A stretch of DNA of 64,000 nt, from the NCBI GenBank assembly GCA_031082125.1, contig JAVHLM010000002.1:124001-188000 (forward strand), written 5' to 3'. The position numbers and the translations under genes are program-made. The DNA is from Candidatus Eremiobacterota bacterium (GTDB taxonomy: Bacteria; Vulcanimicrobiota; CADAWZ01; Ess09-12). Under the pieces are notes generated by a model. That model worked only from the letters and a program-made list of their open reading frames with translations, searched no databases and was not told where the DNA came from. Every line of letters starts with the position of its first letter. Position 1 is the stretch's first letter. This document shows positions 1-64,000 of this stretch, one piece after another.

Positions 1-252
1 GAAGCCGCAGGCAATCCCCGTGATGATGAAGGAGATGACGATGGCGGGTCCTGCGCCGATATGGCTTGCGCCGCCTGCGGCCGCCGTGCCGGTGATGACA
101 AATATGCCGGCGCCGATGATGGCGCCTATTCCCAGGGCCATCAGATCAACAGGGCCAAGGACCTTCTTGAGCTTGTTCTCGCCTTGCTCTGATTCCCTGA
201 GGATTCTCTCCACGGATTTTACTTTGAACGCGTTGTGAAACAGGGTGACCAC
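1..252 (-). CDS. Amino-acid permease, APC superfamily (N-terminal part, cut by window edge)
   Basis: Only about the first 80 codons lie in the window. The translated start closely resembles the N-terminus of the next gene upstream (272-2128): a short cytoplasmic lead rich in charged residues, then a first membrane helix containing the APC-family signature GIGAIIGAGIF (residues about 37-47). It is therefore very likely an inner-membrane amino-acid transporter and a tandem paralogue of its neighbour, from which it is separated by about 20 bases in the same direction. The in-frame GTG at 252 overlaps a GGAGG ribosome-binding site (256-252). A CTG at 243 would have ideal spacing, so the true start may be a rare CTG. 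Substrate unknown. Confidence 0.85.
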   Translation of the reverse strand, partial: MVTLFHNAFKVKSVERILRESEQGENKLKKVLGPVDLMALGIGAIIGAGIFVITGTAAAGGASHIGAGPAIVISFIITGIACGF

Positions 253-271
253 CTCCGGTAAAGTTTTGTGC

Positions 272-2128
272 TTATTCTTTTTCCATTTCCTTGATTTCGG
301 TTATCTTCCATCCCATGGGGGTAAGCTCAAGCTTCATCAGCAGCCGCTTCTCGCTTCCCGGGATTGCCATGAGAAAGTCGGCCCTGTCAAGCCCGGGGAG
401 AGGCTTCTTGATAAGGGGAAGTGCATTCCCCCCGTTGGCCTTGATATAGCCCATGTAGCGCTCCACGTCAGCATTGTAGTCCCTGTATTCCCGCCCAATG
501 TAGCTCCTGATGGCGGTAGTCGCCTCAGGGCTGTTCATAACGGCAATTATCCTGTCATGGACCTTCATCGCCGGTCCCAGGAATATGACGATATACCACG
601 TGATGAGCAGGAAGCTTATGATGGTGGGGATAAGGAAAGGCATCGTCGATCTCAGCGATTCTGTGAAGGTGACCTTTTCCTTCCTGAGGCGGCTGTGGGC
701 CGCGCCGTAGAGAAAATAGATGAAAAGGCCAATGATGAGCCAGTAAAGGAACCTTATCCATGTGAGGAGCGGAAGCTTTATCATCAGGAAAGCGCAGCAG
801 GCAATGCCCAGGAGAGGCACCAGGGGCACGGCGGGGCACTTGAAGGGGCGGTGGCGATCCGGGTCCCGGCGGCGCATGATGATGACGCCTATGCAGACAA
901 GCACAAAGGCGAAAAGGGTGCCGATGTTGCAGAGCTCCACCACCTCGTTGATGTTGGCGAAGGCGGCAAAGAAGGCCACGAAGACGCCGGTGAGGATCGT
1001 GGTCACATGGGGCGTCTTGAAGCGGGGGTGTACATGGGAGAACCATGCGGGAAGGAGTCCGTCGCGCGACATCGAGAAGAAGATGCGCGGCTGCCCGAGC
1101 TGGAACACAAGCAGCACCGCCGCCATCGATACGATAGCCCCGAAGGATATTATCCCCGCCGCCCAGTTCACCCCTATAAGGCTGAAGGCCCTTGCGAGGG
1201 GATCGCCCGTACCGAGCTCAGAGTAAGGAGTCATTCCCGTGAGCACGGCGGCGATGGCGATATAGATAACGGTGCATATTATGAGGGAGCCTATCATGCC
1301 GATGGGGAGGTCCCGCGCGGGGTTCTTGGCCTCCTCGGCGGTCGTGGAGACGGCGTCAAAGCCGATATAGGCGAAGAAGATAAGGGCGGCGCCGCTGAAG
1401 ACTCCCTGCCACCCGTTGGGCATGAAGGGGCTCCAGTTCTCGGGCTTGATGAACTTGATCCCTGCAATGATGAAGAACGCGAGGATAAGGAGCTTGAGGC
1501 CCACGAAGATGTTGTTCATGAATGACGATTCCTTGATGCCTATGACCAGCACAAGGGTGATGAGTGCCACGATGGCCACGGCGGGAAGGTTGAAGATGAC
1601 GGGGAAAGAGCCGATATGGGGAGCGCTTTCCAGCACCCCGGGCGCGGAAAAGGCGTCACGGTAATTCGTACAGAGCCATACAGGGACATTGATACCGAGC
1701 CCCTTGAGGAACTGTACAAAATAGTCTGACCAGGAGATGGCTACGGCGATATTTCCCACGGCATATTCAATGATGAGATCCCACCCGATGATCCAGGCCA
1801 CTATCTCTCCCAGGGTGGCATAGGAGTAAGTATAGGCGCTTCCCGCAATGGGGATGAGGGAGGCAAACTCAGCGTAGCAGAGGGCCGTGAAGGCGCAGGC
1901 TATGGCAGTGAGCACGAAGGAGAGCATGATGGCAGGTCCTGCTCCCTTGTGGGCCGCACCGCCTGCTATTGCCGAGCCTATGGTGGCAAAGATCCCTGCG
2001 CCTATGATGGCGCCCACGCCGAGGGCGATGAGATCGACTGCGCCAAGGGCCTTCTTGAGCTTGAATTCCTGGTTTTCCGACTCTTCAAGGATAATGCCCA
2101 GGTCCTTGGTTTTGAAGAACTGTGCCAT
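272..2128 (-). CDS. Amino-acid permease, APC superfamily, with C-terminal extension
   Basis: 618-residue multi-helix inner-membrane transporter. The N-terminal helix carries GVGAIIGAGIFATIGS, the substrate/Na+ site motif of cationic-amino-acid-transporter-like APC proteins. A later conserved stretch reads FFAYIGFDAVSTTAEEAKNP, also typical of this branch (helix 6 and following loop). About 12-14 hydrophobic helices end near residue 530. After them comes a soluble tail of some 90 residues that usual 450-500-residue members lack; its role is unknown. It lies just upstream of a second permease of the same family (252 downwards), so both are probably co-transcribed. The specific amino acid cannot be told from sequence alone. 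ATG is preceded by a G-rich ribosome-binding site. Confidence 0.93.
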   Translation of the reverse strand: MAQFFKTKDLGIILEESENQEFKLKKALGAVDLIALGVGAIIGAGIFATIGSAIAGGAAHKGAGPAIMLSFVLTAIACAFTALCYAEFASLIPIAGSAYTYSYATLGEIVAWIIGWDLIIEYAVGNIAVAISWSDYFVQFLKGLGINVPVWLCTNYRDAFSAPGVLESAPHIGSFPVIFNLPAVAIVALITLVLVIGIKESSFMNNIFVGLKLLILAFFIIAGIKFIKPENWSPFMPNGWQGVFSGAALIFFAYIGFDAVSTTAEEAKNPARDLPIGMIGSLIICTVIYIAIAAVLTGMTPYSELGTGDPLARAFSLIGVNWAAGIISFGAIVSMAAVLLVFQLGQPRIFFSMSRDGLLPAWFSHVHPRFKTPHVTTILTGVFVAFFAAFANINEVVELCNIGTLFAFVLVCIGVIIMRRRDPDRHRPFKCPAVPLVPLLGIACCAFLMIKLPLLTWIRFLYWLIIGLFIYFLYGAAHSRLRKEKVTFTESLRSTMPFLIPTIISFLLITWYIVIFLGPAMKVHDRIIAVMNSPEATTAIRSYIGREYRDYNADVERYMGYIKANGGNALPLIKKPLPGLDRADFLMAIPGSEKRLLMKLELTPMGWKITEIKEMEKE

Positions 2129-2154
2129 ACCCCGTCCCCCTGAAATGAAACATG

Positions 2155-2174
2155 CCCGGGGATCCCGCCCCGGG
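2155..2174. repeat. GC-rich 7-bp inverted repeat in the permease leader
   Basis: CCCGGGG (2155-2161) and CCCCGGG (2168-2174) are perfect inverted arms around a 6-base loop. It lies 26 bases upstream of the permease start, so in the permease transcript it would form a strong leader hairpin that could affect translation or mRNA stability. On the plus strand it is followed by a T-rich stretch, but no plus-strand gene ends here. Confidence 0.5.
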
Positions 2175-2212
2175 AGTATTTCTTTAATTCCTTTTCATCA
2201 TCACAAATCCTT

Positions 2213-2255
2213 CCCTGCCTGAAAAAAAATCGCGGGCAGGAAAAGCGCTCCTGCC
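2213..2255. promoter_or_regulatory. Three-element inverted-repeat cluster, candidate operator for the ttcA-like gene
   Basis: CCCTGCC (2213-2219), GGGCAGG (2234-2240) and TCCTGCC (2249-2255) are related. The central arm is complementary to both outer arms, as GGGCAGG/CCCTGCC and GGCAGGA/TCCTGCC. The cluster ends just before the predicted -10 box of the downstream gene, where a repressor or activator could act. Function is inferred from position and symmetry only. Confidence 0.4.
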
Positions 2256-2258
2256 GTG

Positions 2259-2267
2259 TGGTATTAT
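2259..2267 (+). promoter_or_regulatory. Extended -10 promoter for the ttcA-like gene
   Basis: TGG directly precedes TATTAT (2262-2267), an extended -10 box. No good -35 is seen, as is usual for extended -10 promoters. Transcription would start near 2274. That excludes the ATG at 2266 as the translation start and favours the ATG at 2290, which has its own ribosome-binding site. Confidence 0.5.
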
Positions 2268-2289
2268 GGGAGAATGGGAAGGGGGCTCT

Positions 2290-3018
2290 ATGGACCTCGC
2301 AACGAGGGAGTATTATATCTCCAAGAAGATGGGAAAGGCCATCTTTGACTATCGCATGCTGGCCCAGGGCGACAGGGTTCTTGTAGGCATATCGGGAGGC
2401 AAGGACAGCCTCACACTCCTCAGGATTCTCACAAGGTGGCGCGACGTGGCGCCTTTTGCCTTCCAGGTGAAGGCCATCCACGTGGCAATGGAAGAAATGA
2501 AGGAAGAGACCGAAAAGGTGCTTGGCTATCTCGAAAGAGAGGGCCTTGACTGCATAGTGGAGCAGGCGAAGCCCGTAGTACCCTCAAAAAGGAGCCGATG
2601 CTACTGGTGCGCCCGCCGCCGAAGGGAACATCTTTTCGTCGCGGCCTCCCGCCTGGGCTTCAACAAGATTGCCCTGGCCCACCACATGGATGATATCGTC
2701 GAGACAGTCCTGCTGAATCTTTTCTTTAACGGCGAGATAAGCACGATGGCGCCCAACAGGGCCCTTTTTGACGGGAAGATCCATATAATCCGCCCCTTTG
2801 CCTACGTGGAAGAGAGCGCCCTGAAAGCTGTCGCCTCAATAGCCGGCTACCCCGATCTCCCCCCCTGCCCCTACGGGCAGGTCTCCAAGAGGGCGAAGAT
2901 GAAGGAGATCATAGGGGGCCTCCGGCACAGGAACAGGAACGTGAAAACCAACATCATGAGGGCTCTCTCCCGGGTCAAGGAGGGCTACCTTCTCGACCTT
3001 CCCCCTTCCCGGGAGTAG
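2290..3018 (+). CDS. ttcA: TtcA-like PP-loop tRNA thiolation protein
   Basis: 242-residue PP-loop ATPase of the TtcA/TtuA group, cytoplasmic, predicted to adenylate and thiolate a tRNA base (TtcA makes 2-thiocytidine-32). Seen: ATP-binding SGGKDS near residue 36, a CYWC pair (CxxC) near residue 100 followed by a run of Arg, LAHHMDDIVET near residue 129, and a third Cys in PPCPYG. Three Cys in these positions match the [4Fe-4S] ligands of TtcA-type enzymes. ATG at 2290 is chosen over ATG at 2266 because GAAGGGGG lies just upstream and the earlier ATG overlaps the predicted -10 box. The stop is two bases from the convergent CHAT gene. Whether the target is C32 or another base is not decided by sequence. 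Confidence 0.88.
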   Translation: MDLATREYYISKKMGKAIFDYRMLAQGDRVLVGISGGKDSLTLLRILTRWRDVAPFAFQVKAIHVAMEEMKEETEKVLGYLEREGLDCIVEQAKPVVPSKRSRCYWCARRRREHLFVAASRLGFNKIALAHHMDDIVETVLLNLFFNGEISTMAPNRALFDGKIHIIRPFAYVEESALKAVASIAGYPDLPPCPYGQVSKRAKMKEIIGGLRHRNRNVKTNIMRALSRVKEGYLLDLPPSRE

Positions 3019-3020
3019 CG

Positions 3021-6000
3021 TTACTTCCAGTCTCCTATCATGATGAAGGGAGCCCAGTGGAAGGGGAGGGGATATTCTTTGATGAGCCTCACCTGGGCCT
3101 CCCTGAGTGCCTCGTCTTTTCCTGTGCTCCTGGCGAGGGCCTCGTAGAAGTACCCCATGAGCTTTGCCGTTGATTCGTCGGCGACGCTCCAGAGCGAGGC
3201 CAGGACAGTAGGAGCCCCGCAGTAGATAAGGGTCCTTGATATGCCTATCATATCGTCACCGGAGGTGATTCTTCCCAGGGCCGTCTCGCAGGCCGAGAGC
3301 GTGGCAAGGCGGCAGTGCCCGAGATTTATCGAGCCCAGATCGTTCAGGTTCATTACTCCGTCGCAGGTGGCTATGCCCGAGAGGAGTGGATTGCGCTCAT
3401 TAAGCACCCCATGGGTGGCAAAATGAAGATAGGAGGCTCCCGGTGCATATTCCCTCACGGAATCCCTCGTGAACTCCTTCTCTTCTTTCAGGGAGGCTGA
3501 CGGGAAAAGAGCTCCCAGCTTCTCCACCTCAAGCTTTGTTGCGGGAAGAGGGCTCATCGAGCCCACCTTTTCATTCCCCAGGGCGAAGGCTACCAGGTGT
3601 GCCGACCCTGGCGGCGCTCCCGGCCTTTTTCTTATCTCCACAAGGACCGATGCCGAGGGAAGCGTGACAATGGTGCGGTCCATGACAAGGGGCTTCCCGC
3701 TGCGGTCCAGAAGGGCCGAAAAAGGGAGATTGTTGAGAAAGCGGTGGGGCACTATCACCAGTCTTTTTGCTTTCTCGAAGAACGGCTCTGCCGGGGCGAT
3801 GAGAAGTGCATGGAGCTCGGAGAGCTTCTTCTTGACCATGGCGGAGCTTTCGGGGAGCTTTTTTTCGGCGTCGCGCCTTATAAGGCTTTTCGCGTCATTG
3901 GTGAGAGACCGGAGGTCTCCATGGTTTTTCCCGATGACCTTTGCTTCCATCCCATGGCGGGTGATTATGAAGAGAAAGGTCTCCCGGGCCTCCACGTAGT
4001 AGGCAAGCATCACGGTATCGTCATCGAGGTCCTCCTGAATCGCCGCCAGGGAGGCGGGCTTGACAGCCTTGGTGTGATAGAGTCGCTGGTTTTCCATATT
4101 AAGAATCGCGAGGGCTTCCTGGTATTTCGCGTAGTACTGGTCGATATAGGACTTGGGGACTTCGGGAGGCGCCAGGATGGAAGATCTGCCCGCGAAGGAG
4201 GCGCTTCTTTTGGTTTCGGGAGCCCCTGTGGGGGCGAAGGCCACTTCAGCGCCTGGAAGCACGGGAGAAATGCCGGCCATGGCTTCCCCCGGAGGCTTTG
4301 AAAGAGCATTCAGGAGCCCCTCATATTCTCTCATCCCTTCCATGAGTGACACCATCTTTTCCCGGACCTTTCCCCCCGAAGGCGCAGGCCAGAAGCTCCT
4401 GCCCACGGTCTGCAGAAAAGCCCTCGCCCGGTCTCTTTCACTGAGGCCGAAAGCCTTCTCTTTTTCATTTTTCCTGAGGAGAATCCTTATGGTCCCTCCG
4501 TAGGGGGACTGTAAGGATTCTGAGAGCTCCAGAAGCTTTGCCTCGCTCTTGATGGTTCCGAGAAGCTTTTCAGAGAGCTTGATAGCCTCGTCATAATAAT
4601 CAAGAGCTTTCTGGTAGCATTTCTCCGCTTCGTCCGGGAGCTTCTGGGCTTTCCTGTCTCCTTCCTTTTCTGCGAGAAGTCCCTGATCACTGAGATTGGG
4701 CACCTGCTCGAACACCCTGTAGTGGAGCCTGTCAAAGGCGCTCTTTTCCCTGAGTAACGGGGCTATGGAGTCGTAGTCCTCGACTGCAGAGTAATATAAG
4801 ATGATATTTTTGAGAATCTCGCTCTTCTGGCGGATATTTGACTGGCTGGCGCTCAGGTTCCGGAGTGTGTTGACGATCTCCCCGGCCTTTTGCCTGTCTT
4901 TGTTCCTGCAATATACACGGAGGAGCCTTTCGTTGATTTTCACCGAGAGGTTCGGAGCATTAACCACAAGTTTCTCCGCATGGAGGAGCTTTTTCTCCGC
5001 ATCTTCCAGGTCTTCCCGTTCAAAGGCGAGATCGGCGAGCCCGATAAGTATGTCCCCGGAGAGTTCCGGGTTTCTCAGGCGCTCTGCCTCTTTTGAGGCT
5101 TTCTCCAGCAGGGCCTGAGCCTTGTCAAGATAGGCCATGTCGTACTGCCAGAGGCTTGTAAGCTTTCCTGCCACAGCCAGCGAGAGCAGGATATTGATTT
5201 TCACCTCACCTGCCTGCTCGCTCAGGGCAAGAGCCTCACTGGCATAGCCGAGCAACAGCTCGGGACTTAGCATGTCGGTACCCGAGCTCATGGAGAGCAG
5301 GGTCATGAGGTACGTCACGATAAGGCGGAGGTTCCCTGCCTTTCTTGCTTCTTGATAAAGGCGGTGGAACTCGAGCGCCGATTCCTCAAATTCATTTTCT
5401 TCCCCGAGGATCTTCGCCTCGGTGAGGCGGCACTGCCAGAGGCCCTCGCGGTCTCCGGTCTTTTCGAACAGGGCCCGGGCCGATGAAAGGTGTTTTCTTG
5501 CCTTCGCGGCATTTCCCAGGTTGAGAAGGATTATATCGGCGAGATTGAGCGATGCCTGGGCGGCGTCGCCCACAAGGCCCCGGCTGGCAAAAAAGCGGGC
5601 AGCCTCTTCCATGAGGGAGAAGCCTTTTTCAGGATCCCCCAGTATGAGAAGGTAATAGCCTATTGTGTACTGCGCAACTCCCCTTTCTCTTTCCAGGCCC
5701 TTTTCTTCAGCGAGGTCAAGGGCTTTCCGGTAGTACGCAAGGGCTTCGGGGGAATGGCCGCGGTTCTTGTAAAGGTCGCCGATGAACTGGAGCACCATCA
5801 CTATCCCGCGGGGATCATCAAGCTCCTCGTAAATGGCGAGGGCCTTCCGGTACTCCTTCTCGGCGGCGTCCATGTCGCCCCGGTGCCAGTAGGCCATGAA
5901 GCCAATGTTCACCAGGTCGGAAGCCTCGCCTTTCCTGTAGCCCAGGCTCCTGTTGAGGGAGAGCGATGCCTCATAATGGGCCTTTGCCTCTTCTATCCGG

Positions 6001-7547
6001 GACATGTGCTCGCAGCATCCCCCAAGCGCTGTTTCTAAAAGGGGGAGGCGCAGCCGGAGCCCCCCGGATTGAGCTTTTTCGAGGGCCTGCTTGAAAATTT
6101 TCTCGGCGCCGGGGGCGTCACCCCTCGCCATGGCCAGCGTGGCAAGGCTTTCTAGGGCGCTCAGGACTCCCTCGCGATAATTAAGGGCAGTGCTGAGCGC
6201 CAGGGCTGCTTTCAATGCTTCTTCTCCGCGGGCTCCGTCGCCCGTCGCGGCGAAGAGATTTCCCAGTGAAACAAGGGCATAGCAGGCTTCAGACACCAGG
6301 GCTGGATTCTTTGCCGCATCATAATAGGCGCAGGCTTTGAGAAGGGGCGCCACCGCCTTCTGGTAATCTCCCAGGAAATACCATTGCACGCCCGTATAGG
6401 CCTGTATCTTTGCCTCAAGAGCCCTGTCACCGCTTTCAGCGGCAAGCCGGAGGGCTTTCTCGTAATCCTGGAAGCCTTGTTCCGCCTGGCACCTCTCAAA
6501 GGCGATGTCGCCGGCCATGAGAAGGGCCTTTGCTTCCCCGGGCCTGTTCCCTGAGGAGGCATAGATGGCCCGGGCCTCTGCCGCCTCCTGAAGGGCTTCC
6601 TTCACTTTTCCCAGGGTGTGGAGAATCGTGGCCCTCTTGAGATGCAGCCCGGCTTTTTTCTCTCCGTTCTTCTCGCAGGCCGCAAGCGCCTTTTCATAAG
6701 CTCCCAGGGCTTGCGTGCCACGGCCGAGCGAAAAAAGAGTCTCGCCTTTCGTCTCGAGGACCTGGGCCTCCGTCTCCTTGTCAAGGGGGAGGAGCAGCGC
6801 CTTTTCCAGGGGGGCGAGCCCTTCCTCCTCCCTGCCGAGCATCGCGAGGGTATTTGAAAGCTGAACAAGGGCCAGCCCATAAAAGTGAGTGTTATCCGTT
6901 TTTCCCAGAAGCTCTGCGGCCTTTTCCGCCGTAGTGAGGGCTTTTTCATACTTTCCCTCTAAAAAAAGAGAAGAGCTCCACGTGAGGCAGGCGGCCCCCT
7001 CTTTCATTGTATCGCCTGCACGCTGGAATGATAAAATGGCCGATTCCATGGCTTTGTCAGCATCGGCGGCTCTGCCTGATGCGCGGCACAGGAGTGCGTA
7101 CTGGAATTCCGCCGCGCCGGCATAGAGATGCTCCTTCTCTGCCTTAAGAAGCCTCCCGCTCTCCTCAAGGTCTTTTTCTGCCTCGCTGTTCTGCTGTTTT
7201 TCCTTCCTCCACGATCCCCTTCTCAGCAGCGTGACCCCCACTCCCCATGCGTCATTGCTGCTCCTGAACAAGGCGAGGGCCTCATCCCATGCTCCTTCCG
7301 GTGATTTCCCCTCCGATGCCGCCGCCTGGCCTTCCAGGAGCTTAAAGTAGGGAAGCCAGGGAGCCTCACTGCCATGGGCCGCCTTCATTGAGGCGAGGAA
7401 GGCGGCTCCTCCCTCCAGGTCTCCCGAGAGAATGGTTTTCAGAGTCTTTCTTGTGAAGTCCCGGGGATCTTCCGCCGTGGCCCAGGCAGAGTGAAGCAGA
7501 AGGCAGAGCAAGATAAAGATGGCTCCAAGCAGACTTTTAAAAGTCAT
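3021..7547 (-). CDS. Exported TPR-CHAT protein (caspase-like C-terminal domain)
   Basis: About 1508 residues. A signal peptide (MTFKSLLGAIFILLCLLLHS, cleaved near AWA) is followed by more than 20 tetratricopeptide-like helical hairpins (about residues 30-1000), a linker, then a C-terminal CHAT domain. The CHAT block starts near LVIVPHRFLNNLPFSALL; its probable catalytic His is in FATHG (about residue 1379) and Cys in LSACETALG (about 1420). CHAT domains are clan CD cysteine-peptidase relatives of caspases; TPRs usually recognise a partner. The start at 7547 gives a clean signal peptide; an ATG at 7565 is also in frame. It overlaps the upstream small gene (7537-8100), so translation is probably coupled. 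Substrate is unknown; the co-directional macroglobulin-like gene suggests a shared extracytoplasmic role. Confidence 0.9.
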   Translation of the reverse strand: MTFKSLLGAIFILLCLLLHSAWATAEDPRDFTRKTLKTILSGDLEGGAAFLASMKAAHGSEAPWLPYFKLLEGQAAASEGKSPEGAWDEALALFRSSNDAWGVGVTLLRRGSWRKEKQQNSEAEKDLEESGRLLKAEKEHLYAGAAEFQYALLCRASGRAADADKAMESAILSFQRAGDTMKEGAACLTWSSSLFLEGKYEKALTTAEKAAELLGKTDNTHFYGLALVQLSNTLAMLGREEEGLAPLEKALLLPLDKETEAQVLETKGETLFSLGRGTQALGAYEKALAACEKNGEKKAGLHLKRATILHTLGKVKEALQEAAEARAIYASSGNRPGEAKALLMAGDIAFERCQAEQGFQDYEKALRLAAESGDRALEAKIQAYTGVQWYFLGDYQKAVAPLLKACAYYDAAKNPALVSEACYALVSLGNLFAATGDGARGEEALKAALALSTALNYREGVLSALESLATLAMARGDAPGAEKIFKQALEKAQSGGLRLRLPLLETALGGCCEHMSRIEEAKAHYEASLSLNRSLGYRKGEASDLVNIGFMAYWHRGDMDAAEKEYRKALAIYEELDDPRGIVMVLQFIGDLYKNRGHSPEALAYYRKALDLAEEKGLERERGVAQYTIGYYLLILGDPEKGFSLMEEAARFFASRGLVGDAAQASLNLADIILLNLGNAAKARKHLSSARALFEKTGDREGLWQCRLTEAKILGEENEFEESALEFHRLYQEARKAGNLRLIVTYLMTLLSMSSGTDMLSPELLLGYASEALALSEQAGEVKINILLSLAVAGKLTSLWQYDMAYLDKAQALLEKASKEAERLRNPELSGDILIGLADLAFEREDLEDAEKKLLHAEKLVVNAPNLSVKINERLLRVYCRNKDRQKAGEIVNTLRNLSASQSNIRQKSEILKNIILYYSAVEDYDSIAPLLREKSAFDRLHYRVFEQVPNLSDQGLLAEKEGDRKAQKLPDEAEKCYQKALDYYDEAIKLSEKLLGTIKSEAKLLELSESLQSPYGGTIRILLRKNEKEKAFGLSERDRARAFLQTVGRSFWPAPSGGKVREKMVSLMEGMREYEGLLNALSKPPGEAMAGISPVLPGAEVAFAPTGAPETKRSASFAGRSSILAPPEVPKSYIDQYYAKYQEALAILNMENQRLYHTKAVKPASLAAIQEDLDDDTVMLAYYVEARETFLFIITRHGMEAKVIGKNHGDLRSLTNDAKSLIRRDAEKKLPESSAMVKKKLSELHALLIAPAEPFFEKAKRLVIVPHRFLNNLPFSALLDRSGKPLVMDRTIVTLPSASVLVEIRKRPGAPPGSAHLVAFALGNEKVGSMSPLPATKLEVEKLGALFPSASLKEEKEFTRDSVREYAPGASYLHFATHGVLNERNPLLSGIATCDGVMNLNDLGSINLGHCRLATLSACETALGRITSGDDMIGISRTLIYCGAPTVLASLWSVADESTAKLMGYFYEALARSTGKDEALREAQVRLIKEYPLPFHWAPFIMIGDWK

Positions 7548-8100
7548 ACTTCTCTTCCATGACATATCCTGTATGGAGGTTCACCTTGCGGTACCCCCGC
7601 GAAATTGTAGTGGAGGCCTTTTCTCCCTGGGTGAGCTTTGAGGTATGGTGAAATGTTTTTTCTATGAAGACCTTCCCTTTGGACAGAAGCCTGTCTTCAG
7701 TTCTCTCGACGTAAGTGGTGGCCATGGCGAGCTCGCAGGCAAGGCTTTCCGGGAGTCCCTCCTCGCCGGCATCATCTTTTTCGAGCGTGAAGGAGCCCGC
7801 GAGCTCGGTGGCTATCCTGCTGGTCACAAGCTCCTTTCCCCTGGAAAAGCTCCCTTTTTTTATCGTGAGAATTGCGGCGGCATTTGTTATGCGGTACGGC
7901 TCGGTAAAGATGCCCTGGAGGGAGAGATGCCTGTCAATGACAAGGTCGTCAAGAAGAGAGAAGCCGTCTCCTTCAAACTTTACCTTCGCAGGAACGCTTT
8001 CGCCCAGGTATTTGATGATGCGCGCGAGGTTCTCAAACTCTGAAAGCGTGAAGGGATCGCTTTCTTTTGCTTTTTTATCGCTCCGGCCCTGTTCGCTCAT
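7537..8100 (-). CDS. Hypothetical protein between A2M-like and CHAT genes
   Basis: 187 residues, not recognised. No signal peptide or membrane helix, and the first 15 residues are polar and Lys/Glu-rich. The rest alternates short hydrophobic and polar stretches, as in a beta-rich domain, with a repeated theme of acidic and aromatic residues towards a C-terminus ending EEKYDF. The start at 8100 is chosen because GGAGGA stands three bases upstream; the longer frame reaching 8235 would overlap the macroglobulin gene. It lies 67 bases after that gene and overlaps the CHAT gene by about 10 bases, so it is probably the middle member of a three-gene unit. It could be a cytoplasmic adaptor or regulator, but nothing in the sequence proves this. 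Confidence 0.75.
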   Translation of the reverse strand: MSEQGRSDKKAKESDPFTLSEFENLARIIKYLGESVPAKVKFEGDGFSLLDDLVIDRHLSLQGIFTEPYRITNAAAILTIKKGSFSRGKELVTSRIATELAGSFTLEKDDAGEEGLPESLACELAMATTYVERTEDRLLSKGKVFIEKTFHHTSKLTQGEKASTTISRGYRKVNLHTGYVMEEKYDF

Positions 8101-8167
8101 TGTTCCTCCGATATCTCTATTCTTCCTGGGGTATTCTTCTTCCTTTGTGCCTCCCGGCGGGGATTCC

Positions 8168-11100
8168 TCAGCGCACGGTGAGCCTGATGCCGGGAGCGCT
8201 TGCTCCCCGCCAGGGATCCTTGTACTCATAGGCATAGGCGGCCTGCGTGGTGATTTCCACAGGGTAGAGAGCCTTGAGGCTGAGCGGGAAGGTAAGGGAG
8301 GTGCCCTTTTTTATGGCGCTGATATAGAGATAGAGGTATCCCGGTGTTGCCACTGAGGCCTCTATTTTCCCGGTGCGCTTCATCTGCTCCACCCCGCTGG
8401 GGAGCAGGGAAAAGCCGGGGGGGATGGGCAGCCTTATGACTACGAGGGGAATGTCGCTCTTTCCTCTGTTGGAGAGAGTAATTTTCTCCTCGACGCTGCT
8501 GCCGGGAGAGACAAGGCCTTTGTCGGCCCTGAGAGAGAGCTTGAGCCCCGCGGGGCTTTTGTTCCCGGCGTCCCTGGAATAGCTTGCCGAGACCTCGTAG
8601 AGGGCTCCTCCCGTATTCCTTGCAATGACATGGAGGTCGTTTTTCCCGTAAAGAATGCCCTCGGAGAAGTCCAGGATCTCCTCGCTGCCGCCGCCTGCCT
8701 GGCTCGTCATGGCCATGTTCTTCAGGATATGGCCGTTGAAAAGCACCGAGGCTTTCACCCTGGTACCCGCCCTGCCGGAAGGCTCGCCGGCAAGAAAGGT
8801 CTTCAATGCCTCGACTGTCGCGGAGGCGGAATGCCACGTACCTTCGGGGTCCCGGGCCTGCGCGAGGAAGGCGAGGGCTCCCGCAGAGCTTTCAGGGTGC
8901 GTTCCCTGGGCCATGAGCACCCGGGTGCAGAGAGCTGTTGTTTCTATGTCGGCATGGATGCCCGGCAGCGTTGAGAGCGTGCCGATACTGGTGCTCCAAT
9001 AGCAGGCATTGCCGGATCTCTGGGCCTGTCGGTAAAGGCGCTCGGCGATATCCACGGGGAGTGTGCCCTCGGCAGCGGTGAGTGCCATGGCGAAAAGGGC
9101 AAGGGTAAGGGGATCGGCATTCTTTCTCAGGTCGGCCTTCAGGTGGCGCAGCCCCCTCTGGACCTTGCCATGCTTTCCCTTTCCTGCCTTCGCGAGTGCC
9201 ATGATGACAAGTGCCGATGTGGAGGGATTGTTCTCCCATGAGCCGTCAGGTTTCTGGGAAGAGATGAGCCATCGGCAGGTCCTCTCACGGAGTTCATCGT
9301 CAATGGCATGGAATTCAGAGATATCGACAAGATCCGACAGAATCTGGGCAGAAAGCCACACAGACGGAGGCGACTCCCTGAAAAGGGCGAAGCCTCCTCC
9401 TTCGCGCTCAAAGGTGAGGAGCTTCTGATATCCCACTGAGAGCTCGTCATCGCAGAGCGTACGGTCCTGTTTTTCCCCGATCCGGGCAAGGTGCCTGAGC
9501 AGAAGGTATCTCGTTGAGGCCGATGCCCTCACCTCGTCACAGCTCTCCGACGGGAGGCTCCCGAGAACCATTGAGGCCCTCTCGATGAGGGCTCTGTTTC
9601 CCGGAAAAATTGAAAGGGAGCCCTGCATGGTGTGCGCCATGGCCTTATCGGGGATCTCAAGGGTGGCATGGAGGTCACCCTTGAGCCACCCGCTCCTGGT
9701 GAGATATTCCCTTGCACCTGGATTGAGGACCTCTATGGTCTTTCTGAGGGTCTGGGCGCTGGAGCCGGAACGCGCCGTGAGGGAGAAGCTCTGCTGGCCC
9801 TGCCGGGCTGCCAGGAATTCCATCATGATCTGCCTTTTTTCTCCGCCGTCAAGCACTGTCTTATAAGGCAGAGTCCCGGTGAGCTCAAGCCCTCCTCCCG
9901 CGGCGAGCTCGAGAAAGAGGCGGAGAGGCCTCGTGGTGCAGTTGGTAAAGGTTACAGGGAGTGAGATCCTGTCGCCGCAGGTAAGGAAAGGCGGCACCGG
10001 GGCATCAATGAAGAACTCCCTTGTGAGGGCAATCTCCCTGGAAGCGCTGCCCTGCTGCCCCTGCCGCGTATAGCCCCGCGCCTGGATGGTGAGATTCCCC
10101 GGGGCTTCAGGCAGGAAGAAAGAGAAATTTGCGTTTCCATACCTGTCGGTGGGCACTTCAGGACTGCAGGCAAAAGTAATGCCGCATGGGGTGACGGTCT
10201 CAGGAGGTTCTGCGGTTTTCATCGCCTCCGGGGTTTTTCTCCCTTCCTCTCCCTGCCCGGAAGGCTTCATGGCCTTGCCTGCCATGGCAAGGCTTGCCCT
10301 GTGACCCTTCACAATGCTGTCTGAATGGGCAAAGATGAGATACAGGGCGGCAAAAGCTGCACCTATGACGATAAGGGCGCTCCCGTGCCAGGCCAGGGAG
10401 CGGGCTCTGGATTTCCTGGGTCGTGCGAGATGGGAGAGCGTAGTGAAAAGGAGCAGGAAGGGCATGGCAAAGATGGTGAGAAGGGCGCAGAGGATGAAGG
10501 GGGCGTTGTCCTGAAGGACGGCTGCGGCGTTCCATTGCCTGAGAGAGCATATGAAAAGGAGTGAGATGGAGATGATGAGGGTCCCGGTGTACCACTCCAT
10601 GAGATGGACAATGTGCTTCAGTGTGGCAAGGTTCCGCACGGACTCGAAGCGGGAGTCTCTCTTCAGCGTCATCAGGTATATGAACATGAGGAATATCTCC
10701 ATTGCCATGAAGAGCTGGAATAGAGAGTTCCTGTGGAGGCTTACAAAGTCTGTTCCCGAAAAGAAGAGGAGCGCGCTCGCGAAGAGTGCGGGAGCAAGGA
10801 GGAGAAGATAGAACCCCACTATGAAGATGATGATGCCGGTGATCTCGTAGTTCTCCCTGAGGACAAGGCACTGGCCGGTGCCTTTTGCTTTATCGAGGCC
10901 ATGGAGATAGGTGAGCACCAGGATTGCCAGGGTGCAGGCCACGAGGAAAATGAGCATGAGCCTCACCACGGCGGTGAAAAGTACCGAGAAATAACGGATT
11001 TTCCTGTCATAATTTGACCGGAGCGTGTTCTGAAGAAGGTTTTCCCTTTGAATTCCGTTATCCTGGGTGGTGCATAGTGAAAAGACCACGCGGGCCTTTT

Positions 11101-12988
11101 TCTGGAGGGACTCGCTGGAGAGGGCCCCGGTGCCCTGGGCCGTGGCCTGTGCCACCTCGTCTGCAAGGGCCATGGGACCGAAGCTCTGGGGTATCCTGAA
11201 GGGAAGGGCGGAAGGCCGTCCGTCCCTCTGATTCTTGAGGAGCATGGTGAGGGCGCCATACAGCGGCCTGCCTTCCCTGGTGCTGAGCCTCACCTTGACG
11301 CTTGCCCGTTCCCCCGGGTAAGAGGATTCCGTGTCGGGCTCAAGGTCAACCCTGAGCGGCTGGGAGGGGACGATGAAGATTGTCTGGCCAGCCTTCTCAA
11401 TGGCGCCTTCAGAATCAATCCGGGTGGCTTCAATAGTGGCTATCCCTCTCAGGTGATGAGGGATGGCCAGGTCGCACGAGGCTTTCCCGTTTTTCACCCA
11501 CATGGTGGCGCTCCGCTCCAGGTTGCCGCCGCTTGTGAGGTCCAGAAAGATTGTGCCTTCTTTGTCAAGAGCCTGCACATGGACCGGCACCTTTTCCCCG
11601 GCACGGAGCACGACGCGATCCGGTGAAAGGGTAAAGGTATGGGATGCCGCGGGAGATGAAGAGTCAAAGGGCACTTCGATGGTGGTTCCCCTGCTGTCTT
11701 CGACTCTCACTTCCGTGATGGTGCCGGCCTCTTCAATGGGATCATAGCTTATCACGGCGATACCCGATGAATCGGTGGTGAGTCTCTCTGTTCCGTGAGC
11801 CAGCTTTACGGTGAGCCTTGCTTTCACCGGCGCGCCGTCGGGGGAATAGCAGACGATGAAGAGCCTGTTTCTGAGGCCCGGCACCAGGAATCCCGATTCA
11901 GGAATAAAGGTGACGGCGCAGGGTTTCTCGCCGAGGGGAATCCTGCGCTGCACTGATCCCCTCCTGCCCTGGGGATCGGTGAAGGAGCAGCTCAGCACAA
12001 GAGCTCCCATGGCGCTTCCCAGGCCTTCGGGAGCGATGCGCTTCGGGAGCGTGATGCTGAAGGGAAAAGAGCCTGAAGAACCGGTGACTCCCTGGAGCTC
12101 ACTCAGGGGGATGTGGGTTTTCTCCGATTCCATTCCGCACTTCAAGACCACGTCTCTTCCCCCTTCGGGGATACCGGGCGCGGTGGTGACCTCCACGACA
12201 CCCTTTACCTGTTCCCCGGGAAGGTAGAAGGGGCGGTCGGTGGTGATTGTGGCCATGGTGGCGCATTCGGGGAAGGATCCCACGATGACGGAAGCCACAC
12301 CTTCCGCGGGTTGAGCGGAAACTTTGATGGTATAGGTGCCCATGATCGTGGAATCCGCAAGGGTGAACACGCAGTGCACAATGCCGCATTGCGAGGCGAC
12401 TCTCTTGATGAGGGCCACCCTTGTGCCCTTGGGATTCAGCACGGTGATCTCTGCAGGGCGGGATGCGAGGGGCTTCCATGTAGAGGAGTCATGGAGCGCC
12501 GCCTGTATAAAAATCCGCTCTCCTGGCCGGTAAGAGTCCTTGTCGGTAAATACTTCCACGGCAACGGGAACCGTGACGGGGATCTCTTTATGAAAACTGC
12601 TGGTTCCCTGGGGAGAGCGGATTACCGCCGCAAAGGTGAGCTCATTTTCCGCTACATCCTGGGGCACGGTGAAGGTCATAGTCGCAAGCCCTCTGGAGTC
12701 CGTTCTTCCCTCGGCAGAGGCTATTTTTTTTTTAAATTTTGTCTGGAGCACGAGAGAGACTGAGGCATTCTCGATGGGCCTGTTGCCGGAGTGCTCTCTT
12801 ACGGCGACCCTTCCCTCATAGGAAAGCCCCGGGTTCACCTGAGAAGGGAAAAAAAGAAAGGCCTCCTGGTCGCCGGAAAGGTAGCTGGAAAAGGTGATGA
12901 AAAGCGAGTAAAGGATAAACAGGACAAAGCCAAAAGCCCCAAGGACTCTTGCCCCTCTGCTGAGGCTTGCAAGACCATGCTGGTTCAT
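8168..12988 (-). CDS. Alpha-2-macroglobulin-like protein with internal membrane domain
   Basis: 1606 residues. One N-terminal membrane helix (about 14-38) is followed by macroglobulin-type beta domains, including an MG2-like YRPGERIFIQAALHD. About six membrane helices follow (residues about 665-900), then a canonical A2M block (FFIDAPVPPFLTCGDRISLP), an alpha-toroid thioester-type domain and a C-terminal beta domain. Six inserted helices would return the second half to the periplasm. The thioester motif CxEQ is degenerate: the Cys is kept (C1150) but the run reads CDEV, so no Gln is available for the thioester. Bacterial A2Ms usually trap proteases; this one may act without a thioester. The start at 12988 avoids reading through the hairpin at 13011-13052 and into rplY. 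Same direction as the CHAT gene. Confidence 0.87.
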   Translation of the reverse strand: MNQHGLASLSRGARVLGAFGFVLFILYSLFITFSSYLSGDQEAFLFFPSQVNPGLSYEGRVAVREHSGNRPIENASVSLVLQTKFKKKIASAEGRTDSRGLATMTFTVPQDVAENELTFAAVIRSPQGTSSFHKEIPVTVPVAVEVFTDKDSYRPGERIFIQAALHDSSTWKPLASRPAEITVLNPKGTRVALIKRVASQCGIVHCVFTLADSTIMGTYTIKVSAQPAEGVASVIVGSFPECATMATITTDRPFYLPGEQVKGVVEVTTAPGIPEGGRDVVLKCGMESEKTHIPLSELQGVTGSSGSFPFSITLPKRIAPEGLGSAMGALVLSCSFTDPQGRRGSVQRRIPLGEKPCAVTFIPESGFLVPGLRNRLFIVCYSPDGAPVKARLTVKLAHGTERLTTDSSGIAVISYDPIEEAGTITEVRVEDSRGTTIEVPFDSSSPAASHTFTLSPDRVVLRAGEKVPVHVQALDKEGTIFLDLTSGGNLERSATMWVKNGKASCDLAIPHHLRGIATIEATRIDSEGAIEKAGQTIFIVPSQPLRVDLEPDTESSYPGERASVKVRLSTREGRPLYGALTMLLKNQRDGRPSALPFRIPQSFGPMALADEVAQATAQGTGALSSESLQKKARVVFSLCTTQDNGIQRENLLQNTLRSNYDRKIRYFSVLFTAVVRLMLIFLVACTLAILVLTYLHGLDKAKGTGQCLVLRENYEITGIIIFIVGFYLLLLAPALFASALLFFSGTDFVSLHRNSLFQLFMAMEIFLMFIYLMTLKRDSRFESVRNLATLKHIVHLMEWYTGTLIISISLLFICSLRQWNAAAVLQDNAPFILCALLTIFAMPFLLLFTTLSHLARPRKSRARSLAWHGSALIVIGAAFAALYLIFAHSDSIVKGHRASLAMAGKAMKPSGQGEEGRKTPEAMKTAEPPETVTPCGITFACSPEVPTDRYGNANFSFFLPEAPGNLTIQARGYTRQGQQGSASREIALTREFFIDAPVPPFLTCGDRISLPVTFTNCTTRPLRLFLELAAGGGLELTGTLPYKTVLDGGEKRQIMMEFLAARQGQQSFSLTARSGSSAQTLRKTIEVLNPGAREYLTRSGWLKGDLHATLEIPDKAMAHTMQGSLSIFPGNRALIERASMVLGSLPSESCDEVRASASTRYLLLRHLARIGEKQDRTLCDDELSVGYQKLLTFEREGGGFALFRESPPSVWLSAQILSDLVDISEFHAIDDELRERTCRWLISSQKPDGSWENNPSTSALVIMALAKAGKGKHGKVQRGLRHLKADLRKNADPLTLALFAMALTAAEGTLPVDIAERLYRQAQRSGNACYWSTSIGTLSTLPGIHADIETTALCTRVLMAQGTHPESSAGALAFLAQARDPEGTWHSASATVEALKTFLAGEPSGRAGTRVKASVLFNGHILKNMAMTSQAGGGSEEILDFSEGILYGKNDLHVIARNTGGALYEVSASYSRDAGNKSPAGLKLSLRADKGLVSPGSSVEEKITLSNRGKSDIPLVVIRLPIPPGFSLLPSGVEQMKRTGKIEASVATPGYLYLYISAIKKGTSLTFPLSLKALYPVEITTQAAYAYEYKDPWRGASAPGIRLTVR

Positions 12989-13010
12989 TGAATGTCTGCT
13001 TTCCTCTACT

Positions 13011-13052
13011 GACACATAATAACCAGGGATCTGCTGGTTATTATGATGTGTC
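13011..13052. repeat. Long imperfect inverted repeat between rplY and the A2M-like gene
   Basis: The arms GACACATAATAACCAG (13011-13026) and CTGGTTATTATGATGTGTC (13034-13052) pair over 16 bp with a 3-base bulge and a 7-base loop. There is no clear T-tract on the minus strand, so it is more likely an RNA-processing site, weak terminator or protein-binding palindrome in the rplY-A2M junction than a strong terminator. Confidence 0.6.
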
Positions 13053-13076
13053 AGGTATGCCGTGGTATCCCGGTGA

Positions 13077-13754
13077 TTATTTTCCCTTCTCTTTCTCTTC
13101 CTTGCCCTTCTTGATGACCTCGGGCTGGGAAGCCGATCCTGCCGGGGCCGCCACCGCTGCAGCCGGGACCTCCCCTTCGGGAGTCTCCTCAGCGCGCGGT
13201 GCATGGACTACTGCCACAATCTCCCCGGGATCGTTGGTGATAGTGATATTTTCATCCTTCGGGATATCCTTGATGGTGAATTCGTCGCCTATGTCAAGGT
13301 GGGAGACATCAATGACAATATTCTGCGGTATGTTGAGAGGCAGGGTCTCGATCTCGACGTTCCAGAGCACATGCTCCATGACGCCGCCCTTCTTGGCTCC
13401 CTTGGGATCGCCTTCAAAGTGGAGGGGGATGGTGGCCGTCACCTTGGTATCGAGGGAAATCTTGTGGAAGTCCACATGGAAAATCCTGATGCCCAGGGGG
13501 TCCCTCTGCACTTCCGATATCATTGACAGATGGGTGTTTCCGCCATTTCCCGCTATTTTCAGCTCAACGAGGGCGTTGTAGCCCGCTCCGATTGCCACCA
13601 TCTTCCTGAACTCCTTGTCCGGGATCTCAAGCGCGACAGGAGAGGTTTCCTTCCCATAGAGCACCGCAGGGATATATCCTGTTCTCCTGATTTTCTTGCA
13701 GTATTCCTTGCCGGTTTTTTCTCGAAGTCTTGCTTCAAGCAGTACTTGTTTCAT
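13077..13754 (-). CDS. rplY: 50S ribosomal protein bL25 (CTC/TL5 form)
   Basis: 225 residues, the long two-domain form. The N-terminal RNA-binding domain (about 1-95) starts VLLEARLREKTGKEYCKKIR with the typical YGK...PVALEI strand, and binds 5S rRNA. The C-terminal TL5/CTC beta-domain (about 100-185) contains PLHFEGDPKGAKKGGVMEH. It ends in an Ala/Pro then Lys/Glu-rich tail. It lies 11 bases after prs in the same direction; prs-rplY is a common bacterial pairing and they are very likely co-transcribed. The hairpin at 13011-13052 follows its stop codon. Confidence 0.95.
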   Translation of the reverse strand: MKQVLLEARLREKTGKEYCKKIRRTGYIPAVLYGKETSPVALEIPDKEFRKMVAIGAGYNALVELKIAGNGGNTHLSMISEVQRDPLGIRIFHVDFHKISLDTKVTATIPLHFEGDPKGAKKGGVMEHVLWNVEIETLPLNIPQNIVIDVSHLDIGDEFTIKDIPKDENITITNDPGEIVAVVHAPRAEETPEGEVPAAAVAAPAGSASQPEVIKKGKEEKEKGK

Positions 13755-13765
13755 TGGGTCCTCCT

Positions 13766-14839
13766 CTAGTCAAAGAGCTTGCTTACTGAGAGATTATAAA
13801 AAATCCTTCTGATGGTCTCACCCAGAAGGGGAGCCACCGAAAGGGCGGTAAACTTGCCACGCTGCGCATCAGGGGGTATGGGGATCGTGTCGGCCACGAC
13901 GACCTCTTCAATGTCGGAGCTCTCAATGTCCTTGATGGCATTCCCCGCGAGAAGGGGATGGGTGGCGCAGGCATAGACCTTCTTGATCCCGTGTTTCTTC
14001 AGGGTTTTGACACCTTCTATCATGGTGCCTCCCGTGGAGATCATGTCGTCAATAATGATGGCGGTCTTTCCCCTCACATCGCCTACAAGGTCGATGGCCT
14101 CGGCCTGATCGGGCTTGAGCCTCCTCTTGAAGATGATGGCAAGCGATGCCTGGAGTTTGTCGGCAAAAGTCCTCGCGCGGGCCACGCCTCCCGCGTCGGG
14201 CGACACGATGACGAAGTCGCCGTTGAAGAAATTCCTCTTCTTGTAATAGTTTACAAGGATGGGAAGAAACATGAGGTTGTCAACGGGGATGTCAAAGAAG
14301 CCCTGGATGGCGGCGGCATGAAGGTCTATGGTGATGACCCTGTCAACGCCGGCGACGCAGATGAGGTTGGCCACGAGCTTTGCAGAGATGGGCTCCCTCC
14401 CTGACGTCTTCTTCTCCTGCTTGGCGTAACCATAATAAGGCACCACTGCGGTCAATGTCTTGGCTGATGCCCTCTTGACGGCGTCGATCATAAGCAGGAG
14501 CTCCATGAGGCTGTCATTCACGTTGCCGCACGTGGGCTGCACAATATAGACATCCTTGCCTCTCACGTTCTCGTTGATTTTTACCCGCGTCTCGCCGTTG
14601 GTGAAAGTGGTGACGAGAGCCTTGCTGAGGGGAAGCTGGAGATACTGGCATATGTCATAGGCAAGCTGAGGGTGGGAGTTTCCCGTGAAAATATTCACGT
14701 TGCTCCCCACGAGGGAATATTCATCCCGTTCCTCTTTTTCGGCGATGTTGAGAAGCTTCTTTTCTTCCTGGAGCATCGTAAGATTTCTCCCTGTCTGTCT
14801 TGCGTCCGGCTCTCCCGCCTTTTCGATAAGCCCTCTCAT
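13766..14839 (-). CDS. prs: Ribose-phosphate pyrophosphokinase (PRPP synthetase)
   Basis: Makes phosphoribosyl pyrophosphate from ribose-5-phosphate and ATP for nucleotide, His and Trp synthesis. The core begins at NVNIFTGNSHPQLA and shows FTNGETRVKI, the flexible-loop/ATP region YYGYAKQEKKTSGREPISAK, the ribose-5-phosphate region DLHAAAIQGFFDIPVDN and the PRPP loop AIIIDDMISTGGT. With the start at 14839 (GGGAGG five bases upstream) the protein is 357 residues, about 40 longer at the N-terminus than usual Prs. A later start at MLQEEKKLL would shorten the excess. The predicted promoter at 14926-14954 lies just upstream, and rplY follows after 11 bases. Confidence 0.96.
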   Translation of the reverse strand: MRGLIEKAGEPDARQTGRNLTMLQEEKKLLNIAEKEERDEYSLVGSNVNIFTGNSHPQLAYDICQYLQLPLSKALVTTFTNGETRVKINENVRGKDVYIVQPTCGNVNDSLMELLLMIDAVKRASAKTLTAVVPYYGYAKQEKKTSGREPISAKLVANLICVAGVDRVITIDLHAAAIQGFFDIPVDNLMFLPILVNYYKKRNFFNGDFVIVSPDAGGVARARTFADKLQASLAIIFKRRLKPDQAEAIDLVGDVRGKTAIIIDDMISTGGTMIEGVKTLKKHGIKKVYACATHPLLAGNAIKDIESSDIEEVVVADTIPIPPDAQRGKFTALSVAPLLGETIRRIFYNLSVSKLFD

Positions 14840-14925
14840 GGTAACCTCCCTCTCGGCAAAAGTCAAGAAGTCACTCAAAAGGTATGGGTGTGAGACTCTT
14901 CCTTCCCCCGCCAGCAGGTCACCCT

Positions 14926-14954
14926 ATTATATCGTATGAGGAAATGGTTTGCAA
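14926..14954 (-). promoter_or_regulatory. Sigma70-type promoter for prs-rplY
   Basis: On the minus strand TTGCAA (14954-14949), a 17-base spacer and a perfect TATAAT (14931-14926). Transcription would begin near 14919, giving a leader of about 80 bases before prs. It sits directly after the glmU stop region, so prs can be expressed independently of glmU. Confidence 0.65.
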
Positions 14955-14966
14955 GGGAAATTGAAA

Positions 14967-14997
14967 AGAGATTCTCCCTCGAGGCCAGGAATCCTCT
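14967..14997 (-). terminator. Possible weak terminator after glmU
   Basis: On the minus strand an AGAGGATTC arm and a GAATCTCT arm can pair with one bulged base, followed by TTTTC. It lies a few bases past the glmU stop and immediately before the prs promoter. Stem quality is moderate. Confidence 0.35.
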
Positions 14998-15004
14998 CTC
15001 ATGC

Positions 15005-16357
15005 TTAATGGTCTATAATTTTTTTGATTACCGCGGGGATGCCCACGGCGAGGCCGTAATCGGGCACATCTTTTGTCACGACGGCCCCGGCTCCCGTCAC
15101 GGCGTGCTTTCCCACTCTTACGGGCGCCACCAGATTGGTGTTGGAGCCTATGTGGGCCCCGTCCTCAATGAAGGTGGGATTCTTTCTCACCCCGTCATAA
15201 TTGCACGTGATGGTCCCCGCACCTATGTTGACGCCTTCGCCGAGGGTGGCGTCTCCCACGTAGGAGAGGTGGGGAACCTTGGTGCCCTTGCCGATGACGG
15301 ATTTCTTCAGCTCCACGAAGTCCCCGATCTTCACCTTTTTCCCGATGACATTGTCGGGCCTTATATAGGCAAAGGGTCCCACCTGAGTCTCCTCGTCGAT
15401 TGTTGACTCCATCACGATGGAGTGCATGATGGTCACCCTTGAGGCTATTGTGGCGCCGCTCACCCTCGTGGAAGGCCCGATGTGGCATTCCTCGCCGATG
15501 ACGGTGTTCCCCTCCAGGATGGTGTAGGGGTAAATCACGGTGTCCGTCCCGATTTTCACGGTGCTGTCGATATGGCACGACAAGGGATCGATAATGGTGA
15601 CGCCCTCGAGCATGAGGCGCTCCATGGTCCTTCTTCTCATCACCTGGTAGATGGCCTGGAGGTCTATCCGGGAGTTTATCCCCCGCGAGGCCTCGGGATC
15701 GGGGCAGAGATGGCCATGGACGGCGAGTCCCTCTGTTCTAGTGAGGTACACGGTGTCGGTGAGGTAAAGCTCCTTCTGCACGTTAGGCAGGCCAATGCGG
15801 GGAAGGACTTTCCTGAGGTGGTCCGCGTCAAAAAGGTAGATGGAGAGGTTCACCTCGTTGAGAGAGCGCTCGTAAGGGGTGGCATCCCTGTATTCCACGA
15901 TCTTCTCGATGGCTTCCTTATCATCGCGGACGATGCGCCCGAAATCGGTTTCCCAGGGCACTCTGGCGGTGAGAAGGGAGAGGGGAGCGCCATCTTCGAG
16001 ATGGGAAGCGAGAAAATTGGCCAGTATCTCGTTTGAGATGAGGGGCATGTCGCCGCAGAGGACAAGGACGTTTCCCTTGAAATCCTTGAGGTGCGGCATC
16101 ACCTGCTGCACGGCGTGGCCCGTTCCGAGAAGGGGCTCCTGGTGCACGAAGGTGACCTCTTTCCCGATATGCTCCGTGACCTGTTCCATGCCGTAGCCCA
16201 CGACCATATAGGTCTGTGATGCTCCCATGGGCTTCACCGCGTCAAGCACATAATCTATGACTGGCTTCCCTGCAAGGAGGTGGAGCACTTTCGGAGTCCT
16301 GGTCTTCATGCGCTTGCTTTTCCCCGCGGCAAGAATTATGACGGCAAGTTCCTTCAT
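15005..16357 (-). CDS. glmU: Bifunctional GlmU: GlcNAc-1-P uridyltransferase / GlcN-1-P acetyltransferase
   Basis: 450 residues, the normal length. It catalyses the last two steps to UDP-GlcNAc, precursor of peptidoglycan and lipid A. The N-terminal nucleotidyltransferase (about 1-230) has LAAGKSKRMKTRTPKVLH, GTGHAVQQ and VLCGDMPLI. The C-terminal left-handed beta-helix (about 250-450) is built from hexapeptide repeats and includes the acetyl-CoA/GlcN-1-P region RPDNVIGKKVKIGDFVELKK and NIGAGTITCNYDG. GGAG precedes the ATG. It follows the DUF4177 gene by 28 bases and precedes prs, a common glmU-prs order. Confidence 0.97.
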   Translation of the reverse strand: MKELAVIILAAGKSKRMKTRTPKVLHLLAGKPVIDYVLDAVKPMGASQTYMVVGYGMEQVTEHIGKEVTFVHQEPLLGTGHAVQQVMPHLKDFKGNVLVLCGDMPLISNEILANFLASHLEDGAPLSLLTARVPWETDFGRIVRDDKEAIEKIVEYRDATPYERSLNEVNLSIYLFDADHLRKVLPRIGLPNVQKELYLTDTVYLTRTEGLAVHGHLCPDPEASRGINSRIDLQAIYQVMRRRTMERLMLEGVTIIDPLSCHIDSTVKIGTDTVIYPYTILEGNTVIGEECHIGPSTRVSGATIASRVTIMHSIVMESTIDEETQVGPFAYIRPDNVIGKKVKIGDFVELKKSVIGKGTKVPHLSYVGDATLGEGVNIGAGTITCNYDGVRKNPTFIEDGAHIGSNTNLVAPVRVGKHAVTGAGAVVTKDVPDYGLAVGIPAVIKKIIDH

Positions 16358-16385
16358 GGCAGTCTCCTTTCCTGATGACAGGATA

Positions 16386-16610
16386 TCAATAGACGGGCCG
16401 CTTGAAAACAGTCCAGGTTGCGGGAGGGGCAGCGCCCTCCCTGGTTATCTCTCTCTGTTCTATTGCCACGAGCTCCCAGCCTTTCTCGCCGAGCTCGTCA
16501 AGGTGCCTTTCAAGATCAGCGGTGAAGAGCATCACCTTGTATTCCCATTTCTGGAGAGCCCGGGGAAGGTCAGGGAGCCCGGGAGCTTCCTGTTTTTTGT
16601 GCTGTTTCAT
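16386..16610 (-). CDS. DUF4177 family small protein
   Basis: 74 residues. After a charged lead, residues 21-74 match the DUF4177 pattern: WEYKV at the start, a helix ending LDELGEKGWELVAI, and a final aromatic-basic strand (TWTVFKRP). The family is small, soluble and of unknown function. The start at 16610 has GGGAGG eight bases upstream; the longer frame extending to 16895 would run into the divergent helicase gene and is not protein-like. It is first in the apparent run DUF4177-glmU. Confidence 0.8.
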   Translation of the reverse strand: MKQHKKQEAPGLPDLPRALQKWEYKVMLFTADLERHLDELGEKGWELVAIEQREITREGAAPPATWTVFKRPVY

Positions 16611-16798
16611 GGGATGGTCCTCCCTGTGTATTTTATCTAAAACATGTGCCGTGATCCCCGGAACATTCTCGCAAAAGTGCCGTCGTTCCTTCAGCATGTG
16701 CCAAGACGTCATGTATTTTTCAAAGGGTTCGGCGAGGGAAGAAGGAATTGGGGGGAGCGGCATGAAAAGAGAGGGGGTTCCTGTGAAAGGATTACTCC

Positions 16799-18793
16799 AT
16801 GGAATGTGATGATATTTTTGGCGCCCACGGCCTTCTCTCGCGCCATGTCCGCGGTTTTGAAGCCCGTCCCCAGCAGGCCGCCATGGCCAGGGCAATAGAC
16901 GAAGCCATAAGGCATGAGCGCCCCCTGATCGTCGAGGCAGGGACCGGCGTGGGGAAGTCTTTTGCCTATCTTATACCTTTCATTGTATGGGCAGTGGAGC
17001 AGAAGAAGAGGGTCGTGGTCTCCACCTATACGAGGGCCCTCCAGTACCAGCTTGTCGAGAAGGATCTCCCCTTTCTCGAGGGCGCCCTGGGAATCCCTTT
17101 CCGCTACGCCCTCTGCGTGGGGGGGCAGAATTACCTCTGCCGGAGAAGGTTTCTCCAGGCCCTCTCTCAGGACCTTTATGAATCAAGAGAGGAAGGCCGC
17201 CAGATGCAGGCCCTGGTGTCGTGGGAGAAGGAGACCTCCACGGGCCTCAGGGGTGAGCTTCCCTTTGAGCCCCTGTTCTCCCTCTGGTCCAGGGTGAGCC
17301 GTGAATCGGATCTCTGCTTCAGGAACCGCTGCCCTTTCGCCCCGCAGTGCTTTTTCATGGAAGCCCGGAGGATGCTCTCTGCAACCCATGTGATAGTGGT
17401 GAACCATCACCTTCTCTTTTCGCACCTCGCGGCCGGTGAGCGGATTCTGCCTCCCTATGACGCCGTCGTCCTTGATGAGGGCCACACCGTAGAAGAGGTG
17501 GCCGTGTGCCATATGGGCACCGAGATCGCCACCACAAAGGTCAAGCACCTGCTGGATACCCTTTTCCCCCTTAAGGGCCACAAGGGATTTCTCTCCCGCG
17601 TCGAGGGGGAGGCTCCTGCCGCCGCCGGGGCGCTCAGGGAGCTCAGGGAGCTCGTCACGGCCCTCAGGGTAAAGTGCGACATTTTTTTTGACGAGGTGCT
17701 GAGGCTCCACCGGGGGGCAAAATTTCCGTACCGTCTCAAAACACCGCAATGGACGGAGAACCTGGCAGGCGGGGCGCTGCGGGATCTTGCAAAAGGCCTT
17801 GGGAAGCTTTCCGAGGAGCTCCAGAACGAGGAGGACTCCCTGGAAGCCGCTGCACTTAATAAAAGGGCAAGGGAGATGGCAAGGACGCTTGACGACATGA
17901 TAGAACTTGGCGAGGCGGGGAGGGTGTACTGGCTTGACGTCGAGGAGCGCGGAGGCCCGAGAAGGGTGTCGCTCCACTCCTCGAAGGTTGACGTGGCCGG
18001 CACGCTCCAGGGCTTTCTCTTTGACGGATCCCTCCCCGTGATCATTACCTCGGCGACCCTCTCCACCGACGGTACCTTCCAGTATATCAAGGAGCGCCTT
18101 GGAATCGACGAGGTGGCAGGCCTGCTCCTGGATTCCCCCTTTGACTTCCGAAGGAGCACCCTCCTTTATGTGGCCCGCGATCTGCCCGACCCGGTGAGGA
18201 ATACGCTGCAGTTTGAGGAGAAGGGGAGGGAGCGCATTGCCGACCTGCTCCGCCTCTCAGGGGGGCGGGCTTTTGTGCTCTTCACAAGCTTCCGGTACAT
18301 GGATGAGACCTACCAGTGGCTTTTTGACGCCCTTCCCGGCTTTTCCCTGATGAAGCAGGGAGAAATGCCTCCCTACAGGCTCCTCGAGGCGTTCCGTGAG
18401 AGGGAGCGTGCGGTGCTCCTTGGCACCAACTCATTCTGGCAGGGCGTGGATATACCGGGAAGGGCCCTCCAGACCGTGATAATCACCAAGCTTCCCTTCG
18501 CGGTACCCGATGATCCCCTCACGGAGGCCAGGATAGAGTCACTCAAGGAGAGGGAGATCGATCCCTTCACCCATTACCAGGTGCCCCAGGCAATCATATG
18601 GCTCAAGCAGGGGTTCGGGAGGCTGATTCGGAGCGCCGCCGATACAGGGATGGTGGCCATTCTTGATCCCCGCGTGGCTACGCGCTCCTATGGGAGGAGG
18701 TTCATGTCCTCCCTTCCCCGCTGCCGCATGGCCTTCCACCCCGGGGAAGTGAAGGATTTCTTCGCCAGGGCGGAAGCGGACCCGCGAAGGTGA
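16799..18793 (+). CDS. dinG: DinG/XPD-type ATP-dependent DNA helicase
   Basis: 664-residue superfamily 2 helicase with an Fe-S domain, expected to unwind DNA 5' to 3' during repair. Motif I is EAGTGVGKSFAYLIP (near residue 46); the Walker B box is DEGH (instead of DEAH) near residue 227. Four Cys between them (NYLC, then LCFRNRC and PQC) match the [4Fe-4S] ligands of XPD/DinG. Late motifs include FTSFRYM, LLGTNSFWQGVDIPG and a terminal QGFGRLIRS. No N-terminal exonuclease domain is present, so it resembles the short E. coli-like form. AAAGG stands nine bases upstream of the ATG. The exported caspase-like gene follows after 13 bases. Confidence 0.93.
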   Translation: MECDDIFGAHGLLSRHVRGFEARPQQAAMARAIDEAIRHERPLIVEAGTGVGKSFAYLIPFIVWAVEQKKRVVVSTYTRALQYQLVEKDLPFLEGALGIPFRYALCVGGQNYLCRRRFLQALSQDLYESREEGRQMQALVSWEKETSTGLRGELPFEPLFSLWSRVSRESDLCFRNRCPFAPQCFFMEARRMLSATHVIVVNHHLLFSHLAAGERILPPYDAVVLDEGHTVEEVAVCHMGTEIATTKVKHLLDTLFPLKGHKGFLSRVEGEAPAAAGALRELRELVTALRVKCDIFFDEVLRLHRGAKFPYRLKTPQWTENLAGGALRDLAKGLGKLSEELQNEEDSLEAAALNKRAREMARTLDDMIELGEAGRVYWLDVEERGGPRRVSLHSSKVDVAGTLQGFLFDGSLPVIITSATLSTDGTFQYIKERLGIDEVAGLLLDSPFDFRRSTLLYVARDLPDPVRNTLQFEEKGRERIADLLRLSGGRAFVLFTSFRYMDETYQWLFDALPGFSLMKQGEMPPYRLLEAFRERERAVLLGTNSFWQGVDIPGRALQTVIITKLPFAVPDDPLTEARIESLKEREIDPFTHYQVPQAIIWLKQGFGRLIRSAADTGMVAILDPRVATRSYGRRFMSSLPRCRMAFHPGEVKDFFARAEADPRR

Positions 18794-18806
18794 GCAGGAA
18801 AAAACC

Positions 18807-21053
18807 ATGAATGTTCGTCGTTTCGGTGATGTTTTAAAAACTCCCCTGCCGGTGGCCCTTATTGCGCTCCTCCTTATGCTCTCCCCTTCCACCGGGGCCA
18901 TGGCCCGGTCCCGGACCGATGCCACTGCGGCGGGAAGCGCCTATGCTCATGAACTTCTCATCGGGGGGAAACCCCTTGAGGCCCCTCCTTATCGCGCCTA
19001 TCTCAAGCAGAGAAGCTTTCAGCCGGCCTTTCTTGAGGCCCCTCCCGGTGAGGGTCTTTCACGGTACGGCCTTCAAAGGGATTTCAGCGCCGGGGATTCC
19101 TGCAGGGGGGCATGGAGGGTGGCCGGCACACCGGCCGCCTGTTATATCGATGACGGTGCCGTAGCCTGCAGGGAAAGGCTTCCTGCTCCATCGGGCCAGG
19201 GAATTTACCGCTACAGGTGGGTCTTCTCATCTCCCGGCGGCGCCTCTGCTACAGTGGAATGGGAATACCGCGTTCTCTCGCCCTGTTATGCGCGGCTTCT
19301 CTCCCGCGTGAACGGCGGCGCCTTCAGGGCTCACTACGGAGGCGACGCCGTGGCATGGCTCGATCTTACCTCAGGCTTTCTCCCTGTCTTGCTGGCGGAG
19401 TCAGCAGATGATGAAAGCCTTGAAAAGACAGTGGCAGGCACCTGGAGCATCACCAGGGACCATGAAGGCCTCCATGAGAAGGCAGGGGCCTTCGACCTGA
19501 GAATGCTCGCGGTCAGGGAGTTATCGCTGTCCCCCCCGGAGAGGGGTCTCTCCTCTTTCTCCCTTTCCCCGGTGAAGGTCACTGCCGAGGTTCGGGCCCT
19601 CCCTGAAAAAAGCTCCCTTTTCCCCGCTGGCTGGTGCCCTGACACGGTTTCCTGGCGTTTTGCCTCGTTCCGACGGAGGAATGAGGGAGCCTTTATTGTC
19701 CGCGGCGCCCAGGGCAGGAGCATCCGAGAAGGGGGAGCCATCACCATCACATACGAGTGGGACGGAAAGGGATTCGACTCACTCTGGGCCGAGGGAGGCA
19801 CTTACCGCCTCATGCTTCAGGCAAGGGCTGTCACAGGTGACGGGCAGGTCAGGAGCCAGCTCAAGGGCATTCACGCGGTGAGACCCTATGAGCCGGCCCT
19901 CATCGTGAGGAATGAAAGGGGAGAAATCATTGCCGATTCCAGGGAGGAGAGCCGCGCCGATGCGAAGCCACCGGCACCGCAATGCGCCGGGGATGAGAGT
20001 GCTGATTTTGAGCCGGCGGGAGGCGGCATAGAAAGGGATCCTTCCCTTTCCTCCGGGAGCACTGCCTCGCGGATTTCCATGAAAAGCCTCCGTGACGGAC
20101 AGAAGTTCCTGGTGACGGCCCAGGGATTCTCACCGGCTGCGGGAGAGGCGCGCCTTGTCATCACCTCGATGCTTCCCGGAAGGGAGGCGCTTGTCATTCC
20201 GCTTGGGAAGGGAGAGCGGAGGGACGTGATGGTGAAGGCCACTTCCGATCCTGCTCCCGGAGCGCTCCTTATCGGCAGGAAAGCCGGCGAAAGCAGGGCT
20301 TTTGCTCTCATGGACCTTACGTATCCAGAAGACTCCCTGGCCCTGAAGGGTGAGCTCCTGGCACAGGGATGGGTTTCGAGGGGCGAGTTATTCTGGGACA
20401 GCGCAAAAATGCGGGACAAGACCAGGTTTGCCAGGGATTTCCTGAGGGCCTGCGGCTTCGAGACGCTTCTTTTCACCTGTGACGGCCTCCCTGAGGTGAG
20501 GGCGGTGCTCCATGTAAAAAACCAGGCCGACCTCTTCTATTACAGCGGCCATGGCTGGGGGAACGGCTTTATTTACATTGACGGGGGATATTTGCACCCT
20601 GCCGAGGAGATCGAAGACGGCGACTGGGATGACGGTCTGAAGATGGTGATTTTCTCTTCCTGCTCAGTGCTTGATATCCAGAATTATAACAGGAGAAGCT
20701 TCACGGCGATGGGAAAGAGAGCATTTTCTCCGGGCATCGCATGGGCACAGGCAGCAGGGCCCCATGTGGCTCTGCTGGGCTACAACTGGAGCACCCATGA
20801 GGGTATTCCCCCGGGGGCTTTTGATACAAGGGTCGTGAGGCGCTTTTTTAAGCTGCTGCCCCTCCACGGTGCCCCGGTCGCCTGGATATATGCGAACATC
20901 CTGGAAGGCGATGCCGTAGCTCCCTGCGCCATCCATGAGGACAGGTATTACTTCATCAATGCTTCGTCGCAGCGGATCGTCGTGGTGCCCAGGGAATACT
21001 GGAACTCGGCCCGTCTTCCCCGGGGCCTCCCGCAGGTCCCCTGGCCCCGCTGA
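18807..21053 (+). CDS. Exported protein with C-terminal caspase-like (clan CD) domain
   Basis: 748 residues. Signal peptide ending near GAMARS (about residue 34), then a large beta-rich region of unknown type (about 40-480). Residues about 500-720 look like a caspase/gingipain-related fold: a His in LFYYSGHGWGNG (H582) and a Cys in VIFSSCSVLD (C619), each after a hydrophobic strand, as in clan CD peptidases, with further conserved-looking ALLGYNWSTH. It is not a close CHAT relative and lacks TPRs. Predicted outside the cytoplasm. It follows the helicase gene by 13 bases, probably by chance. It meets the convergent phospholipase D gene with 3 bases between stops. Protease activity is inferred from the His/Cys pair. 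Confidence 0.8.
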   Translation: MNVRRFGDVLKTPLPVALIALLLMLSPSTGAMARSRTDATAAGSAYAHELLIGGKPLEAPPYRAYLKQRSFQPAFLEAPPGEGLSRYGLQRDFSAGDSCRGAWRVAGTPAACYIDDGAVACRERLPAPSGQGIYRYRWVFSSPGGASATVEWEYRVLSPCYARLLSRVNGGAFRAHYGGDAVAWLDLTSGFLPVLLAESADDESLEKTVAGTWSITRDHEGLHEKAGAFDLRMLAVRELSLSPPERGLSSFSLSPVKVTAEVRALPEKSSLFPAGWCPDTVSWRFASFRRRNEGAFIVRGAQGRSIREGGAITITYEWDGKGFDSLWAEGGTYRLMLQARAVTGDGQVRSQLKGIHAVRPYEPALIVRNERGEIIADSREESRADAKPPAPQCAGDESADFEPAGGGIERDPSLSSGSTASRISMKSLRDGQKFLVTAQGFSPAAGEARLVITSMLPGREALVIPLGKGERRDVMVKATSDPAPGALLIGRKAGESRAFALMDLTYPEDSLALKGELLAQGWVSRGELFWDSAKMRDKTRFARDFLRACGFETLLFTCDGLPEVRAVLHVKNQADLFYYSGHGWGNGFIYIDGGYLHPAEEIEDGDWDDGLKMVIFSSCSVLDIQNYNRRSFTAMGKRAFSPGIAWAQAAGPHVALLGYNWSTHEGIPPGAFDTRVVRRFFKLLPLHGAPVAWIYANILEGDAVAPCAIHEDRYYFINASSQRIVVVPREYWNSARLPRGLPQVPWPR

Positions 21054-21056
21054 GGG

Positions 21057-22271
21057 TCACTCTGTCCTTATGGGAGGCACATAGGTCCTGTTCACGTCAA
21101 CAAAGCGGACGTAGGGTCCTGTCCAGTTGGTGAGGAAAATCTTGCGCAAGGTCCTGTTTGCCGATCCGCCCTTCATCACGATCCCCAGGTTCCTGCAGTT
21201 ATAGAAATAGTCTTTCTCCCAGTTGCTGCTCCCCACCCAGCTGTATTCGTCATCAACGATCATGTACTTGCCGTGCTGGGTCCTCGCGAAGGGGATGAAT
21301 CCCCCGCTCCATTTTGGAATGGTGGAGAGCTTTATGCTCACCCGGGGAATGAGGGCAAGGCTCTTGATGTGGTCTATTTCGGGGTACTCGGTGGACCAGT
21401 CGGAAAAGATGAGGCGCACCTCCACTTTTCTCGTTGCGGCTTCGCGGAGGGCGCTGTCAAGCTCATGCCAGTATTCCCCGCCCCTGGCGACAGGGCTGAA
21501 AGTGAGGACCTGGACCATAATCTCCTTTTTGGCTTCCTTGATAAGGCGGAGAAGCTCCCTGCCCTCCCAGAGGGCACTGTCAGGGATATATCCCTTGGGA
21601 TCGAAGACCGGGTAAAACTCAAGAGGCTGGCCTCCCTGATCCTTCATCAAGAAAGGCACCTGGTAATGCCTGTCCCGGGGCGTGGGGGCCGGGGCTGCCG
21701 TGTGGGTCCAGTCCATCTCGAAGAGGTCGGTGGCGCACCGGGCAAACCCTTCATGGCAGATTCTCACGCCAACCTCGCTGATATGGCTGAGGGCGCGCCA
21801 GTCAAAGTTCTGGCTCCCCAGGAATGTCTCTTTTCCGTCAACAATAAAGAACTTGCCATGCTGTATCCCGTTGAGATGGTCGAAGGCCTTTATCCAGCGC
21901 CATGTGACATTGGGCTTTTTCTCCAGGAAATCTGCCGTGGCCTGGGATTCCTTCCTGAACTTTTCCTCGGCAATGATGCGTACCTTCACGCCCCGCTCTG
22001 CCGCGTCTGCGATAGCGTTAATGACGGCCTCCAGCGATTCGCCGGGCTTGTTGGCGAAGTAGAACTGCTCGATGTCAAGGGTCTTTTTCGCCCCCCCCAG
22101 CATGGAGAGCCACACTGCCCTCGTGTTCCTCACCTCGGGGATGTCAAGGCTCGTTTCCATGGGAACGCTCTCGACAATTTCGAGAGCAGGAGCCTCCTGC
22201 CCCCAGACGGCTGCCCCGTGGGCGGTAAGGAGCATCCCGAGGCAGAGGGTGATGAGCATGTTCTTAAGCAT
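21057..22271 (-). CDS. Exported phospholipase D-like protein
   Basis: 404 residues with a signal peptide (MLKNMLITLCLGMLLTAHGA). Two HKD half-sites are present: HGKFFIVDGKE followed by GSQNFDWRA, and HGKYMIVDDEY followed by GSSNWEKD. The paired HxKx4D motifs form the active site of PLD-family phosphodiesterases. Homology does not decide between phospholipid, cardiolipin-like or nucleic-acid substrates; export suggests lipid or extracellular substrates, and the overall layout resembles the eukaryotic PLD3/4-like branch. Its start overlaps the dCMP deaminase stop by 8 bases, so the two are translationally coupled although their roles look unrelated. The start at 22271 gives the clean signal peptide. 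Confidence 0.88.
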   Translation of the reverse strand: MLKNMLITLCLGMLLTAHGAAVWGQEAPALEIVESVPMETSLDIPEVRNTRAVWLSMLGGAKKTLDIEQFYFANKPGESLEAVINAIADAAERGVKVRIIAEEKFRKESQATADFLEKKPNVTWRWIKAFDHLNGIQHGKFFIVDGKETFLGSQNFDWRALSHISEVGVRICHEGFARCATDLFEMDWTHTAAPAPTPRDRHYQVPFLMKDQGGQPLEFYPVFDPKGYIPDSALWEGRELLRLIKEAKKEIMVQVLTFSPVARGGEYWHELDSALREAATRKVEVRLIFSDWSTEYPEIDHIKSLALIPRVSIKLSTIPKWSGGFIPFARTQHGKYMIVDDEYSWVGSSNWEKDYFYNCRNLGIVMKGGSANRTLRKIFLTNWTGPYVRFVDVNRTYVPPIRTE

Positions 22272-22776
22272 CAGGCACCTCTTTCTCAAAAATGTCGGGA
22301 ATTGCTTCAATAGTGATGTCGGCCTCCTTGAAGAGGATCCGCGCCAGGGAATCGTAATCGCCCATGTCCAGGTAAAAGACCCTTGCAATGCCGGCGTTGA
22401 TTATGCTGATGGCGCATTCCTTGCAGGGAAGGGGGCTGTAGGTGTAGAGATCGGCGCCAAGGGTGGAAATTCCGTTCATAGCCGCCTGGGCGATGGTGTT
22501 CCTCTCCGCATGGCCTGCCACGCAGTACTCAATGCCCTCACCTGTCCGGAAGCCTCCAAGGCGGCGGGGGCATTCGCTTCTCCTCTCGCGGGAGACGTTC
22601 TTGGGGAGCCCGTAGATCCGCTCGCTGCAGTGGCTTGCTCCCCTGGCGGGGCCGTTATAGCCCATGCTCACGACGCACTTGTTTTTCACAATCACTGCGC
22701 CGAAATGCCGGGACATGCACTTTGAGCGCAGCGATGCCTGTCTTGCAAGGCTCATGAAATACTGCTTCCATTCCAT
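22264..22776 (-). CDS. dCMP/deoxycytidylate deaminase family protein
   Basis: 170-residue zinc-dependent cytidine deaminase-fold enzyme, likely dCMP to dUMP for dTTP synthesis (ComEB/DCTD type). The zinc site is visible: HAERN for the first ligand and catalytic Glu, then PCKEC for the two Cys. The N-terminal SLRSKCMSRHFGAVIVKN and GYNGPARG are typical of dCMP deaminases, as is the insertion with His/Cys between them. The start at 22776 (ATG, GGAG eight bases upstream) is preferred to an in-frame TTG at 22782. It lies about 100 bases after the PIN-PhoH gene and overlaps the PLD gene. Confidence 0.9.
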   Translation of the reverse strand: MEWKQYFMSLARQASLRSKCMSRHFGAVIVKNKCVVSMGYNGPARGASHCSERIYGLPKNVSRERRSECPRRLGGFRTGEGIEYCVAGHAERNTIAQAAMNGISTLGADLYTYSPLPCKECAISIINAGIARVFYLDMGDYDSLARILFKEADITIEAIPDIFEKEVPDA

Positions 22777-22878
22777 TGGCAAAGCTCCTTTGGTTCAGAG
22801 TCACACAGCCCGTGCCATGGTGAATGAGGCTCCTGCCTTTTCGCGCTTCTCGGGGCAGAGAGCGGTGATCCGCCGGGA

Positions 22879-24216
22879 TTATTCAAGGATTATCGAGGCG
22901 AGCTCCGCGAGGGGCGAGCGCTCGCCCTTCACAAGGGTGATGTGCCCTGCCACCTTCTGATCCTTGAAGCGCTCTATGATGTGAGTGAGGCCGTTGCTCG
23001 TTGAATCGAGGTACGGGTGGTCAATCTGGTAGGCATCACCGGTGAGAATGATTTTCGTGCCCTCTCCCGCGCGGGTGATTATGGTTTTCGCCTCATGGGG
23101 CGTGAGGTTCTGAGATTCGTCCACCAGGATGATCTGGAAGGGAAGGCTCCGGCCCCTGATGAAAGTGAGGGCTTTGATGTCGAGCTGCTGGGAATCCAGC
23201 AGGTAACCCACCGTGCTTCCCGCACCATCCTTTTTCCCTTCCTTCTCGTCGTCATGGAGGAGGAATTCCAGGTTGTCATGGATAGGGTGCATCCAGGGGT
23301 TGATCTTCTCTTCCTCTCTCCCCGGGAGGTAGCCTATGTCCCTCCCCATGGGAACGAGAGGGCGGTATACATTGAGCTTGCGGTAGGTCTTTTCGTTCAC
23401 TACTTTCTGGAGTCCTGCCGCGAGGGCAAGGAGCGTTTTGCCGGTACCGGCGCGGCCCAGGAGGGTGACAAGCTGTATGGAATCGTTCAGCAGCATGTCC
23501 ATGGCAAAGCGCTGCTCCCTGTTTCTCGGATGGAGGCCCCATACCTCCATCTTCCTCTCAGGCATGAGTGCCACGAGGGCCCTCTTCTCGCTGTCATAGC
23601 GGGCCAGGGCGGTATTGCTGGGGTTCTGCGAGTTGACGAGCGTCACATACTCGTTCGGGAAGAGGCCGGCGTCGCCTTTCGTGAGCACCTTGTTGCGATA
23701 GAATTCAGAGACCTCCCCCTCGGTGACGAAGAGCTCACGGTGCCCCGAAAAAAGCTCCTCGAGGTTCACCTTGTCGGCACGGTAGTCCTCGGCCTCGAGG
23801 CCTATGGCCTCGGCCTTCACCCGCATGTTAATGTCCTTGGTCACGAGGATAGCGGGATCCTGTGACCTGTTCTTTATGCTGAGGGCGTGGGCCAGTATCC
23901 TGTTGTCATTGCTTTTCTGGAATCCTTCAGGGAGGAGCCCGTCGAGTTCGGCGGAGTTGAAGTCCGTCTCCACGCGGAGCATCCCGTGGTGATTGAGGGG
24001 GACCCCGTCGGTAAGGCGCCCCTTTTCCCTGAGCTGATCGATGGTTTTTATCACGATGCGGGCGTTCCTGTTGACCTCCATCGAGCCTTTCTTGAACTTG
24101 TCGATCTCGTCGAGGACCACGATGGGGATCACCACGGTGTTCTCCTCGAAGGTGAAGAGCGAGTCGGGGGTGTGCAGCAGCACGCTTGTATCGACAATAT
24201 AGGTTTTTTTGGACAC
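22879..24216 (-). CDS. PIN-PhoH (PhoH2/YlaK-type) ribonuclease-helicase
   Basis: 445 residues. The N-terminal PIN domain (about 1-135) has acidic nuclease residues in YIVDTSVLL, VLDEIDKFKKG, NDNRILAHAL and LVTKDINMR. The C-terminal PhoH ATPase (about 215-445) has Walker A GRAGTGKT, Walker B ILVDESQNLT and sensor LTGDAYQID. This architecture is PhoH2, an RNA helicase/RNase that in some bacteria pairs with a PhoAT antitoxin. No such partner gene is directly adjacent here. The start is a GTG with AAAGGAGG upstream. It is first in an apparent run with dCMP deaminase and PLD. Confidence 0.94.
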   Translation of the reverse strand: MSKKTYIVDTSVLLHTPDSLFTFEENTVVIPIVVLDEIDKFKKGSMEVNRNARIVIKTIDQLREKGRLTDGVPLNHHGMLRVETDFNSAELDGLLPEGFQKSNDNRILAHALSIKNRSQDPAILVTKDINMRVKAEAIGLEAEDYRADKVNLEELFSGHRELFVTEGEVSEFYRNKVLTKGDAGLFPNEYVTLVNSQNPSNTALARYDSEKRALVALMPERKMEVWGLHPRNREQRFAMDMLLNDSIQLVTLLGRAGTGKTLLALAAGLQKVVNEKTYRKLNVYRPLVPMGRDIGYLPGREEEKINPWMHPIHDNLEFLLHDDEKEGKKDGAGSTVGYLLDSQQLDIKALTFIRGRSLPFQIILVDESQNLTPHEAKTIITRAGEGTKIILTGDAYQIDHPYLDSTSNGLTHIIERFKDQKVAGHITLVKGERSPLAELASIILE

Positions 24217-24457
24217 CTTGTTCCTCCTTTGCCTGCGCAGGGGGCTCCCGCCGGGAGAGCCGCGGGAAACAGTCAGGCCCGCACGTCAGTCGTAGTTTAA
24301 TTCTGCTTTGCAGGCCACTTTCCTCTTAACTCGCAGGTCTTGGCAAAAATTTCAAAGCGCAAAAAAGGAGATTGAAGGTCTTCCTCGAATAAAAGGGAGG
24401 CCTCGCATGGCAGTAGCCCGGTGAGGGCCGAGCATTCCGTGAAAGGAGCGATTGACA

Positions 24458-25198
24458 TTGAGAAAATTTAGTGCAGTCATGCTCATATTAGGCGCCGTGG
24501 TGCTGTTTTCTGCAGCCGCTGCCGAGGCAGCGACGCCTCCCTTCCCCAGGCCCCTTGTTGACAAGATTCCCAATTATCTGGTGAGCAAGAACCTGGAGAT
24601 GATCTTTACCGTTGAGGGAGGATTCATCTATGACAAGACGAGGGGCGGAAACTGGATTCCCTTCCCCAACGATATCTACTACCTGAGGAAGAACTGCAAC
24701 GTGAGCGATAATCTTGTGCTCCTTTACGGCTATACAAAGGCATATGTCTATGACGTGGGGATTGGCAAGTGGGTCCGCGCCCCCGAGGAATACAGCTACC
24801 ACGACAGCGACACCACGATGAGTATTGCAGGGAGCGTCATGCCGAACTACGCCATCGCCATTGGAGTGGAAAAAGCTCAGGTCTATGACTTCACCCTCCA
24901 CAAGTGGTTTGTCATCAACGGCATCAGCTACCCCGAGGAGGCCCCTTACTTCTGGACCACCTTTCCCTCGAAGGCAGGCCTCCCCCTCCACCGCGAGAAG
25001 AAACCGAACGACTGGTATAAGACCATTCACTTCCAGTGCACCTATGAGGTGGGAAGCGGCAAATGGATAGAGGATCCCCTTGTCAAATACCCTATCGATA
25101 TGAGGTACTCTGAGACCAAGCCCTACATTAGGACACAGGTTGATACCCCTTGCACTAATAACACCCGCCCCTCCTATTCTCCGCGGGATAAACAATAG
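24458..25198 (+). CDS. Exported repeat protein, unknown function
   Basis: About 246 residues with a signal peptide (hydrophobic core VMLILGAVVLFSAAAAEA). The mature part holds four imperfect repeats spaced about 40-50 residues apart, each centred on a tyrosine- and tryptophan-containing core: IYDKTRGGNW, VYDVGIGKWV, VYDFTLHKWF and TYEVGSGKWI, each followed after a few residues by a PxxxxY-like turn. This recalls beta-propeller or kelch-like blades, but only four are present. TTG at 24458 is chosen because GGAG lies nine bases upstream; the TTG at 24452 is too close. A strong terminator follows at 25228. No enzyme motif is seen. Confidence 0.75.
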   Translation: MRKFSAVMLILGAVVLFSAAAAEAATPPFPRPLVDKIPNYLVSKNLEMIFTVEGGFIYDKTRGGNWIPFPNDIYYLRKNCNVSDNLVLLYGYTKAYVYDVGIGKWVRAPEEYSYHDSDTTMSIAGSVMPNYAIAIGVEKAQVYDFTLHKWFVINGISYPEEAPYFWTTFPSKAGLPLHREKKPNDWYKTIHFQCTYEVGSGKWIEDPLVKYPIDMRYSETKPYIRTQVDTPCTNNTRPSYSPRDKQ

Positions 25199-25227
25199 GA
25201 GAGGGCATGCACCCCCGGGGAAAGCTT

Positions 25228-25263
25228 AAAGAGCAGGGGATGGGAATCCCCTGCTCTTTCTCT
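25228..25263 (+). terminator. Rho-independent terminator after the exported repeat protein
   Basis: A perfect 13-bp stem (AAAGAGCAGGGGA, 25228-25240, with TCCCCTGCTCTTT, 25247-25259) closes a 6-base loop. The T-rich end CTCTTTCTCT follows. It separates the small exported protein from the large activase gene. Confidence 0.85.
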
Positions 25264-25315
25264 ATGGCAGCCATCCCAGGGGAGCGCCATCTATCCTCAC
25301 AAGGAGGAGAGAGCT

Positions 25316-28300
25316 TTGGAATACCGCGTAGGTATTGATATCGGTTCTGACACCATCAAATCAGTCATTGTGAGCGAAGAGGGCATTGAGCCTCTTGAGC
25401 CCCTCAAGATCAAGGGAAAGCCCCTGGAAAAGATAAGGGAGATCCTCTCTCTGGTGAGGAAGCGCATCCCTGCCAACAACGGCACCGTGAAGGGAGCCAT
25501 CACGGGAAGGGGAGCCGACGCTTTTGCCGAGCTCCTCAGCGTCTCGACGGTCAACGAGATAGATGCCATTGTGGAGACGGTGAACCGCCTCTACCCCGAA
25601 GTGCGCCATATCATTGAGATCGGCGCGGAAACGCAGTCGTACCTCTCTCTTCACAAGGATGAGAAATCCAGCCGCCTCATCATAGAGGACGTGGCTCCCG
25701 GGGGGAAATGCGCGGGGGGCACGGGCTCCTTTCTTGATTACATGCACAAGAGGCTCAAGTATGACTCCCTTGACGAGTTTATCAATGTGGGCCTCTCCGT
25801 GGAGAACCCCGCCGGTATCTCGGGGCGCTGCGCCGTCTTTGCCGAGTCTGACATAGTCCATCACTACCAGAAAGGGACGCCCAAGGAGCGCATCGTGGCG
25901 GGGATCCACCAGGCTGCGGCAAGGAACTACAAGAGCATTATCCACAAGAGCAGCAAGCCCACCGACAAGGTGGCCCTCATAGGCGGTGTGGCCTCGAACA
26001 GGTGCATGAAGCACCATCTCATCAATGAACTGGGCCTCAGGGCCGAGCAGGTCGTCACGCCGGACCTCTATCTTTACCTTACCGCCCTGGGAGCGGCTTT
26101 CAAGGCCGAGAGGCCCCTTTTCTTTTCAGAGGCCATGGAAAAAGTGGAGAGGCACCTGACCGTCCCCTTTGATTACCCCTCCATGGAGCCTATAAAACTT
26201 GAGCGATCCGTCATCATGGAACGGCCGCCCCTTCCCGAAGGGCTTTGTCATGTCGGGGTCGCCGCCCTTGGCGTCGATATCGGCTCGGTAAGCACCAAGG
26301 CGGCCCTGGTGACAAAGATCGGCCCGGAATACCACGTGCTTGCCCACCATTACCGCAGAACTGAAGGCAACCCCATCAAGGCGGTGCAGCTCACCATGAA
26401 AGCCATCATGGAAGAGATAGGGGAAAAGGGCTTTGCCATAGACAAGATAGTGGCGGCCACGACAGGGTCAGGGCGTTATCTTACTGCCTATTTCATAGGC
26501 GCCGGCCTCATCAAGGACGAGATCACCGCGCAGTCGAGCGGCACCGCGGCATCCATCAAGGAAAAGGAAGTCACCATCATTGAAATAGGCGGCCAGGACT
26601 CGAAATTCATCCAGCTCTACCAGGGCAACACCACGGATTTCGAGATGAACTGGGCCTGTGCCGCCGGCACGGGAGCCCTCATAGAGAAGCATGCGAAGAA
26701 CCTGGATATCGAGATACAGGACTTTGGCGACATCGCCCTGAAAGGAAAGAAGCCGCCCCTCATCAACTCCACCTGCGCCGTCTTTTCGGAGTCAGCCCTT
26801 ATACACTTTCAGCAGAACAACGTGAGTATTGAGGACCTCTGCGCCGGAGCCTGTCTCGCCTCGGCGAAAAATTACTTTGCCAAGGTGGTCCGCAGCAGGC
26901 CGGTGAGTGACTTCGTGGTCTTCCAGGGCGCCGTGGCCTTCAACAGGGGCATGGTAGGGGCCTTTGAAACCCTCCTGTCACGTCCCATTGTAGTTCCGCC
27001 TTACCCGCACCTTACGGGCGCCATCGGGGTGGCGACCCTTGCGTACGAAGCCCATGAGAGGGGCAGCGCGGTGAAAGCCTTCAAGGGCTTTGAGGCCATC
27101 CTGGGTGCCGACTATTCCCTCACCTCCTTCCAGTGCGCCCACTGCACCAACGAGTGCCACGTGAACATGTTCAAGGTGGGCGACGAGAAATTCTACCAGG
27201 GGGATCGCTGCGACCGTTACAGCAGCGCCCAGAAAAAGAAGGAGGGTGAGGCCCTCCCCGACCTCTTCGAAGAGAGGGAGCGACTCCTCATGTCTCTTTA
27301 CGAGGCACCGGCGCGGGAAAGCACTCTTGGCACCGTGGGCATCCCGAGGGGCCTCTTCTTCTCTGATTACTATCCCTTCTTCAATGCCTTTTTCAGCGAG
27401 GCGGGCTTCCAGGTCATCCCTTCGGAGAGGACCACCAAGAAGATCATAGCCTCGGGAGTGTCTTCCACCGTCGCGGAGCCCTGCTTTCCCATCAAGGTGG
27501 CCCATGGCCACGTGGCGAGCCTGCTTGAGAAGGAGCCCGACTATATTTTCCTCCCCTACATATTCTCGGCTGAAAAGCCCGTGGGAAAGAACGAGGCCTG
27601 CAATATATGCCCCTATGTGCAGTCGGCCCCTGACGTGATAAGGCGGGCCCTTGCCGCTGAGGGGAAGAGGACAGAGTTCCTCACGCCCACCTTCATGTTC
27701 GAGCGGGGAGAGGCCCATGTGAAGCGCGTGCTCCGTGAGCTTGGAAAGACTCTCGGCGTGAAGGCCGCGGCAGTGGACAAAGCCTATGGGGTCGCAAGAA
27801 GGACTCTGGATGAGTTCAGGGAGCGCATCAGTGCCCGCGGAAAGGAAGTGCTCGAGAGCCTCGGCGAGAACCAGATGGCCTTCGTGATAATAGGGAGGCC
27901 CTATGCCGTCCATGATCCCGCCGTCACCATGGATGTAGCGAAAAAAGTGCTTGACGAGGGGTATCTTCCCCTTCCGATGGATTTTCTCCCCCTGGAAGAC
28001 CATGACACAGCCGTGCAGTGGCCCAACATGTACTCGGTCCAGGGGCAGAAGAAGCTTGCCGCGGCGAGGATGCTCTCGGGAAGGAAGAACCTCCACGGCC
28101 TCGTGGTCACCTATTTCGGCTGCGGCCCCGACGCCTTCATCGACCAGATGTTCAAGGAGGAGATTGACAAGCACTACCTCACCGTCCAGATCGACGAGCA
28201 CACCTCCGATACGGGTATCATCACAAGGATTCAGGCATATCTGAATTCAGTGGGCCAGGTGGCTCCGCCGCTGAAGGCGAGCGAGAAGAAGGCTGCATCG

Positions 28301-29608
28301 GAGACTCCCCTCAGGGAGATCGGAGAGAAAATTCTCTGGGTCCCCGATATGAATGCCGGCTCTGCCGTCATATCGAGCGTCATGAGGGCCTTCGGCATCA
28401 ATGCCCGTGTCCTTCCCCGCTCAGACGACAAGGGGCTTTCACGGGCGAGAAAGTATATCTGCGGCGATGTGTGCCTCCCCATGCTCCACACTTCGGAAGA
28501 CATGTTCACCCATGCCTCGAGGGAGGGCTTTGATCCCTCGAAGGAGGCATTCTTTCAGGGCAAATCCATGGGGCCCTGCCGGTACGGCATGTACTTCATG
28601 CTGGAGAAAAGCATCATGGACGCCCTTCACGGCTCGGTGGACCTTGTCACCCTGGGTAACAGGAATACGAGTGGCGGCCTGGGTACCTTCTTTGTCCTCA
28701 CCGTCTGGGACGGCCTGGTGGCCCATGACCTGCTGGAAAAAATGCTTTTTCACACGAGGCCCTACGAGGGGGAGAAGGGCGCCGCCGACAGGATATTCAG
28801 CCGTTTTATCGATAAGCTCTGTGTTCTGATAGAAAAGGGAGGCGTCGATTTCAGCTCTTTTACGCGCAAAGCCGGCGCCCTGCTCTCGGGAAGCCACCTT
28901 GAGCCTCTCGAGGCCCTTCTTAAAGAGGCGCGTCATGAATTTGCCTCTGTAAGGTCAGAGTGCCCGCCAAAGCCCCTGGTGGGGATGGTGGGGGAGTTCT
29001 TCGTGCGCCTCCATGAGCCCTCGAACCAGTCCATCATAAGATCGCTTGAATCAATGGGCGCTGAGGTATGGCTCGCCCCCCTAACGGAGTTTTTCGCCTA
29101 CTCCAACTATATCACGGGCCAGCATTCCCTTGACCGCTGGAAGGATGACAAAAAGGCAGGCCTCATCATCGATGCGAAAATGAGGGAGTTCCTGGGGGCC
29201 TTTGCCTCCCGCGACGAGCACCGCCTCTTCAATGCCACCCTTCCTTACCTGGAAGGCTTTGATGAGCTCCCCTCCCACGAGGTGGTGGAGCTTGGAGCCC
29301 TTTACGTGAACAGGTTTTTCGGCGGCGAGGCTATCATGAGCATGGGAAAGTCAGAGGATTTCGCCCGCAGGAACCTCTCGGGCATCGTGAGCGTGGGGCC
29401 TTTCAACTGCATGCCCAGCCTTGTGGTGAGCGCCCTTTCGAGAGAGTTGCGCAAGGCACATCGAAACATCCCGTACCTCGTCATGGATTATGACGGCTAC
29501 GAGGACTCCGTGAGGGACATGAAGCTTTCGATGTTCTTAAGCCAGGTCAGGGAGCGCCACGGGACAGGGACCAGCGGAGAAGCGGCAGCGGTGCCCGGCG
29601 AAAAGTAG
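25316..29608 (+). CDS. Large (R)-2-hydroxyacyl-CoA dehydratase activase-like protein (BadF/BadG/HgdC family)
   Basis: 1430 residues. Two ASKHA-type activase domains occur in tandem: residues about 3-260 (GIDIGSDTIKS, CAGGTGSF, GRCAVFAESD) and about 318-580 (GVDIGSVSTKA, CAAGTGALIEKHA, STCAVFSES). In HgdC-type activases such Cys bind a [4Fe-4S] cluster between subunits and drive ATP-dependent one-electron transfer. The second half (about 620-1400) matches the DUF2229-type CoA-enzyme activase region with many Cys, including CNICPYVQ and FGCGPDAF, and probably includes dehydratase-like parts. The protein may be self-contained or activate a dehydratase elsewhere; none is in the window. The start is TTG, seven bases after AAGGAGGA. 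A substrate cannot be assigned. Confidence 0.9.
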   Translation: MEYRVGIDIGSDTIKSVIVSEEGIEPLEPLKIKGKPLEKIREILSLVRKRIPANNGTVKGAITGRGADAFAELLSVSTVNEIDAIVETVNRLYPEVRHIIEIGAETQSYLSLHKDEKSSRLIIEDVAPGGKCAGGTGSFLDYMHKRLKYDSLDEFINVGLSVENPAGISGRCAVFAESDIVHHYQKGTPKERIVAGIHQAAARNYKSIIHKSSKPTDKVALIGGVASNRCMKHHLINELGLRAEQVVTPDLYLYLTALGAAFKAERPLFFSEAMEKVERHLTVPFDYPSMEPIKLERSVIMERPPLPEGLCHVGVAALGVDIGSVSTKAALVTKIGPEYHVLAHHYRRTEGNPIKAVQLTMKAIMEEIGEKGFAIDKIVAATTGSGRYLTAYFIGAGLIKDEITAQSSGTAASIKEKEVTIIEIGGQDSKFIQLYQGNTTDFEMNWACAAGTGALIEKHAKNLDIEIQDFGDIALKGKKPPLINSTCAVFSESALIHFQQNNVSIEDLCAGACLASAKNYFAKVVRSRPVSDFVVFQGAVAFNRGMVGAFETLLSRPIVVPPYPHLTGAIGVATLAYEAHERGSAVKAFKGFEAILGADYSLTSFQCAHCTNECHVNMFKVGDEKFYQGDRCDRYSSAQKKKEGEALPDLFEERERLLMSLYEAPARESTLGTVGIPRGLFFSDYYPFFNAFFSEAGFQVIPSERTTKKIIASGVSSTVAEPCFPIKVAHGHVASLLEKEPDYIFLPYIFSAEKPVGKNEACNICPYVQSAPDVIRRALAAEGKRTEFLTPTFMFERGEAHVKRVLRELGKTLGVKAAAVDKAYGVARRTLDEFRERISARGKEVLESLGENQMAFVIIGRPYAVHDPAVTMDVAKKVLDEGYLPLPMDFLPLEDHDTAVQWPNMYSVQGQKKLAAARMLSGRKNLHGLVVTYFGCGPDAFIDQMFKEEIDKHYLTVQIDEHTSDTGIITRIQAYLNSVGQVAPPLKASEKKAASETPLREIGEKILWVPDMNAGSAVISSVMRAFGINARVLPRSDDKGLSRARKYICGDVCLPMLHTSEDMFTHASREGFDPSKEAFFQGKSMGPCRYGMYFMLEKSIMDALHGSVDLVTLGNRNTSGGLGTFFVLTVWDGLVAHDLLEKMLFHTRPYEGEKGAADRIFSRFIDKLCVLIEKGGVDFSSFTRKAGALLSGSHLEPLEALLKEARHEFASVRSECPPKPLVGMVGEFFVRLHEPSNQSIIRSLESMGAEVWLAPLTEFFAYSNYITGQHSLDRWKDDKKAGLIIDAKMREFLGAFASRDEHRLFNATLPYLEGFDELPSHEVVELGALYVNRFFGGEAIMSMGKSEDFARRNLSGIVSVGPFNCMPSLVVSALSRELRKAHRNIPYLVMDYDGYEDSVRDMKLSMFLSQVRERHGTGTSGEAAAVPGEK

Positions 29609-29696
29609 AGGACCGGAAGGATGGAAGGCCGGCAGGAATAAGAAGTTCCTATAAACAGTAAAAGCAGCAGCAATGAAGAAAACAGAGGTCCTTGCA

Positions 29697-31265
29697 ATGA
29701 AAAATCCTTATCTTCCTCTTCGCTTTGTCCTGATAAGAGCTCTTGCGTGTGCCGCAGTCTTTCTGGGGCTCATGACGGCGGGTCTCATGGCGGGCGAGGC
29801 CGTGGAGCTCCAGATACTCCATATCAACGACTTCCATGGCTACCTGCTCCCTTACGAGGACAAGGCCCTTGCGCCGCTCCCCGAAAAGATAGGCGGCGCT
29901 GCCTTTATCGCGTCAAAGATCCGCGAGCTCAGGGCCCTCAACCCCGAAGGCACCCTCACCCTGGACGCCGGCGATATCGCCCAGGGCACGCCCCTCTCCA
30001 ACGAGTTCCGCGGAAAGCCTGTCGTGGAGTATATGAGCGCCCTCGGGTTTGATGCCATGGAGCTCGGCAACCATGAATTTGACTGGGGTGTTCCCGTGCT
30101 CCGCGAAATGGTGGCTCATGCCTCATTCCCGGTGCTCTGTGCCAACATCGTCGAAGAAAAGACGGGGAAACCTCTTCCCTTCGTCTCACCTTACCATGTT
30201 TTTACAAGGAAAGGCGTCAGGATAGGCATAATCGGCCTTATCACGCCGCAGACCCCCCGCATCAGCAATCCTCTTCATATGAAAGGCCTCAGGTTCCTCC
30301 CCCCCGAAGAGGTGGCGGCCCGCTACCGCGATGAGCTCAAGGCACAGGGGGTGCAGGTCGTGGGCCTCCTGTCCCATTGCGGCGTTGATGCCGACAAGGA
30401 GCTGGCGGCCAGGGTCCCCGGGATTGCCTTTATCATCGGAGGCCACAGCCACACGGCCCTCAAGGATCCCCTCGTCGTCAACGGCACCATTATCGTGCAG
30501 GCCCGGGCCTACGGGATGTACCTCGGCGATCTTACCTTCTCTGTTGACAGGGACACGGGGAAGGTCCTCTCCTTCAAGGAAAGGGATGAGCTTATTCCCA
30601 TCGTGGACAGAGACATCACTGCCGATCCTGCTGTCGTGGCGCTTCTTGAGCCCTATGTCAGGAAAATACAGCCTGTCATGAAGGAAGTCGTGGGGTTTGC
30701 GCGCGAGGAGATTCCCAAGGTGCCACTCCCCGGCAGGGGAGACTCGGCCATGGGCGACCTTGTGGCCGATCTTTTGAGGGAATACTCAGGGACGGAGGTG
30801 TTCTTCATCAATTCCGGCGCCCTGAGGATGCCTTTTTACCGGGGAAAGATCACCAGGGAGGATGTGTACCGCATGTTCCCCTTCGAAGACGTGGTGGTGA
30901 CCGTGAGCCTCGCCGGCAGCGCCATAAAGGCTGTGCTGGAGCACGGCGTCCTTACCGAGAAAGTGATCCAGGTGTCAGGGGTGAGCTTCGCTTACCGGCG
31001 GGGAGCCCAGGGCACGGTGCAGATCTCTGAGGTGATGGTCGGGGGAAGGCCCCTCGACGACCGCCGCCTTTACCGGGTTGGCACCATTGATTACCTCTAT
31101 CACGGTGGCGACGGCTACATGATGTTTCAAAAGGGGAGAAATCCCCGCTTCGGCGAGGCAAGCGTGAGGGATATCATCGGGAACTGCATAAAGTCCAAGG
31201 TCACTATCGGGGTGCCCTCTGACGCAAGAGTCCTTCTCTCGGGGGAGCCGCCGGGCAGAAAGTGA
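29697..31265 (+). CDS. Exported 5'-nucleotidase / UDP-sugar hydrolase family protein
   Basis: About 522 residues with a signal peptide. The metallophosphatase domain (about 40-300) has LQILHINDFHGY, LDAGD, ELGNHEFDWG and GGHSHT, all metal ligands of UshA-like enzymes. The C-terminal substrate domain (about 340-510) has FFINSGALRMPF and RMFPFEDVVV. It likely removes phosphate from extracellular nucleotides. ATG at 29697 is chosen because AGAGG lies eight bases upstream and gives a compact signal sequence; an ATG at 29673 is in frame. The gene starts about 88 bases after the activase and ends 1 base from the convergent glycosidase gene. Confidence 0.92.
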   Translation: MKNPYLPLRFVLIRALACAAVFLGLMTAGLMAGEAVELQILHINDFHGYLLPYEDKALAPLPEKIGGAAFIASKIRELRALNPEGTLTLDAGDIAQGTPLSNEFRGKPVVEYMSALGFDAMELGNHEFDWGVPVLREMVAHASFPVLCANIVEEKTGKPLPFVSPYHVFTRKGVRIGIIGLITPQTPRISNPLHMKGLRFLPPEEVAARYRDELKAQGVQVVGLLSHCGVDADKELAARVPGIAFIIGGHSHTALKDPLVVNGTIIVQARAYGMYLGDLTFSVDRDTGKVLSFKERDELIPIVDRDITADPAVVALLEPYVRKIQPVMKEVVGFAREEIPKVPLPGRGDSAMGDLVADLLREYSGTEVFFINSGALRMPFYRGKITREDVYRMFPFEDVVVTVSLAGSAIKAVLEHGVLTEKVIQVSGVSFAYRRGAQGTVQISEVMVGGRPLDDRRLYRVGTIDYLYHGGDGYMMFQKGRNPRFGEASVRDIIGNCIKSKVTIGVPSDARVLLSGEPPGRK

Positions 31266-31266
31266 C

Positions 31267-32121
31267 CTATTTCCGGAAAAAGCCGATTCCCAGGGGGACC
31301 TGGGAGTTCCCTTCCTTGAGCTCGAAGCTGCCGGCCTTCACATAGAGCTGCGTGGAGCTCCCCCCGTCCAGGTTTATCACGTCGAGGGGAGTGATGCCGC
31401 CCCGCTCGGCGGGACCCAGCAGAATGGTGCGAAGCTCGTCCCAGCCTATCGTGGCGTATGAGGGCGCCGTCACGAAGAGCACTATTTTCCCTTCCCTGTC
31501 AATGCCGCACCCCGCCCGGCGGTGTTCCTCCCTGAAATCTATCGTTTTCTGGAGCCCCTCGGTGGCTTTACCTCCTGCCACAAGGCGGGGGCCTACCTGG
31601 AATGCCTCGTCGTACGAGAGGGGGTGAAAGGTGTCGCGGTGGACGATGGAGAGCCTTCCCTTTGAGAATCCTATGATGCCCGAGTAGATGACAGGCGTGG
31701 CGATGTAATCATTCACCATCTTACCGCGGGTCTTCAGGAAGCCGAGGGGACGGTCGTTCTCGTCGAAATAGCTCCCGTTGATGCCCGCCGCCGCTCCCGA
31801 GCGTGCCACCATGTCTTTCACCGTCATTGCGGTATTGCCCATGGCATGGGCGTAGAGGATTCCTGCGCGGAAGCGCGCGGGGTCAAGGCGCACCATCAGG
31901 AGGCATTCGCTTCCGTCCCGACCCCCTTTTCTCGGCAGGGGGGCTTTCCTGTGGCTTATCCCCTCTGCCGCCGTGACCCAGGCGGTGCCCCCTTTTTCGG
32001 CGAGAAAGCTGTTGCAGAGGCTTCTGAGGTCCTTGTATGAAAAGACTCCTGTATTGAGGGCGAGAAGGGGAAAAACAATCCATGAGAAAAGAAGGGAAAC
32101 CTTAAAGAAGCTCTTTACCAC
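31267..32121 (-). CDS. Exported phosphodiester glycosidase (NAGPA/DUF2233 domain)
   Basis: 284 residues. N-terminal hydrophobic segment (FFKVSLLFSWIVFPLLAL) then a NAGPA domain about 75-284. Signatures: GINGSYFDENDRPLG, QVGPRLVAGG and LDVINLDGGSSTQLYV, which in the family form the active site that hydrolyses phosphodiester-linked sugars (human NAGPA removes GlcNAc from phosphate; bacterial members act on wall or capsule polymers). Exported or anchored by the first helix. Start GTG. It converges with the 5'-nucleotidase with a one-base gap. The natural substrate here is not determined. Confidence 0.88.
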   Translation of the reverse strand: MVKSFFKVSLLFSWIVFPLLALNTGVFSYKDLRSLCNSFLAEKGGTAWVTAAEGISHRKAPLPRKGGRDGSECLLMVRLDPARFRAGILYAHAMGNTAMTVKDMVARSGAAAGINGSYFDENDRPLGFLKTRGKMVNDYIATPVIYSGIIGFSKGRLSIVHRDTFHPLSYDEAFQVGPRLVAGGKATEGLQKTIDFREEHRRAGCGIDREGKIVLFVTAPSYATIGWDELRTILLGPAERGGITPLDVINLDGGSSTQLYVKAGSFELKEGNSQVPLGIGFFRK

Positions 32122-32279
32122 TGATCTACCTGCCCTCCCAGGAAAGCGACCTTCACCATTCTTCTCTGCCCCATGGCAAACTCCTCCCGGGAGGGAAAGT
32201 CACTTTGGAGGAGAATTTCCCCTTGACGGCTCCCAGGAAGCCGGATTTCACCGGGAGCCTCCGGAAGCGAGGAGCATCA

Positions 32280-32885
32280 ATGGCTATTCCCTGCCCCGTC
32301 TGCCAGAAAACCATGCATATCATCTATGCTTATGAAATCGAGCTCGATCACTGCCGGTGGTGCGGAGGGCTCTGGTTTGACGCCGATGAGATGGAGAAGC
32401 TCACCACCTTCAAGAAGGCCCCGAAGCTCGTGACGCACCCCATGGCCTACGATCCCACCCAGGCGAGAGTCGAGGAGGGGAAGCGCACATGCCCCCGCTG
32501 CGGCAGGGGGCTCCAGGTCATAGATTACAAGGGGGTGAATATTGACGCCTGCATGGGGTGCAGGGGGATATGGTTCGACCGCTTTGAGGTGGCGAAAGTG
32601 ATGGGGATCACCGAGGGTCTTCCCAGAACGGGCGTCAATTACCATGAAACCCGCGTGGAGCGAAGGGAGCCTCTCGTGAGGGACGAGCGCCAGGGCCCTC
32701 TCATGAATTATGACAGTTCCGGCGACATTGCCTCTCCCCCTTCGGAGCCTTCCCCGCCGGTTTCCCGGGGGGCCTCCTCCGGGACATTCAGCGACTCCTC
32801 GTACGTCGCCCAGGAAGTGATCCACACGGTCTGCGACATTGCCCTGGACTTCTTTTTTCACCATCACCACCACCATGACTGGTGA
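32280..32885 (+). CDS. Zinc-ribbon (zf-TFIIB family) protein with C-terminal six-His run
   Basis: 201 residues. Two zinc-ribbon modules: residues about 4-40 (CPVCQKTM ... CRWCGGLWFD) and about 70-105 (CPRCGRGL ... CMGCRGIWFD), each a C-x2-C pair plus a C-x2-C pair followed by an acidic WFD turn, as in the zf-TFIIB domain family. The middle is low-complexity, rich in Pro and Ser. The end is FFFHHHHHHDW, a genomic six-histidine stretch that could bind Ni, Zn or Co. The start at 32280 has GAGGAG upstream. Function unknown; the family often sits near membrane-protease or metal genes. Confidence 0.85.
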   Translation: MAIPCPVCQKTMHIIYAYEIELDHCRWCGGLWFDADEMEKLTTFKKAPKLVTHPMAYDPTQARVEEGKRTCPRCGRGLQVIDYKGVNIDACMGCRGIWFDRFEVAKVMGITEGLPRTGVNYHETRVERREPLVRDERQGPLMNYDSSGDIASPPSEPSPPVSRGASSGTFSDSSYVAQEVIHTVCDIALDFFFHHHHHHDW

Positions 32886-32894
32886 TGGTGCTCC

Positions 32895-33743
32895 TTACCT
32901 CTCCCTGCCCTCCCTTTGATAGAGCTTTGCCGCCTTCTCCGATGCCGTGGTGATTCCTTTTATCATGGCAGAGGAAAAGCCCATATGCTCCATCTCGTTG
33001 AGGCCGGAGATGGTACACCCCCTGGGGCTCGTGACCTTGTCAATCTCCGCTTCGGGATGGGAGCCCTGCTCCAGTATCAGCGCCGCCGACCCTTTTGCCG
33101 TCTGGGCCGCCATCAGGAGGGCATCGTCGGAGTGGAAGCCTATCTCGATGCCGCCCTGGGAGGCCGAGCGGATGGAGCGCAGGAAGAAGGCCACGCCGCA
33201 GGCGCAGAGGGCCGTGGCGGGAACCATGTCCTCCTCGTTGAGGAGCAGGGTTTTCCCCACGGTGTTGAAGATTTCCATCGCGGCCTCGATTTCCCTTGGG
33301 CTTGCCGTCTTTGAGGCGATGCAGGTCATGGACTCCCCTATCACTATCGCCAGGTTCGGCATGGCCCTTATGAGGGGTATTTTCTTTTTTATCTGAGACG
33401 CGATCTCATCAGTGGTGGCGCCCGTCACGATGGAGATGACAAGGTGCCTCCCGGGGATGAGCCCGGGGCCTATCTCGCGGAGCACGCCGTCAAGCTGCTG
33501 GGGGAGCACGGAGATCAGCACCGTTTTTGCCCTTCTCGTGGCTTCCCTGTTGTCAGACATGGTCACGAAGCCATCGAGGGCAAGGTGCCTGAGGAGGCCT
33601 GCCTGCCGGCGCGTGATGATGATCTGCCCGGGGGCGAACTTTCCCGACGTGGCGAGCCCCCTTGCAATGGCCTGCCCGATGTTGCCGCCTCCTATGATGG
33701 CGATGGATTCTTCAGATGCCTTTTTTGCCGTGCCTTTTTTCAT
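32895..33743 (-). CDS. proC: Pyrroline-5-carboxylate reductase
   Basis: 282 residues, the usual length. Reduces 1-pyrroline-5-carboxylate to proline with NAD(P)H in the cytoplasm. The Rossmann glycine motif IIGGGNIGQAIARGL lies near residue 15. Later family features are LISVLPQQLDGVLREI, ISIVTGATTDEI, IRAMPNLAIVIGESMT, and the C-terminal active-site region GAAxxL/VTSPRGCTISGL (here DKVTSPRGCTISGLN). The start at 33743 follows AGAGG by seven bases; an in-frame ATG at 33773 lacks a good site. A GAAA-loop hairpin (33805-33820) stands upstream. Confidence 0.94.
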   Translation of the reverse strand: MKKGTAKKASEESIAIIGGGNIGQAIARGLATSGKFAPGQIIITRRQAGLLRHLALDGFVTMSDNREATRRAKTVLISVLPQQLDGVLREIGPGLIPGRHLVISIVTGATTDEIASQIKKKIPLIRAMPNLAIVIGESMTCIASKTASPREIEAAMEIFNTVGKTLLLNEEDMVPATALCACGVAFFLRSIRSASQGGIEIGFHSDDALLMAAQTAKGSAALILEQGSHPEAEIDKVTSPRGCTISGLNEMEHMGFSSAMIKGITTASEKAAKLYQREGRER

Positions 33744-33936
33744 GGAAGCGCCTCTTTTCTCTCCGGTGAGCATGGATTCGCAGGAGTGGGTACTTTAGTG
33801 CGGGAGAGGAGAAATCCTCTTGATTTGCTATGGCGATGGCTTTACCCACAGGGGAGCGGTAAATGCAATATAAGTCTTCGTAGCGCTCACACGCTTTTTT
33901 ACCTCGTAATAATCATTTGCCTGCGCCAATTGATCC

Positions 33937-36417
33937 TTACTTTCCTGAAAAGCCGATGCTGCAGAGAAGCTCGTCACAAAGCGATTGGTGACACTCATGT
34001 GGGGGCATTGATTTGACTCCCTTTTCATATATCAAGAAAGGTGTACCCTCTGAGTAGGCGCCGAAGGTGAAGGTAAGGTTGTGAGGAGCTTCACCTTTGA
34101 TGGTGAGGGTCATCAGGTTGTGCAGAATGTGAAGGTGATGGGCTTCACAGACTACGATGAGATTCCAGGGGTCATCGGTGCCGCCCTGGGAGCGCCTTAT
34201 GATATGATGGACATGGAGATTCCGGCGGCATCGGCAGCCGGGAACCTGGCAGCGGAACCGGTCGCGCTTGAGGATCCTGTGATGATGGGCAGCTTTCTGG
34301 AAATGCCCTTCAGTGGAGAGATAGTCTGCGAGGAGGGCGGCAAGGAATCTTTCATCAGCGGAAACCCCTTCCTGGGCATCATCGGTGGTGACGGCGGCTT
34401 CTGAGTGCTCCTGAGAAGCAAGAAAGGCCAGGTTGGCGGTGTTCCAGAGCTCATGGAGCTCCCACGGCAGATAGAACTTGACTATCATCGAGCCCGAGGT
34501 GCTCCTGGAGGTGCTCCCTCCCTGGAGGATGTCCCTGAGAAAGGTTTCCTCGGGAGACTCTCCCGGGGGGAGGGTGCAGAGATGCCGGGCCTGCCTGAGG
34601 GCCTCATGACCCTCACAGAGGGAATCTGTCCCGCAGGTGCAGGGTGTGGTTCCGGTATCGAGTCCGTGACGCGCACACAGGGAAGAAAAATTTTCAACTA
34701 CCATTGAGCTCTCAGCGGCACGCAGCTCATTGACATCGCTGAAATGTCTCCAGGGCTTCTCAAATCGCCTGTCGCGGAATTCCAGGGAGGCCTCGTCGTC
34801 CTCTGTCAGGGGCCATGAAGGGGCGAGGGAGGGGCCTGCATACCACGATCCAGTCCTGATGATGTCCTGAACTTCTTCAGGCAGGCGGTGAAACCTCTCA
34901 TCGGTGAAGTAACGGAAGCCGGGGAGAAGGGTGTAATTCACCGGGACAAAGCAGTCATACTCCTTGATCCTGGCGATGCGCCCCGCCTCTTCCCTGAGGT
35001 CCGCCGTGGGGACGCTCGCGGCATAGGCAATCCATTGAGCTTCGTTTTTTGAGTCAACCAGGGGGAGTATAAGGCGGGCCTGCTCCCTGGTGATGATGCC
35101 TTTCTTGAAAGCATCCTCTGTGAGAGGCCTGCGGCGCAAGCTCTCGGCAAGCCTTATGAACTGGCGGGTCTGGGCCCGGGAGAAGCCGCACCTGGTTTCC
35201 GCGTAGTCCTCAACGGAGCTGAACCCGAAACGCTCGTGGAGAAATGCCTCACTCATCCCCCGGAAGAGCATCCCTGTTGCCGCATCAAGCCTCTGGCGTA
35301 TCATCGCTCCTTTGATGAGAACTCTTGCGAGAGATCTTGCAGAGACGACCTCTGGGCCGGTACCTGAAGCAGCACTATCGCCATCAAGCCACGAGGGGAA
35401 AAAGATGTCCCACGGCGATTCCCAGGGGTCATTGCTGCCACTCGCCTGATCAGGAGCACCCATCTCCCGGAGAAGCTCCTCATCGCTCCCGCGGCATTCC
35501 CTCTCCCTCCGCGATAAAAATGGCTCACGGTAAAAGAGAGGGAGTGCTCCTTTCCCATCGATGGCTGTCGCCTGCAGGGCGCTTTTCCCGGAGGCCAGGA
35601 AGTTCCCGAGAAGCGCTTCGACAAAATCTGCAAGAGGCCCGTCGTAGTGCTCCTTGTCCCTGTAGAAGGTGAGGGCGAAATCCCATGTGAGGGCAAGAGA
35701 CGGTGACACCCTGAAATGCATCATCAGGCCCTCAGCACAGTCGCCGCCGCCGCGCTCCTCCCCTACGGCAGGCTCCATCTCCCCGGCAAGCGCCTTTTTT
35801 ACCTCTCTCTCAACGCCGCTCACTGTCATGCGCTGCGCCTTTTCAAGCCACTCCGCCTCGTTTTCAGGCGTGATGATCCTGGAGAGATGCCTCAGGGAGC
35901 TTTTGACTATTTTTCCCTGCAGATATGCCTCCCGGGTGAGGGGAAGTCTGCTCAGCAGTTCATAGTTGTGCATCAGCTCAGACGCCCTGCGCGCCGACAT
36001 CGAGAGATGCTCCACGGCAAAAGACGCCATGGAGCGGTAGCCAAGATGATCAACTCCTTTCGTTTTGAGAGTGACGAGAAGGCCGCCCAGAACAAGGTCA
36101 AGGGCGAGGCGGCCCCGGATTGCCTTGCAGAGAGTGAAATCCATCCGGGAAGCCCGATCATCCCTGTCGATGAGCGAGGGGAGGGGTCCCCAGGTGAAGC
36201 CCTCCGTGAGCTTCTCCACTTCAGGGAGAAGGCCGTCAATCGCAATCTTCACCATGCGCTCCGCCTTATGATAGGCCTCGGCGGGGAGCTCATAAGGCTC
36301 AGGGAGGAGGAGCATATCTTCGTAATCCTGCGAAGAGAAAGAATCATTGAGGTGAAGAAGCTCTTCTTCATCGGGAAGGAAAAGTGTGTGAGTTTGGCAG
36401 AGTCCAAATGTATCCAT
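33937..36417 (-). CDS. HNH endonuclease-domain protein with duplicated DUF222-like module
   Basis: 826 residues. The region about 95-330 and the region about 420-700 are related, both containing a helical segment (ARRASELMHNYELLSRLPL versus ARAQTRQFIRLAESLRRRPL, then LTREAYLQGKI versus LTEDAFKKGII) and a later strand/helix block. Only the second copy continues into an HNH nuclease motif near residue 735: RFRCQVPGC, LHVHHIIRRSQGG and NLIVVCEAHH. The equivalent place in the first copy is degenerate. This looks like an internal tandem duplication of a 13E12-type HNH protein that has lost one nuclease site. Target and role (mobile element, defence or repair) are unclear. No ribosome-binding site precedes the ATG; see the promoter entry. 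Confidence 0.82.
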   Translation of the reverse strand: MDTFGLCQTHTLFLPDEEELLHLNDSFSSQDYEDMLLLPEPYELPAEAYHKAERMVKIAIDGLLPEVEKLTEGFTWGPLPSLIDRDDRASRMDFTLCKAIRGRLALDLVLGGLLVTLKTKGVDHLGYRSMASFAVEHLSMSARRASELMHNYELLSRLPLTREAYLQGKIVKSSLRHLSRIITPENEAEWLEKAQRMTVSGVEREVKKALAGEMEPAVGEERGGGDCAEGLMMHFRVSPSLALTWDFALTFYRDKEHYDGPLADFVEALLGNFLASGKSALQATAIDGKGALPLFYREPFLSRRERECRGSDEELLREMGAPDQASGSNDPWESPWDIFFPSWLDGDSAASGTGPEVVSARSLARVLIKGAMIRQRLDAATGMLFRGMSEAFLHERFGFSSVEDYAETRCGFSRAQTRQFIRLAESLRRRPLTEDAFKKGIITREQARLILPLVDSKNEAQWIAYAASVPTADLREEAGRIARIKEYDCFVPVNYTLLPGFRYFTDERFHRLPEEVQDIIRTGSWYAGPSLAPSWPLTEDDEASLEFRDRRFEKPWRHFSDVNELRAAESSMVVENFSSLCARHGLDTGTTPCTCGTDSLCEGHEALRQARHLCTLPPGESPEETFLRDILQGGSTSRSTSGSMIVKFYLPWELHELWNTANLAFLASQEHSEAAVTTDDAQEGVSADERFLAALLADYLSTEGHFQKAAHHHRILKRDRFRCQVPGCRCRRNLHVHHIIRRSQGGTDDPWNLIVVCEAHHLHILHNLMTLTIKGEAPHNLTFTFGAYSEGTPFLIYEKGVKSMPPHECHQSLCDELLCSIGFSGK

Positions 36418-36423
36418 AAAACT

Positions 36424-36452
36424 ATTATAGCATATGAGAATGGAAAAATCAA
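36424..36452 (-). promoter_or_regulatory. Promoter giving a probable leaderless HNH mRNA
   Basis: On the minus strand TTGATT (36452-36447), a 17-base spacer and TGCTATAAT with a perfect -10 box (36429-36424). Only six bases (AGTTTT) separate the -10 box from the ATG at 36417, so transcription should begin at or very near the A of the start codon. Confidence 0.6.
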
Positions 36453-36851
36453 AGAGAGCACCCCTTAAAAAGCTTATAGCAAAAAGGTTTTTAAGGCATC
36501 ATAGGATGCCCTCCAGAAGGTTCTCAATGGATGAAAAGGTCAAAAATGACTCTGAATGCCTCCAGACAATTTTCTAGAGGTCTTTTTTTGCACTCCTGGC
36601 CATTTTTTATAAGGGTCTGGCATTTTTGCTGAGGATTTCAGATTTAGAAAATATTTTCATGAAGGTGCGGGACAGGAGAATGGCCATATCAGGTGAGAAA
36701 ATCAGATTTTGGGCAAGGATTATTGCTCTGGTGCAGGGAAAAGTTTGAAAAGGAGATTCAATAACGAAATTGCAGGTTTTGGTTTTCCTGCATAATGGGA
36801 TGCAGTTCATTATTGTGCTATAATATTCAGTAGACAGAGAAAGGAGGCCTT
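36453..36851. other. AT-rich intergenic region between the HNH and pilin genes
   Basis: About 400 bases with no convincing gene. It holds a GGCATC-ATAG-GATGCC inverted repeat (36495-36510) and long A/T runs. Base composition is clearly lower in GC than the flanks. The right end carries the promoter for the pilin-like genes. Confidence 0.6.
36816..36824 (+). promoter_or_regulatory. Extended -10 promoter for the pilin-like genes
   Basis: TGC followed by TATAAT (36819-36824). AAGGAGG and a TTG start at 36852 follow at good distances. No strong -35 is seen. Confidence 0.5.
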
Positions 36852-37253
36852 TTGAGGGTGAGAGGAAGACGCCGGGGCATAGCACTTCTCACCTCCCTCC
36901 TCATCCTTGTCTTTCTTTTTCTCCTGGGCCTCACCTTCAGGTTCGCCTGTGATCAGAACCTGATCTTCTCTGCCGACGTGGCGAGGCGGATTCAGCTCCA
37001 GTATCTTGCCGAGGCTGGAATCGAATACTGGTATTCCCAGAGAACCGTGTGGACAGGCGGCATCCCCCCCATGAATTACTGTGAATTCACCATGCCGCAG
37101 GGGTATGTGCTGATATCCATATTTACCAACCCCGCGGGGGGGGGCTATGTCATCATTTCAATGGCAAAGTTCCAGAAAACGGACAGCAGTTCCGTGATAA
37201 TAACGGCCCACATGAGCGCCGCGGGAGACCTTCAGATTTACCAGATAGAGTGA
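36852..37253 (+). CDS. PilX-like minor pilin/pseudopilin
   Basis: 133 residues. A basic lead (RGRRRG) is followed by a hydrophobic N-terminal helix (GIALLTSLLILVFLFLLG) and then YLAEAGIEYWY, a pattern typical of PilX N-terminal domains (no Glu at position 5, AEAGI after the helix). The rest is a short beta-like region. It is likely an exported type IV pilus or secretion-system minor pilin. The start is TTG after AAGGAGG; a GTG at 36858 is also possible. First of three pilin-like genes in the same direction; assembly ATPase and prepilin peptidase genes are not in this window. Confidence 0.75.
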   Translation: MRVRGRRRGIALLTSLLILVFLFLLGLTFRFACDQNLIFSADVARRIQLQYLAEAGIEYWYSQRTVWTGGIPPMNYCEFTMPQGYVLISIFTNPAGGGYVIISMAKFQKTDSSSVIITAHMSAAGDLQIYQIE

Positions 37254-37268
37254 GGCAATGAAAAAAAG

Positions 37269-37700
37269 ATGATTTCCATGATCTGCCCGGGCAGGCGGTA
37301 TAGAAGGAAAAATCTGGCTTTCAGCCTGATAGAGGTCATGATTGCCATGGTGATTTTCACTGTAGGCATTATCGCGGTGATGTACCTTTTCCCCCTGGGG
37401 GCAAGAACCATAGGCAAGGCCAAGGAAGTGACGGCCGCGTCCTTTCTCGGACAGGCCAAGATGGAGGAGGTGCTTCTTCTCCCCGCGGATCAGATGCCTT
37501 CTCTTTCGGAAGGGGATTTCGGCCCCGAGTACCCCTTGCTTTATTTCAGGGTCCAGACGGTAAGCCCTTATAGCGGCAAAGATTCCCTCGTGTATGTCTC
37601 TGTTGACGTGGAAAAATACCTGGTATCGGGGAGCAGGAGCAGCATATACCACCTGGAGACCCTAAAATGCTTGGGAGGCGCTGTTGAAACGAACTGGTAA
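37269..37700 (+). CDS. PilV-like prepilin (N-methylation/cleavage domain)
   Basis: 143 residues. The prepilin site is clear: AFSLIEVMIAMVIFTVGII, with Glu at position 5 of the mature helix if cleaved before Phe. It resembles PilV-type minor pilins. The mature C-terminal part is beta-rich. An ATG at 37258 is followed by AAAAAAAGATGA, a seven-A run, and that frame ends at once; one extra A would join it to this gene as MKKKMISM, so the real start is uncertain. It overlaps the next gene by 17 bases. Confidence 0.85.
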   Translation: MISMICPGRRYRRKNLAFSLIEVMIAMVIFTVGIIAVMYLFPLGARTIGKAKEVTAASFLGQAKMEEVLLLPADQMPSLSEGDFGPEYPLLYFRVQTVSPYSGKDSLVYVSVDVEKYLVSGSRSSIYHLETLKCLGGAVETNW

Positions 37701-38289
37701 AGAATCTCACCGAGGGGTATCGCTCTCCGAGGTCATTGTGGCCTGCGCCATCCTTGTGGTTTTCATGGCGGCATGCTATTCGCTTGTCACCAGGGCCCTG
37801 CGCACTTTCCGCTTCGGCGACGTGAGAAGCAGCATCCTGTCAGAATTGAGGACCACGCTCTATCTCCTTACCCGTGACTTAAAGGAAGGCTCCACCCTGG
37901 TGCTGCCCTTCTCAGACCAGATACTTGAGGCTCCCGGGGGGCTGATGACGAATTATATCACGGTGGAATCAATCCGTGCTGATAACGGGGGATATGCCCG
38001 GCGCATATACAGTTACCGTTATGACAATGCCCGGCGCACCATTGAGAGAATTCTCTATGATCCCGGCAGTGTTGATACTTCCGTTGACAGCAGCATGTGG
38101 ACCGTGGCCGACACGAAAGTAGTGGCGAAGAACGTAAGCGCCTGCACCTTTGTATGGGAGAATTCCACCTATCCCCAGTGTATCCGGGTCAACCTGTCGC
38201 TCCCTGACGAGCAGGGCTCACCGGGCTCTGGCATGGCGCTCTGGACAAGGGTAACCATGAGAAAATACTCGGCGGTCATGGGGCCATGA
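37684..38289 (+). CDS. PilW-like prepilin (N-methylation/cleavage domain)
   Basis: 201 residues. The prepilin-type N-terminus GVSLSEVIVACAILVVFMA has Glu at position 5 of the mature helix. A large C-terminal domain with many Tyr/Arg and beta-like strands (LYLLTRDLKEGSTL and YSYRYDNARRTIERIL) fits PilW/GspJ-type minor pilins. The start is TTG after GGGAGGC. It overlaps pilV-like by 17 bases and the convergent exported gene by 14 bases. Confidence 0.85.
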   Translation: MKRTGKESHRGVSLSEVIVACAILVVFMAACYSLVTRALRTFRFGDVRSSILSELRTTLYLLTRDLKEGSTLVLPFSDQILEAPGGLMTNYITVESIRADNGGYARRIYSYRYDNARRTIERILYDPGSVDTSVDSSMWTVADTKVVAKNVSACTFVWENSTYPQCIRVNLSLPDEQGSPGSGMALWTRVTMRKYSAVMGP

Positions 38290-39880
38290 CAAGGGGGGCC
38301 GTCGTGAGGGTAAACCCTGAGGTGCCGGTGTTCTTTCTTGTGAGGGCATAGTCATCGAGAGTGAGATCCTTCGGCTTGCTGAAAGTCACTGTGCCGTAAA
38401 TGGCCCGAATCGTCTGGAGGCTGTCCCTTTCGAAGACCCGGTAGAAAGTTCTGTCCTTTACCTCCTTGGCGCTGTGGCGGGAAAAAAGATAGTTTTTCAC
38501 TGGTTCATGGAAGCCCGCGCATTTCACTGTCTGGGACGGCAGCGCCGTATCCCGGTATATTACTGAAAGTGATACATTCTCTATAAAGAGGCGCTCTTTC
38601 GGTGTGTTATACTGGTTGGTGAGCACAAGCTCCACCCACAGGGAGTTCCCTGACGGCGCAAGGCGCCCGTCGCCCATCCTTGCCACCTCCGAGGTCTTGG
38701 CTCTCATAGAAGAATTATAGTTATAAGCGATAAGCCTTACCGAGCAGTCGTTGGCCTGCTCCTGGGGGACATAGCCTGCACCTTTCCTTGTATAGGTCAT
38801 GGGACTTTCCCTGAAGCACTTCATGAGCTCTCCCAGTGCGGAAAGCTGTGCATCATAGTCTGTCGGCGGCGCTGTTGCCGAGAGAGCGCCAAAGGTCTGG
38901 GGATCTGTCCAGAGTGCCGTATATGAGTCTCTTGCCATGGCGTCGCAGAGGACCGGTGACGCCTGGAGGCCCCCGCCAAGGGCGTAGGGATAGACTGCGA
39001 GGTCGCAGGTTTTTATGAGACCCGCGGTAAAGGGGTATCCCTTAGCCTTGGCTGCCACGGCAGCCTTCACCTCGGCTTCCGACGAGCCGGCGGGGAGGGG
39101 GGGGACAAGATGGCAGAACATGCTCTGGTTGCCATCGTCATCACCGGAGCTGAGCCATCTGTCAAACTCCTCCATGGTGCTCACCGGAGTATCGTTGGCG
39201 CCGTTGTTCCTGTATTTCAGCTGGCCGTTCTTCTGGTCAAAGGCGGTATCCATGGCCTGCAGGTTCGAGGGAAGGAGCGTCACTCCCCAGGACTGGGTCT
39301 GGCTCAGCAGTTCCGCGTCGAGCATTCCGTCGGGGCTGGGGCCTGCCAGAGAGCGGTTGCCGTTATTGAGGCACGGCACGTATTGGGATTTCTGAATCAG
39401 CTGAGGATTCTCGCTGATAATGTAAGGGATCCCATTGATAGGAGGTGAAGCGCTGTTCGCGGCGAAGCCCTTGGTGCCCACGGGAACCAGGACGAGATCG
39501 CCGCTTCCCCCCTGCCAGGTGAAGCCCTGGAGATAGGCAGTGTTCTGGGTGCTGCTCGCAAGCGTCTCGTTTCTTGTGAGAATCCATGACCGCAGGTTGA
39601 GGAAAGTCCCGTAATCTGCGAGGAGCATATATTTATAACCATAGGTTGAATAGTAGCTGGTGGGATAGGTGGAGGGAGGGCATGCCGCGTCAATGAGGTT
39701 GCCCACCCCCGATACTCTTGTCCTGAGGGGAGAGAAACTCCCCTTGATTATCGTGATGGCGGAGCCGGTATCCCATCTGGTCCATTTATCCGATTCCCGC
39801 GTTCCTGAAAGGGGAAAGGCAGGATTTTCCAGGCAGAGCAGGAGGACCAGAGAGATAAGAAAGTATCCCTTGTGCTTCAA
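38276..39880 (-). CDS. Exported protein of unknown function, next to minor pilins
   Basis: 534 residues with a signal peptide (YFLISLVLLLCLENPAFPLS). The mature region is rich in Ser, Thr, Tyr and Gly with few charged clusters, and includes several Cys (LIDAACPP, FCHLVPPLP, TCDLAVYP, CAGFHEP). No known domain recognised. It could be a surface, pilus-tip or extracellular structural protein; its place beside three minor-pilin genes in convergent orientation is the only hint. The start is TTG after GGGAG. Its own promoter is predicted at 39916-39945. Confidence 0.72.
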   Translation of the reverse strand: MKHKGYFLISLVLLLCLENPAFPLSGTRESDKWTRWDTGSAITIIKGSFSPLRTRVSGVGNLIDAACPPSTYPTSYYSTYGYKYMLLADYGTFLNLRSWILTRNETLASSTQNTAYLQGFTWQGGSGDLVLVPVGTKGFAANSASPPINGIPYIISENPQLIQKSQYVPCLNNGNRSLAGPSPDGMLDAELLSQTQSWGVTLLPSNLQAMDTAFDQKNGQLKYRNNGANDTPVSTMEEFDRWLSSGDDDGNQSMFCHLVPPLPAGSSEAEVKAAVAAKAKGYPFTAGLIKTCDLAVYPYALGGGLQASPVLCDAMARDSYTALWTDPQTFGALSATAPPTDYDAQLSALGELMKCFRESPMTYTRKGAGYVPQEQANDCSVRLIAYNYNSSMRAKTSEVARMGDGRLAPSGNSLWVELVLTNQYNTPKERLFIENVSLSVIYRDTALPSQTVKCAGFHEPVKNYLFSRHSAKEVKDRTFYRVFERDSLQTIRAIYGTVTFSKPKDLTLDDYALTRKNTGTSGFTLTTAPLVMAP

Positions 39881-39915
39881 GAAAATTCTCCCTTGTTCGA
39901 GGTAGTATACTTTAC

Positions 39916-39945
39916 ATTATATACCAAATGAAAGACAATGCACAA
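39916..39945 (-). promoter_or_regulatory. Promoter for the exported protein at 38276-39880
   Basis: On the minus strand TTGTGC (39945-39940), an 18-base spacer and TATAAT (39921-39916). Transcription would start near 39909, about 29 bases before the TTG start. Confidence 0.5.
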
Positions 39946-40026
39946 TCGTCCGGAAGATCGATAAAGTGCCGACACCATGAGGAGCGCTTCGGCAGTATGC
40001 CATTATAAGGGGAGCGAACTCCTCAT

Positions 40027-40221
40027 CTACCCTTCTTTTCTCTCCACGCCGAGCCTGTCGAAATCCCGGTCGCAGGAATAAACAGTGGCTATCCCGTGGT
40101 GGCGCATGAACGCCGCGTGGTAGGCGTCGGCAAAGCCCACGTTTTTCTCAGCGAAATCCGCGAGGGCTTCCAGAAGCATGGCCTTGTTTGCCACCCTGAG
40201 GCCCTTCAGGGAGAGGGAGGC
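40027..40221 (-). pseudogene. VapC-like PIN-toxin C-terminal remnant
   Basis: About 64 codons without a plausible own start, lying in the same frame as, and directly after the TGA stop of, the small gene at 40222-40425. The translation includes LKGLRVANKAMLLEALADF and then FADAYHAAFM and VYSCDRDFDRLGV, matching the C-terminal acidic and DRDFDRL motifs of VapC ribonucleases. The N-terminal half of the PIN domain, with the first catalytic Asp, is missing, so no active toxin is expected. Confidence 0.72.
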
Positions 40222-40425
40222 TCAGCTCATGAAGGGGCTGGGGTAGCCGGCGCACCTGGTGAAGATGGTGAGAAGCTTTTTGGCGGTGATCCTCCTCTTG
40301 GAGCTCCTTTCGAGCTTCTCCTCCAGGGCTTTCGCCTCTTCAGATGAGAGAGGGAGCTTGCCGTCCAGGTAGCAGGCGTACTTCTCTATAAGGTTCAGCG
40401 TTACTCGTGATTTTATGTCTGCCAT
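40222..40425 (-). CDS. Small antitoxin-like protein next to VapC remnant
   Basis: 67 residues beginning MADIKSRVTLNLIEKYACYL, with a Lys/Arg-rich C-terminal half (LERSSKRRITAKKLLTIF). Position directly before the PIN fragment suggests it is, or derives from, the antitoxin, but the sequence is not recognised as a specific VapB class. ATG at 40425 has GAGG eight bases upstream; a GTG at 40434 is in frame. It ends with a TGA that separates it from the in-frame PIN fragment, so it may itself be truncated or fused by deletion. Confidence 0.5.
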   Translation of the reverse strand: MADIKSRVTLNLIEKYACYLDGKLPLSSEEAKALEEKLERSSKRRITAKKLLTIFTRCAGYPSPFMS

Positions 40426-40575
40426 TATGGTCACCTCGCGGGTTGGTATTCATGAAACAAAACAAGATCACAGACCGGAAACTCCAGCCGTAATCCCGCG
40501 TGAAAGGGATTCTCCATCTCATTCCCAAGGTCCTTCTTTCCAGAAAATGATTGATATTTATTGTATTTTTTTCCC

Positions 40576-40604
40576 TTGCCTCTCATGTCCCGGGGCCTTA
40601 TAAT
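40576..40604 (+). promoter_or_regulatory. Promoter for the low-complexity exported protein
   Basis: TTGCCT (40576-40581), a 17-base spacer and TATAAT (40599-40604). Transcription would start near 40611. The leader holds a small hairpin GGGGAT-CCTGTC-ATCCCC (40612-40629) just before the AAGGAGG ribosome-binding site. Confidence 0.55.
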
Positions 40605-40642
40605 AACAGGAGGGGATCCTGTCATCCCCCGAAGGAGGACTC

Positions 40643-42397
40643 ATGAAGATTTCTTACAAAAGCGCTATGACAAAGATCCTGACTGGCCTGCTCGCACTCG
40701 TTGCCCTTGCCACCGGGGCGCTCCCGGCCTTCGGCGGTCCTCGCTCGCGGGCGGAGGGAACCCTGGCGGAGATACGGGCCCTCAGGGATACCATCGTGGA
40801 GGTGGCGAAGGAGGTACAGGAGGGCGACGTGGCAGGGGCCACGGCCAGGGCTAATGAAGTGGTGAAGCTCTGGGACGGCCTCCCCGGGAGAGTGAAGTCC
40901 TTTATAGCGAGAAACCATCCCGATACCGAGGAGAAGATCCATAACCTCCCCGCTGAAGCCGCTGAGCTTGCGGCACTCCGGAGCAATGAGCAACCGGGTG
41001 AGGCGACGGCGTCTTCAACAGAAGGCGGAACAGCGGTATACCCCGCCGGTGCGAGGGTTTACCGGCCTGTCGTAGCCCCCGTGATAGTGGCGACAGCCAC
41101 ACCATATCCTGCGGAGACTTGTTCCACAGGAAGCACCACCACGGCAGTCTATGCCACCCCCGTTCCGCGGCCTGTGGTCTATGCCACCCCTTACCCGGAA
41201 GCGCAGAGCACCACTTCAAGCACTACTTATACCGGCGCCCAGGGAGGTACGGCAACGACGACGGCAACGACAACAGCTGCCGCAGGGCCTTATGCTTACG
41301 GGCAGACGACTACCGGCACGGTGAATGCAACGGGTGCCTATGGGACTACTGTGAACGGGTCCGGCACAGGCGGATATGCCACCAATGGAACTACCACCGT
41401 GGCGGGAGGCGCCGGTCAGGCCACCGTCACGACGCCGGGGAACCAGAGCGCCACCGTGACAGGCGCGGGGGCTGCCGGGAAGACCACCGTGGGGAATACC
41501 ACCTATGCCGGTGGCGCAGGGGCAGTGAACGTGCAGACCTCGACGGGGCAGAATGTGACTGCCGCCGGGGCGGCAAAGGGAAAGAAGACGGTGAGCGGAT
41601 CGACGACCACATACTCCTCGCAGGCAGGGGGAGCCGTCGTCAACAACACGACGGGCGCTTATGCCGCAGGCACCCACAGCGGCAGCGGCTCGGTGACGCA
41701 GAACAGCAACGGCTCCCTGAGCGGGTCGAGAACCTCGTCGAATGAGTGGAATTCCTCACAGGGCGGCGGCTCGTCACAGCACAGCGGGTCATACAGCAAC
41801 GTAGGCTCCGGTTCGGGATCCTATACGGGCTCGACGAGCGTCACCACCGAAAATCAAGGGAGTTATACCAGCAGCACTACATTGAGCCAGGGAACCTCGA
41901 GCTCCACCATCACCAATACCACCACGGGCCAGAGCTACAACGTCGGCGGGCAGCCCGGCACCGGCTCTCAGGCGAAGAGCGCACCGGGAGCGTCATCGGC
42001 ACAGCCCCGGACTTACGGCACCTCCTCTTCGACACAGCCCCGGACCTATGGCGCGTCTTCCTCAACGCAGCCCAGAGCTTACAGTACTTCCTCAACGGCG
42101 CAGCGAACCGCCCGCACCAAGGCTTCAACGCAGGGAGCCGTCTCCTCATCAGGGTTCTCCACGAAGGCCTCGGGCGCTTCGTCGCGCTCCATGAACCTCT
42201 CGCCTTCCTATGGCGACAGCTATGACCTTTTCGGCACCACAGGCCTTGGGGGCGCAAGCCGCTCGCTCACTACGGGCGGGAAATCGGCTCCCACCCTTTC
42301 GGCGCCTTCGCGGAGCGCCCCGTCAATGAACCGGGGCGGCGGTGGCGGCGGTGCCGGGAGCATCGGCGGCGGCGGAGGAGGAGGAAGAAGGAGATAA
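40643..42397 (+). CDS. Exported Gly/Ser/Thr-rich low-complexity protein
   Basis: 584 residues. Signal peptide (LTGLLALVALATGALPAFGG), then a helical region about 36-115 with Glu/Ala heptad-like spacing. A proline-rich segment with repeated VYATPxP follows, then a very long Gly/Ser/Thr/Asn-rich region (about 175-500) with short repeats such as TTxxAGGAG and SGSGSY, and a final Gly-Gly-Gly tail ending in three Arg. It resembles surface or matrix proteins that expose disordered, possibly glycosylated, segments. No enzyme motif. It has its own promoter and AAGGAGG site. Likely secreted or cell-surface. Confidence 0.8.
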   Translation: MKISYKSAMTKILTGLLALVALATGALPAFGGPRSRAEGTLAEIRALRDTIVEVAKEVQEGDVAGATARANEVVKLWDGLPGRVKSFIARNHPDTEEKIHNLPAEAAELAALRSNEQPGEATASSTEGGTAVYPAGARVYRPVVAPVIVATATPYPAETCSTGSTTTAVYATPVPRPVVYATPYPEAQSTTSSTTYTGAQGGTATTTATTTAAAGPYAYGQTTTGTVNATGAYGTTVNGSGTGGYATNGTTTVAGGAGQATVTTPGNQSATVTGAGAAGKTTVGNTTYAGGAGAVNVQTSTGQNVTAAGAAKGKKTVSGSTTTYSSQAGGAVVNNTTGAYAAGTHSGSGSVTQNSNGSLSGSRTSSNEWNSSQGGGSSQHSGSYSNVGSGSGSYTGSTSVTTENQGSYTSSTTLSQGTSSSTITNTTTGQSYNVGGQPGTGSQAKSAPGASSAQPRTYGTSSSTQPRTYGASSSTQPRAYSTSSTAQRTARTKASTQGAVSSSGFSTKASGASSRSMNLSPSYGDSYDLFGTTGLGGASRSLTTGGKSAPTLSAPSRSAPSMNRGGGGGGAGSIGGGGGGGRRR

Positions 42398-42412
42398 TCC
42401 TGGAGGGGAGGG

Positions 42413-42460
42413 GATGATGAATCGGGAGAATGACCTTTTTCATCATCATGGTATGATGAT
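42413..42460. repeat. Three-arm inverted repeat between exported genes
   Basis: GATGATGAA (42413-42421) pairs with TTCATCATC (42439-42447), and ATCATCAT (42442-42449) pairs with ATGATGAT (42453-42460) around GGT. The shared middle arm means the two hairpins exclude each other. It lies between the low-complexity and DA1-like genes and could be a terminator or a regulatory switch. Trinucleotide simplicity weakens the case. Confidence 0.4.
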
Positions 42461-42518
42461 CGATGAATGCTCCGGTGTCTTGCCTTAAAAGTTTTACCCG
42501 GGAGGACTGAAGCTCTTT

Positions 42519-43592
42519 ATGGCTCTCAATGCTCGCCGCCACGGCGGGAAACTCCTTCTGTTCTCCTTGCTTTTTGTCGTTATTGCCTGGGGACATGCTG
42601 CTGCCCAGAGCTTTGTCTGCTCTTCCTGCGGTTATCCCATCACGGGGAGATACTGGCAGTACGAAGGCCGCGTCTACTGCGATCAATGCTATCAGAAAGT
42701 GGCGCCCCGCTGCTCGAAATGCGGCCAGGTCCCCCAGGGGAAATACTGGACCGGCCAGGGCGGGATTACCTGCGACGAGTGCTACAGGAAAACGGCTCCC
42801 CGCTGTGCCGTGTGCGGTCAGATTCCCCCGGGAAAGTACTGGAAAGGCAAGGATGGCATATTATGCGATAAATGTTACGCCATTCAGGGCCCCCGGTGCA
42901 CGGTCTGCGGCGAGATAATCACGGGGAAATACAAGTATTTTGAGAACACGGGCAAGAAATACTGCCAGGATTGCGTCTCCCTCTACGCCGCCTGCTCCAA
43001 CTGCGGCGGCCCCGTGGGACCTTCAGGCATTGCGGTGGAGCGCAAGCTCACACTCTGCCCTGACTGCGCAAAGGAAGCCATCTTCACCACGAAGCAGATT
43101 ATGCCCCTCTATCTGCAGGTGAGGGGGGTGGTGCGGGGAATTCTCGGGATAGAGATTGCCTTCAACGAGAAGAATATTATCCTTACTGACGGGAACACCC
43201 TTCATGCCCTCAATTCCTCAAGGAATGAGTATGTGCCCAGGGACGGCATCGCGGGGCTACACCATTTTGACGGGGCGGTCTCCACAATTTACGTGAGAAA
43301 GGGCCAGTCGCCTGAAATGGCTTTTGATACCCTCTGCCATGAATACACCCATGCCTGGCAGGCCCGGTACTGTCCTCCGGACCAGAGCACCATATTCAGG
43401 GAAGGCTTTGCCGAGTGGGTTTCCTACAAGGCGCTCCTCTATAAAAAATACCTGGCGAGGGCCAAGCTCAAGGTGAGCCATAATGATCCCACCTATGGCG
43501 AGGGCCTCAGGAAGATGCTGGAGCTTGAAAAGCGTTACGGCGCTTCGAGCCTTGTGCAGCGGGTGAAGAGCCTCAACGATTTCCCCCAGTGA
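42519..43592 (+). CDS. Exported DA1-like zinc metallopeptidase with LIM-type Cys ribbons
   Basis: 357 residues. Signal peptide (LLLFSLLFVVIAWGHAAAQ), then five Cys ribbons in tandem (residues about 33-185), each C-x2-C then C-x2-C (for example CSSCGYPITG ... YCDQC). The C-terminal half resembles the DA1 peptidase domain: LCHEYTHAWQARY with HExxH (H274, E275, H278) followed by REGFAEWVSY with the third ligand Glu (E295). Plant and bacterial DA1 proteins cut or bind partners through the LIM region. An exported bacterial LIM-DA1 form is unusual. GGGAGG lies about 13 bases upstream. It meets the MBL-fold gene tail to tail with five bases between stops. Confidence 0.83.
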   Translation: MALNARRHGGKLLLFSLLFVVIAWGHAAAQSFVCSSCGYPITGRYWQYEGRVYCDQCYQKVAPRCSKCGQVPQGKYWTGQGGITCDECYRKTAPRCAVCGQIPPGKYWKGKDGILCDKCYAIQGPRCTVCGEIITGKYKYFENTGKKYCQDCVSLYAACSNCGGPVGPSGIAVERKLTLCPDCAKEAIFTTKQIMPLYLQVRGVVRGILGIEIAFNEKNIILTDGNTLHALNSSRNEYVPRDGIAGLHHFDGAVSTIYVRKGQSPEMAFDTLCHEYTHAWQARYCPPDQSTIFREGFAEWVSYKALLYKKYLARAKLKVSHNDPTYGEGLRKMLELEKRYGASSLVQRVKSLNDFPQ

Positions 43593-43597
43593 GGCTC

Positions 43598-44251
43598 TTA
43601 GAAGGTATAGTTGAGCACCACGATTTTCATTGCCTTCGGAAGGCTCTCGGGAGTCATCTCGAGGAGTGACGAGGGGGACTTCTCCACCGATGGCTGGTTT
43701 TCCGTGAAACCGGCGACCTCATCAAGGGGAAACTCGTCCCTTTTCAGCTGCCCTGTCCGGTAATGCATGGGGATCACGATTTTTGGTGCAAGCTGTGAGG
43801 TTACCTCCTTTGCCGCCTTGCCATCAATGGTGTGATGGCCTCCCACGGGGATGAGAAGCACATCCACAGGCCCTATCTCTCTGACCTGCTCATCGGTGAG
43901 GATGTGGCCCAGGTCCCCGAGGTGGCAGACCCGGATCCCGTCCATCGTGAGGCAGTAGACGATATTAATGCCCCGCCGCTCGCCGCTGAAAGCATCATGA
44001 TCGGTCATTATGCCTTTCACCGTGACCTCGTTCACGGTAAGGGAAGCGGCCTGGGGCCTCAGCACCCTTGTTCTTCCGGAGACCGCGGGGAAATAATTGT
44101 GATCATGGTGCTCATGGCTTATAAGGAGCGCATCGCACCGGCGGGTGATGGCGCCATAACCGATAGCGGGGTCATAGGGGTCAATGAGGATGGCAGTACC
44201 TTTTGCCGAGAGGAGGTAAAAGGCACTGTGGGCCAAGTACTCTATATGCAT
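43598..44251 (-). CDS. MBL-fold metallo-hydrolase (UlaG-like)
   Basis: 217 residues, cytoplasmic. Metallo-beta-lactamase fold with the zinc motif LLISHEHHDHNYF (HxHxDH) near residue 46. Later ligands include GDLGHIL and IPVGGHHTID, with IPMHYRTG near the end. Short UlaG-like members hydrolyse phosphodiester or lactone-like substrates; the substrate here is unknown. It starts 12 bases after the kinase-like/TPR gene in the same direction and is probably the last gene of that unit. Confidence 0.88.
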   Translation of the reverse strand: MHIEYLAHSAFYLLSAKGTAILIDPYDPAIGYGAITRRCDALLISHEHHDHNYFPAVSGRTRVLRPQAASLTVNEVTVKGIMTDHDAFSGERRGINIVYCLTMDGIRVCHLGDLGHILTDEQVREIGPVDVLLIPVGGHHTIDGKAAKEVTSQLAPKIVIPMHYRTGQLKRDEFPLDEVAGFTENQPSVEKSPSSLLEMTPESLPKAMKIVVLNYTF

Positions 44252-44263
44252 GATTAAGTACTA

Positions 44264-45958
44264 TTACGTCTCTTTCCGCTGAAATTCCTCTTCCACCATT
44301 TTCAGGTTGTAAACCGACGATTCCATGGCGCTGTCCGATGCGAGGGCTTTTCTGAAGGCCGCCGCGGCGTCTTCATAGGCTCCCATGGCGTAGCAGGCCA
44401 CGCCATGGTTGTTGAGGGCTCTTGCATTCCCGGGGTCCGCCGTGAGCACCTTCTCGTTCAGCTCTATGAAAAGGTCCATTTTTCCGAGCTGGAAATAAGC
44501 CAGGCTCAGGTTGATGGCGGCGTGGAGGTTGCCGGTGTCAAGCTCCAGAGCTTTCGCCGATGCCGCAGCCGAGTCCTCGAAGTTCCCAAGGTCATAGTGG
44601 GTGAGGCCGATGTTGTAATAGGCCGCCATGGAGGTGCGGTCATATGCCAGGGCCTTCTCATACTCGGCCAGGGCCTCTCGATGCTTCCCCTCTTCGCGGA
44701 GGATGCTTCCCAGGTTGTTCCGCGCAATGGCGTTGGCAGGATCAAGCTCCAGAGCCTTTTCATTTTCTCTTATGGCCTCGTCAATCCTGCCAAGATGGTA
44801 GAGGGCAAGGGCTTTGTTGCAGTGGATTTTTGTAGTGCCCTTTGCGAGAGACTCGGCCTTCTTGTACTTTTCAAGCGCCAGATCTGTCCTTCCCTCGCGC
44901 AGGTAAGCGTGACCCAGGCAGAGATAGGCCTCCATGTGTGCGGGATCGACGATGAGCGCCTTGTTGCACTCCATGATGGCTTCCTCTATCTGGTGGCTCT
45001 TGAGCAGTTCCAGGGCCTTTTCGCTGTACCGCCGGGCATCGACAGGGGTATGGGGGGGCGGCACCTCGACGAGGAGCCTCAAGAGCGATTCGCCGAACTG
45101 CCCCGCATCGGGATAACGTCCCGCCGGGTTTTCATGGGTCGCCTTTTCCAGGGCCCTCACGAGACCTTCACGGGCGCCGGGGAGGAGCGAGGCAAGGGAG
45201 GATTTCATGAAGGGGTTGGGCTCTTCGCCGGTGAGGAGAAAGATAAGGGTTTTCCCCAGGGCATAGAGGTCCGACCGGGTTTCGGGAAGGCCTTTGAAGA
45301 CCTCGGGAGCTATCAGGGCCGGCGAGGCCCCCGAGTGCTCCAGGCCCGCCACATAGTGGCGATAATCCATCTCCATGTGAACCAGCCTGGGGGACCCGCG
45401 CTCCCGGTCAACGAGGATACAGGAAGGCTTCACATGGATGAAGATGAAAGGGGGGGCCGCCCGGTGGAGGGCACCAAGGATCCCGGCAAGGGCAATGCCC
45501 CACCGGATCACCTCTTGCTGAGCGAGCCCCTTCTTCCCCTCGGAGCGGGCCTCCTCAAGAAGGTCAAGGAGTGTTGAGTGAAAGGCGCTGGCAAGCACCA
45601 GGTACTGCTTCCCCTGGTGGTCCAGGCAGTCCTTTACGGGCGGGAGCCCTTCATGAGGTATCCCGGCGAGGCGGAAAGCCTGCTCACGGAAGCCGCTCAT
45701 CGCCTGCTGGCGGTATGACGCCTCCACGTATTCCGGCAGGAACTCCTTGATAATGCACTCCCCGCCGGCGAGGTGCAGGTCATGAGCCCGGTAGATAGTG
45801 CCGTACTCAAAAGAGGCCACGGTGCTTGTGATCCGGTAGCGCGAGGCAATGACGGCACCGCCGATGAGCACATCCCTTCCCAGAGGGTGCCCGCAGCGTG
45901 CGCAGAATCCTCCCTGGGGGGATCCTTTCGCGCCGCACTGGCCGCATCTCCTATCCAT
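44264..45958 (-). CDS. Kinase-fold TPR protein, probable pseudokinase
   Basis: 564 residues. An N-terminal zinc ribbon (Cys5, 8, 19, 22) precedes a protein-kinase fold (about 40-310) and TPRs (about 320-555). The kinase fold keeps the ATP-site Lys (K71 in [10 protein letters not shown]), but the catalytic loop reads [11 protein letters not shown], where His replaces the catalytic Asp and Cys replaces the Mg-binding Asn. The DFG motif is lost. It is therefore probably a non-catalytic scaffold or sensor. The start ATG overlaps the sucD stop by eight bases, so it is translated with succinyl-CoA synthetase. The partner that its TPRs bind is not known. Confidence 0.85.
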
Positions 45959-46853
45959 GGAGTACCTGATGCTCTTCTCTCGGCAGGGCTTCGAGTATTC
46001 TTTTCACGTGCTCAACGAGCTCTATGATTGTATCGGCTACGGGGACACCGGCCTCCTGGAAGGCCTTCACTTTGGCTGCTGCCGTGCCTCTGGAGCCTGA
46101 AATGATGGCGCCGGCATGGCCCATGCGCTTTCCGGGAGGGGCTGTCTTGCCGGCAATGTAAGCGACGGTGGGTATTTTGTGCTCTTTGATGAAGGCGGCG
46201 GCCTCCTCTTCCTGGCTTCCCCCGATCTCCCCGACGAGCACCACGGCGCGGGTGGCGCTATCGCGGGCAAAATGCTCGAGCATGGCCTTGAATGACGTGC
46301 CGATAAGGGGATCGCCCCCTATCCCCACGCAGGTGGACTGGCCGACCCCTGCCATGGAGAGCTCGTTCACCACGAGGTACGTGAGGGTGCCGCTCCGGGA
46401 AATGACGCCCACATTTCCCTTTTTGAAGATGTTCCCCGGCATGATGCCGAGCTTTGTCTCGCCTACGGTGATGAGGCCCGGGCAGTTGGGGCCGATAAGC
46501 ACGGCTTTTTCCTGCTGGACGACATGGCAGATTTTCACCATTTCCCTTACCGGGATGCCTTCGGTGATGCAGGCGATCCTCCTGATTCCTCCGTCAAGCG
46601 CTTCCAGTATGGCATCGCCTGCATAGGCAGGGGGGACAAAAATGACGGAGGCATCGGCCTTGTGATGACGCTGTGCCTCCTCGACGGTATTGAAAACGGG
46701 GATGTCATGGCACCGACTGCCTCCTTTCCCTGGAGTGACGCCTGCCACGATGGTGGTTCCATATTCAGCCATGCGCTCCGTGTGGAATGAGCCTTCCCGC
46801 CCTGTAATTCCCTGCACGAGCACGCGAGTTTCCTTGTTCACAAGAATTCCCAT
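45951..46853 (-). CDS. sucD: Succinyl-CoA synthetase (ADP-forming) alpha subunit
   Basis: 300 residues. Makes ATP from succinyl-CoA in the citric acid cycle, with SucC. The CoA-binding Rossmann part has [16 protein letters not shown] and [12 protein letters not shown]. The phosphorylated active-site His lies in [12 protein letters not shown] (near residue 247), and GPNCPGLI is also present. The order sucC-sucD with a 59-base gap is normal. It overlaps the kinase-like/TPR gene start. Confidence 0.97.
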
Positions 46854-46912
46854 TGTCTTCCTCCTTCAGTGCCTGCCTTGTTCGCTCGGGGGTATCACTC
46901 TGTGAAGGGGTG

Positions 46913-48055
46913 TCATCCCCTGCTCCCCGCCCCCACGAGCGCCACGATTTTTCTTGCTCCTTCCCTGACTTCCGTCACGGGCTCAAGCTGTGCCTCCTTG
47001 AGGATGGCCCTCCCCTCTTCCTCGCGGGTGCCGCAGAGCTTGATCACGAGGGGCATTTTGAGTGCCGACTCTTTCATCACCCCGACGATTCCTTTTGCCA
47101 CCTCGTCACACCGCGTGATGCCGCCGAAGATGTTGATGAAGATCCCCTTTACCTGGGGATCGGAGAGCACGATCTCCAGGGAGCTCTTCATCACTGATGC
47201 GCTGGCTCCGCCTCCGATATCGAGAAAGTTGGCGGGGGCTCCCCCTTCCTGTTTTACTGTGTCGAGCGTTCCCATCACCAGTCCCGCCCCGTTCCCTATG
47301 ATGCCAATATTCCCTCCCAGGTGAACATAGGCGAGGCCTTTCTGGTGAGCTTCACGCTCAAGGGGATCATCATCAGCCACGTCGAAGAGCCCTTCAAAGT
47401 CTTTATGCCGGAAAAGGGCATTGTCATCTATGGTGACCTTGCCATCGGCGGCTATAAAGGAGGCTCCCGACAGCACCAGGGGGTTGATTTCCACAAGCGT
47501 GGCATCAATATCGCAGTAAAAGCGGTAAAGCTTCCTTATGAGCGCGGCGAGCTGGCAACGCTCGGCATCAGAGAGCTTCAGGGAATAAATGAGGTTTTTC
47601 ACCTGGTATTCCTGGAGCTCAAGGAGGGGGTGAAGGGTTGCCTTGCATATGGCCTCCGGTGTTTTCTCCGCCACCTCCTCGATGTCCATGCCGCCCTGGG
47701 AGCTCACCATGATGACGTTCTGGGCCCTTTCCCTGTCCAGCACCACCCCCAGGTAAAATTCCTTGTCGATTGCGAGGGCTTCCTCGACGAGGACCTTTTT
47801 CACCGTGAGGTCCTTGATTTTCATGCCGATGATGGCCTTGGCGGCAGTGACGGCTTCGTCCGGTGTCGAGGCGAGCTTCACCCCCCCGGCTTTCCCCCTT
47901 CCTCCCGCATGAACCTGGGCTTTTACCACCACTTTCCTGCCAAAGCGCTCATAAATGCTTTTCGCGTCAGGCGGCGATTCGATGACAGACCCCTCAGGCA
48001 CGGGAATACCGTGTTTTCTGAAGAGCTCCTTGGCCTGGTACTCGTAGATATTCAT
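46913..48055 (-). CDS. sucC: Succinyl-CoA synthetase (ADP-forming) beta subunit
   Basis: 380 residues, typical length. ATP-grasp domain with MNIYEYQAKELFRKHGIPVP, VVVKAQVHAGGRGKAGGVKL and ATLVEINPLVL, and a CoA-ligase C-terminal domain with GNGAGLVMGTLD and GIFINIFGGITRCDEVAKGI. It is the first half of sucCD. The start at 48055 is preferred to the ATG three bases upstream because of GGAG spacing. Confidence 0.97.
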   Translation of the reverse strand: MNIYEYQAKELFRKHGIPVPEGSVIESPPDAKSIYERFGRKVVVKAQVHAGGRGKAGGVKLASTPDEAVTAAKAIIGMKIKDLTVKKVLVEEALAIDKEFYLGVVLDRERAQNVIMVSSQGGMDIEEVAEKTPEAICKATLHPLLELQEYQVKNLIYSLKLSDAERCQLAALIRKLYRFYCDIDATLVEINPLVLSGASFIAADGKVTIDDNALFRHKDFEGLFDVADDDPLEREAHQKGLAYVHLGGNIGIIGNGAGLVMGTLDTVKQEGGAPANFLDIGGGASASVMKSSLEIVLSDPQVKGIFINIFGGITRCDEVAKGIVGVMKESALKMPLVIKLCGTREEEGRAILKEAQLEPVTEVREGARKIVALVGAGSRG

Positions 48056-48202
48056 CATTGCTCCTTTCCTCCGGCATATGCCGTCAATTGCGCTTTATCC
48101 ATAGTCCTTTGAAGCATTGCAGCACTCGTGCCGTCCCGGGTCACCGCGTGCCTTTTTCCTGGAAGAGCTCGCTGCTGGATATTGAGCAGGTTTCCTGCGC
48201 TT

Positions 48203-48721
48203 TCAGTAATCTATTCCTTTCCGTGCGCCCACGCCTTTTCTGAAGGGATGGGCAATTTCCCTCATCTCCGTGACAAGCTGGGCTTTTTCAATGATCTCGC
48301 GGGGAGCATTCCTCCCGGTGAGCACCAGCTCAATATCTTCAGGCTTTTCCTCGATGAGGGAAAGCACCTCATTGAGGCCCAGGAGGCCGAAATCGACAGC
48401 CACATTTATCTCGTCCAGAATCAGGAGGTCACACCCCCTGCCTTTAAGCTGCCTCTGCGCCTCCAGAAGCCCTGCCCGGGCCTCTTCAAAGTCAGCAGGC
48501 GAGGGATTATCCCTCGCAACGAGCTCGGCCCTTCCGAACTGGAACACGGTGAGCCCCTCAAGGGAGGGGGCGATGAGCGATTCACCGTAGCAGTCTCTGG
48601 CACCTTTCATGAACTGGATAAGGCAGACTTTAAGGCCGTGGCCGAGGGCCCGCAGACACAGGCCAAGAGCCGCTGTCGTTTTTCCTTTCCCGTTTCCCGT
48701 GTAAACCTGAACGAGGCCCAT
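48203..48721 (-). CDS. cobO: Cob(I)yrinic acid a,c-diamide adenosyltransferase
   Basis: 172 residues, CobA/CobO/BtuR type. Transfers adenosyl from ATP to reduced corrinoid, the last step that makes coenzyme-B12 forms. P-loop GNGKGKTTAALG lies at residues about 8-19, LILDEINVAVD is the Walker B region, and VLTGRNAPREIIEKA is a family block. The cell therefore handles corrinoids. It lies 16 bases after the Yip1-like gene and 147 bases before sucC. Confidence 0.94.
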   Translation of the reverse strand: MGLVQVYTGNGKGKTTAALGLCLRALGHGLKVCLIQFMKGARDCYGESLIAPSLEGLTVFQFGRAELVARDNPSPADFEEARAGLLEAQRQLKGRGCDLLILDEINVAVDFGLLGLNEVLSLIEEKPEDIELVLTGRNAPREIIEKAQLVTEMREIAHPFRKGVGARKGIDY

Positions 48722-48736
48722 ACTTTGCAATCCACA

Positions 48737-49396
48737 CTATTGATATTTACCTTCGAAAAAGCCGGCAAGGAGCATCTGGTTCAGGATCAGCTCGATAAAG
48801 GCATAAAAGAACATGAGATAAAGGGCAAGAGTGATCCCCAGAGTAATGAAGGCATGGGACATGGGAATCTCGCTTATGGCCTCCAGGACCTGGCTCGCAA
48901 GATACATCAGCCATAGAAAGAAGGCAAAGCCAAGCAACCCTCCCAGCCATTCCAGGGCAACGATCTTCATCACGCTCCCGAAGTAGAAGAGAGGAAAAGT
49001 GATTATCAGGTAAGCAAGGAGCGGGTAAGAGAGGTAGCCGAAGCAGATGAGGAGGTCACGCATCTCACCCTTGATGGCTCCCATTTTTTCGGCGATGAGA
49101 TCGCAGGCGAAACTGCAGGCAAGCCATGCCGTCAGCACGATGAAGGGCATAAGAAACGCCATCACCATCTCGGCATCTCTCATGCCGTATTTATGAGGGG
49201 TGAGCTCCCGGGGTGCAAAGTTCTCCAGCTTCAGGATGAAGGCATTGTACTTCAGATAGCGCTCAAAGCCCATGATGATGCCGCAGATGAAAAGGAGCAC
49301 TCCCGGGATGGTAAGGGACTCATAGGTGGCAATTCTCTTGAAGGTCTCCTTCGGTTCCCGAAAAAATCCTTTCCAGTCCTGAATAAAAAAGTCCAT
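48737..49396 (-). CDS. Yip1-domain membrane protein
   Basis: 219 residues with a soluble N-terminal stretch (MDFFIQDWKGFFREPKETF) and five predicted helices, matching bacterial Yip1/YIF1-like membrane proteins. The start lies directly after GGAGGA. Function in bacteria is not known; the family may help membrane organisation. First gene of the run leading to cobO and sucCD. Confidence 0.85.
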   Translation of the reverse strand: MDFFIQDWKGFFREPKETFKRIATYESLTIPGVLLFICGIIMGFERYLKYNAFILKLENFAPRELTPHKYGMRDAEMVMAFLMPFIVLTAWLACSFACDLIAEKMGAIKGEMRDLLICFGYLSYPLLAYLIITFPLFYFGSVMKIVALEWLGGLLGFAFFLWLMYLASQVLEAISEIPMSHAFITLGITLALYLMFFYAFIELILNQMLLAGFFEGKYQ

Positions 49397-49732
49397 GGCT
49401 CCTCCTGGCAGATGCTGAAATGCGGTCTCGACAAGTCTTTTTACCTTTTTCTTTCGCGTTCCCCCGGGAAGTTTCCTTTCTGGGGGCGATTATTTCTGAA
49501 ACTGCCGCGGGGAGCCTGAAGAAGCTCCATAACCTCGCGGGCTGCATTCCTCCTGCAGCGCTCCACGCTTTGAATAATTGTCAAGAAAAGGAGTTTCGTC
49601 GTTTATAAAGAAAAGTTATGGACCAAAAAGATACCCACAGGGAACGGTACCGTCATTTCCGGGATTGGGCCGCCAGTGGCCTGACAAAAGCTTCCCGGTC
49701 AAGAGATCATAGGCAAAGGAGTGAGTTACGGC
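49397..49732. other. Divergent intergenic region between Yip1-like and acyl-CoA dehydrogenase genes
   Basis: 336 bases with no confident gene. It contains GCTGCA-TTCCTCC-TGCAGC (49541-49559) and a possible plus-strand promoter, TTGTCA (49578-49583) with TTTATA at 49602 (18-base spacer). Both directions of transcription must start here. Confidence 0.55.
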
Positions 49733-50875
49733 ATGGAGTTTACCCTCAATGAAGAGCAAAGAATGCTGCAGGACATGGTGCGGGAGTTCGCTCAGGAAAA
49801 GATAGCGCCAAAAGCCGCCGAGCATGACGCCGCATGCACCTTCCCCTCGGAGAACATCAAGGCCATGGCGGAGCTGGGCCTTATGGGCGTCACCATACCC
49901 GATGAGTACGGCGGGGCGGGGATGGATACGCTCAGTTACTGTATTGCCATAGAGGAGATCGCGAGGGCCTGCGCTTCCACGGCGGTGATAATGGCGGTCC
50001 ATAACTCCCTTATAGGGAACGTGATCTATACCTTCGGCACCGACGGCCAGAAGAAAAAATATCTTGCCGACGTGGCCTCTGGCAAGAAGCTTGGAGCTTA
50101 CGCCCTTACGGAGCCCAACGCCGGTTCCGATGCCGCCCACATAGAGACCCTTGTGAGGAAGGAAGGCGACCATTATATCCTTGACGGCACGAAAACCTTC
50201 ATCACCAGCAGCGTGGCAGCGGACCTCTTCATCGTCTATGGCACCATGGACCGCTCCCTCGGCTCCAGAGGCATCTGCTGCTTCATCGTGGAGAGGGACA
50301 CGCCCGGCTTCAAGGTGGGGAAAAAGGAGGAGATGATGGGAATGCGGGCCTCAGGGACCTCGCAGCTCATCTTCGAGGGATGCAGGGTGCCGGCGGAAAA
50401 CCTCGTGGGGGCTGAGTGTGAAGGCTTCAAAGTATGCATGGGCGCGCTGGATGTGGGGAGGCTCGGCATCGCCGCCCAGGCTGTGGGCATTTCCCAGGCG
50501 GCCTTTGATGCGTCGCTCCGTTATTCCCAGGAGCGCAAGCAGTTCGGCCAGCCGATCTGCAACTTCCAGATGGTGCAGGCCATGCTGGTGCAGATGGCGA
50601 CGGAGACGGAAGCCGCCCGCCTGATGGTGTACAGGACGGCATGGCTTAAAGACCAGGGTGAGAGCTTCTCCAAGGAGGCTTCAATGGCCAAGCTCTTCGC
50701 TTCAGACACGGCAGTCCGCACCACCATCAATGCCGTGCAGGTCCACGGCGGCTATGGCTACACCAAGGAATACCCCCTCGAGCGCTACCTGCGCGATGCC
50801 AAGGTGACGCAGATTTACGAGGGCACCTCGGAAGTGCAGAAACTGGTCATCGCCAGGCAGCTTTTGAAGAAATAA
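49733..50875 (+). CDS. Acyl-CoA dehydrogenase (short-chain, Bcd-like)
   Basis: 380 residues, FAD flavoprotein. Oxidises acyl-CoA to 2-enoyl-CoA and passes electrons to ETF. Signatures: MEFTLNEEQRMLQDMVREFA at the start, AYALTEPNAGSDA, IRG-like MGMRASGTSQL, QFGQPICNFQMVQAMLVQMA and the end YGYTKEYPLERYLRDAKVTQIYEGTSE, whose Glu is the usual catalytic base. Chain-length preference is not fixed by sequence. It is 18 bases before etfB, and etfA follows, forming a classical Bcd-EtfBA set. GTG at 49721 is an alternative start. Confidence 0.94.
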   Translation: MEFTLNEEQRMLQDMVREFAQEKIAPKAAEHDAACTFPSENIKAMAELGLMGVTIPDEYGGAGMDTLSYCIAIEEIARACASTAVIMAVHNSLIGNVIYTFGTDGQKKKYLADVASGKKLGAYALTEPNAGSDAAHIETLVRKEGDHYILDGTKTFITSSVAADLFIVYGTMDRSLGSRGICCFIVERDTPGFKVGKKEEMMGMRASGTSQLIFEGCRVPAENLVGAECEGFKVCMGALDVGRLGIAAQAVGISQAAFDASLRYSQERKQFGQPICNFQMVQAMLVQMATETEAARLMVYRTAWLKDQGESFSKEASMAKLFASDTAVRTTINAVQVHGGYGYTKEYPLERYLRDAKVTQIYEGTSEVQKLVIARQLLKK

Positions 50876-50893
50876 TCACCGGAGGAGGTTCCC

Positions 50894-51685
50894 ATGAATA
50901 TTGTGGCATGCATCAAGCAGGTTCCCGATACGGAGACTGTCATCAAGATCACCGCCGACGGGAAGGATATAGAAAGCCAGGGAGTCAAGTACATCGTGAA
51001 CCCTTACTGCGAGTTCGCCGTCGAAGAAGCGGTGAGAACAAAGGAGAAACATGCAGGAAGCACCGTCACGGTGCTCTCGGTGGGCCCCGCACGCGCCAAG
51101 GACGCCTTGAGAACCACACTCGCCATGGGAGGCGACAGGGCCGTCCACTTCGTGGACGATGCCTTTCAGAACGGCGACGGGCATCTCACGGCTGAACTGC
51201 TGGCCGCTTATCTCAAAACCCAGGCTCCTGACATACTATTTGTGGGCAGGCAGGCCATCGACGATGACTGCGCCCAGGTGGGCCCCATGCTCGCGGGGCT
51301 TCTGGGCTTTCCTTTTGTTTCTGTCATCAACAGGCTCGAGTTCTCGCCTGACCAGAAGAAAGCCAAGGTGCAGCGCGAGATAGAGGGGGGCGCCGAGGTT
51401 TTTGAGGTGGAGCTCCCGGCGGTCTTCTCCTGCCAGAAGGGGCTCAATGAGCCCCGCTACCCGGCTCTCAAGGATATCATGCAGGCGAAGAAGAAGGAGA
51501 TCAAAGAGCTCAAGGCTGCCGATATCGGCAAAAGTGCCGATGAGCTCAAAGCTCTCTCCCGCACGAGGGTGATAAAGATGGAATACCCCACCAAGCGCCC
51601 GCCGGGGCGGGTGCTTCAGGGAGAGCCTGCCGACGTGGTGAAGCAGCTCCTCACGCTTCTCAGAGAGGAAGCCAAGATCCTGTGA
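50894..51685 (+). CDS. etfB: Electron transfer flavoprotein beta subunit
   Basis: 263 residues. With EtfA it accepts electrons from acyl-CoA dehydrogenase. Starts MNIVACIKQVPDTETVIKI, includes VNPYCEFAVEEAVRTKE, FVGRQAIDDDCAQVGPMLA and the late DIMQAKKKEIKEL, all typical EtfB features including the AMP-binding region. GGAGGAGG precedes the ATG. Tightly linked upstream to the dehydrogenase and downstream to etfA. Confidence 0.96.
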   Translation: MNIVACIKQVPDTETVIKITADGKDIESQGVKYIVNPYCEFAVEEAVRTKEKHAGSTVTVLSVGPARAKDALRTTLAMGGDRAVHFVDDAFQNGDGHLTAELLAAYLKTQAPDILFVGRQAIDDDCAQVGPMLAGLLGFPFVSVINRLEFSPDQKKAKVQREIEGGAEVFEVELPAVFSCQKGLNEPRYPALKDIMQAKKKEIKELKAADIGKSADELKALSRTRVIKMEYPTKRPPGRVLQGEPADVVKQLLTLLREEAKIL

Positions 51686-51724
51686 GCTCACGAGCCCCTG
51701 ACTTGAAACGAAAGGAGTAGGATA

Positions 51725-52723
51725 ATGGGAAAAGGAATATGGATACTCGCGGAGCCCAGAGATAAGGCTCTTCCCCGTGTGGTCTTTGAAATGCTCGGAG
51801 AGGCAAGGAGGCTGGCAGCCCCCGGGGGCGAGGAAGTGACGGCAGTCCTGCTGGGCCACTCACTTGAGCCCCTTGTGGCAGAGCTTGAAAAATACGGCAC
51901 CGACAGGGTTTTTCTCTACGATCATGCCGATCTTGCCGAATACAATCTCCAGGTGTACTCGAAAATCCTCGCAGATCTTATCGTGAAGGATCCACCCCGC
52001 GTGATGCTTCTGCCGGCCAATGCTCATGGCCGTGAGCTTGCCCCTTCCGTGGCGATAAAAGTGAAGAGCGGCATGGCTTCCGACTGTATCAGGTTTTCCC
52101 ACGAGGGAGCCTTCCATGGCATCCGCCCCGCCTATGCGGGAAAGGTGCTGGTTACTCTCGAGTACACAGGCGACGGCCCTTCCATTGCGACCGTGAGGCC
52201 CAACCAGCTTGCCATGGGAGAACTCAGGGAAGGGCACAAGGCCACCATAGTGAAGATGGAGTTCGAGAAGCCCCAGGGACTCAGGGCAAAGCTGCTTGAG
52301 GTGAAGAAGCCTGAGCAGGGCGCCACCATGGAGGTCACCGAGGCCACCATCGTGGTGTCGGGAGGACGGGGACTGGGAGCGAAGGAGAATTTCTCCCTCT
52401 GCGAGAGCCTCGCATCGGTCCTGGGCGCCGCGGTGGGCGCCTCCCGCATGGCCGTCGATGCCGGGTGGCGTGAGCACAAATACCAGGTGGGGCAGACGGG
52501 AAAAGTGGTGACGCCCAACATCTACATCGCCTGCGGCATCTCCGGTGCCATCCAGCACCAGGTGGGGATGAACCAGTCCAAGTGCATCGTGGCCATCAAC
52601 AAGGATCCCGAGGCCAACATCTTCAAGCTGGCTGACTACGGCATCGTGGGTGATATCTTCACCATCCTCCCTCTTCTCACCCAGGAGTGCCGCACAATGC
52701 TCGGGAGCGAGGTTCTTGCCTAG
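51725..52723 (+). CDS. etfA: Electron transfer flavoprotein alpha subunit
   Basis: 332 residues. The N-terminal domain (about 1-190) is a Rossmann-like EtfAB fold; the C-terminal FAD domain (about 200-320) has [38 protein letters not shown] and [20 protein letters not shown]. These bind the FAD that shuttles between enzyme and acceptor. AAGGAGT lies before the ATG. A strong terminator follows at 52756. The Fe-S oxidoreductase acceptor gene is about 600 bases downstream. Confidence 0.96.
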
Positions 52724-52755
52724 CGGCTCACAGAGAAAATCATCTGGAAAATCAG

Positions 52756-52806
52756 GGACAGCTGCCGCGTTTTCCCAGGAAAACCCCGCAGCTGTCCTCT
52801 CTTTTT
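52756..52806 (+). terminator. Rho-independent terminator after etfA
   Basis: GGACAGCTGC (52756-52765) pairs perfectly with GCAGCTGTCC (52788-52797), with a second inner stem of TTTTCC/GGAAAA, then TCTCTTTTTG. It ends the acyl-CoA dehydrogenase-etfBA transcript. Confidence 0.85.
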
Positions 52807-52811
52807 GCCAG

Positions 52812-52840
52812 TTGACAAGAAGGCGGGAAGTACGTATACT
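52812..52840 (+). promoter_or_regulatory. Near-consensus sigma70 promoter for the zinc-finger gene
   Basis: A perfect TTGACA (52812-52817), a 17-base spacer and TATACT (52835-52840). Transcription would begin near 52847, about 23 bases before the ATG. It is the best-matching promoter in the window. Confidence 0.8.
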
Positions 52841-52869
52841 CAAGAGCATTACTGAACGGGGGTAAAACC

Positions 52870-53295
52870 ATGAAGATTTCCAGGGAAATCCTGCCGGAAG
52901 GCTACATTACTGACCGTAAGGAAGGCCTCTCGGCAAGCTTTTATCCCGACGGCACCCTTGCCCGTTACGGGTATTTCCCGGGAGGGAGTCCCCGGGGATG
53001 GCACCTTTCCCTTGAAGAGGGGAAGGCCCTGGGGAAGGTGGAGCGCTTCGAGTGCCACATGTTCCCTGACGGCGACGAAGGCGATTCGCCGATCGACGGC
53101 GAGGCTTTCAGGGAATGGGTTGAGCGGTGGGTCACGGAGATTTTCCGCGAAGCCTCTCACCGCCTTCACTGCACCTTCTGCGGCAAGGCGCAGCAAGAGG
53201 TGCGGAAGCTCATCGCGGGACCCACGGCTTACATATGCGATGAATGCGTGAGTCTCTGCAGCGATATCATCGCCGAGGAGTTTCCCCGGGAGTGA
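52870..53295 (+). CDS. Stand-alone ClpX-type C4 zinc-finger protein
   Basis: 141 residues. The C-terminal 45 residues are a ClpX zinc-binding domain ([20 protein letters not shown] ... [10 protein letters not shown]), normally the N-terminus of the ClpX unfoldase; no AAA+ part follows. The N-terminal part (about 1-95) is unrecognised but charged and aromatic. It may act as an adaptor that borrows the ClpX dimerisation and substrate-recognition surface. It has its own strong promoter and lies between etfA and the ETF oxidoreductase gene. Function unproven. Confidence 0.85.
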
Positions 53296-53393
53296 GGGAG
53301 CCTTACAGGATACGGCGGCCATTTCATTGAATAATGGTTTTCTGTCACGGCAAGGCATCTTACCAGCGAGACACGGCATTACAGGAGGATTAT

Positions 53394-55451
53394 ATGGAAG
53401 AACTGCACCCCGCACGTCAGTCTATAGCCGGCATCCCCGGCCAGGTATTTCTGCTCCTCATCATGGCCTGCGGCTTCGGGATCTTCATTTACAAGGCCCT
53501 GGAGGCATACCGCCTCTGTGCGAAAGGCCAGAAGGAAAACCGTCTTGATGCTATCACTGAGAGGGTAAAATCCCTCGTCATCTACGTGCTGGCGCAGCTC
53601 CGGGTCTTCCACGAGCCCTTTGCGGGCTTTATCCACGCCTTTATATTCTGGGGCTTCCTGGTGCTCTCGATAGGCTACGGAAATGCCATCATATCTGCAT
53701 TCTGGAAAGGCTTCCACTTCCCTTTCACGAATACCTTCGCCTTTCTCACCATCCACAACTTCTTCTCATTGATGGTGATAGTGAGCGTGCTCCTCGCCCT
53801 CTTCAGAAGGCTTGTGCTCAGGCCGAAGCGGCTCGAATACACCCCTGAGGCCGTGATCATCCTCTGCATGATTCTCTGCATCGTGAGCTTTGACTTCGTG
53901 AGCGAGGCCTTCAAGGCGGGGGCTGTGATAAAGAGCGGCCAGGCGCTTCAGGCTTCGGTGCCTCTCGTGACGTCATTCCTGGGGGAGCAGTGCGCAAAGA
54001 TGGAGATGGCTCCCCAGGCGATGATATCGGTGAGCAGCCTTTTCTGGTGGCTCCATATGCTGCTCATCTTCAGCTTCATGGCCTTCCTTCCCTTCTCGAA
54101 GCATTTCCACATCGTGACAGCGGCCATCAATGTATTCCTGAGGAACTTGAAACCCCCGGGACAGCTTTCCACCCTTGACCTTGAGAACTCCGAGACCTAT
54201 GGCGTCACGGCCGTCAAGGAATACTCATGGAAGAGCCTCTTCGACCTCTTCGTCTGCACCGAGTGCGGCCGCTGCTCCGAGAGCTGCCCTGCCTATTCTA
54301 CCGAAAAGCCCCTCTCGCCCAAGAAGGTGATTCAGGATCTCAAATACCACCTGAAAGGCCAGGCGAAGCTTCTCCTTGAGCCTCCGCCGCCCGCCAGGGA
54401 GGGCGAGGCTCCCTCCCGGGAGTTTCCGCCCATAGTGGGCACTGCACTCAAGGAGGATGAGATTTGGAGCTGCACTACATGCGCCGCCTGCATGCAGTCA
54501 TGCCCTGTCTTTATAGAGCATGTGCCAAAGCTTGTCGAGGTGCGGCGCTCTCTTGTGCTGATGGAGAGCAAGTTTCCCCAGGAAGTGGTCCTTACCTTTA
54601 AAAACATGGAGAACAACTTCAACCCTTACGGCATTGGTTTCGGCTCCCGCGCCGAGTGGTGCGCCGACCTCGGCGTGAAGATCCTTGGAGAGGGTCAGAA
54701 GGCCGAGTACCTTTTCTGGGTGGGCTGCGTGGGCTCATTTGACGACAGGAACAGAAAAGTGAGCACTGCCATCGTGAAGCTCCTGAAAGAGGCCGGCGTG
54801 GACTTTGCCATCCTTGGCGCCGAGGAGGCCTGCTGCGGCGATCCTGCCCGCCGTATCGGCAACGAATACCTCTACCAGACCCTCGCACAACAGAATATCG
54901 AGCAGTTCAAGAACCACGGCGTGAAAAAAATCATCACCCACTGCCCTCACTGCTTCAATGTGCTCAGGCATGAATACGGGCACCTGGGAGCCGGGATCGA
55001 CGTGGTCCACACGACGGCCTTCATAGGGGAGCTTGTCGAAAAGGGGAAGCTCGTCCCCAGGGAAGCCTTTTCAAAGAGCGTGTGCTACCATGATTCATGC
55101 TATCTCGGGCGTTACAACGGAGTCTATGATGCTCCCCGGGGCCTTCTTTCCGCTGTACCCGGCGCAAAGACCCTCGAGATGGGGAAAAAGAGGGAAGACA
55201 GCTTCTGCTGCGGTGCCGGCGGCGGCAGGATGTGGATGGAGGAGACCCTTGGAAAGCGCATCAACAAGGCCCGTGTCGAGCAGGCCATGGCGAAGAGCCC
55301 CGAGGTGATTGCCTCCAACTGCCCGTACTGCCTCACCATGCTCACCGACGGTGTGAAGGATATGAATCTCGAGGAGAAAGTCAAGGTAATGGATCTGATG
55401 GAGATAATGGCGCATTCCTGCGGGGAGCAAAAGTCTCAGGCCGGTGAGTGA
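53394..55451 (+). CDS. Membrane Fe-S oxidoreductase, probable ETF:(methyl)menaquinone oxidoreductase (DUF224/Emo type)
   Basis: 685 residues. N-terminal membrane helices (about 10-270) resemble the cytochrome b-type NarI-like domain of this family. A ferredoxin-type pair follows: CTECGRCSESCPAY (about residue 286) and CTTCAACMQSCPVF (about 363). The C-terminal region has two CCG domains (EEACCGDPARR, FCCGAGGGRMWMEE with ASNCPYCLTM), binding noncubane-type clusters. Close to etfBA and an acyl-CoA dehydrogenase, this matches the known EtfBA-to-quinone oxidoreductases of anaerobes and actinobacteria. AGGAGG precedes the ATG; the longer frame from 53334 is ruled out by this. The next gene overlaps its stop by eight bases. 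Confidence 0.9.
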   Translation: MEELHPARQSIAGIPGQVFLLLIMACGFGIFIYKALEAYRLCAKGQKENRLDAITERVKSLVIYVLAQLRVFHEPFAGFIHAFIFWGFLVLSIGYGNAIISAFWKGFHFPFTNTFAFLTIHNFFSLMVIVSVLLALFRRLVLRPKRLEYTPEAVIILCMILCIVSFDFVSEAFKAGAVIKSGQALQASVPLVTSFLGEQCAKMEMAPQAMISVSSLFWWLHMLLIFSFMAFLPFSKHFHIVTAAINVFLRNLKPPGQLSTLDLENSETYGVTAVKEYSWKSLFDLFVCTECGRCSESCPAYSTEKPLSPKKVIQDLKYHLKGQAKLLLEPPPPAREGEAPSREFPPIVGTALKEDEIWSCTTCAACMQSCPVFIEHVPKLVEVRRSLVLMESKFPQEVVLTFKNMENNFNPYGIGFGSRAEWCADLGVKILGEGQKAEYLFWVGCVGSFDDRNRKVSTAIVKLLKEAGVDFAILGAEEACCGDPARRIGNEYLYQTLAQQNIEQFKNHGVKKIITHCPHCFNVLRHEYGHLGAGIDVVHTTAFIGELVEKGKLVPREAFSKSVCYHDSCYLGRYNGVYDAPRGLLSAVPGAKTLEMGKKREDSFCCGAGGGRMWMEETLGKRINKARVEQAMAKSPEVIASNCPYCLTMLTDGVKDMNLEEKVKVMDLMEIMAHSCGEQKSQAGE

Positions 55452-56814
55452 GAAGGATGTGGGGTCCCGATCCTCAGGCGCTTCCCTCTGGGCCGTCATG
55501 GGATCCCCCCTCATGGCTGTGCTGCTCATTGTGCTTGTCCTTGTGCCCTGCATCGTGGGCACCCTGATCCCTCAGAACCTGGCTCGCTCCCTCTATTTTG
55601 AGCGCTATTCCCCCTCGGGGGGAGCCCTTCTCCTCACCCTGGGCCTTGACCATGTTTACGAAACCTGGTGGTTTCTTCTCCTCCTCTGCCTGGTGGCCTT
55701 GAACCTTGCCATTTCAAGCCTGAGACGCCTCAGGCGCCTTCGCCTGCAGGCAAAGCCCGTGGTAACAGTCCCCGTGGAGCTTTTCGCCGATCCGGCCCTC
55801 ACCCTCTCATTTCCCGGAGAGGGAAGTCCCGCCAATGCCGTGGCGGGCGTTTTAAGGAAGCTGGGCTACCGCGGGGAGCATGCGAGTGAACGGGAGGGGA
55901 GGCTTTTCTTCGCGGCGTGGAAGGGAGGGCTCCAGAAATGGGGCTCCTTCGTGACGCACATGGGCCTTCTCGTAATATTCGTGGGAGCCATTGCGGGCCA
56001 TGTGAGCGCCCTGAACTTCTCTTACTATACCGAGGTTGACGAGGGGCAGGAGGTGAAGGTCCGCGGCGCCGCCTTTACCATGAAGCTGCTGGATTTCTTC
56101 GCCACCGTCAACTCAAGAGGCTTTGCCACGGAGTTCACCAGCCTCGTGGAGGTGAAGGAGGAGGGACAAGAGCCTCAAAGGCGCGCCATCAGAGTCAATC
56201 ACCCCTTTCATTACCGGGACATCTGGATTTACCAGGCCACCTGCGGAGTGAGGGGCTTTTCCGTGACGGCGGACGAGGGAGGAAAGAAGGTGCAGGTCTT
56301 CTTTCCCCTCGGAGACGGCGGCGGCCTCGAGGTGAAGAGCCGCTTCAATGAAGTGAAGGGAGAGAGGCTTGTCCTCTATGTGCACAATTTTTTACCCCAC
56401 TTTGTCAAGGACAATGACTCTCTGGGCACTCTTTCCCATTACCCTGTCAATCCTGCGATCCGCCTTTTCGTGAAGCGCGGTGATGTCAAGGCCCAGGGGG
56501 AATGGGAAGAAGTGGGATGGCTCAAGGGAGGGGAAAAAAAGGAGCTTGGCTCTTTCATCTTCCAGTTTCAGGGCGTCACCGAGTACAGCGGCTTTATCGT
56601 CCGATCTGACAGGGGAATTTACCTGGTGTGGGCAGGTTTTCTCATCGTGGCGCTGGGACTTTTTCTCTCATGCTATGGTGCATACCGAATGGTGCGCCTC
56701 ATGGGTGAGCAGGAGGGCTCGCAATGGAAAGTGTCGGTCCTTTTCATCGGTGATGATCGCCGCTTCGACAGGGAGCGCAGAGCGCTCATTCAGGCTTCCG
56801 GCGGCACCTGCTGA
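55444..56814 (+). CDS. resB: ResB/Ccs1-like cytochrome c biogenesis protein
   Basis: 456 residues. Inner-membrane protein with three N-terminal helices, a large periplasmic beta-rich domain (about 180-385) and a C-terminal helix (about 398-418), the layout of ResB. Key segments are CIVGTLIPQNLARSLYFERY, GSFVTHMGLLVIFVGAIAGH and VNHPFHYRDIWIYQATCG. ResB works with a CcsA/ResC partner in System II maturation; that partner is not in this window. The start is GTG; its overlap with the upstream oxidoreductase suggests translational coupling and a shared respiratory role. It overlaps the convergent POT gene by 25 bases. Confidence 0.9.
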   Translation: MSEKDVGSRSSGASLWAVMGSPLMAVLLIVLVLVPCIVGTLIPQNLARSLYFERYSPSGGALLLTLGLDHVYETWWFLLLLCLVALNLAISSLRRLRRLRLQAKPVVTVPVELFADPALTLSFPGEGSPANAVAGVLRKLGYRGEHASEREGRLFFAAWKGGLQKWGSFVTHMGLLVIFVGAIAGHVSALNFSYYTEVDEGQEVKVRGAAFTMKLLDFFATVNSRGFATEFTSLVEVKEEGQEPQRRAIRVNHPFHYRDIWIYQATCGVRGFSVTADEGGKKVQVFFPLGDGGGLEVKSRFNEVKGERLVLYVHNFLPHFVKDNDSLGTLSHYPVNPAIRLFVKRGDVKAQGEWEEVGWLKGGEKKELGSFIFQFQGVTEYSGFIVRSDRGIYLVWAGFLIVALGLFLSCYGAYRMVRLMGEQEGSQWKVSVLFIGDDRRFDRERRALIQASGGTC

Positions 56815-58106
56815 GGCTTTCCCCGGGGCGCAAGGTAGATGTTGTAAAGGATCAGGCCTATGATAGTCGCAAGGCCGATAAGGGAGAAAAAGAGCCAGAG
56901 GGTCTGGGGTTTGTGGAGCTTATCCACAAAATAGACGTAACTCGAGGCACCCAGGATTCCCCCTATACCGCTGCCGATTACGCCGTAAAGAAAGCAGTAC
57001 CCCATGTAGGTCGCCACCTTGTCGCGGGGGGCAATCTCTCCCACGTAGCTGATGTACTTGGGGTGGGCTGTCATCTCGCCAAGCGAGAAGAGGATGATCC
57101 CCGCGATGAATACCCAGCAGTATGAGGATAACGAGAGAAGGGCCATGCCGGCCGTTCCCAATGCTATTCCGGCAATCATCGTGGGGAGGGCCCTCGTGTG
57201 CTTAACGATGCTGGAGACGAGAATCTGCAGGGCTATGATGGTCCCGGCATTGACGACTGTCACATGCTCGGCATCGAAGACAAAAGGCCTGTGAGGGCCG
57301 AGATGATCGAGGAGAGAGTTGATGAAGGCGTTGACAGGCCCCATGTCCATGTGATCCTTGAGGTACCAGAGCACGGTGTCAAACATCTGGAAGTAAAGGA
57401 TCCAGAAGCCTGAGTAAATCAGGATCATGAGAATGAAGCGGAAGTCCTTGAGGACCAGCAGGGCCTCCGTAAGGACCTCGCCAAGGCTTTTCGTGCTCAC
57501 CGGCCTTGGCGGCTCCCGGTAGAGGAGGAGGTTCGGGAGAATGAGGATCCCCGTGGCAATGGCCGATGCGATGAAGACATAGCTCCACGAGAGGCTTTTC
57601 AGGTAAGGCACAAGGAAAAGGGGGAAGAGGAAGGCCCCCAGGTTGATGGTCCAGTAAAAGATCCCAAAGCCCAGGGTGCTGTTTTCCCTTGACGTGACGC
57701 GGGCTATGGTTCCCGAGATGATGGGCTTGAAGGTGCCGGCGCCGAATCCCATCACGACAAGGCTCATAAAAACCAGGGGGTATGTTTTAGCCTGGCTCGT
57801 GAGAAAATATCCAAGGCCCAGCAGCGAAAAGGCCACCATGAGGGTTCTCCGGTACCCGAACCGGTCGGCAATGGCGCCGCTGATAATGGGCAGGCCGTAG
57901 AGGAGCGGCTGGATGGTGCTCTTGATGAGGCCGACGCTCTGCTTGGAAAAGCCCAGCCCCCCTTCGCCTGTTTTCATGACAAGATAGACCGAGAGGACGC
58001 TCATCACGCCGTAATAGGCGCCCCGCTCCATGAACTCGAAGAGGATCGTAATCCAGTAAACAGGGGGAAAGCCCAGGAAATCGGATTTTTTTGCCTGCTC
58101 TGCCAT
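56790..58106 (-). CDS. POT/PTR-family MFS transporter (peptide transporter-like)
   Basis: 438 residues, 12 helices. The N-terminal signature LFEFMERGAYYGVMSVLSVYL is like the ExxERFxYY motif of proton-dependent oligopeptide transporters, and later GAGTFKPIISGTIAR and FYWTINLGAFLFPLF also fit. It probably imports di- or tripeptides or related small molecules with protons. The substrate is not determined by sequence. Convergent with resB (25-base overlap) and divergent from hemB. Confidence 0.86.
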   Translation of the reverse strand: MAEQAKKSDFLGFPPVYWITILFEFMERGAYYGVMSVLSVYLVMKTGEGGLGFSKQSVGLIKSTIQPLLYGLPIISGAIADRFGYRRTLMVAFSLLGLGYFLTSQAKTYPLVFMSLVVMGFGAGTFKPIISGTIARVTSRENSTLGFGIFYWTINLGAFLFPLFLVPYLKSLSWSYVFIASAIATGILILPNLLLYREPPRPVSTKSLGEVLTEALLVLKDFRFILMILIYSGFWILYFQMFDTVLWYLKDHMDMGPVNAFINSLLDHLGPHRPFVFDAEHVTVVNAGTIIALQILVSSIVKHTRALPTMIAGIALGTAGMALLSLSSYCWVFIAGIILFSLGEMTAHPKYISYVGEIAPRDKVATYMGYCFLYGVIGSGIGGILGASSYVYFVDKLHKPQTLWLFFSLIGLATIIGLILYNIYLAPRGKPQQVPPEA

Positions 58107-58249
58107 GGGAGGCCCTATTGGCTATTGCGGGTAAAAATCCTCTGTAAGAGGCTATTCTTCCTGAACCCCCTGCTCCCGGGGGGAGGGTTTTCATAGCGCC
58201 TGGAGAAGTCTCCCGTGAAAACAGAATACTCCCGCAAGAGAAAGGAATT

Positions 58250-59236
58250 ATGGCTATGGGCTTCCCTGACGTACGTCTGCGGAGATTGAGGAAAAATGAT
58301 GCCATAAGGAGAATGGTGAGGGAGACAAGGCTCTCTGCCGACCAGTTTATCTACCCCCTCTTTGTGCTGCCGGGAGAGAAGGTCAAAGAGGAGATCGCCT
58401 CGATGCCCGGTGTCTTTCATCTCTCCGTGGACTGCCTTGTCGAGGAATGCAGGGAGGTGAAAGGGCTTGGCATCCCTGCCGTGCTCCTTTTCGGGCTTCC
58501 TTCAGCGAAGGATCCCCTGGCCCGCGAGGCTTATGCCCACGACGGCATTATCCAGCAGGCCGTGAGGGCTCTCAAGAAGGCCCTTCCCGATCTCTATGTC
58601 ATTACCGATGTGTGCCTCTGCGAATACACCAGCCACGGGCATTGCGGCGTCATAAAGGATGGCGAGGTAGAGAACGATGAGACCCTTGAGCTCATTGCCA
58701 GGACTGCTCTTTCCCACGCCCAGGCGGGCGCTGACATGGTGGCTCCCTCTGACATGATGGACGGGAGGGTGGCCGCCATAAGGAATATTCTTGACGGGAA
58801 CAGCTTTTCCCAGGTGGCAATACTCGCCTATGCCGCCAAGTTCGCCTCGAGCTTCTACGGCCCTTTCAGGGAAGCGGCTGACTCGGCTCCTCAGTTCGGC
58901 GACAGGAAAGGATACCAGATGGACCCTGCCAATGGGAGGGAGGCTATGAGGGAGATCCTTCTTGATATTGAAGAGGGCGCCGATATTGTCATGGTAAAGC
59001 CGGCCCTGGCTTACCTTGACCTTATCCGCCGCGCCCGCGAGAAGGTACTTCACCCCCTCGCGGCATACAACGTGAGCGGTGAATACTCGATGGTAAAGGC
59101 AGCGGCAGCCCGGGGGTGGATCAGGGAGAAGGAGATTACCCTTGAGCTGCTCACGTCCATTACAAGGGCCGGAGCCGATATCATCCTTACCTATCATGCC
59201 AAGGAAGCGGCACGGTGGCTCGCCGGGAAAGAGTGA
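58250..59236 (+). CDS. hemB: Porphobilinogen synthase (delta-aminolevulinic acid dehydratase)
   Basis: 328 residues. Condenses two 5-aminolevulinate molecules to porphobilinogen in tetrapyrrole synthesis, for haem and corrinoids. The zinc-site Cys are in [17 protein letters not shown], and the Schiff-base lysines in [16 protein letters not shown] and [15 protein letters not shown]. The start AAAGGAATTATG is convincing. The degenerate kinase gene follows after five bases, suggesting co-transcription. Confidence 0.97.
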
Positions 59237-59241
59237 CCCGA

Positions 59242-60078
59242 ATGAACGATGCGACACAGAGGCTTATTGAGGCTCTGTCGGAAAAATATGAGGTGGTGAA
59301 GCGCCTTAAGAAGGGTGATGTTACCGCCGTCTATCTCTGCCGGGAGCAGAAGGGCGGCGCTCTCTTCGCCGTGAAGGCCCTCTGGGCGGGGAATGTGCCC
59401 TTCTATGAGAAAGATCTTGCCGCAGAGAGCTTCGAGCGGGAGGTGAAGGTCCTCAGGACGCTCCGCCACCGGTGCATTCCCCTCTTCTTCGAGAGCTTCT
59501 CCTCGGGATCGTGGCATTACTATGTCATGGAGTATATCGAGGGGAAGACCCTCAGCGAGATCAAAAATGAGCGGGGAAAGCCCCTGGAGGTCGATGACGC
59601 CATAAGCTCCGCCTCGAAAATCTGCGGGGTCCTTCATTTTCTTCACAACAGGGCCACGCCCATAATCTTCCGGAACCTTGATCCCACCAACGTGTTCTCC
59701 ACCAGGGAGGGCGAGATAAAGCTCATTGACTTCGGGCTTGTGCGGTTTTTTGATGCCTCAAAGAAGCAGGATACCCTTGTGATGGGGACTTTCGGCTACG
59801 CGGCCCCCGAGCAGTACGGGGGCAAGCAGACCACTCCCAAGAGCGATATCTATGCCTTAGGGACCACCCTTTATTCCCTCCTCACCATGGAAGATCCAGG
59901 CCAGTTTCTTTTTAATTTTCCTCCCATAAGGAAGTTTAACAGGCTTGTGCCCCCCTGGCTTGAGAAAATCATCTCCCGCTGCCTGGAGAGGGAGCCGGAG
60001 AAGCGGCCCTCCGATGCCATCTCGCTCAAGAGGGAACTTGATACGGGCTTTACGAAAGACGGGGGCGTCTCTTTCTAG
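59242..60078 (+). CDS. Small Ser/Thr kinase-fold protein with changed catalytic loop
   Basis: 278 residues, one kinase domain. It keeps the ATP-site Lys (K45 in LFAVKALWAG) and DFG (163-165, LIDFGLV). The catalytic loop reads IIFRNLDPTN (141-150), with Asn145 at the catalytic Asp position and Asp147 where Lys is usual. Near the end are YAAPEQYGG and SDIYALGTTLYSLL, like active STKs. It is either a pseudokinase or an unusual kinase using another residue. No extracellular or TPR domain. It directly follows hemB and overlaps the convergent DUF6599 gene by four bases. Confidence 0.85.
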   Translation: MNDATQRLIEALSEKYEVVKRLKKGDVTAVYLCREQKGGALFAVKALWAGNVPFYEKDLAAESFEREVKVLRTLRHRCIPLFFESFSSGSWHYYVMEYIEGKTLSEIKNERGKPLEVDDAISSASKICGVLHFLHNRATPIIFRNLDPTNVFSTREGEIKLIDFGLVRFFDASKKQDTLVMGTFGYAAPEQYGGKQTTPKSDIYALGTTLYSLLTMEDPGQFLFNFPPIRKFNRLVPPWLEKIISRCLEREPEKRPSDAISLKRELDTGFTKDGGVSF

Positions 60079-60614
60079 GGTGATTGCCGGCGGGGCTGCG
60101 GTGGGTTCGGGGACAGGCCATTGAGGGTGCTTTTCGCAATGTCAGCGAGCACCTTTTTCTCGTCGGTGAGCTTGTTGGACGTATAGACACGGACGAAAAA
60201 CACGTTTTTCCTTGCCTCGACGAGGCCGCGGTATGCCCGGGCCTCGTCGCCGAGAGAGAGCTTTTCCGCGGTGGGCCGGTCGTATTTCCTATAGACTGCC
60301 CGGGTGTTTTTCACCGAATCCATCTCGTAGATCTCCACCACAATGGGATCATCAAAATGCCTGGAAGTGTAGCTCTTTATCTGGGCTCTCACGAAGCCGT
60401 TCTTGAGATAAAACTCTGCGGCGCCGTTGATATAGCGGTAAAGCTCATCGCCGTGGTAGCTTTTCACCTCTTTTGAGCGCTCCCACTGCACTTCGAACTG
60501 TGCAGGGCAGGCCCCTGTCGCCAATAAAAAGAGCGCACCAGCGAAAATGGCTGTCAGCAGCCAAACGGCCGCATTTCTCCGCCCTGGCGGGCAGACTCTC
60601 TTGGGACTCACCAT
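60075..60614 (-). CDS. Exported DUF6599-family protein
   Basis: 179 residues. Signal peptide (VWLLTAIFAGALFLLATGAC) and a mature domain with ELYRYINGAAEFYLKNGFVR and VEIYEMDSVKNTRAVYRKYD, typical of DUF6599, a family of exported proteins of unknown function. It has a long tail ending in Pro/Arg residues. The Cys at the end of the signal region has no ideal lipobox. It converges with the kinase-like gene. Confidence 0.75.
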   Translation of the reverse strand: MVSPKRVCPPGRRNAAVWLLTAIFAGALFLLATGACPAQFEVQWERSKEVKSYHGDELYRYINGAAEFYLKNGFVRAQIKSYTSRHFDDPIVVEIYEMDSVKNTRAVYRKYDRPTAEKLSLGDEARAYRGLVEARKNVFFVRVYTSNKLTDEKKVLADIAKSTLNGLSPNPPQPRRQSP

Positions 60615-60699
60615 ATCACCCCCTGGAGATGAGATTCCCGGCCCCCTGATATATTCCTTTTACAGGTCGCCAGAGAGCAAAGTCTTCGAAAAGTAACAA

Positions 60700-60830
60700 A
60701 TCGGCAACAATCGGTGAATATTGGCAACAAATTGAAAATTTATCAACAAAAGGCCTCTTCCGTTTACATTCTGTTAACAAGCAGTTCTTATTCCGGCAAC
60801 ATTCCGGTCATATTCCGGCAACATTCCGGT
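60700..60830. repeat. Phased (T)CGGCAACA / ATTCCGG repeats
   Basis: Four ATTCCGG units start at 60790, 60801, 60812 and 60823, exactly 11 bases apart; TATTCCGGCAACATTCCGGT occurs twice (60789-60808 and 60811-60830). A weaker set, TCGGCAACAA, TCGGTGAATA and TTGGCAACAA (60701, 60711, 60721), has a 10-base period. About one helical turn each, they could be binding sites on one DNA face, upstream of the DUF6599 gene start. Confidence 0.75.
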
Positions 60831-60873
60831 AGGCGGACTTTTACTGATGTGGGGAGGAGCGGGGGAATGAGAA

Positions 60874-60900
60874 AGCCCTGTAGAGGGTTACTGCAGGGCT
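60874..60900 (-). terminator. Rho-independent terminator of the helical repeat protein gene
   Basis: AGCCCTGTAG (60874-60883) and CTGCAGGGCT (60891-60900) pair over ten positions with one G-U, closing a 7-base loop. On the minus strand the stem is followed by TTTCTCATT. It lies just after the gene stop. Confidence 0.75.
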
Positions 60901-60919
60901 GAAACGGGCAGGGGCAGGC

Positions 60920-62467
60920 TTACTTCCCGGCCTCCTTTCCCTGTTCAGGTTGTTTTTCCTTATCGTTCTTTTCTTCAGCCCCTGAAACTTCATCTTGGGC
61001 AGGCTGGGCGGGGGTGGGCTGGGCCTGGGCGGCAAGGGCTCCCGCGGTCCTGTTGAATTCCGCCGAGAGCATGATGCCGCTGTCGCGCATTGCGGGGTTC
61101 TCCATGGATTTTTTGTGGAGGACCTGCTCCATGTGGCCGAGATTGAGGCCCTCGTTCCTCTTCAGGGCCGTGCAGGCGCCCTTCAGCATGGAGGCCTTGT
61201 TTTCCAGCGACATGGGGTCCCTTCCCGGCACGGCAAAGTCGAGGTTCCCCATGAAGCCTTCCACCTGGCTGATGCTGATGTCTTTCCTCGCCGAGAGCAT
61301 CTGTGTCGTATCCTTGAAGGCGCGGCTCACCCTCGAGAGGGACATGGGATCGCGCTTGTCGCCGAAGCTCTTCACCATTGCTCCTGAAAGCTTTGTCACG
61401 TCTTCGGGCTGGATGTCGTTTCTCTTCATGAGAAGATCCACGGAGCTCTCGACCATCTCGAGCTTTGTCTGGTTCATTCTCCGGGCCGCCATGGGGTCCG
61501 TGGGCCTTATGGTCTCGAGCTGCTCCGACATGTCGAGAACCATCTTCCCCACTGATTCAGGCGCCATGTCAGAGCGGTTCTTCAGGAGCCTGGCAGCGTG
61601 CGCGTAGGCCTTCTTTGCCATCAGGGGATCTCCGTCAAAGGCCTTCACGAAGGTTCCAAAGAGCTTCGTGAGCTCTTTAGGCTTGATGTCCTTGCGGGTT
61701 TCCATGATCTCCTTGGACTGGTCGTCGGTGACGGCCCACGTGATGGTAACTTTCCCGTCGGCCGATTTATTCACCAGCTCGTCATATTTCAGGTCCTTGC
61801 GCTCGTTGAGGAGCTTTACCAGGTCGGTAATGCCCTTGCGATCACCGCGCAGAGGAAGAAGATCGCCCACCTTCACGTCATCCCGGGTCCTGAGGAGCTC
61901 ACGGACCGCACCGGCCTGGTCATCAAAGAGCTTCTGGAGATCGTCATCGCTGTAATCGGCTGCCTTCGCCTCCTCGGCGATATTCTTGCGGAGCTTCATA
62001 TTCGGATCGAGCTCCGTGCGGTCCAGCAGCACGTTCCCGTCAATGTCGCGGGAGATGAGATCGGAGAACTTGAAGTCGGGCCGCTTGTTCAGGAAGGAGA
62101 TGGCCTTGGTGAGGTCTTCGGGCTTTTTCCTGAGGGCGTAAAGGTCGCTGAGTTTCACGTCGCTGCGGGTGTTCATGAGGCTCCTCACGCTGTCGGCCTC
62201 GTCGCCGAAAAGGCTCTTGAGCTCATCGTCGTTTATCTTGTCCTGCCGGGCGTCAAGCGAGGCTTCGCGCTCGGCGCCTGCTATGGCGTGGTATGCTTCG
62301 TGGCGCTCGTCAAGCTGGTAGCGGAGGAGGACCGAGGGGAAGGCTCTTTCGGATTCGCCGGGAAGAGGGGAGGATTCGTCATTGCCGGCACCCTGCCGGG
62401 CATCCCTGGGAGGGCGGGCTGCGAGAAACTGGAGAAGGCTCTGTGGTCCCTGGGAGCTGATAATCAT
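60920..62467 (-). CDS. Helical repeat protein of unknown function
   Basis: 515 residues, no signal peptide or membrane helix. The protein contains about seven imperfect repeats of roughly 40-60 residues, each with a core like TRxDVKxxDLxxL, KRxDIxPEDVTKL or ARKDISISQVEGF, always polar-hydrophobic helices. Before them sits a loop that looks like an EF-hand or calcium site (RDIDGNVLLDRTEL). The C-terminal 50 residues are Gln/Pro/Ala/Glu/Lys-rich. No family recognised; it may be a scaffold or effector-like protein. The start at 62467 follows AAAGGAG by eight bases. A perfect sigma70 promoter and a terminator bracket it, so it is a single-gene unit. Confidence 0.75.
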   Translation of the reverse strand: MIISSQGPQSLLQFLAARPPRDARQGAGNDESSPLPGESERAFPSVLLRYQLDERHEAYHAIAGAEREASLDARQDKINDDELKSLFGDEADSVRSLMNTRSDVKLSDLYALRKKPEDLTKAISFLNKRPDFKFSDLISRDIDGNVLLDRTELDPNMKLRKNIAEEAKAADYSDDDLQKLFDDQAGAVRELLRTRDDVKVGDLLPLRGDRKGITDLVKLLNERKDLKYDELVNKSADGKVTITWAVTDDQSKEIMETRKDIKPKELTKLFGTFVKAFDGDPLMAKKAYAHAARLLKNRSDMAPESVGKMVLDMSEQLETIRPTDPMAARRMNQTKLEMVESSVDLLMKRNDIQPEDVTKLSGAMVKSFGDKRDPMSLSRVSRAFKDTTQMLSARKDISISQVEGFMGNLDFAVPGRDPMSLENKASMLKGACTALKRNEGLNLGHMEQVLHKKSMENPAMRDSGIMLSAEFNRTAGALAAQAQPTPAQPAQDEVSGAEEKNDKEKQPEQGKEAGK

Positions 62468-62498
62468 TGCGGCCACTCCTTTCACTCTTCTTACTTTT

Positions 62499-62527
62499 AT
62501 TATAATGGCAGCAGCAAAAAATGTAAA
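62499..62527 (-). promoter_or_regulatory. Near-consensus sigma70 promoter for the helical repeat protein
   Basis: On the minus strand TTTACA (62527-62522), a 17-base spacer and a perfect TATAAT (62504-62499). Transcription would start near 62492. Confidence 0.75.
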
Positions 62528-62670
62528 CAGTTATTTATTAACATATTATGAAGAAGCTGTTAATTTTTTATGAACACAGTTTTTTGTGTCTTTTTTTGGT
62601 GCAAGGGCGGCTTAGGCGGGAGTGGGAATCGGGACGTTTACATTTTGGCAAGGACAGACGCCGTTTTTTC

Positions 62671-62679
62671 TGGTATAAT
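62671..62679 (+). promoter_or_regulatory. Extended -10 promoter for the beta-propeller gene
   Basis: TGG followed by a perfect TATAAT (62674-62679). A leader of about 40 bases leads to the ATG at 62727. No close -35 match is seen, as is common for extended -10 promoters. Confidence 0.55.
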
Positions 62680-62726
62680 AAGTGAAGTACACTGACAAGA
62701 CACCAGGATTGTAAGGGGTGACAGCA

Positions 62727-64000
62727 ATGACCGATATAAGGCCACTCGACATGGGAGCGCCTCTCCCGCGCGGGAAGGTTCCCGCAGGAACTCCTTCCCG
62801 GGAAGAGGGGGGAGAGGTGCCTGGCGACACCTTCACGCCAGGCGGCGGCGGGAAAACAAGGGGAAAGCTTTCCATGGCCGGTTTTGCGGGCTTTCAGCCC
62901 CCCGCGAGGGAGGTGCTCCTCTCGGAGGTGAATGACCTCCTGCTGGGCGAGAACCGCTTTGCCGTCGAAAAGAAATGGGAGTTCCCCACGGGGGACTGGA
63001 TATACTCCTCGCCTGCCGCTTCCGATGGTATGGTCTTCGCGGGGAGCCGCGACAAAAAGATTTACGCCATAGATGAGGTCACGGGGGAAAAGCGCTGGGA
63101 GTTTGAGACGAACGGCCTTATCACCTCGTCGCCTGCCGTGGCTGATGGAGTGCTTTACTGCGGGAGCCATGACCGCCACCTTTATGCCCTTGATGCCGCG
63201 AAGGGCGGAGTGCTGTGGGATTTCAGGGCAGAAGGCATGGTCTGCTCAGACCCCGCCGTCGAAGGCGGCAAGGTCTTTGTCGGCGCCGATGACGGATACC
63301 TTTACTCCCTCGACGCGAAGTCAGGGGAGAGGCTCTGGAGCTACGAGACGGGAGGCAACGTGGAGTCGTCGCCCTCTGTAGTTGACGGCATCGTGTACGT
63401 GGGAAGCAATGACGGGCATCTCTATGCCCTTGATGCCGGCACGGGAAAAAGAAAATGGGATTTTCCCACGGGGGGCCGGGTGTATTCGTCGCCCTGCGTG
63501 GCAGGAGGCGTCGCCTACGTGGGAAGCGATGACGGGAAGCTCTATGCCGTTGATACGGCGTCGGGTAACAGGCTCTGGGACTTTGCCACAAAAGGCCCCG
63601 TGAAGTCGTCGCCGGTTATCGCCGAGGGAGTCGTTCTGTTCGGCAGTGATGATGACAGGCTTTACGCCCTTGATGCCGCCACAGGAAAAGAGCTCTGGTC
63701 CTATGACACCGGCAGATCCGTCCGCTCGTCGCCGGCAGTCTCCGAGGGTACGGCGTACGTGGGGAGCTATAACGGGAAAGTCTATGCCTTCAATGTGAAA
63801 GAAGGTCTGAGGCTCTGGGAGTACGCCACCGGCGGGGGCATTGAGACAAAGCCCTGCGTGAGCGGCGCCATGGTGTACGTGGGGAGCAATGACGGGAAAG
63901 TGCATGCCCTCAAGGACGTCTTTGTCCACTTCAAGAAGAAAGCAGAGCAGGGCGGTGAAGAGGGAGCGCCCAAGGAGGGGCCCCGGATTGAAAAGACCGA
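62727..64000 (+). CDS. PQQ-like beta-propeller protein (3' end outside window)
   Basis: At least 424 codons, open at the right edge. The first 80 residues are low-complexity and Gly/Pro-rich, without a clear signal peptide. Then eight blades follow, each like SSPAVxxGxVYVGSxDGxLYALDAxTGxxxW (examples: VYVGSNDGHLYALDA, VYSSPCVAGGVAYVGSDDG). This is the PQQ-enzyme repeat/WD-like propeller fold, typical of assembly factors, sensors or quinoprotein-like scaffolds. The segment after the eighth blade is charged (KKKAEQGGEEGAPKEGPRIE) and reaches the edge, so a further domain may follow. ATG after AAGGGG. No catalytic PQQ ligands can be assigned. Confidence 0.85.
   Translation, partial: MTDIRPLDMGAPLPRGKVPAGTPSREEGGEVPGDTFTPGGGGKTRGKLSMAGFAGFQPPAREVLLSEVNDLLLGENRFAVEKKWEFPTGDWIYSSPAASDGMVFAGSRDKKIYAIDEVTGEKRWEFETNGLITSSPAVADGVLYCGSHDRHLYALDAAKGGVLWDFRAEGMVCSDPAVEGGKVFVGADDGYLYSLDAKSGERLWSYETGGNVESSPSVVDGIVYVGSNDGHLYALDAGTGKRKWDFPTGGRVYSSPCVAGGVAYVGSDDGKLYAVDTASGNRLWDFATKGPVKSSPVIAEGVVLFGSDDDRLYALDAATGKELWSYDTGRSVRSSPAVSEGTAYVGSYNGKVYAFNVKEGLRLWEYATGGGIETKPCVSGAMVYVGSNDGKVHALKDVFVHFKKKAEQGGEEGAPKEGPRIEKT

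Follow-up and report, generated by a model that had tools for sequence, protein, structure and literature searches.

The gene described here lies on the minus strand of the window (the whole stretch of Candidatus Eremiobacterota DNA that was analysed, 64,000 nucleotides) and encodes a 1606-residue protein, P0001, of the alpha-2-macroglobulin (A2M) superfamily. Its open frame is unbroken from 8168 to 13204 on the minus strand, and the ATG at 12988 is the likely start; the interval given for this gene in an earlier note on the same DNA, 9500-12988, lacked the C-terminal third. The features of the locus are listed below, with residue numbers referring to P0001 (MG, macroglobulin domain; AF2, AlphaFold2; KD, Kyte-Doolittle).

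3021..7565, minus strand: TPR-CHAT protein with a signal-peptide-like start, overlapping the 188-aa open reading frame (PF12770, E 1.9e-63)
7537..8103, minus strand: orphan open reading frame of 188 aa, downstream of the A2M gene and probably co-transcribed with it (no Pfam match)
8168..12988, minus strand: six-helix A2M gene (P0001, 1606 aa), stop included (single open frame; Pfam MG2, MG4, A2M and TED)
8216..8539, minus strand: C-terminal Ig-like (DUF11/MG8-type) tail, residues 1484-1591 (weak DUF11 match, E 0.057)
8798..9463, minus strand: TED (alpha/alpha toroid), residues 1176-1397 (PF07678, E 4.5e-21)
9530..9541, minus strand: degenerate thioester site C-D-E-V, residues 1150-1153 (alignment to GCFEQ of relatives)
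9719..10183, minus strand: MG6 second half and MG7, residues 936-1090 (Pfam PF00207 at 944-1023; AF2; structural alignment)
10184..10327, minus strand: disordered bait-like outer linker, residues 888-935 (AF2 disorder 886-940; pLDDT 30-40)
10328..10384, minus strand: block helix 6, residues 869-887 (hydropathy, second scale, AF2)
10442..10498, minus strand: block helix 5, residues 831-849 (hydropathy, second scale, AF2)
10547..10603, minus strand: block helix 4, residues 796-814 (hydropathy, second scale, AF2)
10667..10723, minus strand: block helix 3, residues 756-774 (hydropathy, second scale, AF2)
10778..10834, minus strand: block helix 2, residues 719-737 (hydropathy, second scale, AF2)
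10913..10969, minus strand: block helix 1, residues 674-692 (hydropathy, second scale, AF2)
10970..11038, minus strand: conserved juxtamembrane helix (..RxxxYF..L), residues 651-673 (profile comparison)
11039..11368, minus strand: MG6 first half and linker, residues 541-650 (AF2 strands, C5 beta chain alignment)
11369..12880, minus strand: MG1-MG5 beta domains, residues 37-540 (Pfam MG4/MG2; AF2 pLDDT mostly 80-95)
12890..12946, minus strand: N-terminal membrane anchor, residues 15-33 (KD 2.36; AF2 helix 7-36)
13077..13754, minus strand: rplY (L25/TL5), upstream (Pfam; syntenic with G004/L045, 39% identity)
13766..14878, minus strand: prs, upstream (Pfam; syntenic with G004/L045, 67% identity)

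Both the chain of MG domains and the TED fold of the A2M superfamily are present in P0001, as indicated by Pfam matches above cut-off (MG4 at 48-127, MG2 at 146-229, A2M (PF00207) at 944-1023, and TED at 1176-1397) and by structural Z scores of about 20-25 to C3, C5, and A2M. The domain order is taken from the model for MG1-MG7, from Pfam for TED, and from a single weak DUF11 match for the C-terminal MG domain, in a tail that aligns with the A2M_recep region of the paralogue P0003. By sequence, the nearest solved structures are A2ML1, E. coli YfhM, and CD109. The signal peptide plus lipobox cysteine of a bacterial-lipoprotein A2M is lacking: no lipobox cysteine lies near the N-terminal anchor, and the first 200 residues contain no cysteine at all. 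Of the neighbouring genes, prs and rplY are found in the same order ahead of the A2M gene in G004, while a search of 37 other genomes returned no relatives of the 188-aa open reading frame. The TPR-CHAT protein is possibly an exported caspase-like protease. Neither it nor the 188-aa product adjoins the A2M relatives, and a role as conserved partner of P0001 is not supported for either.

Hydropathy analysis identified one N-terminal helix and six further helices at residues 674-887 (nt 10328-10969; Kyte-Doolittle peaks 1.65-2.85), bearing out the earlier note, which had placed about six helices at roughly 10290-10995. Six helices were also called in the block on the Wimley-White octanol scale, and 300 shuffles of P0001 gave at most 4 such segments per 216-residue stretch, compared to 6 in the real protein. 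An AF2 model of residues 1-1110 (alignment of 38 rows; mean pLDDT 72.8) is helical at 651-701, 707-744, 749-777, 787-818, 822-854, and 871-885, with low to moderate confidence in the block (pLDDT about 43-80). The Longilinea arvoryzae relative L073, which was modelled as well, displays the same domain order, with pLDDT of about 80-85 for most block helices and a disordered linker preceding the second half of MG6. The earlier note had proposed structural modelling as a check and had named two findings that would undo its reading, a frameshift fusion of two genes and a soluble core misread as helices. The block is helical rather than a soluble core in both models, which rules out the latter, and a frameshift fusion is likewise ruled out, given that P0001 is encoded in one frame and that the same single-frame order recurs across many independent genomes of several phyla.

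The suggestion, also made in that note, that an even number of helices would put both A2M halves on the same side of the membrane is upheld by the positive-inside rule and by relatives with a cytosolic N-terminus. Over the 18 proteins in which six helices were called, lysine and arginine make up 15.4% of residues in predicted cytosolic loops versus 5.4% in predicted outer loops, and 17 of these proteins show the expected sign; further, the cytosolic zf-HC2-type domain found ahead of helix 1 in relatives fixes the N-in topology independently. One plus six helices bring the P0001 chain back to the outer side, such that both halves are predicted to face outward. Nearly all proteins that contain a real block have an even number of block helices, either six or two, and isolated single-helix calls in relatives are mostly a hydrophobic MG6 strand. 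Pfam yielded weak, sub-cut-off matches to the helix block and assigned it to no family, NCBIfam returned nothing useful, and one residue is invariant in the block across six sequences, with no invariant polar or catalytic residues. Taken together, the architecture and topology of P0001 are well supported.

The location of the block can be defined more precisely. In the AF2 model, the first half of MG6 comprises strands at 545-551, 561-570, 578-586, and 646-650, and beta strands restart at residue 941 after the disordered linker. Residues 40-1092 of the model align to complement C5b (Z 24.6, rmsd 4.9, 701 residues aligned), and the model also aligns to C3, CD109, A2ML1, and E. coli A2M (Z 22.4 for the last); within the PDB structural alignment, residues 20-657 of the C5 beta chain match residues 40-653. 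The beta chain of C3 and C5 ends inside MG6, directly ahead of the anaphylatoxin, and the bait region of human A2M occupies the same place in MG6. It follows from this anatomy and the C5 beta-chain alignment that the six helices fill the bait/anaphylatoxin slot within MG6. The L073 model can be aligned through its block with C3 559-935 and CD109 555-855, and Foldseek and VIA searches with it returned only A2M/complement chains among the matches listed. The earlier note had described the helices as splitting the N-terminal MG domains from an A2M/thioester-type half; six helices do stand between the two halves in the model, but they lie inside MG6 and are no generic inter-domain spacer.

Other insertions were observed in the same slot. 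In helix-free A2Ms it is filled by a T2SSG (pseudopilin-like) domain (L067:4546-5355, E 3.4e-8), with a further T2SSG match below cut-off in the bait slot of L071:9603-10412 (E 8e-4). The MG6 slot is therefore an insertion site that takes a bait, an anaphylatoxin, a pseudopilin-like domain, or two or six membrane helices. By eye, prepilin-like motifs (PNFLRAR, LLPALAKAKARAQ) can be seen at the end of the final block helix in L037, L066, L086, L107, and L136; a prepilin/pilin relation of this helix is unsupported by Pfam.

Bacterial A2Ms have been described as periplasmic traps that are either soluble or held by a single anchor (PMC4498604, PMC5764988). Type I proteins (E. coli YfhM/ECAM, Salmonella SaA2M) resemble P0001 in their MG domains, split MG6, and TED, as well as in their location on the outer face, tethered to the inner membrane, and P0001 matches 4rtd, 5a42, and 4u48 of this type by sequence, with structural Z scores of about 21-22. 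They differ from P0001 in having a disordered bait, a CxEQ thioester, extra N-terminal MG domains, and a single anchor with no internal helices; the corresponding slot of P0001 holds six helices and a disordered linker of ~48 residues (AF2). At the thioester position P0001 carries CDEV (Cys1150) rather than CxEQ, such that the thioester implied by the earlier note is absent, whereas its own paralogue P0003 keeps GCFEQ. P0001 is thus a polytopic, thioester-free alpha-2-macroglobulin.

Absence of CxEQ is shared with the type II protein MagD of Pseudomonas aeruginosa, which is periplasmic and membrane-associated and which traps protease without a thioester (PMC5764988). However, MagD obtains its transmembrane helix from MagB, encoded in the six-gene mag operon, whereas P0001 carries its membrane part within the bait slot itself, and its neighbours (glmU, prs, rplY, the orphan open reading frame, and the TPR-CHAT gene) do not form a mag-type operon with MagB. 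Complement C3 and C5 also accommodate a whole extra domain, the anaphylatoxin, in this MG6 slot, but the insert of P0001 is a membrane bundle that is not freed as a peptide. CD109 and A2ML1, which are among the best structural and sequence matches of P0001, have an intact bait and thioester. CD109 is membrane-tethered as well, though by a GPI anchor (PMC5889571).

The block architecture is old and common to relatives in several phyla. It is conserved in about 16 relatives and, among 149 genomes from the phylum of P0001, is present in 5 (the genome of P0001 itself, three of the same order, and G007), with six block helices in P0001, G000:C35, G001, G002, G004, and G007. The paralogue in the same genome (G000:C35; contig 35, L037) combines the block with an intact GCFEQ thioester. 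A scan of named genomes identified the block in Chloroflexota (L063, L064, L065, L069, L072, L073, L111, L125, and L137), including the cultured Longilinea arvoryzae, and it is also found in Planctomycetota (L086), Verrucomicrobiota (L093, L107), Lentisphaerota (L122), and the G007 record (L066). The two-helix form is common, and dominant in planctomycetes. When a tree was built with the block left out, proteins of the same helix class grouped together far more than under shuffled labels; P0001, P0002, and P0004 fall into a single long-branch group (99) whose exact position in the tree is unsure. In profile comparison of the transmembrane blocks, the helix that enters the block (..R...YF..L) is the sole part clearly common across lineages, while the block helix sequences drift freely between phyla. 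On these sequence comparisons, a single origin of the block is plausible.

In G007, a stand-alone membrane protein of ~200 aa that is homologous to the block is encoded at L055:1773-2375, and its reading frame overlaps a thioester A2M gene at the end of the latter. The coding sequences of two A2Ms with helices (L090:7908-12874, L120:7725-12973) are each divided between two overlapping frames, due to either sequencing error or frameshift. In a Lentisphaerae genome, the six-helix A2M is followed by genes that by eye appear to be type II secretion/pilus F-like (L122:12871-17493).

The thioester position of the relatives presents a further feature. Eight related A2M genes from seven genomes have an in-frame TGA at the thioester cysteine codon (L064:3772, L069:4753, L072:6209, L111:5224, L133:11154, L085:3897, L085:10579, and L051:8117, the last from the phylum of P0001), in the context GGC TGA TT[TC] GA[AG] CA[AG], that is, G-U-F-E-Q. 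Past the TGA, the frame remains open for >470 codons in the six genes traceable to a stop, and the RNA just 3' of the TGA folds tighter than in 73 cysteine homologues (-11.0 vs -7.1 kcal/mol). Among the six genomes checked, a set outside which the L051 genome falls, tRNA-Sec scored over cut-off in all six and SelB was found in five, the sixth having a partial SelB. The UGA at this position therefore probably encodes selenocysteine, giving a putative selenoester A2M; four of the UGA A2Ms are six-helix proteins.

Many helix-bearing A2Ms are also linked to ECF sigma genes. Such a gene lies upstream of 17 of 26 helix-bearing A2Ms versus 1 of 36 A2Ms without helices, in a scan of every locus that had 500 or more upstream bases, with an HMM built from the same set. 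The corresponding Fisher p of 6e-8 ignores phylogeny, with most of the signal coming from the two-helix planctomycete clade. L133, the single helix-free exception, also has the anti-sigma-like N-terminal domain. All of the upstream open reading frames tested are ECF sigma factors (Sigma70_r2 and r4_2 in 14/14), these having been picked because they preceded helix-bearing A2M genes with long N-termini, and a cytosolic zf-HC2 domain was detected in 7 of the 16 A2M N-termini tested. Six-helix A2Ms with an adjoining ECF gene are L086, L093, L122, and L125; most Chloroflexota members with six helices are without an anti-sigma domain. An anti-sigma-like N-terminus together with an upstream ECF gene was noted at L076, L086, L088, L093, L094, L099, L103, L106, L109, L114-L116, L122, L125, L132, L133, L136, and L138. 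Relatives such as L125, L086, and L093 share with ECF/zf-HC2 transmembrane anti-sigma pairs the customary arrangement of cytosolic domain and sigma gene, but have a whole A2M as their outer sensor. The ECF-linked A2Ms apparently constitute an undescribed class of transmembrane anti-sigma factor. Literature searches, with most subscription journals outside their coverage, returned no description of an A2M with a multi-helix block, of a link between A2M and anti-sigma factors or ECF/zf-HC2 pairs, or of selenocysteine at an A2M thioester.

Given this pairing (17/26 vs 1/36), a sensor role is well founded for the family. In P0001 the cytosolic domain was lost or never present, about 14 cytosolic residues preceding helix 1, and the adjacent upstream gene is rplY rather than an ECF sigma gene. 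The membrane-embedded sensor proposed in the earlier note is accordingly well founded for the ECF-linked relatives, while P0001, without an anti-sigma domain or sigma neighbour, may be a sensor by analogy with them.

P0001 would sense or trap envelope proteases as a membrane-embedded A2M. The explanation that we consider best, and to which we give roughly even chances, is that the linker is the trigger and the helix block passes on or resists the movement, with the signal leaving through a partner or ending in a non-covalent hold on the protease; we infer each of its steps. A protease or similar envelope insult would cut or pull the exposed linker, and the A2M scaffold would rearrange, as known A2Ms do upon bait cleavage (PMC4498604). 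Because the slot is welded to the membrane, this movement is proposed to be transmitted to the helix bundle and to the N-terminal helix as well. The sigma factor would thereby be freed in the anti-sigma relatives; P0001, lacking the anti-sigma domain, would act on a membrane partner, or may just keep the protease bound non-covalently, as MagD does in spite of having no thioester. With about 14 cytosolic residues and no adjoining sigma factor in P0001, the sensing step is borrowed from the relatives.

Alternatively, the block could be a strong anchor that holds a type II, thioester-less trap flat on the inner membrane, much as MagB serves MagD, with no signalling. P0001 agrees with this in having neither anti-sigma domain nor sigma neighbour, in having lost its thioester as MagD has (PMC5764988), and in retaining a disordered bait-like linker (AF2). 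Yet its single N-terminal helix already provides an anchor, and the block sits in the mechanically decisive slot, has six or two helices, and tracks with ECF/anti-sigma pairing; we regard pure anchoring as possible but doubtful, and signalling through a partner as somewhat likelier. That the A2M halves gate a functional membrane module (channel, transporter, or enzyme) is suggested by the stand-alone block homologue of G007, located directly after a thioester A2M gene, but the block has no invariant polar or catalytic residues and no Pfam family, and its helix sequences drift between phyla, making such a module unlikely. An artefact, whether frameshift fusion or misread soluble core, finds no supporting point in P0001 and is contradicted by the recurrent single-frame order and by both helical models, so that we consider it exceedingly improbable.

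If the preferred signalling explanation is extended to the family, these proteins might, tentatively, form a widespread receptor class in which the bait has been replaced by a membrane bundle, cleavage of the linker pulls on the membrane, and an ECF sigma factor is freed; P0001 would then be a thioester-free, signalling-only descendant with a changed output partner. A trap whose trigger region is a membrane bundle, together with the recurrent ECF pairing, would make a signal receptor out of an immune-type protease trap, and such a family would render the use of A2Ms by bacteria outside the Proteobacteria testable.
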